From the NCBI RefSeq assembly GCF_009547075.1, contig NZ_WIPH01000001.1, forward strand, positions 186,001 to 250,000: 64,000 nt of DNA, given 5' to 3'. The notes beneath the pieces were generated by a model, which was given only the letters and a program-made list of their open reading frames with translations, did not search any database and was not told the origin of the DNA. This DNA is from Gluconobacter aidae (GTDB lineage: Bacteria; Pseudomonadota; Alphaproteobacteria; Acetobacterales; Acetobacteraceae). A program made the position numbers and the translations under genes. Shown here in pieces: positions 1 to 64,000 of this stretch (position 1 is its first letter; each line of letters begins with the position of its first letter).

Positions 1-538
1 TGACATTGATCGAAACGCCATGCCAGCTGACCCAGCGGCTGACGCGGATGCCCAGAGCCCCGATCTTGGCTTCCAGACCTGTGAGAGGATCGATCGTCCA
101 GACGCCGATCCGGCCTTCGCGGGTAAAGGCCGTGACGCCGAGCCGGGCGAGGGCGTCGGTCATCCAGCCTTCCAGTCCCGCGACAAAAGCGCGCAGGTCG
201 CGGGGCGGGACGGTGCCGTTGGGCTTCGTCAGATCCATCATGACATAACCGAGCCTCTGTCCCGGCCCGTGATAGGTCCACTGGCCGCCGCGTCCGGCGG
301 AATAGGTCGGATAACCGTGAGGATTATAGAGGTCCGCGTCTTTGGCGGAGGTGCCTGCCGTAAAGACGGGAGGATGCTCCACAAGCCAGACCAGCGGTTC
401 TGCTATGCCCTGATGAATGGCCCGCGCACGCTCCTCCATGAAGGTCAGGGCTTCGGGGTAGGGGATCAGTCCCGGAGAAGATTTCCACAAAATTTCTTCA
501 CAAATCTCATTTCGGGTCATTGCCCTCGTTTTCGGCAT
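1..538 (-). CDS. lipB: Octanoyltransferase LipB (5' part, runs off left edge)
   Basis: LipB moves the octanoyl group from acyl carrier protein to lipoyl domains, the first step of lipoate synthesis in the cytoplasm. About 179 codons are visible on the minus strand. They include the family motifs HPPVFTAG, the R-G-G-Q-x-T-Y-H-G-P-G-Q block followed by YVMMDL, and the A-K-I-G-A-L-G-I-R segment that holds the conserved active-site lysine. The catalytic cysteine region lies beyond the window. I chose the ATG at 538 because GGAGGGG lies about 10 bases upstream; an in-frame ATG at 520 is the alternative. The gene is transcribed away from the neighbouring tRNA-Leu and galU, which are on the plus strand. 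Confidence 0.93.
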
Positions 539-597
539 CAGCTATAGCCCCTCCCACACCGGACGGTCATGCACGAAGCAGGATCGTTTGTCACGGG

Positions 598-683
598 GCG
601 GCCGTGGCGGAATGGTAGACGCGCAAGCTTGAGGTGCTTGTGGGGGCAACCCCGTGGAAGTTCGAGTCTTCTCGGCCGCACCA
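598..683 (+). tRNA. tRNA-Leu (anticodon GAG)
   Basis: The cloverleaf has a 7-bp acceptor stem, GCGGCCG at 598-604 pairing with CGGCCGC at 673-679. The CAAGC/GCTTG anticodon stem carries a 7-base loop with GAG at 631-633. The long variable arm is that of a class II tRNA, the T-arm contains TTCGAGT, and ACCA is encoded at 680-683. The length of 86 and the long variable arm fit leucine. Confidence 0.95.
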
Positions 684-703
684 CTGACATTCAGATGTCG
701 GTG
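682..703 (+). terminator. Possible hairpin after tRNA-Leu
   Basis: CACTGACAT (682-690) can pair with ATGTCGGTG (695-703) around a TCAG loop, with one G-U pair. It begins at the last bases of the tRNA. Only a poor T-run follows, so its role in ending or trimming the transcript is uncertain. Confidence 0.35.
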
Positions 704-890
704 TATTCAGTAAAAATCAGACATCACAAATAAACCCCACTGGGGAATGAAGCGTTTCCTGTCAGTTCTCTGGTCTGCGCCATTTTGTTGCCAGACTACT
801 GAGACAGGGGTATTGCTCTTGCGTCCTTGAGAGCGTCCGGACTTTCGGTTCGACGATCGGGCGTCATTTTCGGCTGATGTGTGAGGTTTC

Positions 891-1775
891 GTGATCAAGC
901 CACTGAAAAAAGCTGTCCTTCCGGTTGCCGGTCTCGGTACGCGCTTCCTGCCCGCGACCAAGGCCATGCCGAAGGAAATGCTTCCTGTCGTCGATAAGCC
1001 GCTGATTCAGTACGCGATCGATGAAGCCCGCGAGGCCGGGATCGAAGAGTTCTGTCTGGTGACCGGCCGCGGCAAAGACAGTCTGATCGATTATTTCGAC
1101 ATTGCCTATGAACTCGAAGCAACGCTCAGGGAACGTGGCAAGAAGAGTGCGCTTGAAGCACTTGCGCCCAGTGGGATGCAGGCGGGCTCTCTCGTCGCCG
1201 TGCGCCAGCAGGAGCCGTTGGGCCTGGGGCACGCGATCTGGTGTGCGCGTTCGTTTATCGGGGACGATCCGTTTGCCATCCTGCTCCCGGACGATATCGT
1301 CAAGGGACGCAGTTGCATCGGCCAGCTGGTTGAGGCTTACAATCAGACCGGCGGCAATGTCGTGGCAGTCACGGAAGTTCCGCGCGAGCATACGAACCGT
1401 TACGGCATCCTGGATGTCGGCAGTGACGATGGCAAGCTGGTCGAGGTCAAGGGACTGGTCGAGAAGCCGGCCCCGGAAGACGCGCCTTCGAACCTGTCCA
1501 TCATCGGTCGCTATGTGCTGACACAGGATGTCATGAAATATCTGGCGAAGCTGGAACGCGGTGCGGGCAATGAAGTCCAACTGACGGATGCAATGGCCAA
1601 GACGATCGGTGAAGTCCCGTTCCATGGTCTCCGCTATGAAGGTACGCGTTATGACTGCGGTGACAAGGCGGGCTTCCTCGAAGCGCAGATCGCGTTCTCG
1701 ATCGATCGCGAGGATCTTGGCGCGTCCGTGAAGGCGTTCCTCAAAAAGTACAAGCAGTATGTTGATGCGCCCTGA
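891..1775 (+). CDS. galU: UTP-glucose-1-phosphate uridylyltransferase
   Basis: GalU makes UDP-glucose from UTP and glucose-1-phosphate, supplying exopolysaccharide, LPS and cellulose precursors. The 294-residue protein has the usual family length. Its N-terminal nucleotide-binding signature is GLGTRFLPATK (residues 14-24), followed by PKEMLPVVDKP and later the bases-and-sugar binding segments typical of GalU (LGLGHA, LLPDD, VEKP). The gene stands alone behind tRNA-Leu. Its stop codon overlaps the ATG of a decayed phosphomannomutase gene, so the two were probably once translated together as a sugar-phosphate pair. Confidence 0.97.
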   Translation: MIKPLKKAVLPVAGLGTRFLPATKAMPKEMLPVVDKPLIQYAIDEAREAGIEEFCLVTGRGKDSLIDYFDIAYELEATLRERGKKSALEALAPSGMQAGSLVAVRQQEPLGLGHAIWCARSFIGDDPFAILLPDDIVKGRSCIGQLVEAYNQTGGNVVAVTEVPREHTNRYGILDVGSDDGKLVEVKGLVEKPAPEDAPSNLSIIGRYVLTQDVMKYLAKLERGAGNEVQLTDAMAKTIGEVPFHGLRYEGTRYDCGDKAGFLEAQIAFSIDREDLGASVKAFLKKYKQYVDAP

Positions 1776-2329
1776 TGCTCTTGCGGCATGAAGTCGATCC
1801 GACGGGCCTGAGGGAATACGATATCCGCGGGATCGTCGGAAAGAGGCTGCATTCCGCCGGCACGGATCGGGTATGGGTCGACGTCCATGCTCTATTTCGC
1901 TGCCGTGTTGGATGACGCTGATGGTGCTGTCATGGTCACGGGAATCCATAATCCGCCCGACCACAACGGCTTCAAGCTGATGATGGGCGGCAAGCCGTTT
2001 TACGGCGACCAGATTCGCGAACTGGGTCGTCTGCCCGCATCCGGCGACGTTCTTCCTGCGACGAACGGGACTGAGGTCAGGGCCGAGATATTGACCGGCT
2101 TATGCAGGATTACGATGGAAACCGGCCGCTGCGGGGCGTCCGGGACAACGGTAATTCCGCAGCCGGTGCCGTGCTCAGCCGTCTGGTCGCACGTCTTCGA
2201 AAAGCGGATGCGAATGTGTCTGGAATCGACGGTGTCCGCGTCAGTACGCCTGGTGGGTGGTGGCTGCTTTGGGTCTCCAGCACGCAGGTCGTCCAGCTTG
2301 CGGCTTTCGGTCTTGAAGCATCGCTGTCC
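1775..2329 (+). pseudogene. Degenerate phosphomannomutase/phosphoglucomutase remnant
   Basis: Pieces of an alpha-D-phosphohexomutase can be read in order in three frames. In frame from the ATG at 1775: PTGLREYDIRGIVGK, the usual N-terminus, running into a TGA near 1908. In the frame of 1887: MLYFAA and then a DGAVMVTG-x-HNPPDHNGFK block, the active-site serine loop, but with isoleucine where the family has the catalytic serine (TGIHNPP instead of TGSHNPP), then FYGDQIREL. In the frame of 2102: DYDGNRPLR-x-V-x-DNGN, then a jump straight to DGVRVSTPGGWWLL, the C-terminal domain motif. An intact enzyme is about 460 residues; this remnant spans only 555 bases, so at least two internal deletions and two frameshifts are needed. 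It cannot make an active enzyme. Confidence 0.88.
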
Positions 2330-2518
2330 GTGACCGGGCCCTTTCAGTCGTTTCTTGAGCCAGGACAGATCGTCCAGCATCCCGATCACCCCGAATGGGG
2401 CTGGGGCCAGGTCCAGTCGGCCGTGGGAGAGCGGGTGACCGTCAATTTTCAGCATCAGGGCAAGGTCCTGATCGACGCATCCCAAATCACGCTCAAACTG
2501 CTACCGCGCACAGGGTGA
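2330..2518 (+). CDS. Small DUF3553 protein
   Basis: The sequence FLEPGQIVQHPDHPEWGWGQ, followed by a segment with VTVNFQHQGKVLIDAS, matches the DUF3553 family, short alphaproteobacterial proteins of about 60 residues and unknown function. I place the start at GTG 2330, giving 62 residues, but no good ribosome site is visible. The frame is open upstream to 2102 through the C-terminal remnant of the phosphomannomutase pseudogene, so a longer chimeric product is possible. Its stop overlaps the GTG of comF (GTGA), which suggests translational coupling. Confidence 0.72.
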   Translation: MTGPFQSFLEPGQIVQHPDHPEWGWGQVQSAVGERVTVNFQHQGKVLIDASQITLKLLPRTG

Positions 2519-3285
2519 AACGGCTTCTGACCCGCAGCGCGCGCGTTGTTCTGGATACGCTTCTGCCTCCCACCTGTGCCGCCTGCGGAACAGAAGTCAT
2601 GACGGAGGGCGCGTTCTGCGGCACCTGTTTTCAGGCCGCTCACCGGATTGTTTCTCCCTGTTGTCACCGATGCGGTGTTCAGCTGGAAAACGAGGGCCTT
2701 GGCGGCAGTCAGAGTTGCTGTGCGGCCTGTCAGGCCCATCCGCCGGTCTGGCGTTCGGCGCGGGCGGCTTTCGTTTACGATGCCTGGTCGCGGCGCCTGA
2801 TCCTGCCGTTGAAATATGCCGATCATACTGAAAATGCCGCCGTTCTGGCCCGTCAGATGACATCGGCTGCCGAGGACATGTTGCAGAACGTCACGCTTGT
2901 CGTCCCCGTTCCGCTGTATCGCACCCGTCTGTGGAAACGGCGTTACAATCAGGCGGCTCTGATGGCTCAGGGCGTTTCACGGCTTGCGGGCCTGCCCTGT
3001 GTGGTGGATGCTCTTCAGCGTGTCCGCTCCACGCGCGCGCTGGCCCGTCTGTCTGCCGGGGAACGCGCACGTGAAATGGAATACGCGGTCCGGGTGAGAA
3101 AAGGACGCGGGAGACGGATAGAGGGGCAGGCCGTCCTGCTGGTGGATGACGTGCTGACGACAGGCTCCACGGCATCGGCCTGTACGATGGCCCTGATGAA
3201 GGCTGGCGCGGCGAGCGTGGATATTTTGGTTGCAGCCCGGACCGGGAGAGTGGATGAACAGAACCCGCGCTTTGTCCAGGAATGA
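2515..3285 (+). CDS. comF: ComF family phosphoribosyltransferase-like protein
   Basis: ComF-family proteins support DNA uptake in naturally competent bacteria; their biochemical role is not settled. The 256-residue protein has an N-terminal cysteine-rich zinc-binding region (CAAC at residues 21-24, then CGTC, CCHRC and CCAAC pairs). Its C-terminal phosphoribosyltransferase fold carries the PRPP loop VLLVDDVLTTGST. I chose the GTG at 2515 because it overlaps the stop of the DUF3553 gene. The reading frame is open further upstream but encodes nothing family-like there. Glutaredoxin follows 7 bases downstream. Confidence 0.9.
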   Translation: MKRLLTRSARVVLDTLLPPTCAACGTEVMTEGAFCGTCFQAAHRIVSPCCHRCGVQLENEGLGGSQSCCAACQAHPPVWRSARAAFVYDAWSRRLILPLKYADHTENAAVLARQMTSAAEDMLQNVTLVVPVPLYRTRLWKRRYNQAALMAQGVSRLAGLPCVVDALQRVRSTRALARLSAGERAREMEYAVRVRKGRGRRIEGQAVLLVDDVLTTGSTASACTMALMKAGAASVDILVAARTGRVDEQNPRFVQE

Positions 3286-3292
3286 GGATCCT

Positions 3293-3550
3293 ATGTCGAA
3301 AATCGAGATTTATACCCAGCCTGGATGTCCTTACTGCGTGCATGCCATCAGCCTGCTTCGCTCCAAGGGGGTAGAGTTTCAGGAAATCAACGCCCCCCGC
3401 GGATCGGCAGAGCGCGAGGAGTCCATCCGTCGATCCGGCAGTCGGACCGTGCCGCAGACATTTGTGGACGGCAAGAGGTTGGGAGGCTGTGATGATCTGA
3501 TGGCGCTTGATCGTGCGGGGCGTCTTGATGCCCTGCTGGGTAAGGCCTGA
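3293..3550 (+). CDS. grxC: Glutaredoxin 3
   Basis: Small dithiol oxidoreductase of 85 residues that reduces disulfides at the expense of glutathione. The active site CPYC lies at residues 12-15. The TVPQTF segment has the cis-proline, and the GG-C-D-D segment binds glutathione. A GAGGAT ribosome site precedes the ATG at 3293. The longer upstream reading is comF read in another frame. The stop codon (3548-3550) abuts the start of the next gene, so comF, grxC and the DUF2147 gene form a tight run. Confidence 0.96.
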   Translation: MSKIEIYTQPGCPYCVHAISLLRSKGVEFQEINAPRGSAEREESIRRSGSRTVPQTFVDGKRLGGCDDLMALDRAGRLDALLGKA

Positions 3551-4039
3551 ATGCGGGGAGCAGGCTTTTTCGCGGCTGTCCTGCTGGCGCTGTCATCACT
3601 TTGCTGTGTCCCGGCACGGGCCCAGACCTCTGGTCCAACAGGCGCGGCTCCCCCGGATATTCCCGAAGAGGGGTTATGGCTGTCCGAGGCGCATGACGGC
3701 CTGTTTTCCATCGAGCCCTGCGGCCATATGCTCTGCGGACAGCTGATTGGCATGGTTTATGACGGGGTTGTTCCAAAGGATGTCTGGGGGCGGTCGCAGT
3801 GCGGAATCCGTATGCTGACAGATTTTGCCCCAATCGAGGATCGCAAGTGGCAGGGTCATATTCTTGATCCGCGGACCGGACGGGTCTATCAGGCGCGGAT
3901 ATGGGTGTCCGAGCCCAATGTCCTGAAACTGCGCGGATTCGTTCTGGGAATGCCTCTTCTGGGGGAAACCCAGACCTGGACCCGTTATGCCGGCCCCCCC
4001 GTAGGGCCGCAATGCAAACTGCCGAAGGACGCCCACTGA
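3551..4039 (+). CDS. Secreted DUF2147 protein
   Basis: A 162-residue protein with an N-terminal signal peptide (hydrophobic core about residues 5-20, cleavage expected after PARA, residues 21-24). The rest matches DUF2147: an opening G-x-W-L-S strand, an internal C-G-x-L-x-G-like segment (MLCGQLIGM), the W-x-G-x-I-x-D-P-x-x-G core (QGHILDPRTGR) and a G-x-P-x-L-G-x-T-x-x-W finish. The family is a small periplasmic beta-barrel of unknown function, often linked to carbohydrate or envelope genes. It starts directly at the stop of grxC. Confidence 0.85.
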   Translation: MRGAGFFAAVLLALSSLCCVPARAQTSGPTGAAPPDIPEEGLWLSEAHDGLFSIEPCGHMLCGQLIGMVYDGVVPKDVWGRSQCGIRMLTDFAPIEDRKWQGHILDPRTGRVYQARIWVSEPNVLKLRGFVLGMPLLGETQTWTRYAGPPVGPQCKLPKDAH

Positions 4040-4133
4040 ACTGCTGGCCGGGAAACCGGTGCCGGGGTCGGGAATGCGTCTTTTTCTGGTCGCAGGCGTT
4101 ACCCTGTCATATTGAAAGGAATGCAGATCCATC

Positions 4134-5405
4134 ATGTCCCACCCTGTTTCCCGCCGTAGTTTTGCGGTCGGATTGGTTGCCGGCGTTGCTGCGGCCGGTA
4201 CCGGTGTTGCTGGTGCCGCTGACCCTGAAAAGACGGGTCCTACGCCGCCTCCGCCGCCCAAGCCCGTTTCCAGAACGATCTGCTTTGTCGGCGGATATAC
4301 GAAACATGGGCCGCCGGGAGGTGGAAGTGGGAACGGGCAGGGGATTTCCGTTTTCGATATGGATCGCGATACGGGTGTTCTGACGCCGATCACGACCTTC
4401 ACGGACATTGCCAGCCCGTCTTTCCTTGCGATTTCGAAGAACCAGCGCTTCCTGTACGCGCTGAGCGAGATCGACGATTTCAACAAGGAGGGTGACGGCT
4501 CCGTCACGGCTTTTGCCATCGATCCAAAAACGGGGTCGCTGAGCAAACTGAACGTTGTCAGTTCGAAAGGTGCCGTTCCGGCCCATCTGAGCATCCACCA
4601 TTCGGGACGCTACGTGCTGGTCGCCAACTATATGGGGGGCTGCGTTGCCGTTCTGCCGATCCGCTCGGATGGATCGCTGGGGGAGGCATCGGACGTTGTT
4701 CACAACACGGGACCGCGCCAGCCGGAGCGGGCGTCGGACAATCCGCAGGGCAATTTCGCCGTATCCGACCATTCGGGCTCGCACCCGCACATGATCCACT
4801 CCGATCCGAGCGGCAAGTTCGTGCTGGTGGATGATGCGGGCCTGGACCGCGTCTATGTCTGGACGCTGAACATCGACACCGGCAAGCTGATCCCTGCCAA
4901 GACGCCCTATTACGATATGGAACCGGGCTCGGCGCCGCGTCACTTCCAGTTCAATCATTCCGGCCGCATCCTGTACAATCTGTGCGAGCAGGATTCGAAG
5001 GTTGTCGTTTCCAATTTCGACCCGGCAACGGGCGCGATCAGCGACATCCAGACCGTCAGCACCGTCACGTCGCATTTCCGGGGCTCGACGTTGGCTGCGG
5101 AAATCCTGATCTCGGCCAGCGGCAAGTTCGTTTATGTCTCCAACCGTCTGGGTGATTCTCTGGCCGTATTCGCGATTGGCGCGGACGGGACCCTGACGCT
5201 TCAGGATGAGGTCTGGATGCATGCGGATTACGGCCGTGCGCTGATGTTCGATCCGTCCGGCGCGTTCCTGTTCTGCGCCAACCAGCGTTCGGATGCCGTG
5301 ACCTCTTTCAAAGTGGATAAGAAGACGGGCGAAATTGCGTTTACGAACAATTTCACTCCCGTTGGCAGCCCGACGACCTTTGCGTTCATGAACACGCAGG
5401 TCTGA
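4134..5405 (+). CDS. Tat-exported lactonase (seven-bladed beta-propeller)
   Basis: A 423-residue member of the YbhE/6-phosphogluconolactonase-like propeller family. The N-terminus has the twin-arginine motif SRRSFAVG at residues 6-13, a hydrophobic stretch and an A-G-A cut site, followed by a proline-rich spacer, so export in folded form to the periplasm is likely. The body shows repeated blade motifs (SPSFLAISKNQRFLYA, LSIHHSGRYVLVANY, MIHSDPSGKFVLV and similar). In a periplasm where membrane dehydrogenases oxidise glucose to gluconolactone, hydrolysis of aldonolactones is a reasonable role, but this is inference from compartment and organism. The gene ends at a strong terminator. Confidence 0.85.
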   Translation: MSHPVSRRSFAVGLVAGVAAAGTGVAGAADPEKTGPTPPPPPKPVSRTICFVGGYTKHGPPGGGSGNGQGISVFDMDRDTGVLTPITTFTDIASPSFLAISKNQRFLYALSEIDDFNKEGDGSVTAFAIDPKTGSLSKLNVVSSKGAVPAHLSIHHSGRYVLVANYMGGCVAVLPIRSDGSLGEASDVVHNTGPRQPERASDNPQGNFAVSDHSGSHPHMIHSDPSGKFVLVDDAGLDRVYVWTLNIDTGKLIPAKTPYYDMEPGSAPRHFQFNHSGRILYNLCEQDSKVVVSNFDPATGAISDIQTVSTVTSHFRGSTLAAEILISASGKFVYVSNRLGDSLAVFAIGADGTLTLQDEVWMHADYGRALMFDPSGAFLFCANQRSDAVTSFKVDKKTGEIAFTNNFTPVGSPTTFAFMNTQV

Positions 5406-5420
5406 TCGGGCGCTAATCCG

Positions 5421-5466
5421 AAAAGGGCGGTTGCAGCGAAGTAATGTGCTGCAACCGCCCTTTTTT
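5421..5466. terminator. Bidirectional rho-independent terminator
   Basis: A perfect 13-bp stem (GGGCGGTTGCAGC at 5425-5437 with its complement at 5448-5460) and a 10-base loop are flanked by AAAA on the left and TTTTTT on the right. It sits between the convergent lactonase and ubiG stops and can serve both. Confidence 0.93.
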
Positions 5467-5468
5467 GT

Positions 5469-6224
5469 TCAGTCCTTGCGGAAAATCGCGATGTAATTGA
5501 TGCCGGTATCGCGGCTTTCGCGCCACTGGAACGGGACATAGCTCATCCCTGCGATGTCCAGAATGCGCAGTCCTGCACGGCGGGCCATGGCGGCGAGTTC
5601 GTCGGGCTTGATGAACTTCTTCCAGTCGTGCGTGCCTACGGGCAACATCCGCAGCAGATATTCCGCGCCCAGCTTGGCGACGGCAAAGGAACGCGGAGTC
5701 CGGTTGAGGGTGGATACTGCGACCATGCCCCCCGGTTTCGTCAGCGTGGCCAGCATGATCAGGAAATCCTGCGGGTCATTGACGTGCTCGATGACTTCCA
5801 GGGCGTTGACGACATCAAAGCGCGCGCCTTCCGCAACGAGATCTTCCGCGCTGCCATTGCGATAGGACAGGGACGCTGCCTCTGGTGGCAGGGGGTGGGC
5901 GGCCAGATGGGCTTCTGCCGCGCGGATGCCCGCCGCACTGGCATCGATTCCGAGTGTGTTGAAGCCGAGTTTGGCATAGGCCTCGCTGGCCAGGCCGGCG
6001 CCGCAGCCGATATCGAGCAGGCTCAGAGGACCGGTGGCTGCCTTGCGCAGGGGGACGACATGACGGCTGACCCATTCGGTGCGGAGCGGGTTCATGGCGT
6101 GCAGCGGGGCCATGGGGCCACGCGGATTCCACCAGTCTTCCGCCAGCGCGCTGAAATGGGCGATCTCGGATTCCGATACGGACGAGCGTCTGGAATCCTG
6201 TCCCGGGGATGTTTCTGTGGGCAT
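5469..6224 (-). CDS. ubiG: Ubiquinone 3-O-methyltransferase
   Basis: UbiG performs both O-methylations of ubiquinone synthesis using S-adenosylmethionine at the inner membrane. The 251-residue protein carries SAM motif I LLDIGCGAG, the acidic motif II region LGIDAS, and the family-specific ALEVIEHV and VSTLNRTPRS segments, then HDWKKFIKPDEL. The ATG at 6224 has a strong AGAAGGAG ribosome site 8 bases upstream; the longer open frame has none. It is divergent from lysC, and the 174 bases between them probably hold both promoters. UbiE, the C-methyltransferase of the same pathway, is also in this window. Confidence 0.95.
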   Translation of the reverse strand: MPTETSPGQDSRRSSVSESEIAHFSALAEDWWNPRGPMAPLHAMNPLRTEWVSRHVVPLRKAATGPLSLLDIGCGAGLASEAYAKLGFNTLGIDASAAGIRAAEAHLAAHPLPPEAASLSYRNGSAEDLVAEGARFDVVNALEVIEHVNDPQDFLIMLATLTKPGGMVAVSTLNRTPRSFAVAKLGAEYLLRMLPVGTHDWKKFIKPDELAAMARRAGLRILDIAGMSYVPFQWRESRDTGINYIAIFRKD

Positions 6225-6398
6225 CAGAATTCTCCTTCTGTGTGCCTGTCTGCCGCGCGTCATCTGGACGTGGCGGAGCGAGACGAGTATGTGGACCGGC
6301 AGAGTCTGTCCAGGTGCCGGGTGGTTTGCATGTCTTTGCCCTACCCGATGCCAGACCCGAGCGCGCAACGCCAGACACGTACTGGAGCCTTATCCGCG

Positions 6399-7724
6399 AT
6401 GTCCATGCCCGATACGCCCGTCCACGACCAGGTTTCCGGTCGTGCCGATCCCCATGCTGCCATCAAGGGCGAAAGCGGGAAACGGAAGACGGTTGTCATG
6501 AAATTCGGCGGCACGTCCGTCGGGAATATCGAGCGCATCCGGAACGTTGCAAAACGCGTGAAAGCGGAACATGACCGTGGCCGCCGTGTGGCCGTCGTGG
6601 TCTCCGCCATGGCCGGTGTCACGAACCGGATGGTCGGCTACTGTGCCGAACTGGACCCGCTGGCCGATCCGAAGGAATATGATGCTGTTGTCGCAGCGGG
6701 TGAGCAGGTGACGAGCGGGCTTGTGTCCATCGCGCTTCAGGCGCTTGGTGTGAAGGCGCGGTCGTTTCAGGGCTGGCAGATCCCGCTTGTGACGGACGAC
6801 GCACATGGCAAGGCCGCCATTGAAAGCGTGGACGGCACGGCGCTGCTGGCCTGTCTGGACGACGGGTTCATTCCCGTGGTCGCCGGTTTTCAGGGCGTGG
6901 GGCCGGACGGGCGGATCGCGACGCTGGGACGTGGCGGATCGGATACGTCCGCCGTGGCCGTCGCTGCTGCCATCAATGCCGACCAGTGTGATATTTATAC
7001 CGATGTGGACGGGATCTACACGACCGATCCGCGCATCGTGAAACGCGCCAAGAAGCTGGATCGCATCACATATGAAGAGATGCTTGAACTGGCTTCGGTA
7101 GGCGCCAAGGTACTTCAGACCCGCAGTGTCGGTCTTGCCATGCGCGAGGGCGTCCGGGTGCGGGTGCTCTCATCATTCGCCGAGACGGATGATGAGAGCG
7201 GTTCGATTGTGGTTGATGAGGACGAGATCATGGAGAAGGAACTGGTTGCGGGGATTGCCAACTCGCATGACGAAGCGAAAATCTCCGTACGGAACATTCC
7301 GGACCGTCCGGGCATTGCCGCCGCGATTTTCGATCCGCTGGCCGCCGCGAACATCAATGTCGACATGATCGTCCAGAGCGTCGGTGTGGACAACATGACG
7401 AACATGACCTTCACGGTCAGCAAGGCTGACGAGGCCGCCGCCCGCGCCGTGCTGGAGAAGGCCCGGGAATACGTCCAGTATGGCGAACTGATCACGTCCC
7501 ATAACGTGGTGAAGATCAGCGTCGTGGGCATCGGCATGCGCTCGAATGCCGGTCTGGCCGCGCGGATGTTCCGCACGCTGGCCGATCGCGGGATCAACGT
7601 GCAGGTTATTTCCACGAGCGAGATCAAGATCTCGGTCCTGATCGATTCCGAATATACCGAACTGGCCATGCGCGCTCTGCACACGGCATATGGCCTTGAT
7701 GCCAGAGAGGGAGCCGACGCGTGA
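6399..7724 (+). CDS. lysC: Aspartate kinase
   Basis: Aspartokinase phosphorylates aspartate at the head of lysine, threonine, methionine and diaminopimelate synthesis, so it also feeds peptidoglycan. The kinase signature KFGGTSVGN starts near residue 35, VVVSAMAGVTN follows, and FQGVGPDGRIATLGRGGSD marks the catalytic core. Two ACT domains fill the C-terminus, starting at KISVRNIPDRPG and KISVVGIGMRSN, where lysine or threonine feedback is expected. I chose ATG 6399 (GGAG 11 bases upstream). This gives 441 residues with a short non-conserved leader; a later start near MKFGG is possible. The stop overlaps the GTG of the next gene. Confidence 0.95.
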   Translation: MSMPDTPVHDQVSGRADPHAAIKGESGKRKTVVMKFGGTSVGNIERIRNVAKRVKAEHDRGRRVAVVVSAMAGVTNRMVGYCAELDPLADPKEYDAVVAAGEQVTSGLVSIALQALGVKARSFQGWQIPLVTDDAHGKAAIESVDGTALLACLDDGFIPVVAGFQGVGPDGRIATLGRGGSDTSAVAVAAAINADQCDIYTDVDGIYTTDPRIVKRAKKLDRITYEEMLELASVGAKVLQTRSVGLAMREGVRVRVLSSFAETDDESGSIVVDEDEIMEKELVAGIANSHDEAKISVRNIPDRPGIAAAIFDPLAAANINVDMIVQSVGVDNMTNMTFTVSKADEAAARAVLEKAREYVQYGELITSHNVVKISVVGIGMRSNAGLAARMFRTLADRGINVQVISTSEIKISVLIDSEYTELAMRALHTAYGLDAREGADA

Positions 7725-8788
7725 GCGAAACCCTGAGCGAGATTCCGAGCGAGACCCTGGACGCCCGTGCGACGCTGGACCGGCTGTGGAAGCCGGGCTG
7801 TGACTTTCTGGGAAGCGAAGTCGCGATCCTGGGCGGGGCCATGTCCTGGGTCAGCGAGCGGCATCTGGTTTCCGCGATTTCCAATGCCGGAGGCTTCGGT
7901 GTCATCGCCTGCGGTGCGATGTCGCCCGAGCGGCTGGAAGAGGAAATCGTCGCGACACAGGCGCTGACGAAGCGCCCGTTCGGCGTGAACCTGATTACCA
8001 TGCATCCCGAACTGGATCGGCTGGTGGATGTCTGTCTGGCGCATGATGTTTCGCATATCGTGCTGGCAGGCGGTGTGCCGAACAGCGCCACGATCCGCAA
8101 GGTGCGCGATGGCGGGGCGAGGGCGATCGGTTTTGCACCGGCACTGGCTCTGGGCAAGCGTCTGGTGCGTATGGGCATTGAGGCTCTCGTGATTGAGGGT
8201 TCGGAAGCCGGCGGCCATGTCGGCCCGGTTTCGCTGACGGTGCTGGCGCAGGAAATCCTGCCGCATATCCGTGATGTCCCCGTGTTCGTTGCCGGCGGGC
8301 TTGGGCGTGGCGATGCGATCCTGTCCTATCTGGAACAGGGGGCGGCGGGTGCGCAGCTTGGAACGCTGTTTGCGGCGTCCGAAGAGAGTATCGCGCATGA
8401 GAACTTCAAGAAGGCCTTTCTTCGCGCCAATGCCCGTGACGCGGTGACGACCGTGCAGCTCGATGAGCTTTTCCCGGTCATCCCGGTACGTGGTCTTTCG
8501 AACGAAGGGGGCCGGAACTTCGCGCGGCTTCAGGGCGAGGCGCTCCGGAAGTTCCAGAGCGGCGAACTGACCAAGGAAGAAGCCCAGCTTTCGATCGAGC
8601 ATTACTGGGCCGGTGCGCTGCGCCGCGCCGTCATCGAAGGCGACGTGGAGACCGGTTCGGTCATGGCAGGTCAGTCTGTCGGCATGGTCAAGGAAGTCCG
8701 TCCTGTCGCCGAAATCATCGCGATGCTGGTTGAGCAGGCCGTGGATGCCATCAGGCAGCGCGAAACCCGCATCCACGCACCAAGCTAA
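7721..8788 (+). CDS. Nitronate monooxygenase family flavoprotein
   Basis: A 355-residue TIM-barrel FMN protein of the nitronate monooxygenase (former 2-nitropropane dioxygenase) class. Family marks are the N-terminal GGAMSWVS, the SNAGGFG glycine loop, the EGSEAGGHVG motif with the expected catalytic histidine, and the phosphate-binding VFVAGGLG and GAQLGTLF segments. These enzymes oxidise toxic alkyl nitronates such as propionate-3-nitronate; some homologues reduce enoyl groups instead, so the substrate is not certain. The GTG start overlaps the lysC stop by 4 bases, which implies co-translation with aspartokinase. Confidence 0.88.
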   Translation: MSETLSEIPSETLDARATLDRLWKPGCDFLGSEVAILGGAMSWVSERHLVSAISNAGGFGVIACGAMSPERLEEEIVATQALTKRPFGVNLITMHPELDRLVDVCLAHDVSHIVLAGGVPNSATIRKVRDGGARAIGFAPALALGKRLVRMGIEALVIEGSEAGGHVGPVSLTVLAQEILPHIRDVPVFVAGGLGRGDAILSYLEQGAAGAQLGTLFAASEESIAHENFKKAFLRANARDAVTTVQLDELFPVIPVRGLSNEGGRNFARLQGEALRKFQSGELTKEEAQLSIEHYWAGALRRAVIEGDVETGSVMAGQSVGMVKEVRPVAEIIAMLVEQAVDAIRQRETRIHAPS

Positions 8789-8802
8789 CGGATTGTCCGA
8801 TC

Positions 8803-10071
8803 ATGTCCCCAGCGTCCTCGAACCGCCCGTTTTCGCAACCGTCCGACCAGCCAAGTGTCGGAACGGTGCTGCGTGCGCGTCGCGAGGAGCTGGGCTGGCG
8901 GCTTGAAGATGTCGCGGAGTGGCTGCGAATCCGCCCGAAACTGCTGGAAGCGCTTGAGACAGACGATCTGTCGAAGCTGCCTGGCGTGGCTTACGCGGTA
9001 GGATTTCTCCGCACCTATGCCCACGCCATGCAGCTTGATGCGGATGCGCTGGTCGAGCGATTCCGTCGTGACACGCGCGGGGCCGTAACCCGCAAACCGG
9101 AACTGGTCTTTCCGCAGCCTGAGGGGGACCGAGGTCTGCCGATCGGCGTGCTCGTCGGGGCGGGGCTTGTGGTCGTGGTCGCGGCTTACGTGGGCTGGTA
9201 CCGCTTTACGGAACATGACAACCTGGCCCAGAGGCAGGTCCCGGCTGTGGCGGAACTGATGCCGGGTGCGGCCACCCCTGCCATGACCTCTCCGCAGGTC
9301 GCATCCGTGATGCCCGGACGCGCTCCGACGCCGGAGCCTCATACTCCTGTCACAGTGTCTTCTGCTCCCACGACGCCTGCACCGGCAGCCGCACCGATGC
9401 AAAATGCTGCTCCGGATGTCCCCGAAGCGTCTTCAGTTGCACAATCCACGCCCCCGACTGCCGCGCCATCTGTGGCTTCGTCGGCTTCGGATGACGATTC
9501 AGAGACGCCTCCGGTAGCCGAAGCCCCGCCTTCGCAGCAGACTGGAGCGATCGGCCAGCCTGCCACGGATCTGCCGCCGGCTGTGCCCGAGGGAGCTGTT
9601 GTGCTCCGGGCGCTGGCTCCCGTCTGGACGCAGGTCAGGGACCGGGACGGGCATGTTCTCATGTCGCGTGTGATGCAGCCGGGTGAAAGCTGGCAGGGCG
9701 ATCCCGCCGGCGCTCCGTTCCGGATGTCGTTCGGCAATGCCGGTGGTATCGTCCTGACCACGGCCGGAGCAACCAGTGCGCCGCTGGGGAAGGAAGGACA
9801 GGTCAGGCGCAATGTCGAGGTGACGGCCGATGCCATCCGCTCGGGAGCGTTCGGATCGGGGATCGCGTTGCCGGTGCAGCCCAGAGCGCCGGTTCCCGTA
9901 CCGGAAGCAGCCGCTGCGCAGCCGGCCGTCGCGCCTGTGCCCGCGCCCCCCGGAGCACCGCCTGTTTCCGTTCCCCGGAAGGCACCGGCAGCACCTGAAG
10001 TCTCGGCCGATGACCTCAATGCCCGGCAGCTTGAACATCAGCCGCTGGAACAATCGTCGCCATCGCATTAA
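8803..10071 (+). CDS. RodZ-like HTH / DUF4115 membrane protein
   Basis: A 422-residue protein with the RodZ layout. A cytoplasmic helix-turn-helix covers roughly residues 18-90 (SVGTVLRARRE to the YAVGFLRTYA motif). One transmembrane segment lies at about 111-133, a long proline/alanine-rich periplasmic linker at about 145-260, and a DUF4115 domain at about 265-335 (VVLRALAPVWTQVRDRDG onward). A further proline-rich tail follows. RodZ links MreB filaments to the wall-elongation machinery. Placement directly before ispG is a common alphaproteobacterial and gammaproteobacterial arrangement. The two low-complexity linkers are long for the family. Confidence 0.82.
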   Translation: MSPASSNRPFSQPSDQPSVGTVLRARREELGWRLEDVAEWLRIRPKLLEALETDDLSKLPGVAYAVGFLRTYAHAMQLDADALVERFRRDTRGAVTRKPELVFPQPEGDRGLPIGVLVGAGLVVVVAAYVGWYRFTEHDNLAQRQVPAVAELMPGAATPAMTSPQVASVMPGRAPTPEPHTPVTVSSAPTTPAPAAAPMQNAAPDVPEASSVAQSTPPTAAPSVASSASDDDSETPPVAEAPPSQQTGAIGQPATDLPPAVPEGAVVLRALAPVWTQVRDRDGHVLMSRVMQPGESWQGDPAGAPFRMSFGNAGGIVLTTAGATSAPLGKEGQVRRNVEVTADAIRSGAFGSGIALPVQPRAPVPVPEAAAAQPAVAPVPAPPGAPPVSVPRKAPAAPEVSADDLNARQLEHQPLEQSSPSH

Positions 10072-10163
10072 ACCCTTATATCCATCAGGGGGACTCAGTG
10101 TCCCCTGAATACAGCCCCTTGGGTCAGAGCTCCCGGTCCTTTCCGGGCACGAAGAGGTAAATC

Positions 10164-11309
10164 ATGAGCAGCTACCGTCCCTATCAGCACATCGAGCGTC
10201 GCAAGTCGCGCCAGATCCATGTCGGCAAGGTTGCGGTCGGTGGTGATGCCCCGATCTCCGTGCAGACCATGACCAACACTCTGACATCCGATGCGCAGGC
10301 CACGATCGACCAGATCCGCCTGGCCGAGCTGGCGGGTGTGGACATCGTGCGCGTGTCCTGCCCGGATGAGGCCAGCACGGCTGCGCTGGCGGAGATCGTG
10401 CATGAAGTGAACGTCCCCATCGTCGCGGACATCCACTTCCACTACAAGCGCGCCATCGAAGCCGCCAAGGCCGGTGCGGCCTGCCTGCGAATCAATCCGG
10501 GCAATATCGGCAGCGCCGAGCGCGTGCGTGAAGTCGTCAACGCCGCCAAGGATTATGGCTGCTCCATCCGTATCGGCGTGAATGCCGGTTCGCTCGAAAA
10601 GCATCTGCTTGAGAAGTACGGTGAGCCTAACCCGGAAGCCCTGGTCGAGAGCGCTCTGGAACACGCGAAGATCCTTGAGGATCACGACTTCCACGAGTTC
10701 AAGATCAGCGTGAAGGCGTCTGACGTGTTTATGGCGGTCGCGGCCTATCAGCAGCTCGCGGACTGCTGTGACCATCCGCTGCATATCGGTATCACCGAGG
10801 CAGGCTCCAAGCGCGCGGGCACCGTGAAGTCCTCCATCGGTCTGGGCAATCTGCTCTGGGCCGGTGTGGGTGATACGATGCGCGTGTCGCTTTCCGCCGC
10901 TCCGGAAGAGGAAGTTCTGGTCGGCTGGGATATCCTGAAGTCCCTCGGCCTGCGTCATCGCGGCGTGAAGATCATTTCCTGCCCGTCCTGCGCCCGTCAG
11001 GGCTTCAATGTCGTCGAAACGGTGCAGACGCTGGAAGACCGCCTCCAGCACATCAAGACGCCACTGACGCTGTCCATCATCGGCTGCGTGGTGAATGGCC
11101 CGGGTGAGGCTCTGATGACCGATATCGGCGTGACCGGCGGTGGCAATGGCCGTCACATGGTTTATGCCGCAGGCCGTCAGGATCACACGATGCCGGCTGG
11201 CGACATGATCGAGCATATCGTGGAACTGGTGGAGAAAAAGGTCTCTGACATCGAAGCCAGCAAGGAAGAAGGCACGACAGCCAAGCAGATGGACCCGGCG
11301 GCGCACTGA
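10164..11309 (+). CDS. ispG: 4-hydroxy-3-methylbut-2-enyl diphosphate synthase (IspG)
   Basis: IspG (GcpE) carries out the penultimate step of the MEP isoprenoid pathway, supplying ubiquinone side chains, hopanoids and undecaprenyl carrier. The 381-residue protein is of the bacterial two-domain type: a TIM barrel beginning at SVQTMTNT and a C-terminal iron-sulfur domain with Cys273, Cys276 and Cys308 (SCPSC and [10 protein letters not shown]) as cluster ligands. A GAAGAGG ribosome site precedes the ATG. The stop overlaps the ATG of hisS by one base. The 92 bases upstream contain a small hairpin at about 10085-10108 with no T-run. Confidence 0.96.
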
Positions 11310-12556
11310 TGTCCGGACTTCAACCGCCTCGCGGGACCCACGACCTCATCGGCGAGACCATGCGCCGTCATCAGCATGTCGTGGAGACGGCGCGCCGGGT
11401 TCTGCGGACCTATGGTTTCGAGGAGTGGAGCACGCCCATCTTCGAGGACACGCGCGTCTTTTCGCGCACGCTCGGCGAGACGTCCGATGTCGTGTCCAAG
11501 GAGATGTACACGTTCGAGGATCGCGGCGGTGAGAGCATCACCCTGCGTCCCGAGGGCACGGCGGCGATCTGCCGCGCGCTCGTCACGAACGGCCTGACGC
11601 AGTCCCTGCCGCAGAAGGTATTCTATCACGGGCCGATGTTCCGTTATGAGCGTCCGCAGAAAGGACGCTACCGCCAGTTCCACCAGATCGGCGCGGAACT
11701 GATCGGCGCGGAAAGTCCGTTGCGGGATGCCGAGACGATCGCCATGGCGCAGGACATCCTGCGCGAACTGGGTCTGGGCGATCATGTCACGCTGGAACTC
11801 AATACACTTGGCGATCTGGCCAGCCGTCAGGCCTGGCGGGAGGCGCTGGTGGCGTATTTCCGCGATCATGCGGATGCGCTGTCCGAAGAGAGCCGTATCC
11901 GGCTCGAAGCCAATCCGCTGCGAATTCTGGACAGCAAGTCCGAGCAGGACCGCAAACTGCTCGACGATGCTCCGGCATTTGCGGATTATCTGAACGACGA
12001 CTCCCGGCAGTTCTGGGACGGATTGCGATCCAGCCTTCAGGCGTTTGGCGTGGATTTCGTGGAAAATCCGCGCATCGTTCGTGGCCTTGATTACTACAGC
12101 CACACGGCGTTCGAGTTCGTGACCTCGAAGCTTGGCGCGCAGGGCACGGTGCTGGCCGGTGGTCGGTACGAAGGGCTTGTGGAGCAGATGGGCGGTCCGG
12201 CCATCCCGGCGATCGGCTGGGCTGGCGGGATCGAGCGTCTGGCGATGCTGCTGGATAGTGTTCCTGAGCTTCCGGCCGGAATTGCGCTGGTGCCGATGGG
12301 AGATGAAGCCGTTCTCAAGGCCGCATCCATTGCGCGCGCTCTACGCTCTGCGGGTCTGCGGGCCGAGATCGAGACCCGTGGCAACATGAAGAAGCGGATG
12401 GAGCGCGTGGTGAAGTCCGGCGCATCCCATGCAATCGTTCTGGGCGATGAGGAAATCGCCAAAGACGTCGTGCAGCTTCGGGACCTCTCCAGCCGCGAGC
12501 AGCAGGAAGTGCCGGTTGTGGATCTGGCGCGGGTTCTGAGCGCAGGACGCGCCTGA
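11309..12556 (+). CDS. hisS: Histidyl-tRNA synthetase
   Basis: Class II aminoacyl-tRNA synthetase of 415 residues that charges tRNA-His. Motif 2 appears as [18 protein letters not shown], the histidine-specific loops as RGLDYY and GGRYEGL, and motif 3 as [11 protein letters not shown]. The C-terminal anticodon-binding domain begins near GIALVPMG. Its start codon overlaps the ispG stop and prfA begins 5 bases after its end, so ispG-hisS-prfA look co-transcribed. Confidence 0.96.
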
Positions 12557-12560
12557 ACAG

Positions 12561-13622
12561 ATGGCGTTTGACGACAGGCTTGAGCGGATTGTCGCGCGTT
12601 CGGAGGAAGTTCAGGCTCTGATGTCGTCCGGCGAGCTGACGGGTGAGGATTTCACCCGTCTGTCGCAGGAATATGCCGAACTGGAACCGGTGGTCGCGTC
12701 CATTCAGGCCTGGAAAAGCGCCGAAGAGCAGAAAGCCGGAGCGCAGGCCTTGCTTGATGATCCGGAAATGCGTGAGTTGGCCCAGATGGAGCTTGCGGAG
12801 ATCGAGGCGACCCTGCCCGATCTTCGGCATGCCCTGCGTCTTGCGCTTCTGCCGAAGGATGCGGCGGATGAACGCAGTGCCATCCTTGAAATCCGACCGG
12901 CAGCGGGCGGTGATGAGGCGGGACTGTTTGCGGCGGAACTGTTTGATGCCTATCGCCGCTTTTCCGAACAGAATGGCTGGCGTTTCGAGGTCATGGAATA
13001 TGCCGAGAACGAGGTGGCCGGCCTCAAGGAAGGCATGGCGACCATTTCCGGCCGGTCGGTTTTCGCGCGTCTGAAATACGAATCCGGTGTGCACCGGGTG
13101 CAGCGTGTTCCGGCGACGGAAAGTCAGGGACGGATTCATACGTCTACCGTGACCGTGGCCGTACTGCCTGAAGCCGAAGAAGTCGATGTGACAGTCAATG
13201 ACGATGATCTGCGGATTGACGTCTATCGCGCTTCGGGGGCCGGTGGCCAGCACGTCAACAAGACCGAGAGTGCGGTTCGTATTACACACATGCCCAGCGG
13301 CATTGTCGTGGCGATGCAGGAAGAGAAAAGCCAGCACAAGAACAAGGCCAAAGCCATGAAGATCCTGCGTGCCCGGCTTTATGAGCGGGAGCGCGCGCAG
13401 CTTCATGCCACCCGGGCCGCGGACCGGAAATCACAGGTCGGGACGGGCGATCGCTCCGAGCGCATCCGCACGTACAATTTCCCGCAAGGCCGCGTGACGG
13501 ATCATAGGATCAATCTGACACTCTATAAAATTGACCGGATCATGGGGGGGGAGTTCGATGAGATTATCGACGCCCTGACCCGCGAGGAGCAGACGGAACT
13601 GCTCGCCGCTGAAGGGTTCTGA
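12561..13622 (+). CDS. prfA: Peptide chain release factor 1
   Basis: RF1 recognises UAA and UAG stops and hydrolyses peptidyl-tRNA. The 353-residue protein has the catalytic GGQ at residues 228-230 inside a [12 protein letters not shown] block, and the codon-recognition domain before it. The glutamine of GGQ is the substrate of PrmC, whose gene lies 0.5 kb downstream on the same strand; only a small minus-strand gene separates them. Confidence 0.96.
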
Positions 13623-13625
13623 GCG

Positions 13626-14096
13626 TCAGGTATTGGGCGTTGCGCAGACGGCGGCGCGGCCATGCCGGTGTGTCGCAACAGCGGAATCGTCGTAATCGAC
13701 CAGAAAGAAGTCGGTGAAGTTGTTGCTCCCCACGGCATCGAGCGAATGGCCTTCGGGGTGGTGGAGCTGGCCTTCGCTGCTGACCTGATGGGTTTCCTGA
13801 TGGCCGTTACGGACGATGGTGATTTCGCCACACAGGGCATAATCGACATCGAAGCGGCCAACCGGAAGCGGGATCGTCCGTGTCTCATGGGCTTTGGACA
13901 GACCCAGTCTGAAGGTCGCAACCAGATTGCCGTCCAGATAAAGGCGCGAGACTTCCGAAATTTCTTCGGGCGCGCGCTCGTCCGTCACGGTAAAGGACGG
14001 GGGCAGCTCCGTGGACAGTTCCGACTGCGCGTGAAGGGGATTGAGCGTGCAGCCAAGCAGCAGGGCGGAATAGAGGACGGCGCGTTTGGACTTCAT
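13626..14096 (-). CDS. Small secreted protein of unknown function
   Basis: A 156-residue protein that I do not recognise. It has a clear signal peptide (MKSKR, hydrophobic core to about residue 18, cut expected after LHAQ). The mature part reads as a small beta-rich domain (SRLYLDGNLVATFRLG, IPLPVGRFDVDYALCGEI) with two cysteines that could form a disulfide. It is convergent with prfA (3 bases between stops) and divergent from prmC. The open frame, signal peptide and orderly codon use support a real gene. Confidence 0.68.
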   Translation of the reverse strand: MKSKRAVLYSALLLGCTLNPLHAQSELSTELPPSFTVTDERAPEEISEVSRLYLDGNLVATFRLGLSKAHETRTIPLPVGRFDVDYALCGEITIVRNGHQETHQVSSEGQLHHPEGHSLDAVGSNNFTDFFLVDYDDSAVATHRHGRAAVCATPNT

Positions 14097-14123
14097 GACA
14101 CCAACTATAACAGGTTCGCTTGA

Positions 14124-15008
14124 ATGATGATGGCCAAAGATGATCTTTTGCGCGAGGCCTCGCAGGCGCTGGAGCAGGCCGGGATCGAGGATGCGCGCCG
14201 TGAAGCCCGGCTTCTGCTGTGCTGGGCGACAGGGCGGGACCTGGGCGGTCTGCTCTCTCTGGACGGTGTGGAGCCTGCGCAGGAGCTACGATTCGCAGAG
14301 GCTCTGAAACGGCGGCTGGAGCGGGAGCCTCTGGCATTCATCACCGGAGAGACGGGTTTCTGGACGCTGGATCTGGAGACGGGGCGTGACACGCTGATCC
14401 CCCGGGCCGACAGTGAAGCCCTGATCGAAGCCCTGCTGGATGTCTGTCCGGACCGCAACGCGCCGCTCTCCATTCTCGATCTCGGAACCGGAACAGGCTG
14501 TCTGTTGCTGGCGGCCCTGTCCGAATATCCCCAGGCTACGGGTGTGGGCGTGGATCTGTCTCCGCAGGCGGCAGCGCTGGCACGACGCAATTCCATTCGT
14601 AGCGGACTGGAGAAACGCAGTGCCTTTCTGGCCGGTAGCTGGGTGGATGCGCTGAACGCCCGCTTTGACGTCGTTCTGTCCAATCCGCCGTATATCGAGA
14701 GCGGAGATCTGGCGGGGCTGATGCCGGAAGTCGTGCGGTATGAGCCCGCCCGGGCTCTGGATGGCGGGGCGGATGGGCTAGACGCCTATCGTATCCTGTG
14801 CAGGGCTTTGCCGGGTCTTCTGGTGTCTGGTGGTCTTGCGATCCTGGAGATGGGAATTGGCCAGATTGATGCGGTGTCTACGCTTGGGGCGGAAAATGGA
14901 TTGCGGGAAGTCGGTCGCAGGGCCGACCTGGGTGGCGTGGACAGGGCCCTGGTCCTGCAATCGGACGGGGGAGGGCGGATTGTGACGAAAAACCTTTGGC
15001 TTGACTGA
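14124..15008 (+). CDS. prmC: Release factor glutamine methyltransferase PrmC
   Basis: PrmC (HemK) methylates the GGQ glutamine of RF1 and RF2 with S-adenosylmethionine. The 294-residue protein has the N-terminal helical substrate domain, the PLAFITGETGFW motif typical of the family, SAM motif I LDLGTGTGCLLLA, and the catalytic NPPY at residues 187-190. The first three codons are ATG ATG ATG-like (MMMAKDD), so the start may be one or two codons later. It follows prfA at a distance, as in many bacteria. Confidence 0.95.
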   Translation: MMMAKDDLLREASQALEQAGIEDARREARLLLCWATGRDLGGLLSLDGVEPAQELRFAEALKRRLEREPLAFITGETGFWTLDLETGRDTLIPRADSEALIEALLDVCPDRNAPLSILDLGTGTGCLLLAALSEYPQATGVGVDLSPQAAALARRNSIRSGLEKRSAFLAGSWVDALNARFDVVLSNPPYIESGDLAGLMPEVVRYEPARALDGGADGLDAYRILCRALPGLLVSGGLAILEMGIGQIDAVSTLGAENGLREVGRRADLGGVDRALVLQSDGGGRIVTKNLWLD

Positions 15009-15228
15009 CGGAACTTGGTATTGCTAATGCCAACGCATGCGAACTGAGAGTGTTTTATCAACGCTGTCAGGCGCATCTTTGCCCATCGCTCATGTCATCA
15101 TGCATTGGTCATCATGAACTGACGATGGAAGACTGGCTGGGCCGGGTTCAGCCATAGCGGAACAGACAGACGTCTTTTTCGACAGCGGCGGTTGGATTTT
15201 CTGTGCTTGCAGAACGGTCCACGTCATC

Positions 15229-15708
15229 ATGAAAGTGCATCACGGGTCGATGAATATGAAGCGCATAAGAGGCCGGCATCATCGTGCGGGTAGTGGGCCA
15301 TCACGCAGCAGCAATGCCCAGACACCTCTGAACCGCAACCATGTGTTTGACAGTACCGGACCCGATCTGCGGGTCCGTGGTACGGCGCAGCAGCTGTTCG
15401 AGAAGTATCTCCAGCTTGGCCGCGACGCGACCGGAACTGGCGATCGCATTCTTGCAGAGGCCTATTTCCAGCACGCGGAGCATTATTTCCGTATTCTCAA
15501 TGCCATGAACCAGGCTGCCGAGAAGAGCCAGCAGGAACGCACGGAGCGTCAGCAGCAGCGCCAGCGCGCTTATGAAGACCGGCGTGAGGCGCGTGGCGAA
15601 CGCTCTGAAGAGGAGCAGCCGTCGCAGGAGCAGGAGGTCGAATATAACGCCGAGCGCTCCTCGGACGAGGAACAGGATCATCGCGCGACCGAGGTCGAAG
15701 CGGACTGA
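15229..15708 (+). CDS. DUF4167 RNA-associated-type basic/acidic protein
   Basis: Alphaproteobacterial DUF4167 protein of 152-159 residues. The N-terminal basic patch MKRIRGRHHRAG and the core segment NHVFDSTGPDLRVRGTAQQLFEKYLQLGRDA with EAYFQHAEHYFRI are the conserved part. The C-terminal half is a charged, glutamine-rich stretch likely to be coiled or disordered. Function is unknown; the RGRHHR patch suggests nucleic acid contact, which is inference. The start may be 15229 or 15250 (MNMKRIRGR), and the latter matches the usual family beginning. A terminator follows. The 220 bases between prmC and 15229 hold nothing I could assign. Confidence 0.82.
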   Translation: MKVHHGSMNMKRIRGRHHRAGSGPSRSSNAQTPLNRNHVFDSTGPDLRVRGTAQQLFEKYLQLGRDATGTGDRILAEAYFQHAEHYFRILNAMNQAAEKSQQERTERQQQRQRAYEDRREARGERSEEEQPSQEQEVEYNAERSSDEEQDHRATEVEAD

Positions 15709-15727
15709 AGGCTCGTTTCGGACGGAT

Positions 15728-15759
15728 AAAAAAGCTGCCCCCAAAGGGGCGGCTTTTTT
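15728..15759 (+). terminator. Rho-independent terminator after DUF4167 gene
   Basis: AAAGCTGCCCC pairs with GGGGCGGCTTT (one G-U pair) around a short CAAA loop, with a run of seven T after it and A-rich sequence before it. It can also serve the convergent glycosyltransferase gene. Confidence 0.88.
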
Positions 15760-15765
15760 TGTGTC

Positions 15766-16635
15766 TCAGACCCGTCCTGCGAACCGCTCGGGAAGGCTCC
15801 ACAGTTCGGTGCCGCTCAGATGGAGATCGAGGCGGTAACGGTCGTGCAGACGTGTCTGCGTGCTATCCTCGACCTGCTGGCGCCACTGAGCCAGACGCGC
15901 GTCACGGTTATCGAGCGTACTGTCCGTCCGGGGCAGTCCCGCCATGCTGCGCAGCATATTCTCCCAATCCGTGTTTTCCAGACGCTGGTGACGTCCGACG
16001 TCTTCGGAGATCCAGGGCTGCCTGCGGGTGCGGTCCAGCCGCTCCAGTCCCGACGCCAGATCCGCGTAGCGGAGATGGAACAGGAAAAGTGGGGAGGCAA
16101 GACTGGGGACGGCTTCTTCGCAGCAGTGAAAGCCGGGAGCCCATGTAATGGGAATGCGGGTCAGGACCGGTTTGCACATCGCACTGGAAAAGCGGAGATG
16201 TCGGCGTTGAAAGGATAAGGGGCGGCTGTAGTCGAACGGCGCTTCCTCGTCCGGGATATGGATGACGTCAAAGCCGGTGGCGGTGACGACCGGGGAGCGG
16301 TTGAGAAGCGCGAATTCCGTCAGGGAAGGGACAAACGCCGGGTCCGCGAGCAGGATTTCGTCCACGTCCGTATAGATGACGCTGTCATACCATTCGAGCA
16401 GGCTGTCGCAGAATTTTCCGATGGCTCGGGCGCGGCGCTCATCGTCCTGCGGGGAGCGGGGGATCCGCACGACGTTCACCTGCCGCAGATGCTCTGTCGA
16501 GCCATCATCCGATCCGTGATCGACCACATAGCAGGCGGTTTCTCCGACCTGAGCACCATAATGACGGCACCAGAACTGAAGATGTTCCGGCTCATTATAG
16601 ACCATCGTCACGACGGCGAGGGGTTTCTTGATCAT
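15766..16635 (-). CDS. Glycosyltransferase, GT-A fold (GT2/GT92-like)
   Basis: A 289-residue soluble protein. The opening VVTMVYNEPEHLQFW is the first beta strand and nucleotide-sugar loop of GT2/GT92-type enzymes, and YTDVDEILL supplies the metal-binding D-x-D (DVD). A basic segment and an HLRYADL helix follow. No transmembrane segment is visible. Substrate and acceptor cannot be read from sequence; polysaccharide or LPS decoration is the usual setting. It is convergent with the DUF4167 gene and followed upstream by a CAU tRNA on the same strand. Confidence 0.75.
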   Translation of the reverse strand: MIKKPLAVVTMVYNEPEHLQFWCRHYGAQVGETACYVVDHGSDDGSTEHLRQVNVVRIPRSPQDDERRARAIGKFCDSLLEWYDSVIYTDVDEILLADPAFVPSLTEFALLNRSPVVTATGFDVIHIPDEEAPFDYSRPLSFQRRHLRFSSAMCKPVLTRIPITWAPGFHCCEEAVPSLASPLFLFHLRYADLASGLERLDRTRRQPWISEDVGRHQRLENTDWENMLRSMAGLPRTDSTLDNRDARLAQWRQQVEDSTQTRLHDRYRLDLHLSGTELWSLPERFAGRV

Positions 16636-16710
16636 GCGTTGCAGAATACAGGAAAGTGGTCCCGTACAGCAGGCATTGCCGCAATAAATTTTCTGTTTTT
16701 GGAAAAGGGA

Positions 16711-16785
16711 TGGTAGCGGTGGACGGATTTGAACCGCCGACCAAGGGATTATGATTCCCCTGCTCTACCACTGAGCTACACCGCC
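16711..16785 (-). tRNA. tRNA with CAU anticodon (elongator Met or Ile2)
   Basis: On the minus strand the sequence folds as a 75-base class I tRNA. Acceptor GGCGGTG pairs with CACCGCT (G-U at the first pair). The D-arm is AGCTCAGTGGTAGAGC, the anticodon loop ATCATAA carries CAT (complement of 16751-16753), the T-arm has GGTTCAAATCC, and CCA is encoded. It is not the initiator, which would have an unpaired C1-A72. The variable-loop TTGGTCG resembles tRNA-Ile2 in Escherichia coli, in which the C of CAU is modified to lysidine, so identity is open. Confidence 0.9.
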
Positions 16786-16999
16786 ATCCGGCCGGGGTTA
16801 ACCGGCGTTGTCGCGGGGTTTTAAGGGGGATCTTTCAGGGTGTCAACACGTTAGTCCCAGGAAAATACGATGTAAAATAAGATGTTTTTACGGGTCGCGT
16901 TGGCCGTGCTGCCCGTGGCATTCGAGATATAATGGTTTTCAAATCAATTCGGCCTCTTCAGGCCCGCAATTCCTTTTGATGCAAGGAGCCCTTCATCTG

Positions 17000-18205
17000 G
17001 TGACGCAACATTTCGTCAGCACACTGTTTGCCATACGGTCCTATTTCACCTGGCTTCCCGCTTCCGTCGTTTCGGTACTGATGCTGGTGGTCGTAGGGGT
17101 GCTGGCGTTCTATTGTGGTAATCTGGTTACGACACAGCTTCTGCGGATACCCGGTTCGCGCAAGGCGGCGCTGATCCGACGGATCGTCTCGTCTCTGCGC
17201 AGGCCGACACGGCTGATGGTGGCCCTTCTGGCCATGCTGTCCGCACTGCCGGCCGCAACAGGATTCACGGCGGCGCAGGAAGACGATCTTCAGCTTTTCT
17301 TTCTGTTCCTGCTGATCCTGACTTTCGGTTTCTCGACCATCATGGTCTTCCGGATCATGACGGAGGTTTATCTCAACCGTCTCGCGGCGCGCGAGGAGAC
17401 GGACGACATCATGATCCGTTCGCATCAGACGCAGATCCGCGTTCTGCGACGGCTGACGGAAATCCTGGTGGGGATTGTGACCGTGGCCTCGGCGCTGATG
17501 CTGTTTCCCTCCGTCAAGCAGTACGGGCTATCCCTGTTTGCGTCGGCAGGGGCGGCGTCCCTGATCGTCGGTCTGTCGGCGCGCGGGCTGCTGACGAATC
17601 TGATCGCGGGTGTGCAGATTGCGCTGACCCAGCCGATCCGGATGGAAGACCTGATCATCATCAATGGCGACTGGTGCTGGGTCGAGGAAATCAACGCGAC
17701 CTATGTGGTGCTGCGGGTCTGGGACTGGCGGCGGCATATCGTGCCGATCTCGTATTTCCTGGAGAACCAGTTCGAGAACTGGACGCATAATTCCGCGGCC
17801 ATCATCGGCGTCGTGTTCCTGTGGGTCGATTATCAGGCGCCGATGGACAAGATCCGCGAGATGCTGAACGAGATTGTGCGCGGCTGTCCGCTCTGGGACG
17901 GGCGCGTGTTTGACGTGCAGGTGGCGGATTGCGACGCGCATGTCATGTCCATCCGCATTATCGCCAGTGCCCGCACGGCGCTTCAGAGCTGGGATCTGCG
18001 GTGCGATATCCGCGAGAAAATCATTGCCCGCATTCGCGATGAATGCCCCGAGGCGCTGCCCCGTTCGCGTTTCTCCATGATGCCGCCAGCAGTCGGTGCG
18101 CAGGACCCGTGGGAACGGATGGCGCCTCCGATCAGCCGGCCGCCACCGGGAAGCTATATGGGCCCGGATATGGGGCCCGGCAGTTCGTCGATGTCGTCAG
18201 ATTGA
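17000..18205 (+). CDS. MscS-family mechanosensitive ion channel
   Basis: A 401-residue inner-membrane protein that opens under hypo-osmotic tension. Four hydrophobic segments precede a pore-lining helix rich in glycine and alanine (FASAGAASLIVGLSARGL), followed by the MscS beta domain (TQPIRMEDLIIINGDWCWVEEI, RHIVPISYFLENQFENW) and a proline-rich tail. I chose GTG 17000 because AAGGAG lies 11 bases upstream; ATG 16979 in the same frame is the alternative. The 214 bases before it, back to the tRNA, hold no gene. Confidence 0.88.
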   Translation: MTQHFVSTLFAIRSYFTWLPASVVSVLMLVVVGVLAFYCGNLVTTQLLRIPGSRKAALIRRIVSSLRRPTRLMVALLAMLSALPAATGFTAAQEDDLQLFFLFLLILTFGFSTIMVFRIMTEVYLNRLAAREETDDIMIRSHQTQIRVLRRLTEILVGIVTVASALMLFPSVKQYGLSLFASAGAASLIVGLSARGLLTNLIAGVQIALTQPIRMEDLIIINGDWCWVEEINATYVVLRVWDWRRHIVPISYFLENQFENWTHNSAAIIGVVFLWVDYQAPMDKIREMLNEIVRGCPLWDGRVFDVQVADCDAHVMSIRIIASARTALQSWDLRCDIREKIIARIRDECPEALPRSRFSMMPPAVGAQDPWERMAPPISRPPPGSYMGPDMGPGSSSMSSD

Positions 18206-18211
18206 GGGGTG

Positions 18212-19753
18212 CTAGGCTGAGGGGGGCGCGGGGCGCATTTTTGAATGGCGCTGTCCATAGAAGGCGTAAGTTGCAATGCCCAGCGCCAGATAGGTTACCA
18301 GAAGGATCAGCGGCACAGGGTTGCCGCTGGTAACGGCATGGACCATGTCCGAAACCAGCGGAATGGTCATGACCAGGCAGAACAGGATGCCGAGCGCGGG
18401 TGTCGTGCCGATCCAGATCCCGCGGATGCGGATACCGCCCAGCGGGACGCTGAAGGGACGCACGATGTCAGGCCGCGTGTTGCGCTGCCAGATCACGGTG
18501 AAGCAGACAATCCCGAACGCCGCAGCCGTCCCGATGGAAACGAGATCGCTGATGATGTCGATTGGCAGGGTTGCGGTGATGAGTGCGACCACGAGGCCGA
18601 GAACGATGGTCCCGATCCAGGGCGTGCGGAATTTCGGATGGATGACGCTGAAGATCTGCGGGATCAGACCATCGCGGCTGATGGTCAGCAGGACGCGGGA
18701 CTGCGCGTACATCAGGCCCATCAGGACCGAGCACAGGCCGATCGTGGCGCCGATATTGACCAGCAGGGAGAGCCAGGGCGTGTGCATGATCTTTACGGCA
18801 ATGGCGAGCGGATCGGGCACATCCAGTTCACGATAGGGCACGATGCCGAGCAGGACGGTCGCGACGATCATGTAGACGATGGTGCAGATCAGCAGGCTGC
18901 CGATGATGCCGATCGGCACGTCGCGGGTGGGGTTGCGGGCCTCGGCCGAGGCGGTGGAAACGGCCTCGAAGCCGACATAGGCAAAGAAAATGACTGAAGC
19001 CGCGCGGAAAATGCCGCGCACCCCGTAGTGGAAACCGCCTTCACTGGCGGGAATGAAGGGGTGCCAGTTCGCCGGATTGACGGCCCCGATGCCCAGCGCG
19101 ACGAACACGAACAGCACCCCGACCTTGAGCGCCACGATCATGGTGTTGATGCGGGCGGATTCCTCGACCCCCCGCACCAGCAGGACGGTCACCAGCAGCG
19201 TCGCGGTAAAGCCGATCAGATCGATCCGCCAGTCGGCGCTGATCTGTGCCCCGGCTGTGCCGGGCATGGGCTGGAGCGTTGCGTGGGTCAGTGCCGACGG
19301 CATGTGAAAGCCGGTGACGCCCAGCAGGGAGCTTGCATAACCCGACAGGCCAGCCGCGACGGCGGAGCATGAGATGCCGTATTCCAGAAGCAGGAGCCAG
19401 CCGACCATCCAGGCCACTTTCTCGCCCATCGAGATATAGGCGTAGGAATAGGCCGAGCCCGATACGGGAAGGGTCGAGGAAAGTTCGCCGTATGAAAAGG
19501 CCGTGAACAGGCAGGCAAGGGCCGCGATGACGAACGAAATCAGGACCGAGGGGCCGGCATATTCGGCAGCAGCCGTGCCCGTCATGACATAGATGCCAGC
19601 GCCGATCGTGGACCCGACCCCGAGGATGATCAACTGCGTCGCCGTCAGGCTGCGCTTGAGGCCGTTCGTGTCGTTCTCGAAAAGGACCTGTTCAAGGGTC
19701 TTTCGGCGGTCTGGCCCGGGGAGATCGGGAGGAGATTGTATCGAAGCTGGCAT
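18212..19753 (-). CDS. Amino acid permease, APC superfamily (CAT type)
   Basis: About 513 residues and roughly 13-14 transmembrane segments. The first transmembrane motif GVGSTIGAGIYVMTG is the substrate and sodium/proton site of APC transporters, and the FSYGELSSTLPVSGSAY loop is typical of the cationic amino acid transporter subgroup. The cytoplasmic start carries RRKTLEQVLFENDTNGLKRSLT, characteristic of CAT-like permeases. The substrate is probably a basic or broad-range amino acid. I prefer ATG 19753 over TTG 19762. The gene is convergent with the MscS gene, with 6 bases between them. Confidence 0.88.
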   Translation of the reverse strand: MPASIQSPPDLPGPDRRKTLEQVLFENDTNGLKRSLTATQLIILGVGSTIGAGIYVMTGTAAAEYAGPSVLISFVIAALACLFTAFSYGELSSTLPVSGSAYSYAYISMGEKVAWMVGWLLLLEYGISCSAVAAGLSGYASSLLGVTGFHMPSALTHATLQPMPGTAGAQISADWRIDLIGFTATLLVTVLLVRGVEESARINTMIVALKVGVLFVFVALGIGAVNPANWHPFIPASEGGFHYGVRGIFRAASVIFFAYVGFEAVSTASAEARNPTRDVPIGIIGSLLICTIVYMIVATVLLGIVPYRELDVPDPLAIAVKIMHTPWLSLLVNIGATIGLCSVLMGLMYAQSRVLLTISRDGLIPQIFSVIHPKFRTPWIGTIVLGLVVALITATLPIDIISDLVSIGTAAAFGIVCFTVIWQRNTRPDIVRPFSVPLGGIRIRGIWIGTTPALGILFCLVMTIPLVSDMVHAVTSGNPVPLILLVTYLALGIATYAFYGQRHSKMRPAPPSA

Positions 19754-19791
19754 GATCCGCAATGTGCCGCGAAAAACGGCGGCTGGAAAGG

Positions 19792-20634
19792 TCAGAGAAG
19801 AATGACGGCACCGGCGAAAAGGCCGGCCAGAACGCAGTAGACACCAAACGGTGTCAGGGCCCAGCCATCATGGTTACGAAAGAAGCGCAGCATCAGCAGC
19901 GAGCAGATCAGCGCGGTCAGTCCCGCGATGACGGCACCGGCGACACATTGCACCATGACGTCGTGCGAAATCGTCATGTGTCGCATCTGCCAGGCTTCGC
20001 GCACTGTTGCGGCCAGAACGATGGGCTGGGCCATCAGGAGCGAAAACCGCGCGGCTGTTTCATGGTCCAGTCCGCGCAGAAGGCCACCATTCATGGTTGC
20101 TCCCGAACGCGACAAACCCGGCAGCAGGGCCAGGCACTGCCAGATGCCGATGATCACGGCATCCTGCGGAGCAAGGGTTGCAATGGGCTTGTGGTCGCGG
20201 TGGCCCTTCTGGCGCCGGAGCCATTCGGTGACCATCAGCAGGAAGCCATTGAGGATCAGGAACCCCGCAACGGCGAGGGGTGTGCCGAATACGGCGCGCA
20301 GACGATGTTCCAGCAGCCAGCCGACCAGCACGGCGGGAATGGTCGCGATCACGAGCAGCCCGAAGATCCGAATCGCCTCCATCTGCGCATAACGCCCGTA
20401 ACGGCCGAACATGCCGCCCAGAATAGCCATCCAGTCCCGCCAGAACACACCGGCCAGTGCGACCAGCGTTCCGACATGCAGCATGGTCAGGAATGGCAGG
20501 AACATCGGGGCGTGTTCGTCCAGATCCCAATGCAGGAGCGCGGGGAGCAGAACGGCATGACCGAGGCTGCTGACCGGGAAGGGTTCGGTAATTCCCTGGA
20601 TGATGGCGAGAATGAGGGCCTGGAGAAGTGTCAT
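19792..20634 (-). CDS. uppP: Undecaprenyl-diphosphatase
   Basis: UppP (BacA) dephosphorylates undecaprenyl diphosphate so the carrier can be reused for peptidoglycan and polysaccharide assembly. The 280-residue membrane protein has the QGITEPFPVSSLGH segment, a variant of the common EFLPISSSGH, and the second active-site loop LPGLSRSGATMNGGLLRGL with the conserved SRSG. Around eight transmembrane helices are visible. The E-x-F-P-V-S-S-L-G-H form is seen in a subgroup of Proteobacteria. It lies on the same strand as the permease downstream and is divergent from the MlaD-like gene. Confidence 0.93.
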   Translation of the reverse strand: MTLLQALILAIIQGITEPFPVSSLGHAVLLPALLHWDLDEHAPMFLPFLTMLHVGTLVALAGVFWRDWMAILGGMFGRYGRYAQMEAIRIFGLLVIATIPAVLVGWLLEHRLRAVFGTPLAVAGFLILNGFLLMVTEWLRRQKGHRDHKPIATLAPQDAVIIGIWQCLALLPGLSRSGATMNGGLLRGLDHETAARFSLLMAQPIVLAATVREAWQMRHMTISHDVMVQCVAGAVIAGLTALICSLLMLRFFRNHDGWALTPFGVYCVLAGLFAGAVILL

Positions 20635-20807
20635 GGAGCCTGTTTCGGGTCTAAGCCTTCATCACAAAGGCGGAAAAGCAGATCACTTGCCTGATGGTGC
20701 CAGCGGACGCAACCTTCGACGCAGCCCCGGTCTCCATCTTGACCGGGCGGTCATGGCGGGACTAACTCCCGTTCTGTTCAAGATTTTCCGGCAAGAGCGA
20801 GGCTGGC

Positions 20808-21272
20808 ATGCAGTCAACATTGAGCGGTCGTGGGGGCGCCATCCTGGCCAGTGGTCTTGTCCTGGTGATTGCCGGGACATTCCTTGTCTACGGCAATGCC
20901 TTGCGCAGAGGGCCCGATTTTCAGGGCGAGATCCTGCACGCGGCCTTCAATTCCGCGAATGGTCTTCATGCGGGCGCGAATGTCGATCTCGCGGGTGTGC
21001 CAGTGGGACGTGTCGTGTCCATCACGCTCGATCCGCGCACGCAGATGGCCGATGTCGCCTTTACGGTGGACCAGCGCCTGCACCTTCCCGTTGATACGGC
21101 CGTGGGCATCGGCGCGCCGACCATGACCGCGGATAACGCCTTGCAGATTCAGCCGGGTCATTCCCGCACGACACTGTCCGGTGGGGGCAGGATCACCGAT
21201 ACGCGGGATCAGCTTTCGCTCGAACAGCAGGTCAGCAATTACATTTTCGGTGGCGGCAAACTGGGCCAGTAG
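20808..21272 (+). CDS. MlaD/MCE-domain lipid-binding protein (stand-alone)
   Basis: A 154-residue protein with one N-terminal membrane anchor (residues about 10-30) and a single MCE domain (GLHAGANVDLAGVPVGRVVSI, then VAFTVDQRLHLPVDTAV, IGAPTMTADNALQI). In Escherichia coli, MlaD works with the MlaEFB ABC transporter to move phospholipids between membranes. No MlaE, MlaF, MlaB or MlaC gene lies next to it here, so it is an orphan or serves components encoded elsewhere. The mature part is shorter than a typical MlaD, ending soon after the MCE domain. It is convergent with the ATP-grasp gene. Confidence 0.87.
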   Translation: MQSTLSGRGGAILASGLVLVIAGTFLVYGNALRRGPDFQGEILHAAFNSANGLHAGANVDLAGVPVGRVVSITLDPRTQMADVAFTVDQRLHLPVDTAVGIGAPTMTADNALQIQPGHSRTTLSGGGRITDTRDQLSLEQQVSNYIFGGGKLGQ

Positions 21273-21293
21273 GGCCTGCTTGCCGCGCCGGCT

Positions 21294-22358
21294 TCAGTCG
21301 TTCAGCGGATAGGACGCCAGCAGCCGGCGCTGCTTGCGCCAGGAATGCAGCATCGAAAACGCGCCCGACGTCTTCCAGCCGCGCGCCCTGTTGGCGGCCC
21401 CGATCAGAAAAGTCTGACGGTAATGGGAGAACTGGGCGCGATAGGCTTCCCACAGCGTCGTGCGGCGATCCCAGATATGGGTCGCTTCGGAACCAACGCC
21501 ATTGATCTCGATGATCCGGAAGTTCTCGCCCCGGCGCAGATCCTCGATGGAAGCGGCTTTCACGTCCACGCGCCCGAAATGGAAATCCGGGATGTCCTTC
21601 ATGATGGCGTCGAGGCGTGTGGTCAGCGCGTCCGTGGTGTCGGCGCGGCCGTCGCGGAAAACGGAACCCTTGCAGTGGTTTCCCGCGAAGACCAGCGGCA
21701 TTTCCTCACCCTTGGCGAGGACGTTCTTCTCCCGTCCGGCCAGACGCGGCAGATAGATCTGCGGGACGAGACCCATGCGGGGATCGCGCAGGATCAGTTC
21801 CTCGATCGTGGACACGCCATCACCCGTCAGGACCGGCGCCTCCTTGTAGGTGATCGAGGTGATGCGGCCATGCGGCTCGTCGGGATGGCGGATGTAGAAC
21901 AGTCCAGCCTCGACGGGGTAGGTGATGAGGTCCTGTGCCAGCATGTCCACGTCATCAGGGAACTGCGGCAGGACGGTTTCGAGCTGTTCGCGGTTATGGA
22001 CGAGCTTCACACCTGTGCCATTGCAGCCGATATCGGGCTTGATGACGACGGGAAAGGACAGGCCCTTGCGCTCCATGGCGTCCAGCGCCCGGCGAACGGA
22101 ACCCCTGCCGCTGCGGAAGACCACGTAAGGTGCGATATAGGACTGTGCCGTGGAACCGCCCATGTCGAGGATGGATGATTTGCTCTCGCCGCACAGGCCG
22201 CCGGTTTCAATACGCGGATTGGCGGCGGTCGAGATGCTGAGATCGCGGTATTTGATCCCCATGGCGATCCAGTACAGGACGATGGGGGTGTAGAAGATGG
22301 ATCCAGGCCAGAATTCGAAAAGGGAGAGGGGGTTCTGGTCGGCTTCTGACTTGGACAT
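21294..22358 (-). CDS. ATP-grasp ligase-like protein (D-Ala-D-Ala-ligase-like fold)
   Basis: A 354-residue protein with ATP-grasp features: VVIKPDIGCNGTGVKLV with the phosphate-contacting lysine near residue 107, a GDGVSTIEELI hinge, and the metal-binding RIIEINGVGSEATHIWD near the C-terminus. The N-terminal stretch has a distinctive F-E-F-W-P and Y-W-I-A-M-G-I-K-Y pattern, then a GGLCGESK motif. It is not the usual Ddl sequence. Such enzymes join a carboxylate to an amine through an acyl phosphate; the substrate here is unknown. It begins 5 bases after the DedA gene ends, so the two form an operon. The open frame upstream of 22358 is DedA read in another frame. Confidence 0.78.
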   Translation of the reverse strand: MSKSEADQNPLSLFEFWPGSIFYTPIVLYWIAMGIKYRDLSISTAANPRIETGGLCGESKSSILDMGGSTAQSYIAPYVVFRSGRGSVRRALDAMERKGLSFPVVIKPDIGCNGTGVKLVHNREQLETVLPQFPDDVDMLAQDLITYPVEAGLFYIRHPDEPHGRITSITYKEAPVLTGDGVSTIEELILRDPRMGLVPQIYLPRLAGREKNVLAKGEEMPLVFAGNHCKGSVFRDGRADTTDALTTRLDAIMKDIPDFHFGRVDVKAASIEDLRRGENFRIIEINGVGSEATHIWDRRTTLWEAYRAQFSHYRQTFLIGAANRARGWKTSGAFSMLHSWRKQRRLLASYPLND

Positions 22359-22363
22359 TGCTG

Positions 22364-22909
22364 TTACTGGCTCACGGTCTGGAGACGGGCGATCAGGCGC
22401 CCGACGACAACGATACACAGGACGAACCCCGCCAGCCCGGCCCAGCGCCAGCCCCCCTGATGGGCGAGCAGCCAGCCCCCGATTTTCATGGCAAGCAGGA
22501 AAAGACACGTCGTCCAGACCAGCGTAGCCAGAACCGCGGTCATGGCAAAGGGAAGGAACGGCGCGCGGAAGAAACCGCATGCGGTATAGAGGGGCAGTCT
22601 GGCACCGGGCACGAAGCGGGAGATAGCCACGATGCGGACGACGTTCGTGCTGAACCAGTCCTGTGTCCGTTCGCGTTTGGGAAGGGTCAGGAAGCGCCTG
22701 AGATAGGGCCAGCGGGCACCGGCGGCGCCAAGCCCGTACAGACCCATATCCCCGACTGCCACCCCGAAATAGAGGGCCCCGAGCGCCAGCGGAATGCTGA
22801 CTTCTCCGGCGCGGGCGGCGACGGCGGACAGCACCGTTGCCACGTCTTCGAGAATGAAGGTGCTGACGATGATGGTGGCTGCCTTCAGCCAGGCTGGCTG
22901 CGAGGCCAT
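22364..22909 (-). CDS. DedA-family membrane protein
   Basis: About 181 residues with four to five hydrophobic segments. Family marks are STFILEDVATVLSA near the N-terminus, the F-G-x-x-x-G-D reentrant segment (YFGVAVGDMGLYGLG) and RFVPGARLPLYTACGF, the conserved arginine motif. Some DedA proteins transport undecaprenyl phosphate back across the membrane, others act on phospholipids; UppP encoded 2 kb away fits the first idea but does not prove it. The start is uncertain: ATG 22909 is used, with GTG 22930 and GTG 22972 in frame upstream. Confidence 0.83.
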   Translation of the reverse strand: MASQPAWLKAATIIVSTFILEDVATVLSAVAARAGEVSIPLALGALYFGVAVGDMGLYGLGAAGARWPYLRRFLTLPKRERTQDWFSTNVVRIVAISRFVPGARLPLYTACGFFRAPFLPFAMTAVLATLVWTTCLFLLAMKIGGWLLAHQGGWRWAGLAGFVLCIVVVGRLIARLQTVSQ

Positions 22910-23112
22910 GGCGGGGCCGATGGCGATCACGAGTGGGGAGGTTCCATGAACATTGAGGCGTCGGTTTCGCACGCCAGCGCGTCAACGACAATCTTGCCGT
23001 GCCATATTTCGGCGCGAATGAGCTGCGACACTCCCGCCGAGACTGGCGGTCCGTGCTGCGGATTGCTAGCGTATGTCCTATCATTTCTCCCCGTAAGGGA
23101 CTGGTCCTGACC

Positions 23113-24096
23113 GTGCTTCAAAGACGCCATCTGCTCGCCGCCCTGACTTCCGTTGCCGGTTCGGCGGCAGTCGGGCTTTCGTCAGCCCGCGCTGAGGATT
23201 ACGCCGCCTTTCTCGGGAGTATCCGTAATCAGGCACTCGCGCAGGGTCTTTCGCCGTCGATCGTCTCCCAGGCGCTCAGCCTGACGACGCGGCCCAATGC
23301 CTCCGTGCTCAAACTCGACCGTCACCAGCCGGAATTCACCCTGACCTGGGCGCAGTACCGGGATCGGGTCCTGCCGGAGTCGCGGTTTGCAAAAGGACGG
23401 AGCGTCTATGCCGCGCAGCAGGCGGTGATGTCTCCCGTCAGCGCGCGCTTTGGGTGCGACGACCGTGCCGTCATGGGAATCTGGGGGCTCGAGTCGGGAT
23501 TTGGCGCACATGACGGGACGTACTCCGTTATCGACGCTCTCGCGACGCTGGCCTTTGACGGGCGACGTTCTGCCTTCTTTCGCAACGAACTCATGAAGGC
23601 TCTTCAGATCCTCAATGACGGCGATATCGCACCGGCCGCCATGATCGGCAGCTATGCGGGCGCCATGGGGCAGGCGCAGTTCATGCCCAGCGCCTATCTG
23701 CGCTACGCGGCGGATGGAGACGGGGATGGCAAACGCAATATCTGGACGTCCGAAGCGGATGTGTTCGCCTCCATCGCCAATTATCTCGGTAAATGCGGCT
23801 GGCAGGTCAACGAGCCCTGGGGACAGGAGATCACGCTGACCAGAGTGCTCGACAAGGCCGAGATCGGTCGGACCCGGCAGCGGACGCTCGGCGAGTGGAT
23901 GGCGCTGGGCGCAAGACGTGCGGACGGCACGGCGTTCTCCCGCACGGACGTTAAAGGCGCTGTCGTGCAGCCGGATGGTCCGGGGACGCAGGCTTTCATG
24001 GTCTATCACAACTTCAACGTGATCCGCCGCTATAACCCTTCGGACTATTATGCGCTCGGCGTCGGACTTCTGGGGACGGGCATTGTCTCTGCGTAA
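23113..24096 (+). CDS. Lytic murein transglycosylase, MltB/SltB type
   Basis: A 327-residue secreted enzyme that cleaves the MurNAc-GlcNAc bond with formation of 1,6-anhydro ends. A basic start and hydrophobic stretch (LQRRHLLAALTSVAGSAA) act as the signal, with a cut after S-A-R-A. The catalytic glutamate lies in IWGLESGFGAHDG. MGQAQFMPSAYLRYAADGDGDG is the family hallmark, and the YNPSDYYALGVGLL finish is typical. I place the start at GTG 23113, after an AAGGGA site. Its last bases overlap the RlpA-like gene. Confidence 0.92.
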   Translation: MLQRRHLLAALTSVAGSAAVGLSSARAEDYAAFLGSIRNQALAQGLSPSIVSQALSLTTRPNASVLKLDRHQPEFTLTWAQYRDRVLPESRFAKGRSVYAAQQAVMSPVSARFGCDDRAVMGIWGLESGFGAHDGTYSVIDALATLAFDGRRSAFFRNELMKALQILNDGDIAPAAMIGSYAGAMGQAQFMPSAYLRYAADGDGDGKRNIWTSEADVFASIANYLGKCGWQVNEPWGQEITLTRVLDKAEIGRTRQRTLGEWMALGARRADGTAFSRTDVKGAVVQPDGPGTQAFMVYHNFNVIRRYNPSDYYALGVGLLGTGIVSA

Positions 24097-24931
24097 TTAC
24101 GGGGTCGCTCTGGCCCTTCTGCCGCTTCTTGCGGCCTGTCACCGTGAGGAACCCACGCCTGCCGCGCACCCGCATTACGAACTGGGAAGCGCATGGCGCG
24201 GAACGCACGGGTGGTTCTATCCCGCCGAACAGTTCGACTATCACGTGACAGGTCTGGCAACGCGGCAGCACGCACCGGTTGGCGGACTGATGGCGGATGG
24301 CGAGGTCTGGTCCGCGAACGGCATGACCGGCGCGCATCAGACGCTCCAGCTTCCGGCGATCGTCAGTGTCCGCAATCTGCTGAACGGGCGGATCGTGCGT
24401 ATCCGGCTGACCGATCGTGGACCTGCCGATCCGGGGCGGATTATCGCGCTTTCTCCCAAGGCAGCCGATCTGCTGGGCATGACCGCGGATACGCCCGTTG
24501 AGGTCACGGAAGACGAAGCGGCCAGCCGCTCTCTGGCGGAAGGGCTGGGCAGGCCGCTGGCCCAGAACATCTCCGCGGCTCCCGTCGGGGAGGTCCGCGA
24601 GACATCCCTGAGTGACGGGTCTTCGCGGGTTTATGGCAACGACTCGTCCGCGGCGGCGTCCTCCGTTGCCGTGGGGCCGCTGCCCGCGACATGGATGCAG
24701 GGCAGTCCGGGGCCATTGGGTCTGTATGTCCTGATGGGAATATTTTCCGGCCATGCGACGGCGGCGAGTGTCGCCATGCGTTGTGGCGGTACGGTTCAGC
24801 ACGCCTCCGAAGGCGCGGGACTGGAATGGCGTGCCCTTGGTGGTCCTTATGCCGATACCGCACAGGCGGACGCGGCACTGGACCGCACCCGCCTGTGCGG
24901 GGTAGAGGGCGCGCGGATCATTGTGGAATGA
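24083..24931 (+). CDS. RlpA-like lipoprotein with double-psi beta-barrel and SPOR-like end
   Basis: A 282-residue lipoprotein. Translation is placed at TTG 24083, with GGGGAC upstream and a 14-base overlap with the transglycosylase gene. The lipobox LLAAC puts the acylated cysteine at residue 19. The central barrel shows LRxTDRGPADPGRIIALS-like motifs (RLTDRGPADPGR), as in RlpA, which binds or cleaves denuded glycan strands. The C-terminal part (LYVLMGIFSGHATAASVAM) resembles a SPOR domain. The catalytic G-E-x-Y / A-H region of true RlpA is altered (VTGLATRQHAPVGG), so activity is uncertain. Confidence 0.74.
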   Translation: MSLRNYGVALALLPLLAACHREEPTPAAHPHYELGSAWRGTHGWFYPAEQFDYHVTGLATRQHAPVGGLMADGEVWSANGMTGAHQTLQLPAIVSVRNLLNGRIVRIRLTDRGPADPGRIIALSPKAADLLGMTADTPVEVTEDEAASRSLAEGLGRPLAQNISAAPVGEVRETSLSDGSSRVYGNDSSAAASSVAVGPLPATWMQGSPGPLGLYVLMGIFSGHATAASVAMRCGGTVQHASEGAGLEWRALGGPYADTAQADAALDRTRLCGVEGARIIVE

Positions 24932-24969
24932 CGGCCCATTGTCTGAAGGCCGTGGAACTGGGGACGAAC

Positions 24970-26202
24970 GTGCGGACTAGACGCTCTCTTTTCGGTGGGG
25001 TGGCAGGCATTGCGGCCTGTGCTTCTTTTGCGGGGCCCCTGAAGGCGTTTGCGCGCCCGCACCGTCATGCAGGCCATGCTGCGAAAGCCGCTGCGGCTCC
25101 TGCGGCGGACGCTCCTGTCGGCACGCCGGCGAATACGCCGATCGGCCCGTTCGATACGGTGGCGCGCTGGGCCTATGTCGTGGATTACGACACGGGCGCA
25201 GTCCTGCTCGACAAGGCGTCGGACGAGCGCATGGCTCCGTCTTCGCTGACGAAGATGATGACGGCCTATATCGTGTTCGGCATGCTGGCCACGGGGCGTA
25301 TCCGTCTGGAGCAGAGCCTGCCGGTCAGCGAGAAAGCCTGGCGCACGCAGGGCTCCAAGATGTTCGTGCCGCTGGGCCAGAGCGTTCTGGTGTCCGATCT
25401 GATCCAGGGCATGCTGATCCAGTCCGGCAACGATGCCTGCATCGTTCTGGCGGAAGGTATCGCCGGTTCGGAAGAGCGCTTCGTTGCGATGATGAACGAG
25501 GAAGCGCCGAAGCTCGGCATGATGAACTCGCATTTCGTCAACGTCACGGGTCTGCCGGCAGACGGCCACTACATGACGGCGCGTGATGTCGCGACAATCG
25601 CGTCGCATCTGATCCGCGATTTCCCGCAGTATTATCATTATTTCGGTGAGCTTGAGTTCACCTATAACCACATCCGTCAGGGCAACCGGAACGTGCTGGT
25701 GGACAAGGGCCTCGCTGACGGTCTGAAGACCGGTCATACGGATGCGGGTGGTTTCGGACTCTGTGCAAGCTCTCAGCGCAACGGCAACCGCGTCATCGTC
25801 GTCATCAACGGCACGGCGTCGAGCAATGAACGTGCCCATGAGGGCGAGCGCCTGATGTCCTGGGCGTTTGCGAATTTCGAGAACGCCACGCTGTTCCGTC
25901 GCGGACAGGTTGTGGATTCCGCGCCGGTCTGGATGGGCGAACACCGTCAGGTCCCGCTGGTCGCAGGGGCCGATATCGTCATGACGCTCCCGGTGGGCTG
26001 GCAGCAGCGCTCCCATATCGGGGTGGACTATGCCTCTCCGGTGATCGCGCCGGTGACGAAGGGCCAGGTCTGCGGTGCGCTGGTGATTTCCGCGCCGAAC
26101 ATGGCTGACATCCGCGTACCGCTTGAGGCGGGCGAATCGGTTGCAAAGCTTGGACTGGTCGCCCGCGCCATGACGCGTCTGGGCCATGGTCCCGCGCAGT
26201 AA
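24970..26202 (+). CDS. D-alanyl-D-alanine carboxypeptidase (PBP5/6 type)
   Basis: Low-molecular-weight penicillin-binding protein that trims the terminal D-Ala of peptidoglycan pentapeptides. The catalytic S-x-x-K is Ser92-Lys95 (SSLTK), the second motif SGN begins at residue 152, and KTG is at 253-255. A C-terminal PBP5-type beta domain follows (VDSAPVWMG onward). The N-terminus from GTG 24970 begins RTRRSLFGG with a hydrophobic stretch, which looks like a Tat signal; an upstream ATG at 24928 that overlaps the RlpA-like stop is the alternative start. An alanine/histidine-rich linker precedes the catalytic domain. Confidence 0.9.
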   Translation: MRTRRSLFGGVAGIAACASFAGPLKAFARPHRHAGHAAKAAAAPAADAPVGTPANTPIGPFDTVARWAYVVDYDTGAVLLDKASDERMAPSSLTKMMTAYIVFGMLATGRIRLEQSLPVSEKAWRTQGSKMFVPLGQSVLVSDLIQGMLIQSGNDACIVLAEGIAGSEERFVAMMNEEAPKLGMMNSHFVNVTGLPADGHYMTARDVATIASHLIRDFPQYYHYFGELEFTYNHIRQGNRNVLVDKGLADGLKTGHTDAGGFGLCASSQRNGNRVIVVINGTASSNERAHEGERLMSWAFANFENATLFRRGQVVDSAPVWMGEHRQVPLVAGADIVMTLPVGWQQRSHIGVDYASPVIAPVTKGQVCGALVISAPNMADIRVPLEAGESVAKLGLVARAMTRLGHGPAQ

Positions 26203-26206
26203 GGGC

Positions 26207-26851
26207 ATGGCTGGAAAAGGACTGTTCATTACGCTGGAAGGCGGCGAGGGGGCCGGGAAATCCACCCAGGCCCGCCTTCTGGCTGAGGCCCTGCGCGCGG
26301 AAGGGCACGACGTCCTTCTGACGCGGGAGCCCGGTGGTACGCCGGGCGCGGAGGAAATCCGCAACCTGCTGCTGTTCGGGAAGGTCGATCTGTCCTGGCG
26401 GGCGGAAATCCTGATGCACATGGCCGCCCGGTCGGACCATCTCGACAACGCCATTCTGCCTGCACTTTCGCGTGGCGAAATCGTGGTCTGTGACCGCTTC
26501 CATGACTCGACGCTGGCCTATCAGGGCTATGGCATCGGGCAGGGGGCGTCCGAAGTTCTGGCGTTCCTGAATGGTGCCCGCAAACTCGTGGATTTCGAGC
26601 CGGATCTGACGCTGATGCTGGAACTCCCCCGGACGCAGGCGCTCGCGCGTCTGAAAGCGCGGGGCGGCCAGACGGACCGTTACGAGGCTCAGGCGGAAGC
26701 ATTCCACGAGCGCGTTCTGGCCGGGTTCGATGCGATTGCGTCGGCTGATCCGGCGCGCGTGAAACGGGTCGATGCTGGCCAGACGCCGGAGGCCGTTAGT
26801 GCGGCACTCCTGCAAGCCGTGCATAATATCCTGACGGTTCAGGGCGTGTGA
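26207..26851 (+). CDS. tmk: Thymidylate kinase
   Basis: Converts dTMP to dTDP for DNA synthesis. The 214-residue protein has the P-loop GGEGAGKST, the DR[FY]H motif DRFHDSTLAYQGYG, and TREPGGTPGAEEIR, the family substrate-binding segment. The ATG at 26207 follows TAAGGG and lies 4 bases after the carboxypeptidase stop. Its stop overlaps the GTG of holB, a pairing of tmk and holB common in bacteria. Confidence 0.95.
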   Translation: MAGKGLFITLEGGEGAGKSTQARLLAEALRAEGHDVLLTREPGGTPGAEEIRNLLLFGKVDLSWRAEILMHMAARSDHLDNAILPALSRGEIVVCDRFHDSTLAYQGYGIGQGASEVLAFLNGARKLVDFEPDLTLMLELPRTQALARLKARGGQTDRYEAQAEAFHERVLAGFDAIASADPARVKRVDAGQTPEAVSAALLQAVHNILTVQGV

Positions 26852-27771
26852 GTGATCCACGGCACACTCTGAACCTGTATGGCCATGCCGAGGCGGAAGC
26901 GACGTTCCGGCAGGCTCTGGCCAGTGGCAGGCTGCATCATGCCTGGCTGATCTGCGGTCCGGCAGGAATCGGCAAGGCGACGCTGGCGTTCCGTCTGGCC
27001 CGGCTGCTGCTGAATGCGGAAAATCCGGACTCGTCGCAGGCACGGCGTATCGTGGCCGGAACGCATGGCGACCTGCTGGAAATCTCGCGGACCGTGGACG
27101 AGAAAAAAGGCCGTCTGCGCGGTGAAATTACCGCAGCAGATGTGCGCCCGGTCCAGACGTTTCTGCATCACACGGCGACCGAAGGCGGATGGCGCGTGGT
27201 GATCGTGGACGGGGCGGAATATCTGAACCGGTTCGCGGCCAACGCGCTGCTCAAGATCCTCGAAGAGCCGCCCCCGCGCTGTGCCCTGCTGCTGACCACT
27301 TCCTCTCCGGGCGCGCTCCTGCCCACGATCCGCAGCCGCTGCCGGATGCTCACATTGTCCGCGCTGTCGGATGCGGATATGCGGGTCGCACTGCCGGGCA
27401 TCTCTGCGGATGTGCTGGCGCGGGCGCATGGATCGCCGGGCCGCGCACTCTTTCTGGCGCAGGACCGGGACGGCGCGATTGCCTCATTTGTGGCGGAAAT
27501 CCTTGCCGGACAGGTGCGCGGGTCGGAAACCATGGCCCTGAGCGAGCGTATTGCGAAGGAGGCTGAAGGTTTCGCATTGCTCTGCGATTTGCTAGGCGAG
27601 GGACTGGCAGACCGTGCGCGCTCGGCAGCGCGGCGCGGGGATCTGGCAAAGGCCGATCTGGCGGCGCGGCAGTGTTCCGAACTGGACACGCTGAGGCGTC
27701 AGACCGAAGGCTTCAATCTGGACAAGGCCCAGGCCATCCGTCAGGCAGCGGAACTCGCTTCCGGCAACTGA
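26848..27771 (+). CDS. holB: DNA polymerase III delta-prime subunit
   Basis: Clamp-loader subunit of 307 residues. It shows the AAA+ fold with SGRLHHAWLICGPAGIGKATLA near the N-terminus, VVIVDGAEYLNRFAANALLKILEEPP and TTSSPGALLPTIRSRC, the last two being strong delta-prime/HolB marks. The P-loop has alanine after the lysine (GKA instead of GK[ST]), in line with the delta-prime subunit not binding ATP. The zinc-module cysteines of Escherichia coli delta-prime are absent. The GTG start overlaps the tmk stop. Confidence 0.93.
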   Translation: MSDPRHTLNLYGHAEAEATFRQALASGRLHHAWLICGPAGIGKATLAFRLARLLLNAENPDSSQARRIVAGTHGDLLEISRTVDEKKGRLRGEITAADVRPVQTFLHHTATEGGWRVVIVDGAEYLNRFAANALLKILEEPPPRCALLLTTSSPGALLPTIRSRCRMLTLSALSDADMRVALPGISADVLARAHGSPGRALFLAQDRDGAIASFVAEILAGQVRGSETMALSERIAKEAEGFALLCDLLGEGLADRARSAARRGDLAKADLAARQCSELDTLRRQTEGFNLDKAQAIRQAAELASGN

Positions 27772-27801
27772 GATGGTCCGGGCGTTATGAAACGAGTGGA
27801 C

Positions 27802-29337
27802 ATGACGCGGCGCTTCACCATCACGACCCCGATCTTCTATGTGAACGGCGCTCCGCATATCGGGCATGCCTACACCTCCATCGCGGCCGACGTTCTGGCC
27901 CGTTTCCATCGCCTGAACGGCGAAGAGGTGCTGTTCGTCAGCGGCACTGACGAGCATGGCCAGAAGGTCGAGCAGACGGCCGTCGCCAAGGGGATGGACC
28001 CGCAGGCCTATGCCGATGAGGTTTCAGCCTCCTTCCGCCAGATGCAGAAGGACATGGCGATCTCGACCGATGAGTTCATCCGCACGACCGAGGAGCGCCA
28101 CAAGGGCGCGGCCAGGGCGCTGTGGGAAAAGGTCGCGGCGAACGGACATATCTATCTGGGCGCCTATGAAGGCTGGTATTCCACCCGCGATGAAGCCTTC
28201 ATCGGCGAAGACGAACTCGTCAAAAAGCCGGATGGAACATTCGTGGCACCGTCTGGTGCACCGGTCGAGCGCGTCAAGGAACCGTCCTATTTCTTCCGCT
28301 TGTCCGATTTTCAGGACCGGCTTCTGAAGCTGTATGAAGACAATCCCGACTTCATCGGCCCCGTCGGCCCGCGTCGTGAGATCGAGAGCTTCGTGCGTCA
28401 GGGGCTGCGTGACCTGTCCGTCAGCCGCACGAGCTTCAAATGGGGTGTTCCGGTCCCGAACGATCCGGACCATGTCATGTATGTCTGGTTCGATGCGCTG
28501 GCGAACTACCTGACGGCTGTAGGCTATCCAGACCTCAACGATCCACGCGCGAAGTTCTGGCCGGCGGATGTGCATGTCGTTGGCAAGGAAATCGCGCGTT
28601 TCCACTGCGTGTACTGGCCCGCCTTCCTGATGGCGGCTGGCATTGATCTGCCGAAGAGCGTCTTCGCCCATGGCTGGTGGACGGTCGAGGGCGAGAAGAT
28701 GAGCAAGTCTCTCGGTAACGTCCTTGATCCGAAGGCGCTGGCCGACGAATTCGGGCTGGATGCGCTGCGCTTCTTCCTGATGCGCGAAGTGCCGTTTGGC
28801 GGCGATTCCAATTTCAGCCGCCGCTCCATGATTACGCGCACGAATGTCGAGCTGGCGAACGATCTCGGCAATCTGTGCCAGCGCACATTGAGCCAGGTGG
28901 CCCGCAATCTGGGCGGCGTTCTGCCCGAGCGCGGCACGCTCACCGAAGACGATCAGGCCATGCTGGCGATGGTGACGCTGCTGCCGACGATCATGTCCGA
29001 GCAGATCGAGCGCAAGGCGATCACCGATGCGCTGGAAGAAGTCTGGAAGGTCATCCGCGCCGCCAATTCCTATATCGACCGTCAGGCGCCGTGGGCTCTG
29101 AAAAAGACCGATCCGGAGCGGATGGCGGATGTGCTGCGTGTCCTCGTGGACATGATCCGCGGTATCGCAACCATGCTTCAGCCCTACATGCCGAACACGA
29201 TGGACCGGATGCTGACCCAACTCGGTGTGCAGGACGACGAGCGGACGTTCGCGGCTCTTGAAACGCTGCTTCCACCGGGTCGCACGCTTCCGAAACCCGA
29301 AGGTCTGTTCCCGCGCTTTGTCGAGGAAGAGGCATGA
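27802..29337 (+). CDS. metG: Methionyl-tRNA synthetase
   Basis: Class I synthetase of 511 residues (516 if the upstream ATG 27787 is used). The HIGH motif is HIGHAYTS and the KMSKS motif is EKMSKSLGNVLDP. The connective insert reads GAYEGWYSTRDEAFIGEDEL, without the Cys-x-x-Cys zinc knuckles, placing it in the zinc-free form common in Alphaproteobacteria. There is no C-terminal tRNA-binding EMAP-like domain. It overlaps tatD by 4 bases. Confidence 0.95.
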   Translation: MTRRFTITTPIFYVNGAPHIGHAYTSIAADVLARFHRLNGEEVLFVSGTDEHGQKVEQTAVAKGMDPQAYADEVSASFRQMQKDMAISTDEFIRTTEERHKGAARALWEKVAANGHIYLGAYEGWYSTRDEAFIGEDELVKKPDGTFVAPSGAPVERVKEPSYFFRLSDFQDRLLKLYEDNPDFIGPVGPRREIESFVRQGLRDLSVSRTSFKWGVPVPNDPDHVMYVWFDALANYLTAVGYPDLNDPRAKFWPADVHVVGKEIARFHCVYWPAFLMAAGIDLPKSVFAHGWWTVEGEKMSKSLGNVLDPKALADEFGLDALRFFLMREVPFGGDSNFSRRSMITRTNVELANDLGNLCQRTLSQVARNLGGVLPERGTLTEDDQAMLAMVTLLPTIMSEQIERKAITDALEEVWKVIRAANSYIDRQAPWALKKTDPERMADVLRVLVDMIRGIATMLQPYMPNTMDRMLTQLGVQDDERTFAALETLLPPGRTLPKPEGLFPRFVEEEA

Positions 29338-30119
29338 CGGGACTGATCGACACGCATTGTCATCTGGACAAGCTCGATGATCTCGCGCCCGCTTTCGAAC
29401 TGGCGCGGGAGTCCGGCCTGTCTGGCATGATTACGATTGGCACGCGCTTTTCACAGGCGGATACCCAGATCGCCCTGACGCAGCATGATACGCCGGATCT
29501 GCGCATCTGGTGTGCAATCGGCACTCATCCGGATTATGCGGGCGAGGAGCGTCTGCCGTCCGTCGAGGAACTCGTCGCCAGGACCGAAGCTCCAGCCGTC
29601 GTGGCAATTGGAGAGACGGGGCTGGATTATTTCCATAGCGGAGATGAAGCCAAACCAGCGCAGCACGCAGCTTTCCGTACCCATATCGCGGCCGCACGCC
29701 AGACGGGACTGCCCGTCGTCATCCACACCCGCAACGCCGATGACGACATGATCGCCATCCTGCGTGAGGAACACGCCAGGGGAGCGTTTCCGTTCCTGAT
29801 CCACTGCTTTGCGTCAGGTCCGAAACTGGCGGAAGCGGCGCTGGAACTGGGGGGCTATATCAGCTTCTCCGGCCTTCTGACCTTCCCTAAATGCGAGGAA
29901 ATCCGCGAAGTGGCGCGGATGGTGCCGGAAGACCGTATTCTGGTCGAGACGGATAGTCCGTTCCTGGCACCTGTCCCGAAACGCGGAAAACCCAACACGC
30001 CGGGTTACGTCGCGCACACGGCGGCTCGGCTGGCTGAAGAGCGGGGAGTGTCGCTGGATGAAATCACGCGGATCACATCTGAAAACGCTCGCCGTCTGTT
30101 CCCGAGGATCGCTGCGTGA
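29334..30119 (+). CDS. tatD: TatD-family metal-dependent DNase
   Basis: A 261-residue TIM-barrel hydrolase with the metal ligands DTHCHLD at the start, AIGETGLDYF, HTRNAD, HCF and VETDSPFLAPVPKRGKPN. TatD proteins are 3'-5' exonucleases on DNA. Position straight after metG is a conserved arrangement. ATGA overlaps link it to metG, and its own TGA overlaps the GTG of the next gene. Confidence 0.94.
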   Translation: MTGLIDTHCHLDKLDDLAPAFELARESGLSGMITIGTRFSQADTQIALTQHDTPDLRIWCAIGTHPDYAGEERLPSVEELVARTEAPAVVAIGETGLDYFHSGDEAKPAQHAAFRTHIAAARQTGLPVVIHTRNADDDMIAILREEHARGAFPFLIHCFASGPKLAEAALELGGYISFSGLLTFPKCEEIREVARMVPEDRILVETDSPFLAPVPKRGKPNTPGYVAHTAARLAEERGVSLDEITRITSENARRLFPRIAA

Positions 30120-30913
30120 AAGTGACGATCCTTGGATGTGGTGGCTCTGCCGGCGTTCCCATGATCGGGGGCGAGGAGGGTCCACGGACGGGGATCTGGG
30201 GCGCCTGCGATCCAGCGGAGCCACGTAACCGGCGCTCGCGTTCCTCAGTCGTGATCGAAGGTGAGGGCGGTTTCCGGCTTCTGGTGGATTCCGGGCCGGA
30301 TTTTCGCAATCAGATGCTGAGCTGTGGCCTGAGCCATGTGCATGCGGTTCTCTACACGCATCCGCATAGCGACCATATCGGTGGTCTGGACGAATTGCGG
30401 GCCATCAACCGCGTGATCGAAACGCCTCTGCCGCTGCTGGCCACGCCGGATGTTCTGGAAGAACTGCGCCTGCGTTACGCCTATGCGTTCGCGCCGTGGA
30501 AAGGACCAGAGTTCTATCGGCCGGTTTTTGACGAGCATGTCGTGCAGCCCGGAGAAACAGTCACGTTCCCCGGTCTGACCGCTCGGATTTTCGAGCAGCG
30601 TCACGGTCGGATTACCTCTCTGGGCGTGCGATGCGGAAACTTCGCCTACAGCACGGATGTCGAGACGCTTTCAGAGCAGTCCCTGATGCTGCTTGAAGGC
30701 GTGCGGACCTGGATCGTGGACTGCTTCCAGTACGAGCCTCATCCGGCTCATGCCTGGCTCGAACGCGTGCTGGAGTGGCGCGAGCGCCTCGGTGTGGGGC
30801 ACGTCATCCTGACCCATATGGGGCCAGAAATGGATTATCAGACATTGCGCCAGACATTGCCCGCGGGCGTCGAACCCGCCTATGACGGAATGGTTCTCGA
30901 ACTGGAGGCTTAG
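30116..30913 (+). CDS. MBL-fold metallohydrolase (PhnP-like)
   Basis: A 265-residue beta-lactamase-fold hydrolase. The metal site is THPHSDHIGG (H-x-H-x-D-H). The start VTILGCGGSAGVP and RSRSSVVI follow the PhnP/RNase Z-like pattern of cyclic phosphodiesterases, with further ligands at FAYSTDVE, and ILTHMGPEMDY near the end. It ends the metG-tatD-MBL run, an order seen in many Alphaproteobacteria. The natural substrate is not defined for this subgroup. Confidence 0.87.
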   Translation: MKVTILGCGGSAGVPMIGGEEGPRTGIWGACDPAEPRNRRSRSSVVIEGEGGFRLLVDSGPDFRNQMLSCGLSHVHAVLYTHPHSDHIGGLDELRAINRVIETPLPLLATPDVLEELRLRYAYAFAPWKGPEFYRPVFDEHVVQPGETVTFPGLTARIFEQRHGRITSLGVRCGNFAYSTDVETLSEQSLMLLEGVRTWIVDCFQYEPHPAHAWLERVLEWRERLGVGHVILTHMGPEMDYQTLRQTLPAGVEPAYDGMVLELEA

Positions 30914-31423
30914 TGTGGCGGACTGTTCTGTACCGGAGTGTCCGGTGAGAGAGCAGTCCGCCCTGTCGGCTGTCCGACCAGCACGGCGGGTGGAACGGAC
31001 GGATTGAGCGGATACCGCGTTCCGTCAAACCGCATGCGACTGACGAGAAGGGCAGGGCCCCACGTCCGGCACCTGTCCGGAATAGGAAATTTCGAGATCG
31101 TGCCAGCCATGGGCTAGATGGGGCAGGACGCGAACAGGCAGATGAACCAGCGTCATACGTGACAGAAGCCGCTATTTGCCTCCTTGGCTGGTAAGAATGA
31201 AGAGCATGCATCCACCGGTTACGCCGCACCATTCGTCACTCCGCGCATAAACCAGGTACTGCCGTGTCTTTCCTGTCGCGTCCAGTGCGACGTCCGCTCC
31301 CTGAAAGCAGTGTAGGCCGAGCTTTCCTCTTATGAAGTCCATCATTGCGGTGGACGGCGCTGCGCCGCCCTGTCCATGAAACATGAACAGGGCGTACAGG
31401 AGGAGGGCGAGCGACCGTCGCAT
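30910..31423 (-). pseudogene. Broken secreted-protein gene (nonsense codon plus frameshift)
   Basis: Reading from 31423 gives a signal peptide (MRRSLALLLYALFMF, then GGAAPS) and a small domain with three cysteines (HCFQG, EWCGVTGGC). The frame stops at TAG 31172-31174 after SQGGK. Past that stop the same frame goes on as protein-like sequence (RLLSRMTLVHLPVRVLPHL, HGWHDLEISYSG, then PDVGP). It must then shift frame near 31050-31065 in a GGGCCCC run to continue as RMRFDGTRYPLNPS and PVQNSPPH, ending at 30910. The pattern WHDL...FDG..YPxNPS looks like one original protein of about 170 residues. A sequencing error could explain the shift but not also the stop. A truncated 83-residue product is possible. 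Confidence 0.66.
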
Positions 31424-31439
31424 GGCAGTCCGCTTCGGG

Positions 31440-33074
31440 TCAGAACGTCATCATCGCACCAGCCGACATGGTGTGATCGCTTTCGTGGGCGCTGCTGTGG
31501 GAATCCGATTCCGTATGGGCATACTCGCCGACGATCGTGAACCAGTCCGTCAGGTTGTAATAGATCGCTCCGACTTCCGACTGGTTGCGCCGGACCATGT
31601 CCGGATTGTCCTCACCAGGCGCCTGATAGAGGTTGCTGACGCCGTAGCTTCCAACAAGCTTGAGCTTGGGCAGGATCTTGTAGGCTGCCTGGACGTAGTA
31701 GCCTTCGGAATCACGCTTGCGTCCATTGGCAGATACGCCATCGAAGAAGATGCCGGTCGTACCAAGGCCACTGCCATAGTAGTAATAGGCCACGCCTTCG
31801 AACGGGCCGCGCGTGACTTTCACGCCAACGTCGCCGGCCTCGACCGTCGTGCCTTTCCGGCTGCTGCTGCCCAGTGTTGAGCTGGTCAGGTTCTGCTGAT
31901 GCTGGACGAGGAAGCTGCTCCAAAAGCGGGTCGTGAAGCCGAGAATATTGCCATCATAGGTGACTTTGCCCTGAAGCATGGGCGAACTGTGCTGGGTCGT
32001 GGTCGCGGACAGGCCGCCACCGGCAAAATTGTATTCATCCAGCGGCGTCATGACACCGACGGACGCCTGAAAACCCTTCCATTTCGGCGAGATATAGGTG
32101 ATTTGCGGCAACCAGTCGGTATAGACATAGCCCACGCCGATACGACCGAGTGACGTGTTGGCGGGATTGGCGTTGCTGCCGGTACTGCCGACGCTGAGGA
32201 GTGTGGCATCGTTCAGGATGGCGTCAGACGCAAACAGCGCAATGTCGCGACCCAGCTTGACCGTACCGAACTTGTCCGTGCCAGCGGTCATGTAAACCTG
32301 ACGGAAATCGAGGCCGGCCGTTCCGAGGCCCACCGGACTGCCGCCCGAATTGGCGTTGAAGGTACTGGGATTGTTGTTGTTGATGCCGGGATACATGCCG
32401 AAGACGGCGCCGAGCTTGATCCCGTCCTGAACCGTATTCAGCTTGAGGATCAGGCCGCCCGGCAGCAGGCCGTTACGAACGGATGAGGAATCAAAGCCGC
32501 TGCTGCCGGTCGAGACGCCACCAGCAACAGCGCGACCACCGGCTGGGCTGTTATAGGTGTAGTAGGCGTTGACGAAGCCCGAGATGTTGATGTCGATCTG
32601 GCCAGCCTGGATCGTAACGCCTTTGCCCGCGACATAGGGCTTCACGCGCACGATGCTGTCCGGATTGTAGGTGCGTCGCGCTTCCAGAAGCGAATTGCGG
32701 GCATCCTGGGCACTGGCCGACGCCTCCATGGCGGCACGGCGCGCTGCGGAAACGGCAGCAACGGTCGTGACATCGGGGGGGGCCTCGAGGCTGCTGCCTT
32801 CATTCTGGGGCCCATAGCGCATGTAGCGGTTGCGGTGACGGGACCGAGCAGCAGGGGCGCTGTCATCGTCGCGCTGTAGGGAAGGATGCGAGTGATGCTG
32901 ATGATGGGCCAGCAGAACATTGTATTCCGTGCTGGTCAGGCTGCCCTTGGCCCGGAGAATGTCGAGCAGTTCCGTATAATCATCTGCCCGTGCCACATTC
33001 GGAAGGATGGAGAGTGCAGCAATGCAGAATGTGCTTCCCAGGAGACTCAGGCGGCACAGGGACATAGATGGCAT
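31440..33074 (-). CDS. Outer-membrane beta-barrel porin
   Basis: About 544 residues with an ATG at 33074 (GGAG about 10 bases upstream), a signal peptide ending at N-V-A-R-A and a helical, histidine- and alanine-rich lead (AHHQHHSHPS, EASASAQDARNSLLEARR). The remainder alternates as beta strands with glycine/asparagine/serine-rich loops (FVNAYYTYNS, GLDFRQVYMTAG, KLGRDIALFASD), and it ends in phenylalanine (SAGAMMTF), the usual porin finish. The GRDIALF segment is seen in Gram-negative trimeric porins. Cargo is unknown. It is divergent from the POT transporter, with a 577-base intergenic region between them. Confidence 0.85.
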   Translation of the reverse strand: MPSMSLCRLSLLGSTFCIAALSILPNVARADDYTELLDILRAKGSLTSTEYNVLLAHHQHHSHPSLQRDDDSAPAARSRHRNRYMRYGPQNEGSSLEAPPDVTTVAAVSAARRAAMEASASAQDARNSLLEARRTYNPDSIVRVKPYVAGKGVTIQAGQIDINISGFVNAYYTYNSPAGGRAVAGGVSTGSSGFDSSSVRNGLLPGGLILKLNTVQDGIKLGAVFGMYPGINNNNPSTFNANSGGSPVGLGTAGLDFRQVYMTAGTDKFGTVKLGRDIALFASDAILNDATLLSVGSTGSNANPANTSLGRIGVGYVYTDWLPQITYISPKWKGFQASVGVMTPLDEYNFAGGGLSATTTQHSSPMLQGKVTYDGNILGFTTRFWSSFLVQHQQNLTSSTLGSSSRKGTTVEAGDVGVKVTRGPFEGVAYYYYGSGLGTTGIFFDGVSANGRKRDSEGYYVQAAYKILPKLKLVGSYGVSNLYQAPGEDNPDMVRRNQSEVGAIYYNLTDWFTIVGEYAHTESDSHSSAHESDHTMSAGAMMTF

Positions 33075-33651
33075 AAACAGCCGCTCCCGCGGATACACCG
33101 GTGCGCGCAATGCGGGCGCTCACCGATAGAATGGACTACAATGCTTTTCCTAGCGCGAATGGAGACATCCTTCGCAACAATAGGATGTGTTCTCACGAAA
33201 ACGTCAGAAATTCAAGATTTTCAGATATATTGGTTGGCATAATATATCTTATACGACATTTGTGTGAGCGCGAACCCGGCCCCTGACCTGCGTCCGGATT
33301 TCTCTCCGTCAGATTGCTCTGGAAGCAATAATATCGGCAGTTTTCAGCCATTTTCTGCTTATGGCAAAATGCCATCACCGTTTTGCCCCGGATTTTCCGG
33401 CTTCCAGCAGCTGCTTTCTGATGGATGCAAGGCTTTCCCGTAACGGCAAACCTGGCGTCTGTGGCAAAATGCCAACTTCAGGAATTAGGCCATTTTGCCA
33501 TAGATCGGATGCTGGCTCACCTTGCTGTGGTACTATGGCAAAACGCCACAAATACACTCTATGGCATTTTGCCACTACCTTCTCTCCCCCTTTACCTCAC
33601 CGGCTTTCTCCCTTTACGCAGGTTATCCCGCCCCTGCGCGAATGAGGCCGC
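33075..33651. other. Porin/POT intergenic region without genes
   Basis: This 577-base gap between divergent genes has no convincing ORF. The porin-side third (about 33130-33270) is markedly AT-rich for this genome (for example TGGCATAATATATCTTATACG near 33234-33254), and the POT-side half holds the palindrome array. Short open frames here lack ribosome sites and family likeness. Confidence 0.7.
33361..33575. promoter_or_regulatory. Array of five 13-bp palindromes, TGGCAAAATGCCA type
   Basis: The motif TGGCAAAATGCCA or its complement occurs at 33362-33374 (exact), 33462-33474 (exact), 33488-33500 (GGCCATTTTGCCA, 11 of 13), 33536-33548 (TGGCAAAACGCCA, one change) and 33562-33574 (exact, reverse form). 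The last four fall as two pairs with the same 26-base start-to-start spacing, 48 bases between the inner members. A weaker half-site is at 33381-33387. They lie 80-290 bases before the POT gene and after an AT-rich stretch (33150-33270) that may hold the porin promoter. Repeated palindromic sites of this sort usually bind a dimeric repressor or activator; which one is not known. Confidence 0.75.
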
Positions 33652-35079
33652 ATGACCGAGATCCTTCCTGCTTCCCCTGTTGTCGAACCGTTTTCCGCCG
33701 GAAAACAGCGGGAACTCTGGGGGCATCCCATCGGACTGTGGGTGCTGACGCTGACCGAAGGCTGGGTCGGGTTCTCGCTCTACGGGATGCAGGCCATTCT
33801 GGCCCTGTATCTGACGGACCATCTGCTGCAGCCGGCTCATTCAGGAACCGTTGTGGGTCTCGGGCCGCTTGAGGCGTTTGTTTCGGCCCTTTATGCGCCT
33901 GTGGGACCACGCGCCATGGGCGCAGCCATTACAGGTCTGTTTCTGGCGCTGATTTATGCCACCCCTCTCCTCGGCGGTTTTCTGGCGGACCGCGTCCTCG
34001 GCCAGACACGGACCATCCTCTTGGGCGCCATCCTGATGACAGCGGGCCATTTCCTGATGTCATTTGACTGGAGCTTTGTACTGGCTCTCGGTTTTCTGCT
34101 GGCCGGGCTTGGCATGGCGGGCGGTCTGCGCGCGCAGGTCGGCGCATTGTATGAACTGGGTGACCGGCGGCGTTCGGATGCCTATCAGATCTACATGATG
34201 GGGCTTCAGATCGCCGTCATCGTGTCCCCGCTCCTGTGCGCGAGCCTGGCGCAGATCGAATGGCACTGGGGCTTTCTGGCAGCGGGCCTGGGCATGCTGA
34301 TCGGGCTTGTGGTCTATCTCGTGGGGCGGCGCTGGCTCCCCGCTCCTGCTGTTGCGGTGCGTCGGTCTGAGGCCCCGGCCGCAACCACAAAGCACGCACG
34401 TCCTGCCCTGACGTCGCAGGAAAAGAAGACGACCCTGCTGCTTCTGGCGCTTGTGCCTGTTCTGGCGGTGGGCGCTGTCCCAAACTCGGAAATCTTCGAC
34501 GGCTATCTGCTCTGGGGGCGCGAGCATTTCCAGCTTCGCCTTCTGGGGTACGAAATGCCGGTGAGCGATCTTATTTCCCTGGACGGATTTATCAGCACCC
34601 TGTGCGCCGTGCTGGTACTTTGGTTCTGGAAGGCCTATGCGCGTCGCAGGCCCGATCCGTCGGAGATTTCCAAGGTCGCGCTGGGGACGTTCATTGCAGC
34701 TTTCGGGCCGCTGATGCTGGCTTTGGGATCATGGATCAGTCCGGGTCCCCATGAGGTCAGCCTGTTCTGGGGACTGGCCTTTCATATCATCAATGACATC
34801 GGGTTTTCGATGAATTACGCGATCGGAATGGCGCTTTTTTCGCGTGCCGCTCCCGTGAGCCTGAACACCATTCTGGTCGCCTGCTTCTCGCTCAATCTGT
34901 TTTTGTCCAACCTGCTGATCGGAAAGCTGGCAACGTTGCTGGGACGGATTTCCGACGTCTCGTTCTGGCTGATACATTCAGGAGCTGCGTTTGTGGCAGC
35001 GGCGATCCTGGGCTTCTGTGCCGTGCGTTTCCGGGACCTGCTGGCCCCCGGGAAGCAGACCCTACCGCCCGTGTCTTAA
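33652..35079 (+). CDS. POT/PTR-family peptide-transporter-like MFS protein
   Basis: A 475-residue, 12-14-helix membrane protein. The start GKQRELWGHPIGLWVL matches the opening of proton-dependent oligopeptide transporters, and LLGGFLADRVLGQTRTILLGA is the family motif after helix 2. The ExxER helix-1 motif (usually E-x-x-E-R-F-x-Y-Y-G) is here Glu36-Gly-Trp-Val39-Gly40-Phe, so the second glutamate and the arginine needed for proton coupling are gone. It may move a different substrate or use a different coupling. A GAGG site precedes the ATG. Upstream lies the palindrome array. Confidence 0.84.
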   Translation: MTEILPASPVVEPFSAGKQRELWGHPIGLWVLTLTEGWVGFSLYGMQAILALYLTDHLLQPAHSGTVVGLGPLEAFVSALYAPVGPRAMGAAITGLFLALIYATPLLGGFLADRVLGQTRTILLGAILMTAGHFLMSFDWSFVLALGFLLAGLGMAGGLRAQVGALYELGDRRRSDAYQIYMMGLQIAVIVSPLLCASLAQIEWHWGFLAAGLGMLIGLVVYLVGRRWLPAPAVAVRRSEAPAATTKHARPALTSQEKKTTLLLLALVPVLAVGAVPNSEIFDGYLLWGREHFQLRLLGYEMPVSDLISLDGFISTLCAVLVLWFWKAYARRRPDPSEISKVALGTFIAAFGPLMLALGSWISPGPHEVSLFWGLAFHIINDIGFSMNYAIGMALFSRAAPVSLNTILVACFSLNLFLSNLLIGKLATLLGRISDVSFWLIHSGAAFVAAAILGFCAVRFRDLLAPGKQTLPPVS

Positions 35080-35090
35080 GAAGACCGTGC

Positions 35091-37667
35091 TCAAGAAGAG
35101 GGTGAGACCAGATGACGCATTTCCGGAGCTGATGCCGTTGAGATGGCCTCGCCATCCAAGGTGCGGACGGTGACGGGCGCCAGCAATCCGTCCGCCCTTT
35201 GCTGGCTGCGCTGGATAATGAGACGCTGAACGATGGGATACGCCTTCAGCAGTTTTTCGAACACCGGACGCGGAATGGCGAGCAGATGGCTGAACTGCAG
35301 GGAGCGGACGGTTCCGGGCATGGTCTCGTCGCGGATGACGGAGGCCGCGCCGATCAGGTCTCCGCTTCCGAACAGCAGGTCCCGTTCCGCCAGATTGACT
35401 TCCGCCAGCCCTGCGACCTGCGCATAGACGACGCGCACGCGCTGCCCGCGTTTGAACAGGACTTCCCCAGGCGAGACGAAATGCATGGAGACCTTGCCCG
35501 AAAGCTTCTGAAGTACGCTGTCGGGAACGCCGTTGAAAGCCGGAAAGGCCCTGAGACGCTGCTCGATGCCGCTCTTGAGATTGAAGCGCAGGGGCGCATC
35601 CAGGCGGGCGCGCTGACGTTCGATTTCCCGGTGCAGTTCGCGGTGCAGCTCCTCGGAAATCAGGTTATCCGCTTCGAGTGCGTCATATTCCTCATCCTCC
35701 AGACGCAGGGCGATCTGGCGCAGGATGCGGCTTTCCAGCGCCTCGGAATAGCCGGAATAATGCAGGCGCAGCGTCTCCAGCGCATCGTCCAGAAGCTTGC
35801 GCTGGCGACCGAGTACTTCAGACACGATTTCCGTGATACGCGGGCCAAGCGTCGGCTCCATGCGCTGGCGGATGAAGCGCTGGAGTGATAGCGAAACGAG
35901 ATGCGCGATGATGAGCATCTCGAAGCGCTCCATCATGCAGTTCGTCAGCGGCTCGTCGATATGCAGGCGGCTGTGAAGCTCCTGCGCGATCCGGAAGCGC
36001 AATGAGGGCTGAAGGCGGCGCTTGAGGGCCCGGACATAGCCATAGCGTCCTTCGAGACGCGCCCCGTCTGCCATGGCCTCAGCCGTGCGCAGCAGGGTCT
36101 CCATCACGCGGCGGGAAAGACCCTGAATGCGGAACAGGTCCAGCAGCAGGGAACGCTCCTGATTGGCGATCGTAATCAGGGCGATATTGACGCGGTTGCG
36201 GTCGCTCAGGGCGGATTCGAAATTGTTGGCCGCCCTCTCCTTTTCCGCGCGCCGTTCAAGGCGGCTGATGACGCCGGCGCGGGTCTGCTCACTGAAGCCC
36301 AGTTCCTCGGAAAGCTCCCGTGTGCGTTCCGCAACCTCACCGAGGCCGATGCCGACGATCTGCTGGCGGATGGCCTGATCGATGGGCGACAGTTGATCCA
36401 GCTTGAAGAACAGGACGAGTGCCCGCAGCGTGGTGCCGTTGACCAGAAGCGTGATGAGGACGAAGCCGGTGGCGATGATGCCGACGAAATGGGCAACGGG
36501 GCTGGAAACGCTCTGGTTCTCGGTCACGGCCAGTGCCAGCGCAAGCGTGATGGCGCCACGGATGCCACCCCAGGCCATGGTGGCCTTGAAGGGGTTGGGA
36601 ACGGGCGGCGAGAGCTTCGTGATGGCAAGAAGCGGCAGCATTCCGAAAATCACGGCCGAACGTGCAATCAGTCCCGCGACGCTGGCGATTAGGATCAGTA
36701 CGAAATCCCATTTCGTCATGCCGATCAGCAGCCGGGGCACCAGCATGGCGGCCAGAAGAAACACGAGAGAGCCGGCCCAGAAAACGAGCTGCTCCCACAT
36801 CTCGTTCAGGAAGCGCCAGACCTGCGGCCGGAAAGTCGATGGCCCGTAAGCGGAGACCGTCAGCCCCGCGGCGGCTGTTGCGACCACGCCGGAAAAGCCG
36901 AGCATCTCATCGCACAGGATGTAAACGGCGTAAGGCAGTGCCAGTGTCAGCGTGACTTCGGCAGCCGCTGATCCCCCCAGTCCTGCAATCAGCAGCAATG
37001 TGAGACGCGCCAGACAGACGCCGACCACGATGGCCCCGATGAAGGCGGTGAGGAAGTCCATCAGAGCATCGGTCAGATGGATCTGGTGATGCGAGGTCAC
37101 CGCCGCCAGAAGGATCGAGAAGATCGAAATGGCGGCTGCGTCGTTCAGAAGCGCTTCCCCCTCGACAAGGCGCGTCAGACGCGAAGCCGCACCGATTTCA
37201 CGGAAAATCCCGGCCACGGCGGACGGATCGGTCGTCGCCACGATCGATCCCAGAAGCAGGCAGACGACGAGGCTCTGCCGGGCAAACGGATAAAGCGCGA
37301 AGCCAATGGTGGCGGTCGAAACGATGACAGCGACGACCGCCAGCAGAAGCACGGTTGCCGTTTCATGGGCCAGACGCCGCACATCGATGGCCATGGCTCC
37401 CTGAAACACCAGAACCGGCAGAAAGATCAGCAGGAAGGCTTCGCTGTTGACCGGGAAATAGATCAGCGCCTCGGCCGCCCCGTCCAGCAGATCGGTCGCA
37501 GATGAGCGCACGATAAGGGACGCGACAAGGCCGAGCCCGATCCCGGTCAATGCCAGCAGGACAGCTTCGGAAATCTCGAGCCGTTTCGCGAGGGGCTGGA
37601 TGATGCTGACAAGCGTGAGCAGGAACGCAAGCGCTAGGAGTACGGCTGCCAGTCCTGTCACCATCAT
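35091..37667 (-). CDS. CPA1 sodium/proton antiporter with C-terminal cyclic-nucleotide-binding domain
   Basis: An 858-residue protein. About 12 transmembrane helices fill residues 1-410, with the ion-binding N-D pair in VEGEALLNDAAAISIF and the G-G-I-R-G-A-I-T-L-A-L-A segment in the second half. A long cytoplasmic region of about 300 residues is helical and charged. From about residue 735 a cNMP-binding domain is visible (FNGVPDSVLQKLS, FVSPGEVLFKRGQ, LFGSGDLIGAASVI). The layout resembles plant SOS1-type and some bacterial NhaP-like exchangers controlled by the soluble domain. It is convergent with the POT gene. The first ATG is doubled (37667 and 37664). Confidence 0.9.
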   Translation of the reverse strand: MMVTGLAAVLLALAFLLTLVSIIQPLAKRLEISEAVLLALTGIGLGLVASLIVRSSATDLLDGAAEALIYFPVNSEAFLLIFLPVLVFQGAMAIDVRRLAHETATVLLLAVVAVIVSTATIGFALYPFARQSLVVCLLLGSIVATTDPSAVAGIFREIGAASRLTRLVEGEALLNDAAAISIFSILLAAVTSHHQIHLTDALMDFLTAFIGAIVVGVCLARLTLLLIAGLGGSAAAEVTLTLALPYAVYILCDEMLGFSGVVATAAAGLTVSAYGPSTFRPQVWRFLNEMWEQLVFWAGSLVFLLAAMLVPRLLIGMTKWDFVLILIASVAGLIARSAVIFGMLPLLAITKLSPPVPNPFKATMAWGGIRGAITLALALAVTENQSVSSPVAHFVGIIATGFVLITLLVNGTTLRALVLFFKLDQLSPIDQAIRQQIVGIGLGEVAERTRELSEELGFSEQTRAGVISRLERRAEKERAANNFESALSDRNRVNIALITIANQERSLLLDLFRIQGLSRRVMETLLRTAEAMADGARLEGRYGYVRALKRRLQPSLRFRIAQELHSRLHIDEPLTNCMMERFEMLIIAHLVSLSLQRFIRQRMEPTLGPRITEIVSEVLGRQRKLLDDALETLRLHYSGYSEALESRILRQIALRLEDEEYDALEADNLISEELHRELHREIERQRARLDAPLRFNLKSGIEQRLRAFPAFNGVPDSVLQKLSGKVSMHFVSPGEVLFKRGQRVRVVYAQVAGLAEVNLAERDLLFGSGDLIGAASVIRDETMPGTVRSLQFSHLLAIPRPVFEKLLKAYPIVQRLIIQRSQQRADGLLAPVTVRTLDGEAISTASAPEMRHLVSPSS

Positions 37668-37716
37668 CGTTGTCTCGGCTCCTTCATGTGGTCGTCTTCA
37701 GACGACTTGGCGTGTT

Positions 37717-38337
37717 TCAAGTTGGTGCCGTCTCCCGGGAGACGGCGTCGAGCCAGCGTCGGACCTGCTCTTCCGGGTCCTGGTGACCGATGAAGTCGCT
37801 CATGACGGCAACGGTATCGGCACCGGCCTCAAGGCATTCCGCCAGCCGGGGCACGGTAATGCCACCAATGGCAACCAGCGGAACATTGCCGCACAGCCCG
37901 CGCCATTCTGCCAGTTGTTTCAGGCCCCGCCCGGTCAGTGGCACGCCCCGGAGCTGCGTGGACCAGACCGGGCCGAAGGACACATAATCCGGCTTGCAGG
38001 CGAGTGCCGTCTGCAGCTCTTCATGCGTATGGGTCGAGACGCCAAATCTGATGCCAGCGGTCCGGGTCGCGTCGAGATCCGCCGTTTCCAGATCTTCGGG
38101 GCCAAGATGCAGCCATTCATAGCCCAGTTCGATAGCCGTCTGCCAGTAGCGGTTCAGTGCCAGAGAAACATTGAAACGTGCGGCCAGTTCCTGTGCCAGC
38201 AGGGCCTGCGCCCTGATCTCTTCTTCCGGCAGATCACGCAGATAGAGTTCGATGAAACGCAGGCCCGCTCCACCAAGCCGTTCCACCCAGCGCGGATGGT
38301 CGACGACAGCGTAAATCCTTGATGGAAGGGAAGACAT
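37717..38337 (-). CDS. thiE: Thiamine-phosphate synthase
   Basis: Couples the pyrimidine and thiazole halves of thiamine. The 206-residue protein has the TenI/ThiE barrel: FIELYLRDLPEEEI, LHLGPEDL, GVSTHTHEEL, then YVSFGPVWST and the phosphate-binding VAIGGITVPRLAE. I chose ATG 38337 (MSSLPSRIYAVVD); nine extra codons are open upstream. No other thi gene is next to it and no TPP riboswitch consensus was found in the 116 bases before it. TenI-type regulators share the fold, so catalysis is probable rather than certain. Confidence 0.84.
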   Translation of the reverse strand: MSSLPSRIYAVVDHPRWVERLGGAGLRFIELYLRDLPEEEIRAQALLAQELAARFNVSLALNRYWQTAIELGYEWLHLGPEDLETADLDATRTAGIRFGVSTHTHEELQTALACKPDYVSFGPVWSTQLRGVPLTGRGLKQLAEWRGLCGNVPLVAIGGITVPRLAECLEAGADTVAVMSDFIGHQDPEEQVRRWLDAVSRETAPT

Positions 38338-38453
38338 CACATTCGTACTCCACAGGGCCTGCACGAGGAGCCGCGCATCATCGGACAGGTAACAGTGTTA
38401 CAGTTTGGACGGGGCGCGTCCAGAGGCGCTTTACCGTTATCAACGCCCTGATT

Positions 38454-41420
38454 TCAGGACCGTTCCTGCAACGCGGAGATCAATGCTTCCGCCGGGTGGG
38501 AGGGGCGATGACCGGCCATGCGCTCGGTCTGGCAGCGGCAGGAAAAGCCAGTCGCCAGGACCGGCTGCTTCACTTTCCCTGCCCAGTTCTGGTCAAAGAT
38601 CAGGCGGGAGAGGCTCACCTGCTCTTTCTGGTGTCCGAACAGTCCGGCCATGCCACAGCATCCGGCCTTTCCTGCCTGGACCGGCACTCCGAAATGCCGA
38701 AGGATGAAGGTCCAGTCCCCCGCGCTTTCCGGACGGACAGCCTGCTCCGTGCAGTGCGAGATGACCGTCAGGGATTCCGCCTTGCCCACAGCCTGCACCT
38801 GCGCGAACGTCCCCCGCTCTATCTGTCCACGCAGATAGTTTTCGAGCGGAAGAACGGCCGGGATAGGTGTGTCGCCTGCGACTTCCCTGTATTCCTGCGT
38901 GAACATGAGCCCGGTAGCAGCATCCAGAGAAATGACCGGAATACCAAAAGTCGCCAGACCTCGCAGCTTCCGCAAGGTCTGACGGGCCGTAACGCCAAAG
39001 CCCCTGCGGAAGCCCAGAACGTGCCGGGCCTTGCCGTTGTTCCAGACGGGCGTGACTTTCACGTCCAGCCCAAGCGACGTCAGAAGCGCATGAACCTTCT
39101 CGATGAGGCCACCGTCAAAGCTGCCGGTAAAGGAATCCTGCATCAGGATTACCGCCCGCGGGTTATGACGGTTGCGACGCAGCCAGGTGCGGCTGACCCG
39201 AGTGTCGGCTCCCAGTCGGGCAGGCTTCAGATGCGGAAGATCCACCAGCCCGATCCGCGACAGAACCGTCTGCGAGAGAGGATTATGCATCAGGAGATTG
39301 ACCAGCGCCGGAGCCTCTCTTCCGACCGTCAGCAGGGGCTCCAGCCAATAGACAAGATAGTCGCGAACCGGCCTGCGGTTGTCGCGGAAGTAAGTTGCAA
39401 GGAACTTCGAGCGCATGGACGGAATATCCACACGGATCGGACATTGCGTCGCGCAGGCCTTGCAGGACAGGCAGGTGTCCAGGGATGCCTTGAGTTCTTC
39501 CGTGAGAACCGGGAGCATCCCCCGGTCAGGCGCGTTGTCCGGCAGGGAGCGCAGCCTGGCCCAGCTCCGGAGCAGCAGGGCACGCCCTTTCGGGGACTGC
39601 GACCTGTCTTTCGTGGCTTTGTAGGACGGGCACATGGCCATGTCCGGCTCACGGTTGAAACAGGCGCCATTACCGTTGCAGCTTATCGACAGTGCGTAAG
39701 GCTCACGGAATGCGGGAGTAATATCTTCGTCGAAACTGCCCTTGAACGGGATGCCGTCAATGCGGTCCACGGGATAGCCCGCGCCACCTGGTGCTAGTTT
39801 GCCACGGTTGAAAATATCTTTGGGATCAAAGACATCCTTGATCCGGCAGAGTTCCGCAAACAGCGTTTCACCGAAAAACAGCGGTGAGAACTCGCCGCGA
39901 AAGCCCCGCCCATGCTCGCCCCAGAGCAGACCGCCATGACGTTTCGTCAGAGCAACCACCGCGTCTGAAATCGGACGGATCAGGGCACGGTCCTGCGGTG
40001 TGAGCATGTCCAGAAACGGGCGGACATGCAGGCAGCCGACATCGGCATGTCCAAACATGCCGTAGGACAGTCCGTAACCATCCAGAATATCACGGAATTC
40101 GCTGACATATTCAGGGAGAACTTCCGGAGGAACGGCAGTATCCTCGACGAACGGAACACCCTGTTTGTGACCGTCCGGCTGTCCGAGAAGACCAACCGAT
40201 TTTTCCCGCAGCGTCCAGAGGTTCGCGATGATTTCCGGATCAGAAATTACTTTATTATCAATTGGTTTGTGCGGAGAGTTCGCAAGTAGGGTGACCGCAT
40301 GGGCCATCTGTTCCTGCAGGACGTCCAGATCATCCCCGACAAACTCGACGAAGCTCATACCCTTGACCGGGAGCGCGGATCTGGTGCCAAGAACGCGTTC
40401 CAGTGCGTGCCATGTCACGTCCTGCTGGGCCTTGGCGAGAACGCGGTCATCCAGCACTTCTACCGCAGACGGATTGGCTGGCAGAAGCGTCTGAACATCA
40501 CGTAGGGTATCGTTGAAGCTGGCATAGCGAACGACGATAAGCTGCCGGTATTTGGGCAGACGTCTGACCCGCAGGACGACCTTCTTGGTCAGGGCAAGTG
40601 TGCCTTCCGAGCCGGACAGGAGCCGTGCGATATGGAAGCTTCCGTCCTCAAGCAGGACGTTCTGAAGATTGTATCCTGTCAGACCACGGTTCATGTCCGG
40701 AAAGACGCGTCGGATCTCGTCCGCCTGTTCCGTGACAACCCGATGGACTTCGCGATAGACGCGGGCGGCAAGCCCTTTCCCGCTCATTGCCTCTTCTAAT
40801 TGTGGGGCAGTCAGTCGGCCGACCTGCAGGTCGGTTCCGTCCGAGAGCACGACGTCCATCGTTTCTATGTAGTTGGAAGTTCGGCCATAGATGCGCGACC
40901 CCTTGCCGGACGCATCCGTCGCAATCATCCCGCCGATCGTGGCTCTCGTGGCGGTCGAGACCGTAGGGGGGAAGAAAAATCCGTGAGGCTTCAGGAAGGC
41001 ATTAAGGCGCGCAAGAATAACGCCGGGTTCAACCGTGACCGTTCCCGCCTCGGCATCGAAATCCAGGATCCGGTCCAGATGGCGGGAGACATCAACGACG
41101 ATGCCATCCGTCAGCGACTGCCCGTTGGTGCCTGTCCCGCCACCACGGATCGCAAGGGTCAGTTCACCACCTGCGGCAGCGCGGACGGCCCGGTTGAGAT
41201 CTTCCTGCGTGCGTGGATGAATAACGGCGGCCGGAAGGCGCTGATAGATGCTGTTATCGGTGGAAGAAACCAGCCGCGACGAGACCTGAAGGTTGATATC
41301 GCCTTCAAATCCCTGCTCGTCCAGTCGCCTGACAAAAGCTTCGCGCACAGTGATTTCGGAGGCGCTGGGAGAGAGCCCTGAATTCCCGATCGGTTTTCCG
41401 GATACTGCGTCCCCACCCAT
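38454..41420 (-). CDS. ydiJ: FAD and iron-sulfur D-2-hydroxyacid dehydrogenase (YdiJ/Dld type)
   Basis: A 988-residue flavoprotein with two parts. The PCMH-type FAD domain has IRGGGTGTNGQSL near residue 95 and the TVEPGVILARLN strand. The C-terminal part has a ferredoxin-like SLDTCLSCKACATQCPI near residue 650 and a CCGMAGLFGH heterodisulfide-reductase-type motif near residue 920. YdiJ-type enzymes oxidise D-2-hydroxy acids (such as D-2-hydroxyglutarate or D-lactate) and pass electrons to the quinone pool. The start ATG 41420 has AAGGAG 10 bases upstream; the longer open frame to 41789 is a shadow of glmS. A perfect tandem 11-mer lies 40-60 bases upstream. Confidence 0.9.
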   Translation of the reverse strand: MGGDAVSGKPIGNSGLSPSASEITVREAFVRRLDEQGFEGDINLQVSSRLVSSTDNSIYQRLPAAVIHPRTQEDLNRAVRAAAGGELTLAIRGGGTGTNGQSLTDGIVVDVSRHLDRILDFDAEAGTVTVEPGVILARLNAFLKPHGFFFPPTVSTATRATIGGMIATDASGKGSRIYGRTSNYIETMDVVLSDGTDLQVGRLTAPQLEEAMSGKGLAARVYREVHRVVTEQADEIRRVFPDMNRGLTGYNLQNVLLEDGSFHIARLLSGSEGTLALTKKVVLRVRRLPKYRQLIVVRYASFNDTLRDVQTLLPANPSAVEVLDDRVLAKAQQDVTWHALERVLGTRSALPVKGMSFVEFVGDDLDVLQEQMAHAVTLLANSPHKPIDNKVISDPEIIANLWTLREKSVGLLGQPDGHKQGVPFVEDTAVPPEVLPEYVSEFRDILDGYGLSYGMFGHADVGCLHVRPFLDMLTPQDRALIRPISDAVVALTKRHGGLLWGEHGRGFRGEFSPLFFGETLFAELCRIKDVFDPKDIFNRGKLAPGGAGYPVDRIDGIPFKGSFDEDITPAFREPYALSISCNGNGACFNREPDMAMCPSYKATKDRSQSPKGRALLLRSWARLRSLPDNAPDRGMLPVLTEELKASLDTCLSCKACATQCPIRVDIPSMRSKFLATYFRDNRRPVRDYLVYWLEPLLTVGREAPALVNLLMHNPLSQTVLSRIGLVDLPHLKPARLGADTRVSRTWLRRNRHNPRAVILMQDSFTGSFDGGLIEKVHALLTSLGLDVKVTPVWNNGKARHVLGFRRGFGVTARQTLRKLRGLATFGIPVISLDAATGLMFTQEYREVAGDTPIPAVLPLENYLRGQIERGTFAQVQAVGKAESLTVISHCTEQAVRPESAGDWTFILRHFGVPVQAGKAGCCGMAGLFGHQKEQVSLSRLIFDQNWAGKVKQPVLATGFSCRCQTERMAGHRPSHPAEALISALQERS

Positions 41421-41458
41421 CTTAGCCTCTCCTTCAGCCCGCCATGCATGATGCCATT

Positions 41459-41480
41459 GTGATGTCCGCGTGATGTCCGC
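41459..41480. repeat. Perfect tandem 11-bp repeat
   Basis: GTGATGTCCGC occurs twice in tandem (41459-41469 and 41470-41480), between the glmS stop and the ydiJ start. It could be a direct-repeat operator for ydiJ or chance duplication. Confidence 0.6.
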
Positions 41481-41508
41481 CAAAAAACTTCCCTGACAGG
41501 GCAAGCCT

Positions 41509-43335
41509 TCACTCGACCGTAACGGATTTGGCGAGATTACGTGGCTGGTCCACGTCCGTCCCTTTGAGAAGGGCCACTTCATAAGCCAGCATCTGAACAG
41601 GAATGGCATACAGGATCGGAGCCACGAAAGCGTCCACATCCGGCATGATGACAACCTGTTCCGCCACGCCCTCAAGACGTTTCGCACCTTCTGCATCGGT
41701 GAAGGCAAGAATGCGTCCGCCACGCGCCTTTGCTTCCTGAAGATTGGACAGCGTCTTGTCGAACAGGATCGTGGACGGTGCGATGGCAACGACAGGAACG
41801 GTCTGGTCGATCAGGCTGATGGGACCGTGTTTCAATTCACCTGCCGCATAAGCTTCAGCGTGAATGTAACTGATTTCCTTTAATTTTAATGCACCTTCAA
41901 AGGCGATCGGCGTGCAGATCCCGCGTCCCAGATACAGGACGTCGCGGGCCTGCGCGACAACGGCCGCCATCGCCTGAATATCCTTTGTGCGGGTAAAGAC
42001 TTCGGCCGCGCGGGACGGCAGATCCAGCAGGCTGGCTGTCAGACGTTCTTCACGGGCCTGATCCATGGTGCCACGGGCCCGCGCGAAGTCGATCGCCAGA
42101 GCCGCCAGAACGGAAAGCTGGGCCGTGAAAGCCTTGGTAGAGGCTACGGAGATTTCCGGCCCGGCATCCATACCCAGAACAAGATCGCTTTCACGTCCCA
42201 TGGTTGAATGTTCGACATTCAGCACGGAGACAATGCTCTGCCCGGACTTTTTGAGACTCCGAAGCACCCCGAGCGTATCAGCGGTTTCGCCAGACTGGGA
42301 AATCAGCAGCGCCACGCCCTTGTCCGGCTGCGGCGGCTCGCGATAGCGCATTTCGGACGCAACATCGATTTCCACCGGAATGCGCGCCAGGGATTCCAGC
42401 CAGTACCGCCCCACCATGCCGGCATAATAGGCCGAGCCGCAGGCCGTGATGGTGATCCGCGGTACCTGTGCCGGATCGAACGGCATTTCCGGAAGGGCGA
42501 TGCGCTTTGAAGCCGGGTCGGTAATGCGCTTCAGCGTCTGTCCGATGGCGACGGGGTGTTCATGGAGTTCCTTTTCCATGTAATGCCGGTAGCCATCCTT
42601 GCCGACCTGTCCCGCCATGAAGGTCAGGTCCTGAACCGGACGGCTGACTTCAGCCCCGGTCATGTCAAAAATCGTGACATGACCGGGGGTCAGTTCGCAC
42701 CAGTCGCCATCTTCCAGATAGGTCATCTTCCGGGCCATCGGGGCCAAGGCAATGCTGTCGGACCCGAGGAACATCTCGCCATTGCCATAGCCCACCGCCA
42801 ACGGAGCACCATGGCGCGCGCCAATCAGCAGACCTTCATGATCCTTGAAGATCATGGCAATGGCATAGGCGCCTTCCAGCCGCTTGATCGCAGCAAAGGC
42901 TGCTTCCCGAGGCTCCAGCCCCTGCCCCAGATAGTCATCGACCAGATGGGCGACCGTCTCTGAATCCGTTTCCGTCCGGAATACGCGCCCCTTCGCCTCA
43001 AGTTCTTTCTTGAGTTCGGCGAAGTTCTCGATGATGCCGTTATGGACGATCGCTACCCGACCGGCCTCATGAGGATGAGCATTGTTTTCCGTGGGTGCGC
43101 CATGCGTGGCCCACCGCGTATGCCCAATGCCGGTCGTTCCAGGCAGCGGGTGTTCTTTCAGCACATGCTCCAGATTGTCGAGCTTGCCAGCCGCGCGACG
43201 GCGCTCAATGTCTCCGGACGCGGTCAGCGTGGCGATGCCTGCGGAATCATATCCGCGATATTCAAGGCGACGGAGCGCCTCGAACGCGATCGGACTGGCA
43301 GGCTGATGTCCAACAATTCCGCAGATACCGCACAT
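41509..43335 (-). CDS. glmS: Glucosamine-fructose-6-phosphate aminotransferase
   Basis: Makes glucosamine-6-phosphate from fructose-6-phosphate and glutamine, the entry to UDP-GlcNAc. The 608-residue protein begins MCGICGIVG, with the N-terminal nucleophile Cys2, has the glutaminase HTRWATHGAP block and two SIS isomerase domains (SQSGETADTLG, STKAFTAQL) and ends AKSVTVE. The start overlaps the last base of glmU, so the two UDP-GlcNAc genes are co-translated. The codons at about 41877-41895 (GALKLKEISYIH) use TTA twice, unusual beside the GC-rich surroundings. Confidence 0.97.
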   Translation of the reverse strand: MCGICGIVGHQPASPIAFEALRRLEYRGYDSAGIATLTASGDIERRRAAGKLDNLEHVLKEHPLPGTTGIGHTRWATHGAPTENNAHPHEAGRVAIVHNGIIENFAELKKELEAKGRVFRTETDSETVAHLVDDYLGQGLEPREAAFAAIKRLEGAYAIAMIFKDHEGLLIGARHGAPLAVGYGNGEMFLGSDSIALAPMARKMTYLEDGDWCELTPGHVTIFDMTGAEVSRPVQDLTFMAGQVGKDGYRHYMEKELHEHPVAIGQTLKRITDPASKRIALPEMPFDPAQVPRITITACGSAYYAGMVGRYWLESLARIPVEIDVASEMRYREPPQPDKGVALLISQSGETADTLGVLRSLKKSGQSIVSVLNVEHSTMGRESDLVLGMDAGPEISVASTKAFTAQLSVLAALAIDFARARGTMDQAREERLTASLLDLPSRAAEVFTRTKDIQAMAAVVAQARDVLYLGRGICTPIAFEGALKLKEISYIHAEAYAAGELKHGPISLIDQTVPVVAIAPSTILFDKTLSNLQEAKARGGRILAFTDAEGAKRLEGVAEQVVIMPDVDAFVAPILYAIPVQMLAYEVALLKGTDVDQPRNLAKSVTVE

Positions 43336-44669
43336 CAGCCCTGTTCCTTCCGAGCTTTGAGAGACTGTTTGATCTGAAGGCCCTGCCCGCTTTTCAGCGT
43401 CTGCCGTGCCCGGCCCAGAGCCAGATCGCCAGGAGGAACGTCATTGGTGATGACGCTTCCGGCCGCGATGAGAGCATCGTTCCCGACAGTTACAGGAGCC
43501 ACGAGGATGGAGTCCGAACCGACAAACACGCGCTCGCCGATCGTGGTCCGGTGTTTGAACACGCCATCGTAATTGCAGGTGATGGTCCCTGCTCCGACAT
43601 TCGTGCCACTCCCGATCGAGGCATCGCCCAGATAGGTCAGATGATTGGCCTTTGCGCCCTCACCCAGTTCCACATTCTTGAGTTCGACGAAATTGCCGAC
43701 ATGCGTCTGCGCGGCGCAGAGCGTGCCGGGGCGCAGTCGCGCATAGGGACCGATCATTGCGCTTTCCCCGACCTCGCAGCCTTCCAGATGGGAAAAGGCA
43801 CGAATGAGGGCTCCGGAACGGACCCTGACGCCGGGGCCGAAGAAAACGTTCGGCTCAACCGTTACATCTGCTTCGATGATGGTGTCGGTGCTGAGGAAAA
43901 CAGTTTCAGGAGCAACAAGCGTAACACCCGCATCCATGGCTGCATTTCGCAACCGGGTCTGAAGCGTCGCTTCGGCGCGGGCCAGTTCAGAACGGGAATT
44001 GACGCCCGCCAGTTCGGCTTCCGGCGCTTCCACGCAAACGACCGGTCCGGCTTTTGCGGCCATTTCAACCACATCTGTCAGGTAATACTCGCCTTGGGCA
44101 TTGTCGTTGCCGACATCCGCAAGCCAGGTTCGGAAATCGTCGGCTCCGGCACACATGACGCCCGCATTGCACAGCGTGAGGCGACGCTCTTCTTCCGTGG
44201 CATCCTTGAATTCGACGATCTTCACAACCCTGCCGTGATCCTCGACAATCCGGCCATAACGCCCCGGTTCCGCAGGCCGCATTCCAAGAAGAGCCAGACT
44301 GGCGCCTTCCCTGCGTGCTGCCAGCAGGCGTTGCATCGTTTCTGCCGTAATCAGCGGATTATCGGCATAGAGAATGGCCACATCGCCATTGCCGAACAGG
44401 TTTCGCGCCGTGTTGGCCGCATGGGCCGTACCAAGCCGCTCGATCTGCGTGACGGTTTTGAAAGGACGGACGGCCTTTTCAAGTTCCGGCATATCCGGGC
44501 CGGTGACGACGACCACGTCATCAAAGACCTTTCGGGCGGTTGTAATGAGATGGTTGATCATCGGCTGATTGCCCAGACGATGGAGCGCCTTTGGCAGACG
44601 GGATTTCATGCGCGTGCCGAGGCCCGCGGCAAGGATGATGGCAGTGGTGCGATGGGTGCTGTCGGTCAT
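43335..44669 (-). CDS. glmU: Bifunctional GlmU acetyltransferase/uridylyltransferase
   Basis: Converts glucosamine-1-phosphate to UDP-N-acetylglucosamine in two steps. The N-terminal uridylyltransferase has IILAAGLGTRMKSRLPKALH (residues about 11-30). The C-terminal left-handed beta-helix is visible as repeated hexapeptides (VGAGTITCNYDGV, SLQGKGL-like ends). At 444 residues it is slightly shorter than the Escherichia coli enzyme (456). The order glmU-glmS is conserved in many bacteria, and together with UppP and the carboxypeptidase it serves wall synthesis. Confidence 0.96.
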   Translation of the reverse strand: MTDSTHRTTAIILAAGLGTRMKSRLPKALHRLGNQPMINHLITTARKVFDDVVVVTGPDMPELEKAVRPFKTVTQIERLGTAHAANTARNLFGNGDVAILYADNPLITAETMQRLLAARREGASLALLGMRPAEPGRYGRIVEDHGRVVKIVEFKDATEEERRLTLCNAGVMCAGADDFRTWLADVGNDNAQGEYYLTDVVEMAAKAGPVVCVEAPEAELAGVNSRSELARAEATLQTRLRNAAMDAGVTLVAPETVFLSTDTIIEADVTVEPNVFFGPGVRVRSGALIRAFSHLEGCEVGESAMIGPYARLRPGTLCAAQTHVGNFVELKNVELGEGAKANHLTYLGDASIGSGTNVGAGTITCNYDGVFKHRTTIGERVFVGSDSILVAPVTVGNDALIAAGSVITNDVPPGDLALGRARQTLKSGQGLQIKQSLKARKEQG

Positions 44670-44773
44670 GTCCCGCCCGGGGTATCCAAACCGCGGGTCC
44701 GCGTCAAACGGAGCCCGCAGACTGTGTCATCACTTCGAATTGCCGATTATTGCAAGACGTTCGAGTGCTCCGT

Positions 44774-48062
<3,289 letters not shown>

Positions 48063-48084
48063 TTAGGCCAGCGGTGGGCATGCG

Positions 48085-49188
48085 TCAGGCGGGAGATATG
48101 CTTCCGTTTCCGACCGAAAAAAACTGGGCCCGCCCCTCAAGTGCTGCAAAGGGTGCGTAGTCCGTACCGGTGATCAGAACGGGTGCCCGCAGTTTTTCGA
48201 GGCTGTCGAGAAGTGCATGCCTGCGGGTCTCGTCCAGATGCACCAGAGGTTCATCCAGCAATATGGCCGGAGCATGGCCCCGCTCCTGCGTCATGAGCTG
48301 CGCATGGGATAGGATCGTGCCGGTCAACATGACTTTCTGCTGCCCGCTGCTGGACAGTTCGGCCGGACGTCCCGTGGCTGTATCCGAAAGCGTGAAATCG
48401 GCCCGGTGCGCGCCGATGGACGTGGTCGCGCGTTGTCGGTCTTCAGTTCGGGTCTGTTGAAGAGTGTTTCTGATCCAGTCTTCAACATCCAGTGCGGACT
48501 GACGGGCCAGACGGCTCGATACGGCGCAGTCCAGATGCAATGTACTGGTTGAAAATCCATTATTCTCAAACGGATGCGCGTTCATGCTCTCTATGAGCGC
48601 CAGGCGGGCAGCGGTGGCCGCAACCGCATGACGGGCGATGGAATCCTCAATGGAAGCGAGCCATGCCGTTTCGGTCGGACGGTCGGCCAGAACCCTGTTC
48701 CGACTGACAACCGAGCGATCATGGGCGGCAATCTGGCGGCCATGATCGGGAGACAGCGCCATGACCAGCCGATCCAGAAAACGCCGACGGCCGCTGGAGC
48801 CTTCCTGAAAAAGCCGATCCATCTGCGGGGTCAGCCAGACACAGGAAAACCTCTGGCCGATCGCGGCCTGAGAGCGGATGTTTTCCCCATCGAGCCGGAA
48901 TGTCCGACGCTGCTTTTCGCTTAACTCACTTCCTGTTCCGATTCTGAATTCATCCAGACTGGACTGGAGCGTCGCCGCAACGCCCCATCGTTCGGCGCCG
49001 GTACGACACAGAGCGGGAAGTGGTGCTCCCCGTAATCCGCGCCCCGGAGCCAGCAGGGAAACGGCTTCCAGCAGATTGGTCTTTCCGGACCCGTTCTCTC
49101 CCGTCAGGACCAGAATGGAAGCATCCGGAGTCCAGACGGTGTGGGTATAATTCCGGAAATCCGTCAGCGCGAGCCGGGTCAGTTTCAA
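48085..49188 (-). CDS. recF: DNA replication and repair protein RecF
   Basis: RecF loads RecA at gaps with RecO and RecR. The 367-residue SMC-like ATPase has Walker A GENGSGKT at residues 30-37, the family LTDFRNYT start, a signature region ELSSSGQQKVML, and Walker B PAILLDEPLVHLDE. It starts 13 bases after dnaN ends, on the same strand. Confidence 0.95.
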   Translation of the reverse strand: MKLTRLALTDFRNYTHTVWTPDASILVLTGENGSGKTNLLEAVSLLAPGRGLRGAPLPALCRTGAERWGVAATLQSSLDEFRIGTGSELSEKQRRTFRLDGENIRSQAAIGQRFSCVWLTPQMDRLFQEGSSGRRRFLDRLVMALSPDHGRQIAAHDRSVVSRNRVLADRPTETAWLASIEDSIARHAVAATAARLALIESMNAHPFENNGFSTSTLHLDCAVSSRLARQSALDVEDWIRNTLQQTRTEDRQRATTSIGAHRADFTLSDTATGRPAELSSSGQQKVMLTGTILSHAQLMTQERGHAPAILLDEPLVHLDETRRHALLDSLEKLRAPVLITGTDYAPFAALEGRAQFFSVGNGSISPA

Positions 49189-49201
49189 TCGTGGCTCGTG
49201 C

Positions 49202-50326
49202 TCAGACCCGCATGGGCATCAGGACGTACAGCGCCGAAGGTGACGCCGTGTCACGCACGATGGTGGGCGCGGAACTGTCGGAAAACGCGAATTCCACTTC
49301 GACGTCGATCTGATCGGTGATGTCCGTCAGATAACGCGCCTGAAAGCCGATTTCGATCGGTGCCGCATCGTAGGAGACGGCGTTTTCATCCAGTTCCTCA
49401 TGCGCCACGCCCTGATCGGGGCTGGTGGCGGAGAGGTTCAGCATATTCTGCGTGACAGAGAGTTTGACCGGGCGTGAACGCTCCTGACTGATGGCCGCGA
49501 CACGACCGACAGCCGCGGCGAAATCGCGCTTGCCGACGCGCAGGATACGGTCGTTTCCTTTGGGAATGACGCGCTCATATTCCGGGAAAGTGCCGTCGAT
49601 CAGCTTGGACGTCAGGAGAACCGGACCGGCCTGGAACTGGATGCGGGTGTCGGACAGCGACACTTCCAGATCGGCCGCCCCTTCATCGAGCAGCTTGCGC
49701 AGTTCGTTGATGGTCTTGCGCGGGATGATGACACCCGGCATGCCGCGTGCGCCTTCCGGAAGTTCTGTCTCGACGCGGGCGAGACGGTGGCCATCCGTGG
49801 CCACGGCCCGCAGCATCGGGAGGGACCCGTTTTCTGCAACGTGCAGGTAAATACCGTTCAGGTAATAACGGGTTTCTTCGTTGGAAATGGCGAATTTGGT
49901 ACGGTCGATCAGACCACGAAGCGTTGCAGCCGGGATCGAAAAACGATGCGGCAGATCACCAGCGACCATGGCCGGAAAATCATCAACCGGCAGTACGTTC
50001 AGGCTGGTGGCATAACGACCGGCCCGCAGGGCAAGCGGAGCCTCGCTGTCCTGATGGTCGAACTCCAGTGCCACGCCGTCAGGCAGCTTGCGGACGATCT
50101 CAAAGAGCACAGCAGCCGGAACGGTCGTGGAGCCGGAGCGCTCACCGCTCGCGGGAACATCTTCCACGACGGCGATTTCCATGTCCGTCGCCGTCAGGCG
50201 CAAAACATCATCCTGATAGCTCATCAGAACGTTGGCCAGGATGGGAATGGTATTCCGCTTTTCCGCAACGCCGTGAATATGCGCCAGAGCCCGTTGCAGC
50301 AGGGTACGGTCAACCTTGAATTTCAT
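49202..50326 (-). CDS. dnaN: DNA polymerase III beta sliding clamp
   Basis: The 374-residue clamp begins MKFKVDRTLLQRAL and has three repeats of the clamp fold, with LTATDMEI and MLRAVATDGHRLA loops. The C-terminus ends VLMPMRV, the usual form that contacts neighbouring subunits and polymerase. It lies between dnaA and recF, as in the classical arrangement. Confidence 0.97.
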   Translation of the reverse strand: MKFKVDRTLLQRALAHIHGVAEKRNTIPILANVLMSYQDDVLRLTATDMEIAVVEDVPASGERSGSTTVPAAVLFEIVRKLPDGVALEFDHQDSEAPLALRAGRYATSLNVLPVDDFPAMVAGDLPHRFSIPAATLRGLIDRTKFAISNEETRYYLNGIYLHVAENGSLPMLRAVATDGHRLARVETELPEGARGMPGVIIPRKTINELRKLLDEGAADLEVSLSDTRIQFQAGPVLLTSKLIDGTFPEYERVIPKGNDRILRVGKRDFAAAVGRVAAISQERSRPVKLSVTQNMLNLSATSPDQGVAHEELDENAVSYDAAPIEIGFQARYLTDITDQIDVEVEFAFSDSSAPTIVRDTASPSALYVLMPMRV

Positions 50327-50416
50327 TCCGAGCCTCGGCGAAGATCTTGAATTAATTGAGAGAACCTAGCAGACCCCCGCCCCTCGGGAAAGAGAGGGAT
50401 CGGAGGTCTCGCGGGG

Positions 50417-51841
50417 TCAGCCTTCCAGCATCCGGCGTAGCAGTTCCACGTCCTCGGCGAAGGACGTGTCCTGATCCATCAGCTCGGTCACGCGGTTGAC
50501 GGCGTGCATGACGGTCGTGTGATCGCGGTTGCCAAACTTGCGTCCGATTTCCGGAAGGGACCGGCTCGTCAGCTGCTTGGCCAGATACATGGCAACCTGA
50601 CGCGGGCGTGCTACGGCACGGGCACGGCGGGCCGAGGACATGTCCGTAAGCCGGATGTTCCAGTGCTCGGAAACCTTGCGCTGGATTTCCTCGATCGTCA
50701 CGCGGCGATCGTGCGCCTTCAGCATGTCCTTGAGAACATCCTGCGTCGTATCAAGCGTAACCGGACGTCCAACCAGATCAGCATGGGCAATCAGGCGGTT
50801 CAGCGCGCCTTCAAGCTCACGGACATTGGTCGTGATCTTGTGGGCGAGATATTCCAGAACCTTGGACGGAACATGCGTGCCCGATGCCTTGGCCTTGGCT
50901 TCCAGAATGGAAATGCGCAGCTCGAAGGTCGTGGCGTGGATATCGGCGACCATGCCGCAGCCCAGACGGGTCCGCAGACGGTCTTCAAGGCCGGAGAGGT
51001 CGGACGGACTCTTGTCGGCACTGACAATGATCTGGCGACCTGCATCGACGAGGGCATTGAACGTATGGAAGAATTCTTCCTGCGTGTTGTCCTTGCCTAT
51101 CAGGAACTGGAGATCATCGATCATCAGCACGTCAACGGACCGGAGCTGTTCCTTGAACTCCATCGTGGACTGCGAACGGATCGCCGCGATGAAGCGGTAC
51201 ATGAACTTTTCCGCGGACATGTAAGCCACGGAGACCTTTCCGGTCCGGGTCAGCTCCGTTCCGATGGCGTGCATCAGATGGGTCTTGCCGAGGCCGACTC
51301 CGCCATACAGGAACAGCGGATTGAAGCCCGGGCTCGATGGTTTTTCAGCCACGCGGCGGGCGCAGGCATAGGCAAACTCGTTGGGCTTGCCGACGATGAA
51401 GGTATCGAACGTGAAACGCGGATCGAGAGGAACGGCCAGATCGCTGCGACTCTCGGGGGCAGCAGCCTGTGGCGCGAGCTCATGCCCCTCGGCCGGGTCG
51501 TCTTCTCCCTCCTCCGTGTCTCCCATGGAGACTTCCGGCAGCCCACGGTTGACCTGAAGCTCGACCCCCTTGATGTCCTCGCGCTCGGTACGCCAGAGCG
51601 TCTGAAGGCGCTCTTCATACTGGCTGCGGACCCAGTCACGCAGGAAGCGCGTGGGCAGATAGAGGGTCAGTTCATCTTCTTCGAGTGGGCCCAGAACGAT
51701 CTGCCGGAGCCATGTCCGGTATTCGACCTCGCCAACCTCACTCTTCAGTTTCTCACGAACGCGGATCCAGGCGGTTTCCAGCGGTGTCGTCGAACCGGGG
51801 GCGGAGGCGCTGGCGTCCAGATACTGAGCGTTTTCCACCAT
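50417..51841 (-). CDS. dnaA: Chromosomal replication initiator DnaA
   Basis: DnaA binds the origin and opens it. The 474-residue protein has domain I (ETAWIRVREKLKSEVG), an acidic linker, Walker A GGVGLGKTHLMHAIG, Walker B DVLMIDDLQFL, and domain IV with the DHTTVMHAV DNA-binding helix. I chose ATG 51841, which has AAAGGGGGT 4 bases upstream; GTG 51871 and two ATGs also lie in frame upstream without a good site. The 280 bases upstream contain no obvious TTATNCACA boxes. Confidence 0.96.
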   Translation of the reverse strand: MVENAQYLDASASAPGSTTPLETAWIRVREKLKSEVGEVEYRTWLRQIVLGPLEEDELTLYLPTRFLRDWVRSQYEERLQTLWRTEREDIKGVELQVNRGLPEVSMGDTEEGEDDPAEGHELAPQAAAPESRSDLAVPLDPRFTFDTFIVGKPNEFAYACARRVAEKPSSPGFNPLFLYGGVGLGKTHLMHAIGTELTRTGKVSVAYMSAEKFMYRFIAAIRSQSTMEFKEQLRSVDVLMIDDLQFLIGKDNTQEEFFHTFNALVDAGRQIIVSADKSPSDLSGLEDRLRTRLGCGMVADIHATTFELRISILEAKAKASGTHVPSKVLEYLAHKITTNVRELEGALNRLIAHADLVGRPVTLDTTQDVLKDMLKAHDRRVTIEEIQRKVSEHWNIRLTDMSSARRARAVARPRQVAMYLAKQLTSRSLPEIGRKFGNRDHTTVMHAVNRVTELMDQDTSFAEDVELLRRMLEG

Positions 51842-52120
51842 TATACCCCCTTTCATATCCATATCCCGCACAGGGCAGGCAGTTGTTGTCGGTCCCTGCG
51901 CACAGGGTGATTGTGCTCTCGACGAAAAATCAGCAGCAGAAAAGCCGACGAGTTTCCGGAGAGCCAGAGCAGCCGATACTTTTTTGTCGAACGTCCAGAA
52001 TAGGCATCCGTTTTGCCCGAGGCAAGCTGGAACACGCAGGGCTCAGCGGGATGTCATGAGGGTGTTCCTCATAAGCAACCCAAGGATCAGGCGCCCGGAG
52101 AAAGTTTCAGGGATGCAGTC
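51842..52120. other. dnaA upstream region without genes
   Basis: Between the dnaA start and the rpsT terminator are about 280 bases. They include a short A/T run near 51990 and no ORF with coding character. I looked for DnaA boxes (TTATCCACA or its complement) and found none, so an origin here is not supported. Confidence 0.6.
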
Positions 52121-52156
52121 AAAAAAGAACGCGCTCCTGGCAGGGAGCGCGTTCTT
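52121..52156 (-). terminator. Rho-independent terminator of rpsT
   Basis: A 13-bp perfect stem (52125-52137 with 52144-52156), a 6-base loop and, read on the minus strand, a run of T after the second arm (complement of AAAAAA at 52121-52126). It lies about 25 bases after the rpsT stop. Confidence 0.93.
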
Positions 52157-52181
52157 CAGTTCCGACCCGAAGGTGAGAAAC

Positions 52182-52451
52182 TCAGGCGGTTGCCAGAGCC
52201 TTCACGCGGGCGGACAGACGGGACAGCTTGCGGCTGATCGTGTTCTTGGCAATCACGCCCTTGCCTGCCGCGCGCTGCATTTCCGGCTGTGCTACCTTGA
52301 AGGCTTCCGCCGCAGCAGACTTGTCACCGGCCTGGATGGCGAGTTCAACCTTCTTGATGAACGTACGCATACGGGACATGCGGGCGACGTTGCGCTCACG
52401 GCGACGTTCGTTCTGACGGATACGCTTGCGGGCAGAAGCTGTGTTTGCCAT
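52182..52451 (-). CDS. rpsT: 30S ribosomal protein S20
   Basis: Small basic ribosomal protein of 89 residues, [20 protein letters not shown] at the start and a conserved [15 protein letters not shown] segment. It binds 16S rRNA early in 30S assembly. Linkage of rpsT to dnaA is a common alphaproteobacterial arrangement, here separated by a terminator so dnaA has its own promoter. Confidence 0.97.
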
Positions 52452-52589
52452 GGATCTTTCGGTTCAGTTTGCGTTTTGGTCGCGTAAATGGTTGGCGCCG
52501 TCTACTCTGTCCGGACGGGTCCCGTCAAGCGTTTTGCACATTTTACACAGGATGGGGGCATCTTCCTGTCGCGCCGCCTATCTCTGGGC

Positions 52590-53423
52590 CTATTTCTGAC
52601 AGGTCGGACAGAAGAACGTTGACCGGCCTGACTGCGTCATGCGCTGGATCGGACTCTCCGCGCCGCAGTTGGGGCACGGAGCGCCTTCACGTCCATAGAC
52701 GAGATGCAGGTCCTGAAACCCGCCTTTCGTGCCGTCAGCCTGCACATAGTCGCGCAGGGACGATCCTCCGGACGCGATGGCCTGCTCCAGGATCTGCGGA
52801 ACGGCCTCTGCAAGGGCGCCGGTCTCTTCTTTCCTCAGGGTACAGGTCCGTCGTTCGGGATGAATGCCGCAGCGGAACAGCGCCTCGCACACATAGATAT
52901 TGCCAAGACCCGCGATCAGCTTCTGATCCAGCAGCGCGGATTTGATCGGCGAGCGCCTGCCCCGGAACAGATCCGCCAGTGCCGGACCGGTCATGGCATC
53001 CGAAAGAGGTTCCATTCCCAGATGGGCCAGGAGGCGGTGACTGTTCTCTTCAGACGTCTGAATCAGATCGACCATTCCGAAGCGCCGGGGATCGACAAGC
53101 CCTGCCCGCGCGCCGCTGTCCGTCTCCAGAACCAGATGTTCATGCGCTGGCGGAGTCGCATTCGTTCCTGCTCTGCCGATCGTGAGTCGGCCCGACATGC
53201 CTAAGTGCAGCAGCATGCTCCACCCGTCCTCAAGACGCATGAGAATATACTTCGCACGCCTGCGGAACGAGAGAACGTGACGGCCTTCCAGCTTTTCCCG
53301 CAGATCAGCGGGAAACGGCCAACGAAGGTCGGGGCGATTGACGGAAACATGGCTGATTCGGTGCCCTTCGAAGGCATCACGAAATCCGCGCATGACGGTT
53401 TCGACTTCTGGAAGCTCTGGCAT
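52590..53423 (-). CDS. mutM: Formamidopyrimidine-DNA glycosylase
   Basis: Removes 8-oxoguanine and formamidopyrimidines from DNA. The 277-residue protein starts MPELPEVET with the catalytic Pro2-Glu3. It has the helix-two-turn-helix region (LLDQKLIAGLGNIYVCEALF) and the C-terminal zinc finger with CPNC and CPTC pairs. The open frame continues upstream, but that part is read from the opposite gene; ATG 53423 gives the conserved start. It is divergent from ubiE, with about 30 bases between them. Confidence 0.96.
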   Translation of the reverse strand: MPELPEVETVMRGFRDAFEGHRISHVSVNRPDLRWPFPADLREKLEGRHVLSFRRRAKYILMRLEDGWSMLLHLGMSGRLTIGRAGTNATPPAHEHLVLETDSGARAGLVDPRRFGMVDLIQTSEENSHRLLAHLGMEPLSDAMTGPALADLFRGRRSPIKSALLDQKLIAGLGNIYVCEALFRCGIHPERRTCTLRKEETGALAEAVPQILEQAIASGGSSLRDYVQADGTKGGFQDLHLVYGREGAPCPNCGAESPIQRMTQSGRSTFFCPTCQK

Positions 53424-53453
53424 GGCTGGCCTCAACGATATATCGATTGCCCC

Positions 53454-54242
53454 ATGACCGATAGCGCAGAACACAACGCCTCGCCCTTCCAGTCCTCCGC
53501 ACACGCCGAGGACACCACCGATTTCGGCTACCGGAGTGTTCCGCGCGGCCAGAAGAAGACGATGGTCCGGGAGGTGTTCGAGAGTGTCGCCGGGAAATAC
53601 GACATCATGAATGACGTGATGTCGCTGGGCATTCACCGCGTCTGGAAGCGCATTTTCGTGGGCATGCTCAATCCGCGCCCCAACATGAAGCTGCTGGATC
53701 TGGCGGGCGGTACGGGTGACATCACCTTTGGCTGGCTCCGTGCCGGCGGTGGCCCGGCCATCCTGTCCGACATCAATGCCGCCATGCTCTCCGTGGGACG
53801 GGACCGTGCCATCAAGGCCGGGCTGATCGGCAAGATCGAGGTCTGCGTCGTGGATGCGGAAGCCATTCCTTTACCCGACTGCTCCGTTGATCGCGTGACC
53901 ATTGCCTTTGGACTGCGCAACTGCACGGACAAGTCGGCCGTGCTGCGTGAGGCGCGCCGCGTGCTCAAGCCGGGCGGCCGCTTCTTCTGTCTGGAGTTCT
54001 CGCAGGTCGAGATCGCGGCGCTCGCGCCGATCTATGACATGTGGTCCTTCCAGGTTCTGCCCAAGATGGGACAGATCATCGCCAAGGACTCCGAAAGTTA
54101 CCAGTACCTCGCCGAGAGCATCCGCATGTTCCCCGATCAGGAAACGCTGGCGCAGATGATGCGTGATGCCGGGCTCGAGCAGGTCCAGTACCGTAATCTG
54201 TCGGGTGGCATCGCCGCCATCCATTCCGGCTGGCGTCTGTAA
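53454..54242 (+). CDS. ubiE: Ubiquinone/menaquinone C-methyltransferase
   Basis: UbiE methylates the ring carbon of the ubiquinone precursor. The 262-residue protein has the family opening FGYRSVPRGQKKTMVREVF, SAM motif I LLDLAGGTGDITFG, and the IAFGLRNC and RMFPDQETLAQMM motifs of the family. The ATG at 53454 is placed where the family N-terminus begins. coaBC starts 4 bases after its end. Confidence 0.96.
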   Translation: MTDSAEHNASPFQSSAHAEDTTDFGYRSVPRGQKKTMVREVFESVAGKYDIMNDVMSLGIHRVWKRIFVGMLNPRPNMKLLDLAGGTGDITFGWLRAGGGPAILSDINAAMLSVGRDRAIKAGLIGKIEVCVVDAEAIPLPDCSVDRVTIAFGLRNCTDKSAVLREARRVLKPGGRFFCLEFSQVEIAALAPIYDMWSFQVLPKMGQIIAKDSESYQYLAESIRMFPDQETLAQMMRDAGLEQVQYRNLSGGIAAIHSGWRL

Positions 54243-54246
54243 GACC

Positions 54247-55437
54247 ATGCGCCGCGTCCTGCTGATCGTCTCGGGAGGGATCGCGGCGTTCCGGGCACTT
54301 GAGCTGATGCGGCTGCTGCGGGCTGAGGGCATTGCCATCACGCCCGTCATGACCGAGGCCGCCAAAGCCTTCGTCACGCCACTCAGCCTTGAGACGCTGG
54401 CGGGCGAGCGCGTGCATGACGCGCTGTTCGAGCCGACGCAGGAAAGCGAGATCGGCCATATCGCCCTCGCCCGGAGCGCGGATCTCGTGGTCGTCTGCCC
54501 CGCCACTGCCAACATCATGGCGCGCATGGCCCATGGTTTTGCCGATGATCTGGCGACCACGCTTCTGCTCGCGACCAAATCCCCCATCCTGCTGGCCCCG
54601 GCCATGAATGTGCGGATGTGGGAACACCCTGCGACACAGGCTAACCTGAAAGCTCTCGGGGCGCGCGGCGTCGCCGTCGTCGGGCCGGACGTGGGAAGCA
54701 TGGCCTGCGGAGAAGTCGGCGCGGGCCGCCTGAGCGAGCCGTCCGTGATCCGCGATGCCATCCTGCATATCCTGACGCCGGACCGCTCCCTGGCCGGACG
54801 CCGCATTCTCGTAACGGCAGGCCCGACCGTCGAGCCGCTCGATCCCGTGCGGTTCCTGTCCAACCATTCTTCCGGCCGACAGGGCTACGCTATTGCAGCG
54901 ACGCTGGCGGCACGAGGCGCGGCCGTCACACTGGTCAGTGGGCCGGTTTCGATCCCTGCACCAAAAGGCGTTCACCGCATCTCCGTTCAGACCGCCCGCG
55001 AAATGCTGGCGGCCTGTGAAACGGCCCTGCCGGTCGATGCTGCCGTCTGCACAGCGGCAGTCAGTGACTGGCGTGCAAAGGAACTGGCGCCGGGCAAGAT
55101 CAAGAAGACCGGGGACGGACCGCCCAGACTCGAACTGGTGGAAAACCCCGACATTCTGGCAACGCTCTGCCGTGCCGCCCAACGCCCGCGCCTTGTCGTG
55201 GGATTTGCCGCCGAGACGGATGATGTTCTGGACAACGCCCAGGCCAAACGTCTGCGTAAGGGATGTGACTGGCTGGTTGCCAATGATGTGCGACAGGGCG
55301 TGTTCGGCACCATGCGCAATACCGTCAGCCTGATCGACGACAATGGCATTCAGAGTTGGCCGGAAATGGATAAGACAGATGTTGCGGAACAGCTCGTGCA
55401 GAGGATTGCGGCGTTCTTCGCTGATCCGACTTCATAG
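54247..55437 (+). CDS. coaBC: Bifunctional phosphopantothenoylcysteine decarboxylase/synthetase
   Basis: CoaBC makes 4'-phosphopantetheine for coenzyme A. The 396-residue protein has the N-terminal flavin decarboxylase ([22 protein letters not shown], and [11 protein letters not shown] with the active cysteine) and the C-terminal CTP-dependent synthetase ([36 protein letters not shown]). It starts after ubiE at ATG 54247 and leads into dut 29 bases later; coaBC-dut is a conserved pair. Confidence 0.96.
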
Positions 55438-55466
55438 GCATTGCGATCCGGGATAAGACAGAGGCC

Positions 55467-55922
55467 ATGACGACAGACCTGATTGATGTGCGCATCACGC
55501 GCCTGCCTCATTCCGAGGGCCTTCCCCTCCCCGCCTATGCCACTGCCGGTGCCGCGGGATTCGATTTTCTGGCGGCTGTGGACGCGCCTCTGACGATCGC
55601 TCCGGGTGAGCGCGTTCTGGTGCCGACCGGGCTGTGCATCGCCCTGCCGCCCGCCTATGAGCTTCAGGTGCGTCCACGCTCGGGGCTGGCTCTCAAGCAC
55701 GGGATTACGCTGCCGAACTCGCCCGGCACCATCGACGAAGACTATCGCGGCGAGCTTCGCATCATCGTCATGAATGCGGGTACCGAACCCTTTACCGTCG
55801 AGCGTGGCACCCGGATCGCGCAGGGTGTGCTGGCCCCGGTCTCCCGCCTGCGCTGGACGGAAGTCGAGACGCTGGACGAGACGGTGCGTGGCGAGGGCGG
55901 CTTTGGCAGCACCGGCCACTGA
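55467..55922 (+). CDS. dut: Deoxyuridine 5'-triphosphate nucleotidohydrolase
   Basis: Hydrolyses dUTP to dUMP, keeping uracil out of DNA. The 151-residue protein carries all five trimeric dUTPase motifs: [32 protein letters not shown], the RGTRIAQ segment and the C-terminal [11 protein letters not shown] arm. GAGG precedes the ATG. It belongs to the ubiE-coaBC-dut run. Confidence 0.97.
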
Positions 55923-56012
55923 TCCGGCCGGTGACATGCAGAAAACACTTGAGCCTTCCAGACGTCTCTTTCTAACCTCTGGTTTCCATCAAGAGGAAGG
56001 ATCGCGCGCATC

Positions 56013-57656
56013 ATGACGGGCAGCCCGATGGCCATGCCCATGCGGATCATGCATCGCTGGCGACAGCGCATGAGCGGTATCGAGCTTTCGATCCTGTTCT
56101 GTGCGACCGCTTTCGCACTTCTGGTGCTGCCCCGCGTTTCTGTCGCACCTGTCCTTTCCGCCATGTCACCGGCTGCTCCCCTGCCGTTGTGGGAGATGGC
56201 GGGGCTGACCTTCCTGCATGTGCTCCTGTCCCTGCTGATTGTGGTGGCGGCATCGCTGCTTCTCTCGGGGGCGGCGTGTCAGTGGCCCCGTTTCAGGGCA
56301 TTTCTCATCCCCGCCCTTTCTGTCGCCCGTGCCGTTCCGGGCCTCGGATTGATCGGGATTCTGGCCGCCGTTTTCCCCCCGGCCCTGACCATCATGCTGG
56401 TTGCCGCGTCCAGCATGATCTGGCGGATCGTGACGGCCGTGCTTGACGCGGAAGACACGCTTCCTCCCGCGTTTGATGAAGTCGCGACCGGCCTGCGCAT
56501 GACGGGCTGGCAGCGTTTCTGGCGCCTCCAGATGCCAATCGCCGTCCCGCTGACGACGTTCAGGGCCATGCAGGCCATGCCGGCTTTCTGGGTCCGGCTG
56601 CTGTCCGCCGAAGGTCTGATGATGCTGATGGGCCATCAGGCAACGGGCGGATGTGGTGCGGCCGCCCTGCAGGCCATGCTGGATCATCATCCGTTCCGGA
56701 TCGTCGAAGTCTCCGGGATCATTCTTCTGCTGATCCTCGTGATCGATCAGGCTCTCATGCGTCCCATGGTGGGCTGGGCGCAGCGATATCGGCCCGAAGG
56801 CACGTTCGAGGAACGCTCCCGTCCGCAGTCCTGGCTGCTGAAGGTGTGGCGGCGCACAAAGCTCATGCTCTGGCTCAGCGGAGGCGTGAGTGATGCTCTG
56901 ATCTGGATCGGGAACTGGCGCCTGGGCCGTCCGCGCAGCATCCTTCCAGAGTGCCACAGGACAGTCCGGGAGCTTCCAGAGGCGCTCCTGCCTGTCGTGT
57001 CCCTGTTTCTTCTGGTTTATGCGGTCTATCACGTCGGCCTTCTGCGGCAGCTCCCCGCGGATCTGGTCGAGAGTGTGCTGACGCTTTCGCATGTCTGCGG
57101 GACGCTGCTCCTGTGTGTGCTGGTCTGGGTTCCGCTGGGTCTTCTCATCAGCGAGCACGGATCTTCCCTGCGCAATGTCTGTCGGATGGCCGTGATGGCC
57201 TGCGGTCTTTTTCCGGCCGTGCTCCTCTATCCGCTCTGTCGCGAACTGGGGCTCGATTCCCCGGTCATTCTGCTCTTTCTGGGCGCGCACTGGCTGGTCG
57301 GGATTGTCGTGCTCGACGCGGCGAAAGCCATTCCCTCGGGTCTCAGACAGGTCGCGGCGGGCCTGCGGTTGCGGGGTGTCCTGCTGTGGCGGCGCCTTCT
57401 GCTGCCAGCCATCGCGCCGGAGCTTTGCGGCGGGCTGCTGACGGCGGTGGTGCCGGTCTGGAATGAAGTGATGGTGGCTGAGGCTTTCGTGCCGTCCGAT
57501 AGCGGTCTTGGGGCTGCTCTGCTCTCAGAGGCCCTGAGCGGAGCCGTGGCGGCGCAGATCCTCGCGTTGATGCTGCTGACGCTTCTATCCATGCTGCTGG
57601 ATCGACTGGTCCTGCAACCTCTCGCCGTGAATGCGGCCCAGAAATATACAATCTGA
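56013..57656 (+). CDS. ABC transporter permease with two fused permease domains (NitT/TauT-like)
   Basis: A 547-residue inner-membrane protein with two tandem BPD-type domains. The first runs to about residue 260 with a LRMTGWQRFWRLQMPIAVPL coupling loop. The second, in about residues 330-547, has the equivalent GLRLRGVLLWRRLLLPAIAPEL loop. These E-A-A-like loops contact the ATPase. AAGAGGAAGG lies upstream of the ATG. It is followed 25 bases later by its ATPase. No periplasmic binding protein is encoded in this segment, and none is usual for this subgroup. Confidence 0.86.
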   Translation: MTGSPMAMPMRIMHRWRQRMSGIELSILFCATAFALLVLPRVSVAPVLSAMSPAAPLPLWEMAGLTFLHVLLSLLIVVAASLLLSGAACQWPRFRAFLIPALSVARAVPGLGLIGILAAVFPPALTIMLVAASSMIWRIVTAVLDAEDTLPPAFDEVATGLRMTGWQRFWRLQMPIAVPLTTFRAMQAMPAFWVRLLSAEGLMMLMGHQATGGCGAAALQAMLDHHPFRIVEVSGIILLLILVIDQALMRPMVGWAQRYRPEGTFEERSRPQSWLLKVWRRTKLMLWLSGGVSDALIWIGNWRLGRPRSILPECHRTVRELPEALLPVVSLFLLVYAVYHVGLLRQLPADLVESVLTLSHVCGTLLLCVLVWVPLGLLISEHGSSLRNVCRMAVMACGLFPAVLLYPLCRELGLDSPVILLFLGAHWLVGIVVLDAAKAIPSGLRQVAAGLRLRGVLLWRRLLLPAIAPELCGGLLTAVVPVWNEVMVAEAFVPSDSGLGAALLSEALSGAVAAQILALMLLTLLSMLLDRLVLQPLAVNAAQKYTI

Positions 57657-57681
57657 ACTCCAGGCTGAAATCCACAGACCC

Positions 57682-58995
57682 ATGAAATCTCTCCTGTCCC
57701 TTCGCGAATGTCGCCAGACCTATCTCAAGGAGAGCAGCACGGATCTGGTCGTGCTCGATCATGTCAGCTTTGATGTGCGGACAGGTGAAATCCTGGGGCT
57801 TCTCGGGCGCTCCGGCTCCGGGAAATCCTCTTTGCTGCGGATCATGGCCGGGCTGACGCAGCCGATGTCAGGACAGGTGTTCTGGCAGGGTGCGCCCGTC
57901 ACCGGGCCACTGGACGGTGTGGCGACGGTCTTTCAGTCCGGAGCGCTTTTCCCCTGGCTGACCCTGCGACAGAATGTGGCGCTGGGTCTGGAAATGCGCC
58001 GCCTGCCCCGTGCCGAGCGCGAAGCCATGACCGATGCCGCCATCGAGGTCATGGGGCTCGAAGGCTACGAGAACGCCTATCCGAAAGAGCTTTCCGAGGC
58101 GCTCAGCCAGCGTGTCTCCTTTGCCCGGGCGCTTGCGCTTCAGCCATCCCTGCTCCTGCTGGACGAGCCCTTCTCGGCACTGGATGTCCTGAGTGCCGAA
58201 AACCTGCGGACCGATCTGATCGAATTGTGGGACGAGAAGCGCCTGCCCCTCAAGGCCATGCTTCTGGCGACGCACGGGATCGAGGAAGCGGTTCTGATGT
58301 GTGATCGCATCCTCATTTTCTCGTCCAGCCCCGGCCGTGTCACGCATGAGATCGCGGTTCCCTTCCCCCATCCGCGTAACCGCGACGACGAGGATTTCCG
58401 CCGCTTCGTGGACCAGATCTATGCGCTCATGACGCGCCGCGCGCCCATCGTCTCCGAGGCGGATCCGATCCAGCCATCTGTCGCCTCGGCCACCGCGCTT
58501 CCGCCCTTCTCCATCGTGCTGCCGGATCTGGCGGTCGAGGTTCTGGTCGGACTGATGGAAGTGCTGGAAAGTGAGCCGCTCTCAGGACGGGCCGATCTGC
58601 CCGAACTGGCACAGCGCCTCCAGATGACGCTGGATGACCTTTTGCCGCTGGGTGAGTCGCTTCAGCTTCTGGACCTGGCGGAGCTTGAGGATGGCGACAT
58701 TCTGCTGACGCCCGATGGTCAGGCTTTTGTCGAAGGCGATTCAGATACCCGCAAGGACCTGATGCGCAAAGCGCTCCTGCATCACCTGCCCCTTCTCCGC
58801 TCCATCCGCAGTACGCTGGACGAGCGTTCGAGCCACACCGTGGATGCGGCCCGGTTCCGCAAGGCCATGGAAGAGAGCATGTCACCCGATTATGCGCGGC
58901 AGACCCTCACCACGGCCATCGGCTGGGCCCGCTATGCCGAACTGTTCGACTACGATGAGGAGTCCGACCGCTTCCATCTGGAAAACGAGGAATAA
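57682..58995 (+). CDS. ABC transporter ATPase with C-terminal AAA-associated domain
   Basis: A 437-residue ATPase of the NitT/TauT group. Walker A is GRSGSGKS at residues 42-49, the Q-loop is TVFQSGALFPWL, Walker B is LLLLDEPFSALD and the H-loop is ATHGIEE. The signature reads LSEALSQRVSFARAL in place of LSGGMRQR, so its second and third positions differ from the LSGGQ consensus. From about residue 280 a separate domain continues (VEVLVGLMEVLESEPL, LQMTLDDLLPLGESLQLLDL, GDILLTPDGQAFVEGD), matching the AAA-associated C-terminal domain found in this group. The substrate is unknown. Confidence 0.86.
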   Translation: MKSLLSLRECRQTYLKESSTDLVVLDHVSFDVRTGEILGLLGRSGSGKSSLLRIMAGLTQPMSGQVFWQGAPVTGPLDGVATVFQSGALFPWLTLRQNVALGLEMRRLPRAEREAMTDAAIEVMGLEGYENAYPKELSEALSQRVSFARALALQPSLLLLDEPFSALDVLSAENLRTDLIELWDEKRLPLKAMLLATHGIEEAVLMCDRILIFSSSPGRVTHEIAVPFPHPRNRDDEDFRRFVDQIYALMTRRAPIVSEADPIQPSVASATALPPFSIVLPDLAVEVLVGLMEVLESEPLSGRADLPELAQRLQMTLDDLLPLGESLQLLDLAELEDGDILLTPDGQAFVEGDSDTRKDLMRKALLHHLPLLRSIRSTLDERSSHTVDAARFRKAMEESMSPDYARQTLTTAIGWARYAELFDYDEESDRFHLENEE

Positions 58996-59005
58996 GCCTC
59001 TGCCT

Positions 59006-60388
59006 TCAGACGCAGCAGACGCGCTTGTCCGCGATAGCCTGCGTGAAGGCTTTCCAGTCCTTTTCGCTCTGATCGGCATAGAGAACCGCAAAATCCGCGA
59101 TGGCTCGGGTAAAGGAATGTCCCTTTCCCAGATAGCCGGCCAGCAGGGGCAGGTCGGCGGAACGGCCATGTGAGCGGCCCAGAGTCCGGCCACAGAGTGC
59201 GGCGTATTCCGGCAGAAGCGCGTCCTCGATCTTCTCGCCGATCATGGCCAGACGGACATCCTTGGTCTGGCGCACATAGAAATCCCGTCCCCCACCGGCC
59301 TTGCGTCCGGTCTGGTCGGTCGTGCGTTTGCCGGTGGTGTGCGTCCAGCCCAGGAATGTATCCGAACTGGCCTGCATGATGCGCTGTCCGGTCACAACCC
59401 GTTCCCCATGATTGGGTAGCTCCACAGCGCCCTGGAAAGGTTCGAGAACGGAGGTCTGGGCCTCCTTGATCTGAAGAATCAGAGGCTCGTTATCGGCGGT
59501 CGTGAACAGTCCGAGCGCACAGAATGTCCCGACACTGCCAATGCCGACGACCTTGAACAGCACGTCCTGCAGGGCATAGCGCTCCAGGACGATCCTGCGC
59601 TCGGGCGGCAGGTCACTGACGTAACGCGCGAAGGCGCCACGAACGATGTCATTGTGCTGCGGCAGGCGTGTGACGAAAGGCGGATGTTCCTTAAGGCGTC
59701 CCGCGGATTTAGGATCGATCATGCCGAAATGGCCGGAAATGGCCCCAAGTTCGGACTGGATCTTCTCCATCATGCCCGTGCGGATCCTGTCGTCCACGAT
59801 CCCGTCAATGACTGCCCGCAGATCGATCCGTTCGTTCCAGGCCTGAAGCGGCGGAAGCTTTGACAGGTGGGCAATTTCATCGACGTAATGCTGAACGGCC
59901 GAGACAGCCAGACGACGGCAGTGCTTTTCGGACAGCGAGGCTTCGCGTCCCGCCAGCACAAGGCTCGTCGCCAGGCGCTTGAGGTCCCACTCGAACGTCG
60001 CGGGGGCGGTTTCATCGAAATCGTTGATATCAAAGACCGGAAGCCCTTCCGGAGACGGATAGCATCCGAAATTGTCCAGATGGCAGTCCCCGCAGGATTG
60101 CACCCGCAGGCCGGTTTTCGGCGTAAAAGACAGGTCAGACGCCATGACAGCCGCCGCCCCGCGCAGGAAAGCGAAGGGTGAGGCCTTCATGCGCTGATGG
60201 CGGATCGGCAGCAGATCCGCGATCCGGCTCTTCCCCTGCTCCAGCAGGATACCGATCGGATCAGGGCGTTTTGCGGGCGGAACCCACAGGGCGTGGCTGC
60301 TGCGCCTGACGGTCTTGCGCAGGGCCACGCCGGCGTCATAGCGGGCCTGGCGGGTACGGAGCGGCGGGAAAGAAGGTGTCTTTGTCAT
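59006..60388 (-). CDS. DUF2252 family protein (kinase-like fold)
   Basis: A 460-residue cytoplasmic protein. Motifs that define the family are SPFAFLRGAAAVMA, GDCHLDNFG (about residue 99), and DINDFDET, which resemble the catalytic H-x-D-x-x-N and D-F-D of aminoglycoside-kinase-like folds. R-D-F-Y-V-R-Q and a final segment rich in YAxLCGRTLxRxH follow. The reaction has not been established for the family. It is convergent with the ABC ATPase (10 bases between stops). Confidence 0.84.
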   Translation of the reverse strand: MTKTPSFPPLRTRQARYDAGVALRKTVRRSSHALWVPPAKRPDPIGILLEQGKSRIADLLPIRHQRMKASPFAFLRGAAAVMASDLSFTPKTGLRVQSCGDCHLDNFGCYPSPEGLPVFDINDFDETAPATFEWDLKRLATSLVLAGREASLSEKHCRRLAVSAVQHYVDEIAHLSKLPPLQAWNERIDLRAVIDGIVDDRIRTGMMEKIQSELGAISGHFGMIDPKSAGRLKEHPPFVTRLPQHNDIVRGAFARYVSDLPPERRIVLERYALQDVLFKVVGIGSVGTFCALGLFTTADNEPLILQIKEAQTSVLEPFQGAVELPNHGERVVTGQRIMQASSDTFLGWTHTTGKRTTDQTGRKAGGGRDFYVRQTKDVRLAMIGEKIEDALLPEYAALCGRTLGRSHGRSADLPLLAGYLGKGHSFTRAIADFAVLYADQSEKDWKAFTQAIADKRVCCV

Positions 60389-60441
60389 GGTTTGTCACGG
60401 TATCCGAAAAACGCTCCGCGACAAAGCACCCATACTCCGCC

Positions 60442-60987
60442 TCAGTCAGGCTGCTTGAGGCGATCGCGGTAAAGCTTGCGGGCCTTGGAGACCTTGGGAG
60501 CCACCACGGCCGCACAATACGCCGTCTGCGGGTTGCGGGCGAAATAATCGTGATGCTTCTCTTCGGCGGGCCAGAAACGGGTGGCCCCTTCGATGGAGGT
60601 CACGATCGGGTCAGGCCAGATGCCTTCGGCCGCGATTTCATCCCGCACCCTGCGGGCTGTTTCCTGCTGGGCGGCATCCCCGAAAATGACGGAGCGGTAC
60701 TGTGTGCCGACATCGTTGCCCTGACGGTTGAGCTGTGTGGGATCATGCGTCGTGAAAAACACGCGCAGAACGTCTTCCAGGCCGATTTCGGTCGGATCGA
60801 AGACGACCTTCACGACTTCGGCATGGCCCGTCCGTCCGGTGCAGACGTCTTCATAGCTCGGGTTGTCGACGGAGCCGCCGGCATAGCCCGGTTCGGCCGA
60901 AATGATGCCGCGCAGACCGGTAAAGACGGCCTCGACGCACCAGAAGCAGCCTGCGCCAAGAAGGATGGAAGACTGTTGGGTCGTCAT
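60442..60987 (-). CDS. msrA: Peptide-methionine (S)-S-oxide reductase
   Basis: Repairs oxidised methionine. The 181-residue protein has the catalytic GCFWCVEAVF near its start, the GYAGGSVDNPSYEDVCTGRTGHAE segment split by the usual residues, and RSVIFGDAAQQ. GCGGAG lies upstream of the ATG. Its start is separated by a 37-base hairpin from the ester hydrolase gene. Confidence 0.96.
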   Translation of the reverse strand: MTTQQSSILLGAGCFWCVEAVFTGLRGIISAEPGYAGGSVDNPSYEDVCTGRTGHAEVVKVVFDPTEIGLEDVLRVFFTTHDPTQLNRQGNDVGTQYRSVIFGDAAQQETARRVRDEIAAEGIWPDPIVTSIEGATRFWPAEEKHHDYFARNPQTAYCAAVVAPKVSKARKLYRDRLKQPD

Positions 60988-61000
60988 GATGATGCTCCGC

Positions 61001-61038
61001 TAAAAGGATCAGCCCTCCTATATGGGAAGGCTGATCCT
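61001..61038 (-). terminator. Hairpin terminator after the ester hydrolase gene
   Basis: AGGATCAGCC (61005-61014) and GGCTGATCCT (61029-61038) form a perfect 10-bp stem, with three more inner pairs (TCC/GGA). On the minus strand the second arm is followed by TTTTA, so it fits a terminator for the gene ending at 61076. Confidence 0.8.
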
Positions 61039-61075
61039 GTCTGACGAGTTACCGGATGGAGTGAAGCGCGCGGGA

Positions 61076-63019
61076 TTACTGCGCCGGTGTGACGGTCGGG
61101 AGCCAGATGGCACTGGCATGATCGCCACCGCGATGGATGGTCTGGGTCGCGACGTGATAGTCCGCAGCCTTTGCGTCGAAAATGTTCGGCACAAAAGTCT
61201 GCGGGTTGCGGTCATAGAGCGGGAACCAGCTCGACTGGATCTGTACCATGATCCGGTGCCCCTTGAGGAACACATGGTTCATGGCCGGAAGCGTGAAGCG
61301 GTATTCCTGCACCTGCCCCGCCGGAATGGCGGATGGATGCGTAAAGCTCTGCCGGTAACGTCCGCGGAAAATATCCATCGACATCGGCAGCTCATAACCA
61401 CCCATCTGCGGATTATCCGGCGTCAGACCCGGCTGGACATCGATGATCTTCACCACAAAATCCGCATCCGTTCCCGTGGTGCTGGCGAAAATATCGGCTG
61501 TCGGCACACCCGATACCGTGACCGGAGCGTCAAGCACGGGCGTTTCGTAGGTCAGGACGTCCGGGCGGCTTTCGGCGAAGCGCTGGTCGGTCACGAGCCA
61601 GGCCTTCCAGCGCGGGTCCTCGCCCATCATGAATGGACGCTGGACGAAAGGCACCGGATGGGCCGGATCGGAGACATAACTGTCCGTGCCGGGCAGCGTG
61701 CGCTTGAAGGCCAGACCATGATCCGGCTGCAGATACAGGCGCTCGCCCTTCTGCATGCAGGTCGTGCCGCAGTCACTCAGCCAGTTGCGGAAGTGATCCC
61801 AGTGGTTCTCGCCCGTATTGTAGATGATGGCTTCATCCAGATGCGGATCAGGCGCGTTCTTCAGATAGTGATCGAAGAACGGCCGCATGACATTGGCGCG
61901 ATACCACAGGGCGGTGTCACCGTTGAAATGCAGCGGGCCAAGCGTGGAGCCATCATAGTTCACGCCGCTATGACGCCACGGCCCCATGACGAGGATGTTC
62001 GGAACCTGCGTGTGATGTGCTTTGAGGTTCATCCACGAATGGATCGCGCCCCACATGTCTTCCTGATCCCACAGCCCCTGCTCCCAGATCGTGGGAACCT
62101 TGAGCGGCTTCTTTACGATCAGTTGGTCCAGCGCCTGGTCCTGCCAGAAGGCGTCATAGGCCGGATGGGCCTTGATCCGGCGCCACCAGGGGAACTGGTC
62201 CAGCCCGGCCTTCGTCGCAAAATTGCCGGTGGAGACATCGGCGAGGAACGTCGTATAGTCGTCCGCATCCGGGCGGGGGATGGAATCGCCGGATCCCGCC
62301 CGCGTCATCTGCGATGTGAAATAGTCCAGCCCGGCCTGGCGGAAGGCACCGTAGTGGAACCAGTCATCTCCCATCCACCCATCAACCATCGGGCTCTCCG
62401 GTGCGGCGACTTTCAGGGCCGGATGAGGATCTAGCAGCGCCATGACGACGGTCCAGCCCTCATAGGACGACCCCGTCATGCCGACCTTGCCGTTGCTCTC
62501 GGGCAAGTTCTTCACCAGCCAGTCGATTGTATCCCAGGCATCCGTCGTGTCGTCCGTTTTGCTCGGGTTCAGGGGGCCGATCGGCGGGCGGGTCATGACA
62601 TAATCACCCTCGGAGCCATATTTGCCCCGGACATCCTGAAAGACGCGGATATATCCCTCATCCACGAACACCCCGTCGCCCTGCGGCAGGATGGCGCGCA
62701 TGGTCGGCGCATCATTGATGCGATTGACCCGCGCGCTCGCATGATAGGGCGTCCGCGTCAGCAGGATCGGCGCGCCTTTCGCTCCCTTGGGAATGACGAT
62801 CACCGTATGCAGCTTGATGCCATCGCGCATGGGAATCATGACGTCGCGCTTGATGTAGTCGCGCTGATCGACCGGCATGTTGACATGAACGGGAATATCG
62901 CTGCCCGTCTGGATCATGTCGGGCGTGACCGGAAGGCCGGTGGCGGGTTCGGCTGCCTGCGCTGCACACAGGCAGGTTACGGCCAGAGCTGTGCCGAGGC
63001 TCATAAAATGACGTCTCAC
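61076..63019 (-). CDS. Alpha-amino-acid ester hydrolase (CocE/NonD family)
   Basis: A 647-residue secreted serine hydrolase. The signal peptide runs from GTG 63019 (AGGAG 7 bases upstream) to about AAQAAE. The nucleophile Ser185 sits in [10 protein letters not shown] (G-x-S-Y-x-G). The WDQED segment supplies a probable catalytic aspartate and, with a DDWFHYG aspartate, the three-carboxylate cluster that defines this enzyme type. MGPWRHSG gives the histidine. A jelly-roll C-terminal domain follows. Known relatives (Acetobacter, Xanthomonas) hydrolyse and synthesise beta-lactam side-chain esters. ATG 63004 is a shorter alternative start. Confidence 0.9.
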
Positions 63020-63171
63020 GAAATGCTCCTGATTTTTGTTGCGAGTTTGGACCGGACGGAGTCTTTCGGGCAAGAGGAGCCGCTCCGGGTTTTCAAATCT
63101 TTCCCGCACTGGCTTCTCCGCGCCTGATTCGCTATGGATCAGGGCCTTCTCCTGTCATGAAAGTATCTTCC

Positions 63172-64000
63172 ATGCCCGCCTATCGCTCCCGCACCACCAC
63201 ACATGGCCGCAATATGGCTGGCGCGCGTGCCCTCTGGCGGGCGACGGGCATGAAGGACGGCGACTTCGGCAAACCCATCATCGCCATTGCCAACTCTTTT
63301 ACACAGTTCGTGCCTGGCCACGTCCATCTGAAGGACATGGGCAGTCTGGTGGCGTCCGCGATCGAGGAAGTCGGTGGAATTGCCAAGGAATTCAACACGA
63401 TCGCGGTCGATGACGGCATCGCGATGGGCCATGGCGGAATGTTGTATTCCCTGCCCTCGCGCGAGCTGATCGCGGATTCCGTGGAATACATGGTCAATGC
63501 CCATTGCGCGGATGCCATCGTCTGCATCAGCAACTGCGACAAGATCACGCCGGGTATGCTGATGGCGTCGATGCGCCTGAACATCCCCGTCGTGTTCGTC
63601 TCCGGTGGCCCGATGGAAGCAGGCAAGATCAACGGCCCCGGTGTGACGCGCAAGCTGGACCTGATTGATTCCATGGTCGCGGCCGCCAATCCGGACGTGT
63701 CCGACAGCGAATCCGACCAGATCGAACGCTCCGCATGTCCAACCTGCGGGTCGTGCTCGGGCATGTTCACCGCCAATTCCATGAACTGTCTGACCGAGGC
63801 GCTGGGCCTGTCCCTGCCCGGCAATGGCTCCCTGCTCGCCACCCACAGCGACCGCCGCGAACTCTTCCTGAGCGCAGGCCGTCGGATCGTGGAACTGGCG
63901 CGTCGCTGGTACGAACAGGACGATGCGTCCGTTCTGCCCCGCAGCATTGCGACGCGCGCGGCATTCGAGAACGCCATGACGCTCGATATCGCCATGGGCG
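63172..64000 (+). CDS. ilvD: Dihydroxy-acid dehydratase (5' part, runs off right edge)
   Basis: IlvD dehydrates dihydroxy acids in isoleucine, valine and pantothenate synthesis, using an iron-sulfur cluster. About 276 codons are visible: [20 protein letters not shown] at the start, [21 protein letters not shown] (cluster cysteine) and [15 protein letters not shown] (further cysteines). I chose ATG 63172, where the enterobacterial enzyme begins; ATG 63157 adds five residues and has no better ribosome site. It is divergent from the ester hydrolase gene. Confidence 0.96.

Follow-up and report, generated by a model that had tools for sequence, protein, structure and literature searches.

Sites upstream of the POT-family gene

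The locus lies within a 64,000-nucleotide stretch of DNA (the window, i.e., everything that was analysed at this position), where a gene for a POT-family transporter and a divergently transcribed neighbor enclose an intergenic region with five copies of a 13-bp palindrome (Table 1). The transporter is the presumed target gene. Like POT/PTR2 peptide transporters, it has a family-domain match and can be aligned with solved di- and tripeptide transporters; unlike them, it reads TEGWVG in the first membrane segment where 4w6v has SEMWER, and it scores just under the TIGR00924 cut-off (129.4 versus 130.2). The family domain thus matches while the ER of the ExxER motif is missing, so peptide symport is not to be assumed for this protein. 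Convergent to it, at 35091-37667, lies a gene for a Na+/H+ exchanger with a cyclic-nucleotide-binding domain, and similar ORFs are found beside POT in G001, G009, G012, G022, G047 and G050.

Table 1 Features of the intergenic region and its flanking genes, in window coordinates.
Feature	Position	Strand	Match	Distance from POT start and remarks
Divergent gene ("porin" of the preliminary description)	31440..33110	-	no Pfam or NCBIfam match	
Operator 1 (predicted)	33362-33374	.	exact TGGCAAAATGCCA	-290; counterparts in many relatives
Operator 2 (predicted)	33462-33474	.	exact	-190
Operator 3 (predicted)	33488-33500	.	two arm mismatches	-164; 26 bases after operator 2
Operator 4 (predicted)	33536-33548	.	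one mismatch	-116
Operator 5 (predicted)	33562-33574	.	exact, other strand	-90; 26 bases after operator 4
POT-family transporter gene (presumed target)	33652..35079	+	PF00854, E 1.4e-17	

The preliminary description had reported five exact or nearly exact copies, with two pairs at the same 26-base spacing, and this was confirmed, three copies being exact, one having a single mismatch and one two. The first two copies are 100 bases apart (33362 to 33462), the poorest match is that at 33488, which has better-matching counterparts near the same place in several relatives, and a TTTAC box lies 16 bases beyond operator 5. The claim that such a set exceeds chance also held. With up to two mismatches allowed, the 64-kb window contains five motif matches, every one of them inside the array, while shuffled windows contained a mean of 1.48 and reached five or more anywhere in only 1 of 100 shuffles. 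The porin side is AT-rich, as had been noted (GC is 45% over 33111-33361 and 60% in the genes on either side). On that side, at 33238-33255, a near-palindrome, GCATAATATATCTTATAC, overlaps promoter-like matches toward the porin; similar sequences occur upstream of POT in G005, G014, G021 and G023.

It had been considered that the motif might be common at random positions in the genome, and genome-wide counting revealed that exact copies are rare. In the 3.0-Mb genome there are four exact copies of the 13-mer, three at the POT array and one before a candidate regulator gene described below, and across the 26 genomes of the genus TGGCAWWWTGCCA has 1-9 copies per genome compared with 0-2 for a reversed control. 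When up to two mismatches were allowed across the whole genome, the motif was not commoner than its reversed control (26+25 versus 26+21), and the short core TGGC-N5-GCCA was found at 81 genomic places versus 53 for the control. Isolated weak matches therefore mean little, and we counted only strong or conserved matches as evidence. Near-matches on contigs C38 and C64 of the same genome, whose adjoining ORFs gave no link, were treated as incidental. In G001, G009, G012 and G022, an additional exact site ~2.3 kb upstream of the array was excluded, as it falls by eye inside a methionyl-tRNA-synthetase-like ORF. Some further sites have no assigned target (those on G001 contig C108 and G022 contig C23, and most of those in G047 and G050).

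A POT ortholog is present in 26 of 26 genus genomes, and 25 of them carry three to six sites upstream of it (counted within 330 bp before the start, with at most one arm mismatch per site), for a total of 106 sites versus a mean of 0.9 in shuffles. G005 is the sole exception, with no site in those 330 bp. Thus, the array is conserved beside this gene in relatives, a point on which the preliminary description had made its interpretation depend. Site positions vary between species, and spacings of 25-28 bases account for 25 of the 81 intervals between sites. In most genus genomes the proximal site is found at -89 to -95 relative to the POT start (~-110 in G001, G009, G012 and G022), and 23 of 25 genomes have TTTAC 15-19 bases beyond it. 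Sites also precede POT in two genomes of other genera, G143 and G113 (loci L277 and L278), where five and six sites, respectively, have at most one mismatch, with all of those in G113 and most of those in G143 no more than 300 bp from the start. The array is absent at POT in G047, G050 (which has a single one-mismatch site), G054 and G057, and G254 and G289, whose POT genes are distant, lack sites there.

Each site can be drawn on paper as a short hairpin, and the short core is common by chance, which would suit palindromes that arose by chance, as a mobile repeat, or as RNA hairpins in which no DNA-binding protein takes part. We consider this highly improbable, since the arrays stay at POT across the genus, and in two further genera, while their positions shift, both orientations of the spacer occur, and the 106 sites far exceed the shuffled mean. 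Together, these data strongly support a regulatory array at the POT gene.

The porin adjoins POT in 21 of 26 genus loci and was not found beside it in G001, G005, G009, G012 and G022; four of these five loci (all but G005) retain the array, which therefore tracks POT and not the porin. The nearest site is ~90 bp from the POT start and ~250 bp from the porin ORF. Of the earlier proposal that a single switch controls porin and transporter, the part concerning the transporter is thus strongly supported, while joint control is not borne out, and the porin probably lies outside the regulon.

The xre gene and the divergent phage-like cluster

The fourth exact copy of the 13-mer lies before a small helix-turn-helix gene, xre (G000:C24:8402-8794), whose 130-residue product, XRE, is of the Cro/CI type (HTH_3 match, E 1.9e-10). 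XRE is present in 26 of 26 genus genomes and, at E 1e-20, in 30 of 397 family genomes. From 36 named loci we dropped one (L199, a Clostridiales MAG, 37% identity) and retained 35 from seven genera, two of which are metagenome bins. All 35 loci have the core TGGC-N5-GCCA at -28 to -30 of XRE, and 33 of them have a second core at -70 to -86. Predicted operators are therefore present at XRE's own promoter and at the divergent phage genes in 35/35 loci. The core is also found 3' of xre in every locus (in two copies in 33).

A possible promoter directed back toward xre has the site 3' of the gene between its TTGAC and its TAAT box. A CtrA-like box, TTAA-N7-TTAATGGC, overlies the second hexamer of this possible promoter and runs into the site in 35/35 loci, and GTCAA (i.e., TTGAC on the other strand) follows the box in 34 of the 35. 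The CtrA consensus is given as TTAA-N7-TTAA in PMC9437464.

Divergent from XRE, phrog_16492, TerS and TerL genes are found in 35/35 named loci; the other flank carries dnaB in 19 and an RND pump in 16. In the genome studied here the cluster spans ~9.2 to 28.3 kb of contig C24 and includes terminase, portal, scaffold, major head protein, tail sheath, baseplate and tail fibre families, in addition to ORFs with no assigned function. When used as queries, 20 of 20 cluster proteins had matches in 9 of 9 further genomes (E 1e-5 or better), mostly near full length, with frames not inspected singly. The terminase is under purifying selection: dN/dS by a simple method was 0.04-0.09 for TerL in ten pairs, with 0.006-0.035 for dnaB in seven pairs, many of the dS values being high or saturated. 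No integrase or phage replication genes were seen in the ORF list from the dnaB side to ~28.3 kb or among the scanned cluster proteins, several ORFs being matchless. The cluster is not a tailocin, since it encodes head and packaging functions (terminase, portal, scaffold and major head families). It resembles a gene transfer agent, to which class we do not assign it, and transfer of DNA by its particle is putative. PMC8566455 describes mitomycin-induced particles with contractile tails in three Gluconobacter strains (heads of 50-59 nm) and one Acidomonas with particle heads of 44 nm.

IMG/VR contains 13 contigs (L334-L346) of 7-22 kb with XRE relatives. The cluster has thus probably already been catalogued as proviruses, if these contigs are, as we assume, the same chromosomal clusters. 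A pattern scan of viral contigs for paired sites returned 37 stretches. The first small ORF divergent from xre (L086:8889-8981, beginning MRQVKSGS) ends after ~30 codons in the genome studied here, and Neokomagataea L184 has a 101-codon ORF at a comparable place.

The distribution of XRE relative to the array speaks on both sides of a link between them. G054 and G057 have neither XRE nor sites at POT, which favors XRE as the array-binding protein. Against it, G047 and G050 have XRE and no array at POT, and G005 has both XRE and the cluster and likewise no array.

Other genes with sites and their possible promoters

Sites also precede genes of lysis, particle and nutrient type. The most widespread case is a two-gene operon encoding a protein with a coiled coil and a membrane segment, followed by a phrog_3108 match, and a site lies ~410-445 bp before that match in 23 of 26 genus genomes (19 in the main scan, then the genome studied here, G013, G020 and G021). 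No site was found at this operon in G005, G018 (where two of three copies were read) or G025, nor at nine further phrog_3108 copies elsewhere in the genus. Operons of this type with a site also occur in G047 and, as judged by sequence only, in G102. The phrog_3108 protein has no Pfam match, and the predicted structure of a homolog from a viral contig was uninformative (mean pLDDT 45.6). Given the look of the sequence, the operator and the neighbors, our guess is a putative lysis operon. A phage lysozyme gene bears a site in G001, G009 and G113; the copy in G022, which is shortened, lacks one. In G006, a site lies 197 bp upstream of a gene whose product matches a tail protein over the C-terminal 66 residues.

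A TTGCCA-16-TATACT match reads into the phage genes, and an operator arm forms its -35 element. The promoter scan here gave one match compared with 1.0 in shuffles, so this match is suggestive only. In the genome studied here, the site at the phrog_3108 operon lies, by eye, directly after TTGATA-17-TATATT. The placement of the operators at the xre and phage genes and at the phrog_3108 operon suggestively fits repression. Against this reading for XRE at POT, the promoter scan toward POT called none. In L023 (1501-1600), a hairpin and a T run directly follow the phrog_3108-operon operator, as if read-through were also controlled.

Outside Gluconobacter, GH32 genes carry a site in G033, G149, G212, G254 and G319 (five Asaia or Swaminathania genomes; identity by Pfam scan for G033 and G212, the other three being alike by sequence), and a TGGCA-N3-TGCCA site lies upstream of a GH68 gene in Tanticharoenia (G113; L294:1501-2946). 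These sucrose-hydrolase genes may belong to the same target set. In the Asaia locus L282 (1501-3012), an exact motif copy lies ~85 bp before the GH32 gene. The sites at GH32 and GH68 genes suggest a nutrient theme and would suit another conserved regulator, perhaps one responsive to nutrients, which binds the motif and has xre, the particle genes, POT and the sucrose hydrolases as its targets. We regard this alternative as unlikely: nowhere are the sites as constant as at xre itself, as expected for an autoregulator, and no second regulator gene with sites was noticed in an incidental look, short of a systematic survey.

The RND pump was rejected as a target in Gluconobacter, as 20 of 25 scanned RND loci had no sites within 700 bp (only 206 bp upstream was available in the scan for the copy of the genome studied here). 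Four Neokomagataea-type loci carry both sites, and one other has a single one-mismatch site at -684. In L184 (6857-12390), an RND efflux operon lies beside xre; in most Gluconobacter the RND gene sits elsewhere with no proper sites. Part of the target set is therefore not constant, which counts against the XRE reading.

Proposed regulation and relation to known systems

The interpretation we favor, with a probability of roughly 0.7, is that XRE, a CI-like repressor of the domesticated particle cluster, binds the array and represses POT. The five sites would be operators of this Cro/CI-type protein, which is encoded elsewhere in the genome, divergent to the domesticated contractile-tailed phage-like cluster, its own promoter region bearing such sites as well. 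XRE on the array would repress POT, and POT would as a consequence be switched together with the particle genes and the putative lysis operon, all of them kept off by XRE and jointly released. An ordinary cell transporter thus appears to have come under the switch of a domesticated virus. From the sequences we infer the identity of XRE as the protein on the array, its action as a repressor, the movement of DNA by the particle and the reason for POT's place in the target set. The preliminary description knew of no described regulator for this site in acetic acid bacteria; XRE can now be proposed as the candidate, and no account of this regulon was found in the accessible literature on acetic acid bacteria prophages and gene transfer agents, which covers few subscription journals. 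A literature match to the motif sequence concerned human glioblastoma only.

XRE could instead bind the array and activate POT, or the sites could mainly titrate the repressor and so determine at what threshold the particle switch acts. An array with up to six sites in ~200 bp exceeds the needs of simple repression, and such a role would suit a gene for which no promoter was called. We nevertheless give this a low probability, below that of another regulator, because the proximal site keeps much the same distance from POT, with TTTAC behind it in 23 of 25 genomes, as if it overlapped a promoter, and because the operators at xre and the phrog_3108 operon appear placed to block polymerase.

A broader and more tentative picture can be drawn, one that we hold to be possible and less likely than not to be right in full: an undescribed contractile GTA-like particle of acetic acid bacteria with a bistable XRE switch, input from the cell cycle, and nutrient genes taken in lineage by lineage. 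Through the site in the back-pointing promoter 3' of its gene, XRE would silence its own antisense RNA, and this promoter together with the CtrA-like box could, speculatively, make the switch bistable. POT would have been taken into the XRE set in Gluconobacter, Neokomagataea, Tanticharoenia and Brytella, and the sucrose hydrolases in Asaia, Swaminathania and Tanticharoenia. Nutrient uptake would then be part of one programme with the release of particles. If true, the favored reading would mean that, for a conserved phage-like particle of acetic acid bacteria used in industry, operator, candidate regulator and target set can all be named, and it would be an example of ordinary nutrient genes captured by a phage-type repressor. 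The array would also be a ready handle on the inducing signal and on the question of DNA transfer by the particle.

The XRE system would work like that of a CI-type repressor. As in CI/Cro-type phage repressors (RstR, DicA, lambda CI), a small HTH_3 protein is encoded divergently to phage genes with sites between them, and XRE weakly matches phage repressor PHROGs as well as the RstR and DicA models. Repression of a host gene is a further property of lambda CI. Unlike these repressors, XRE falls below the RstR and DicA cut-offs, has no close phage relative (its closest phage matches are weak, seven Bacillus phage records at 42% over half the protein), is kept across whole genera and has sites at several remote loci.

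The cluster itself is close in part to the Komagataeibacter phages phiKX1 and phiKX2: its major head protein is 67% identical to theirs, and 15 of 20 cluster proteins match within 41 kb of phiKX1. In contrast, five cluster proteins, including TerS and TerL, have no match in those 41 kb, which contain only three isolated one-mismatch sites.

PMC9662315 gives background on gene transfer agents, and their control by CtrA is described in PMC9437464. The present system shares with RcGTA of Rhodobacter and BaGTA of Bartonella a structural cluster that is conserved and under purifying selection, putative lysis genes located elsewhere, and a CtrA-like box at the regulator. It differs from both in its contractile-tail type, as indicated by the sheath and baseplate genes, in its candidate control by XRE, and in a DNA transfer that is putative.
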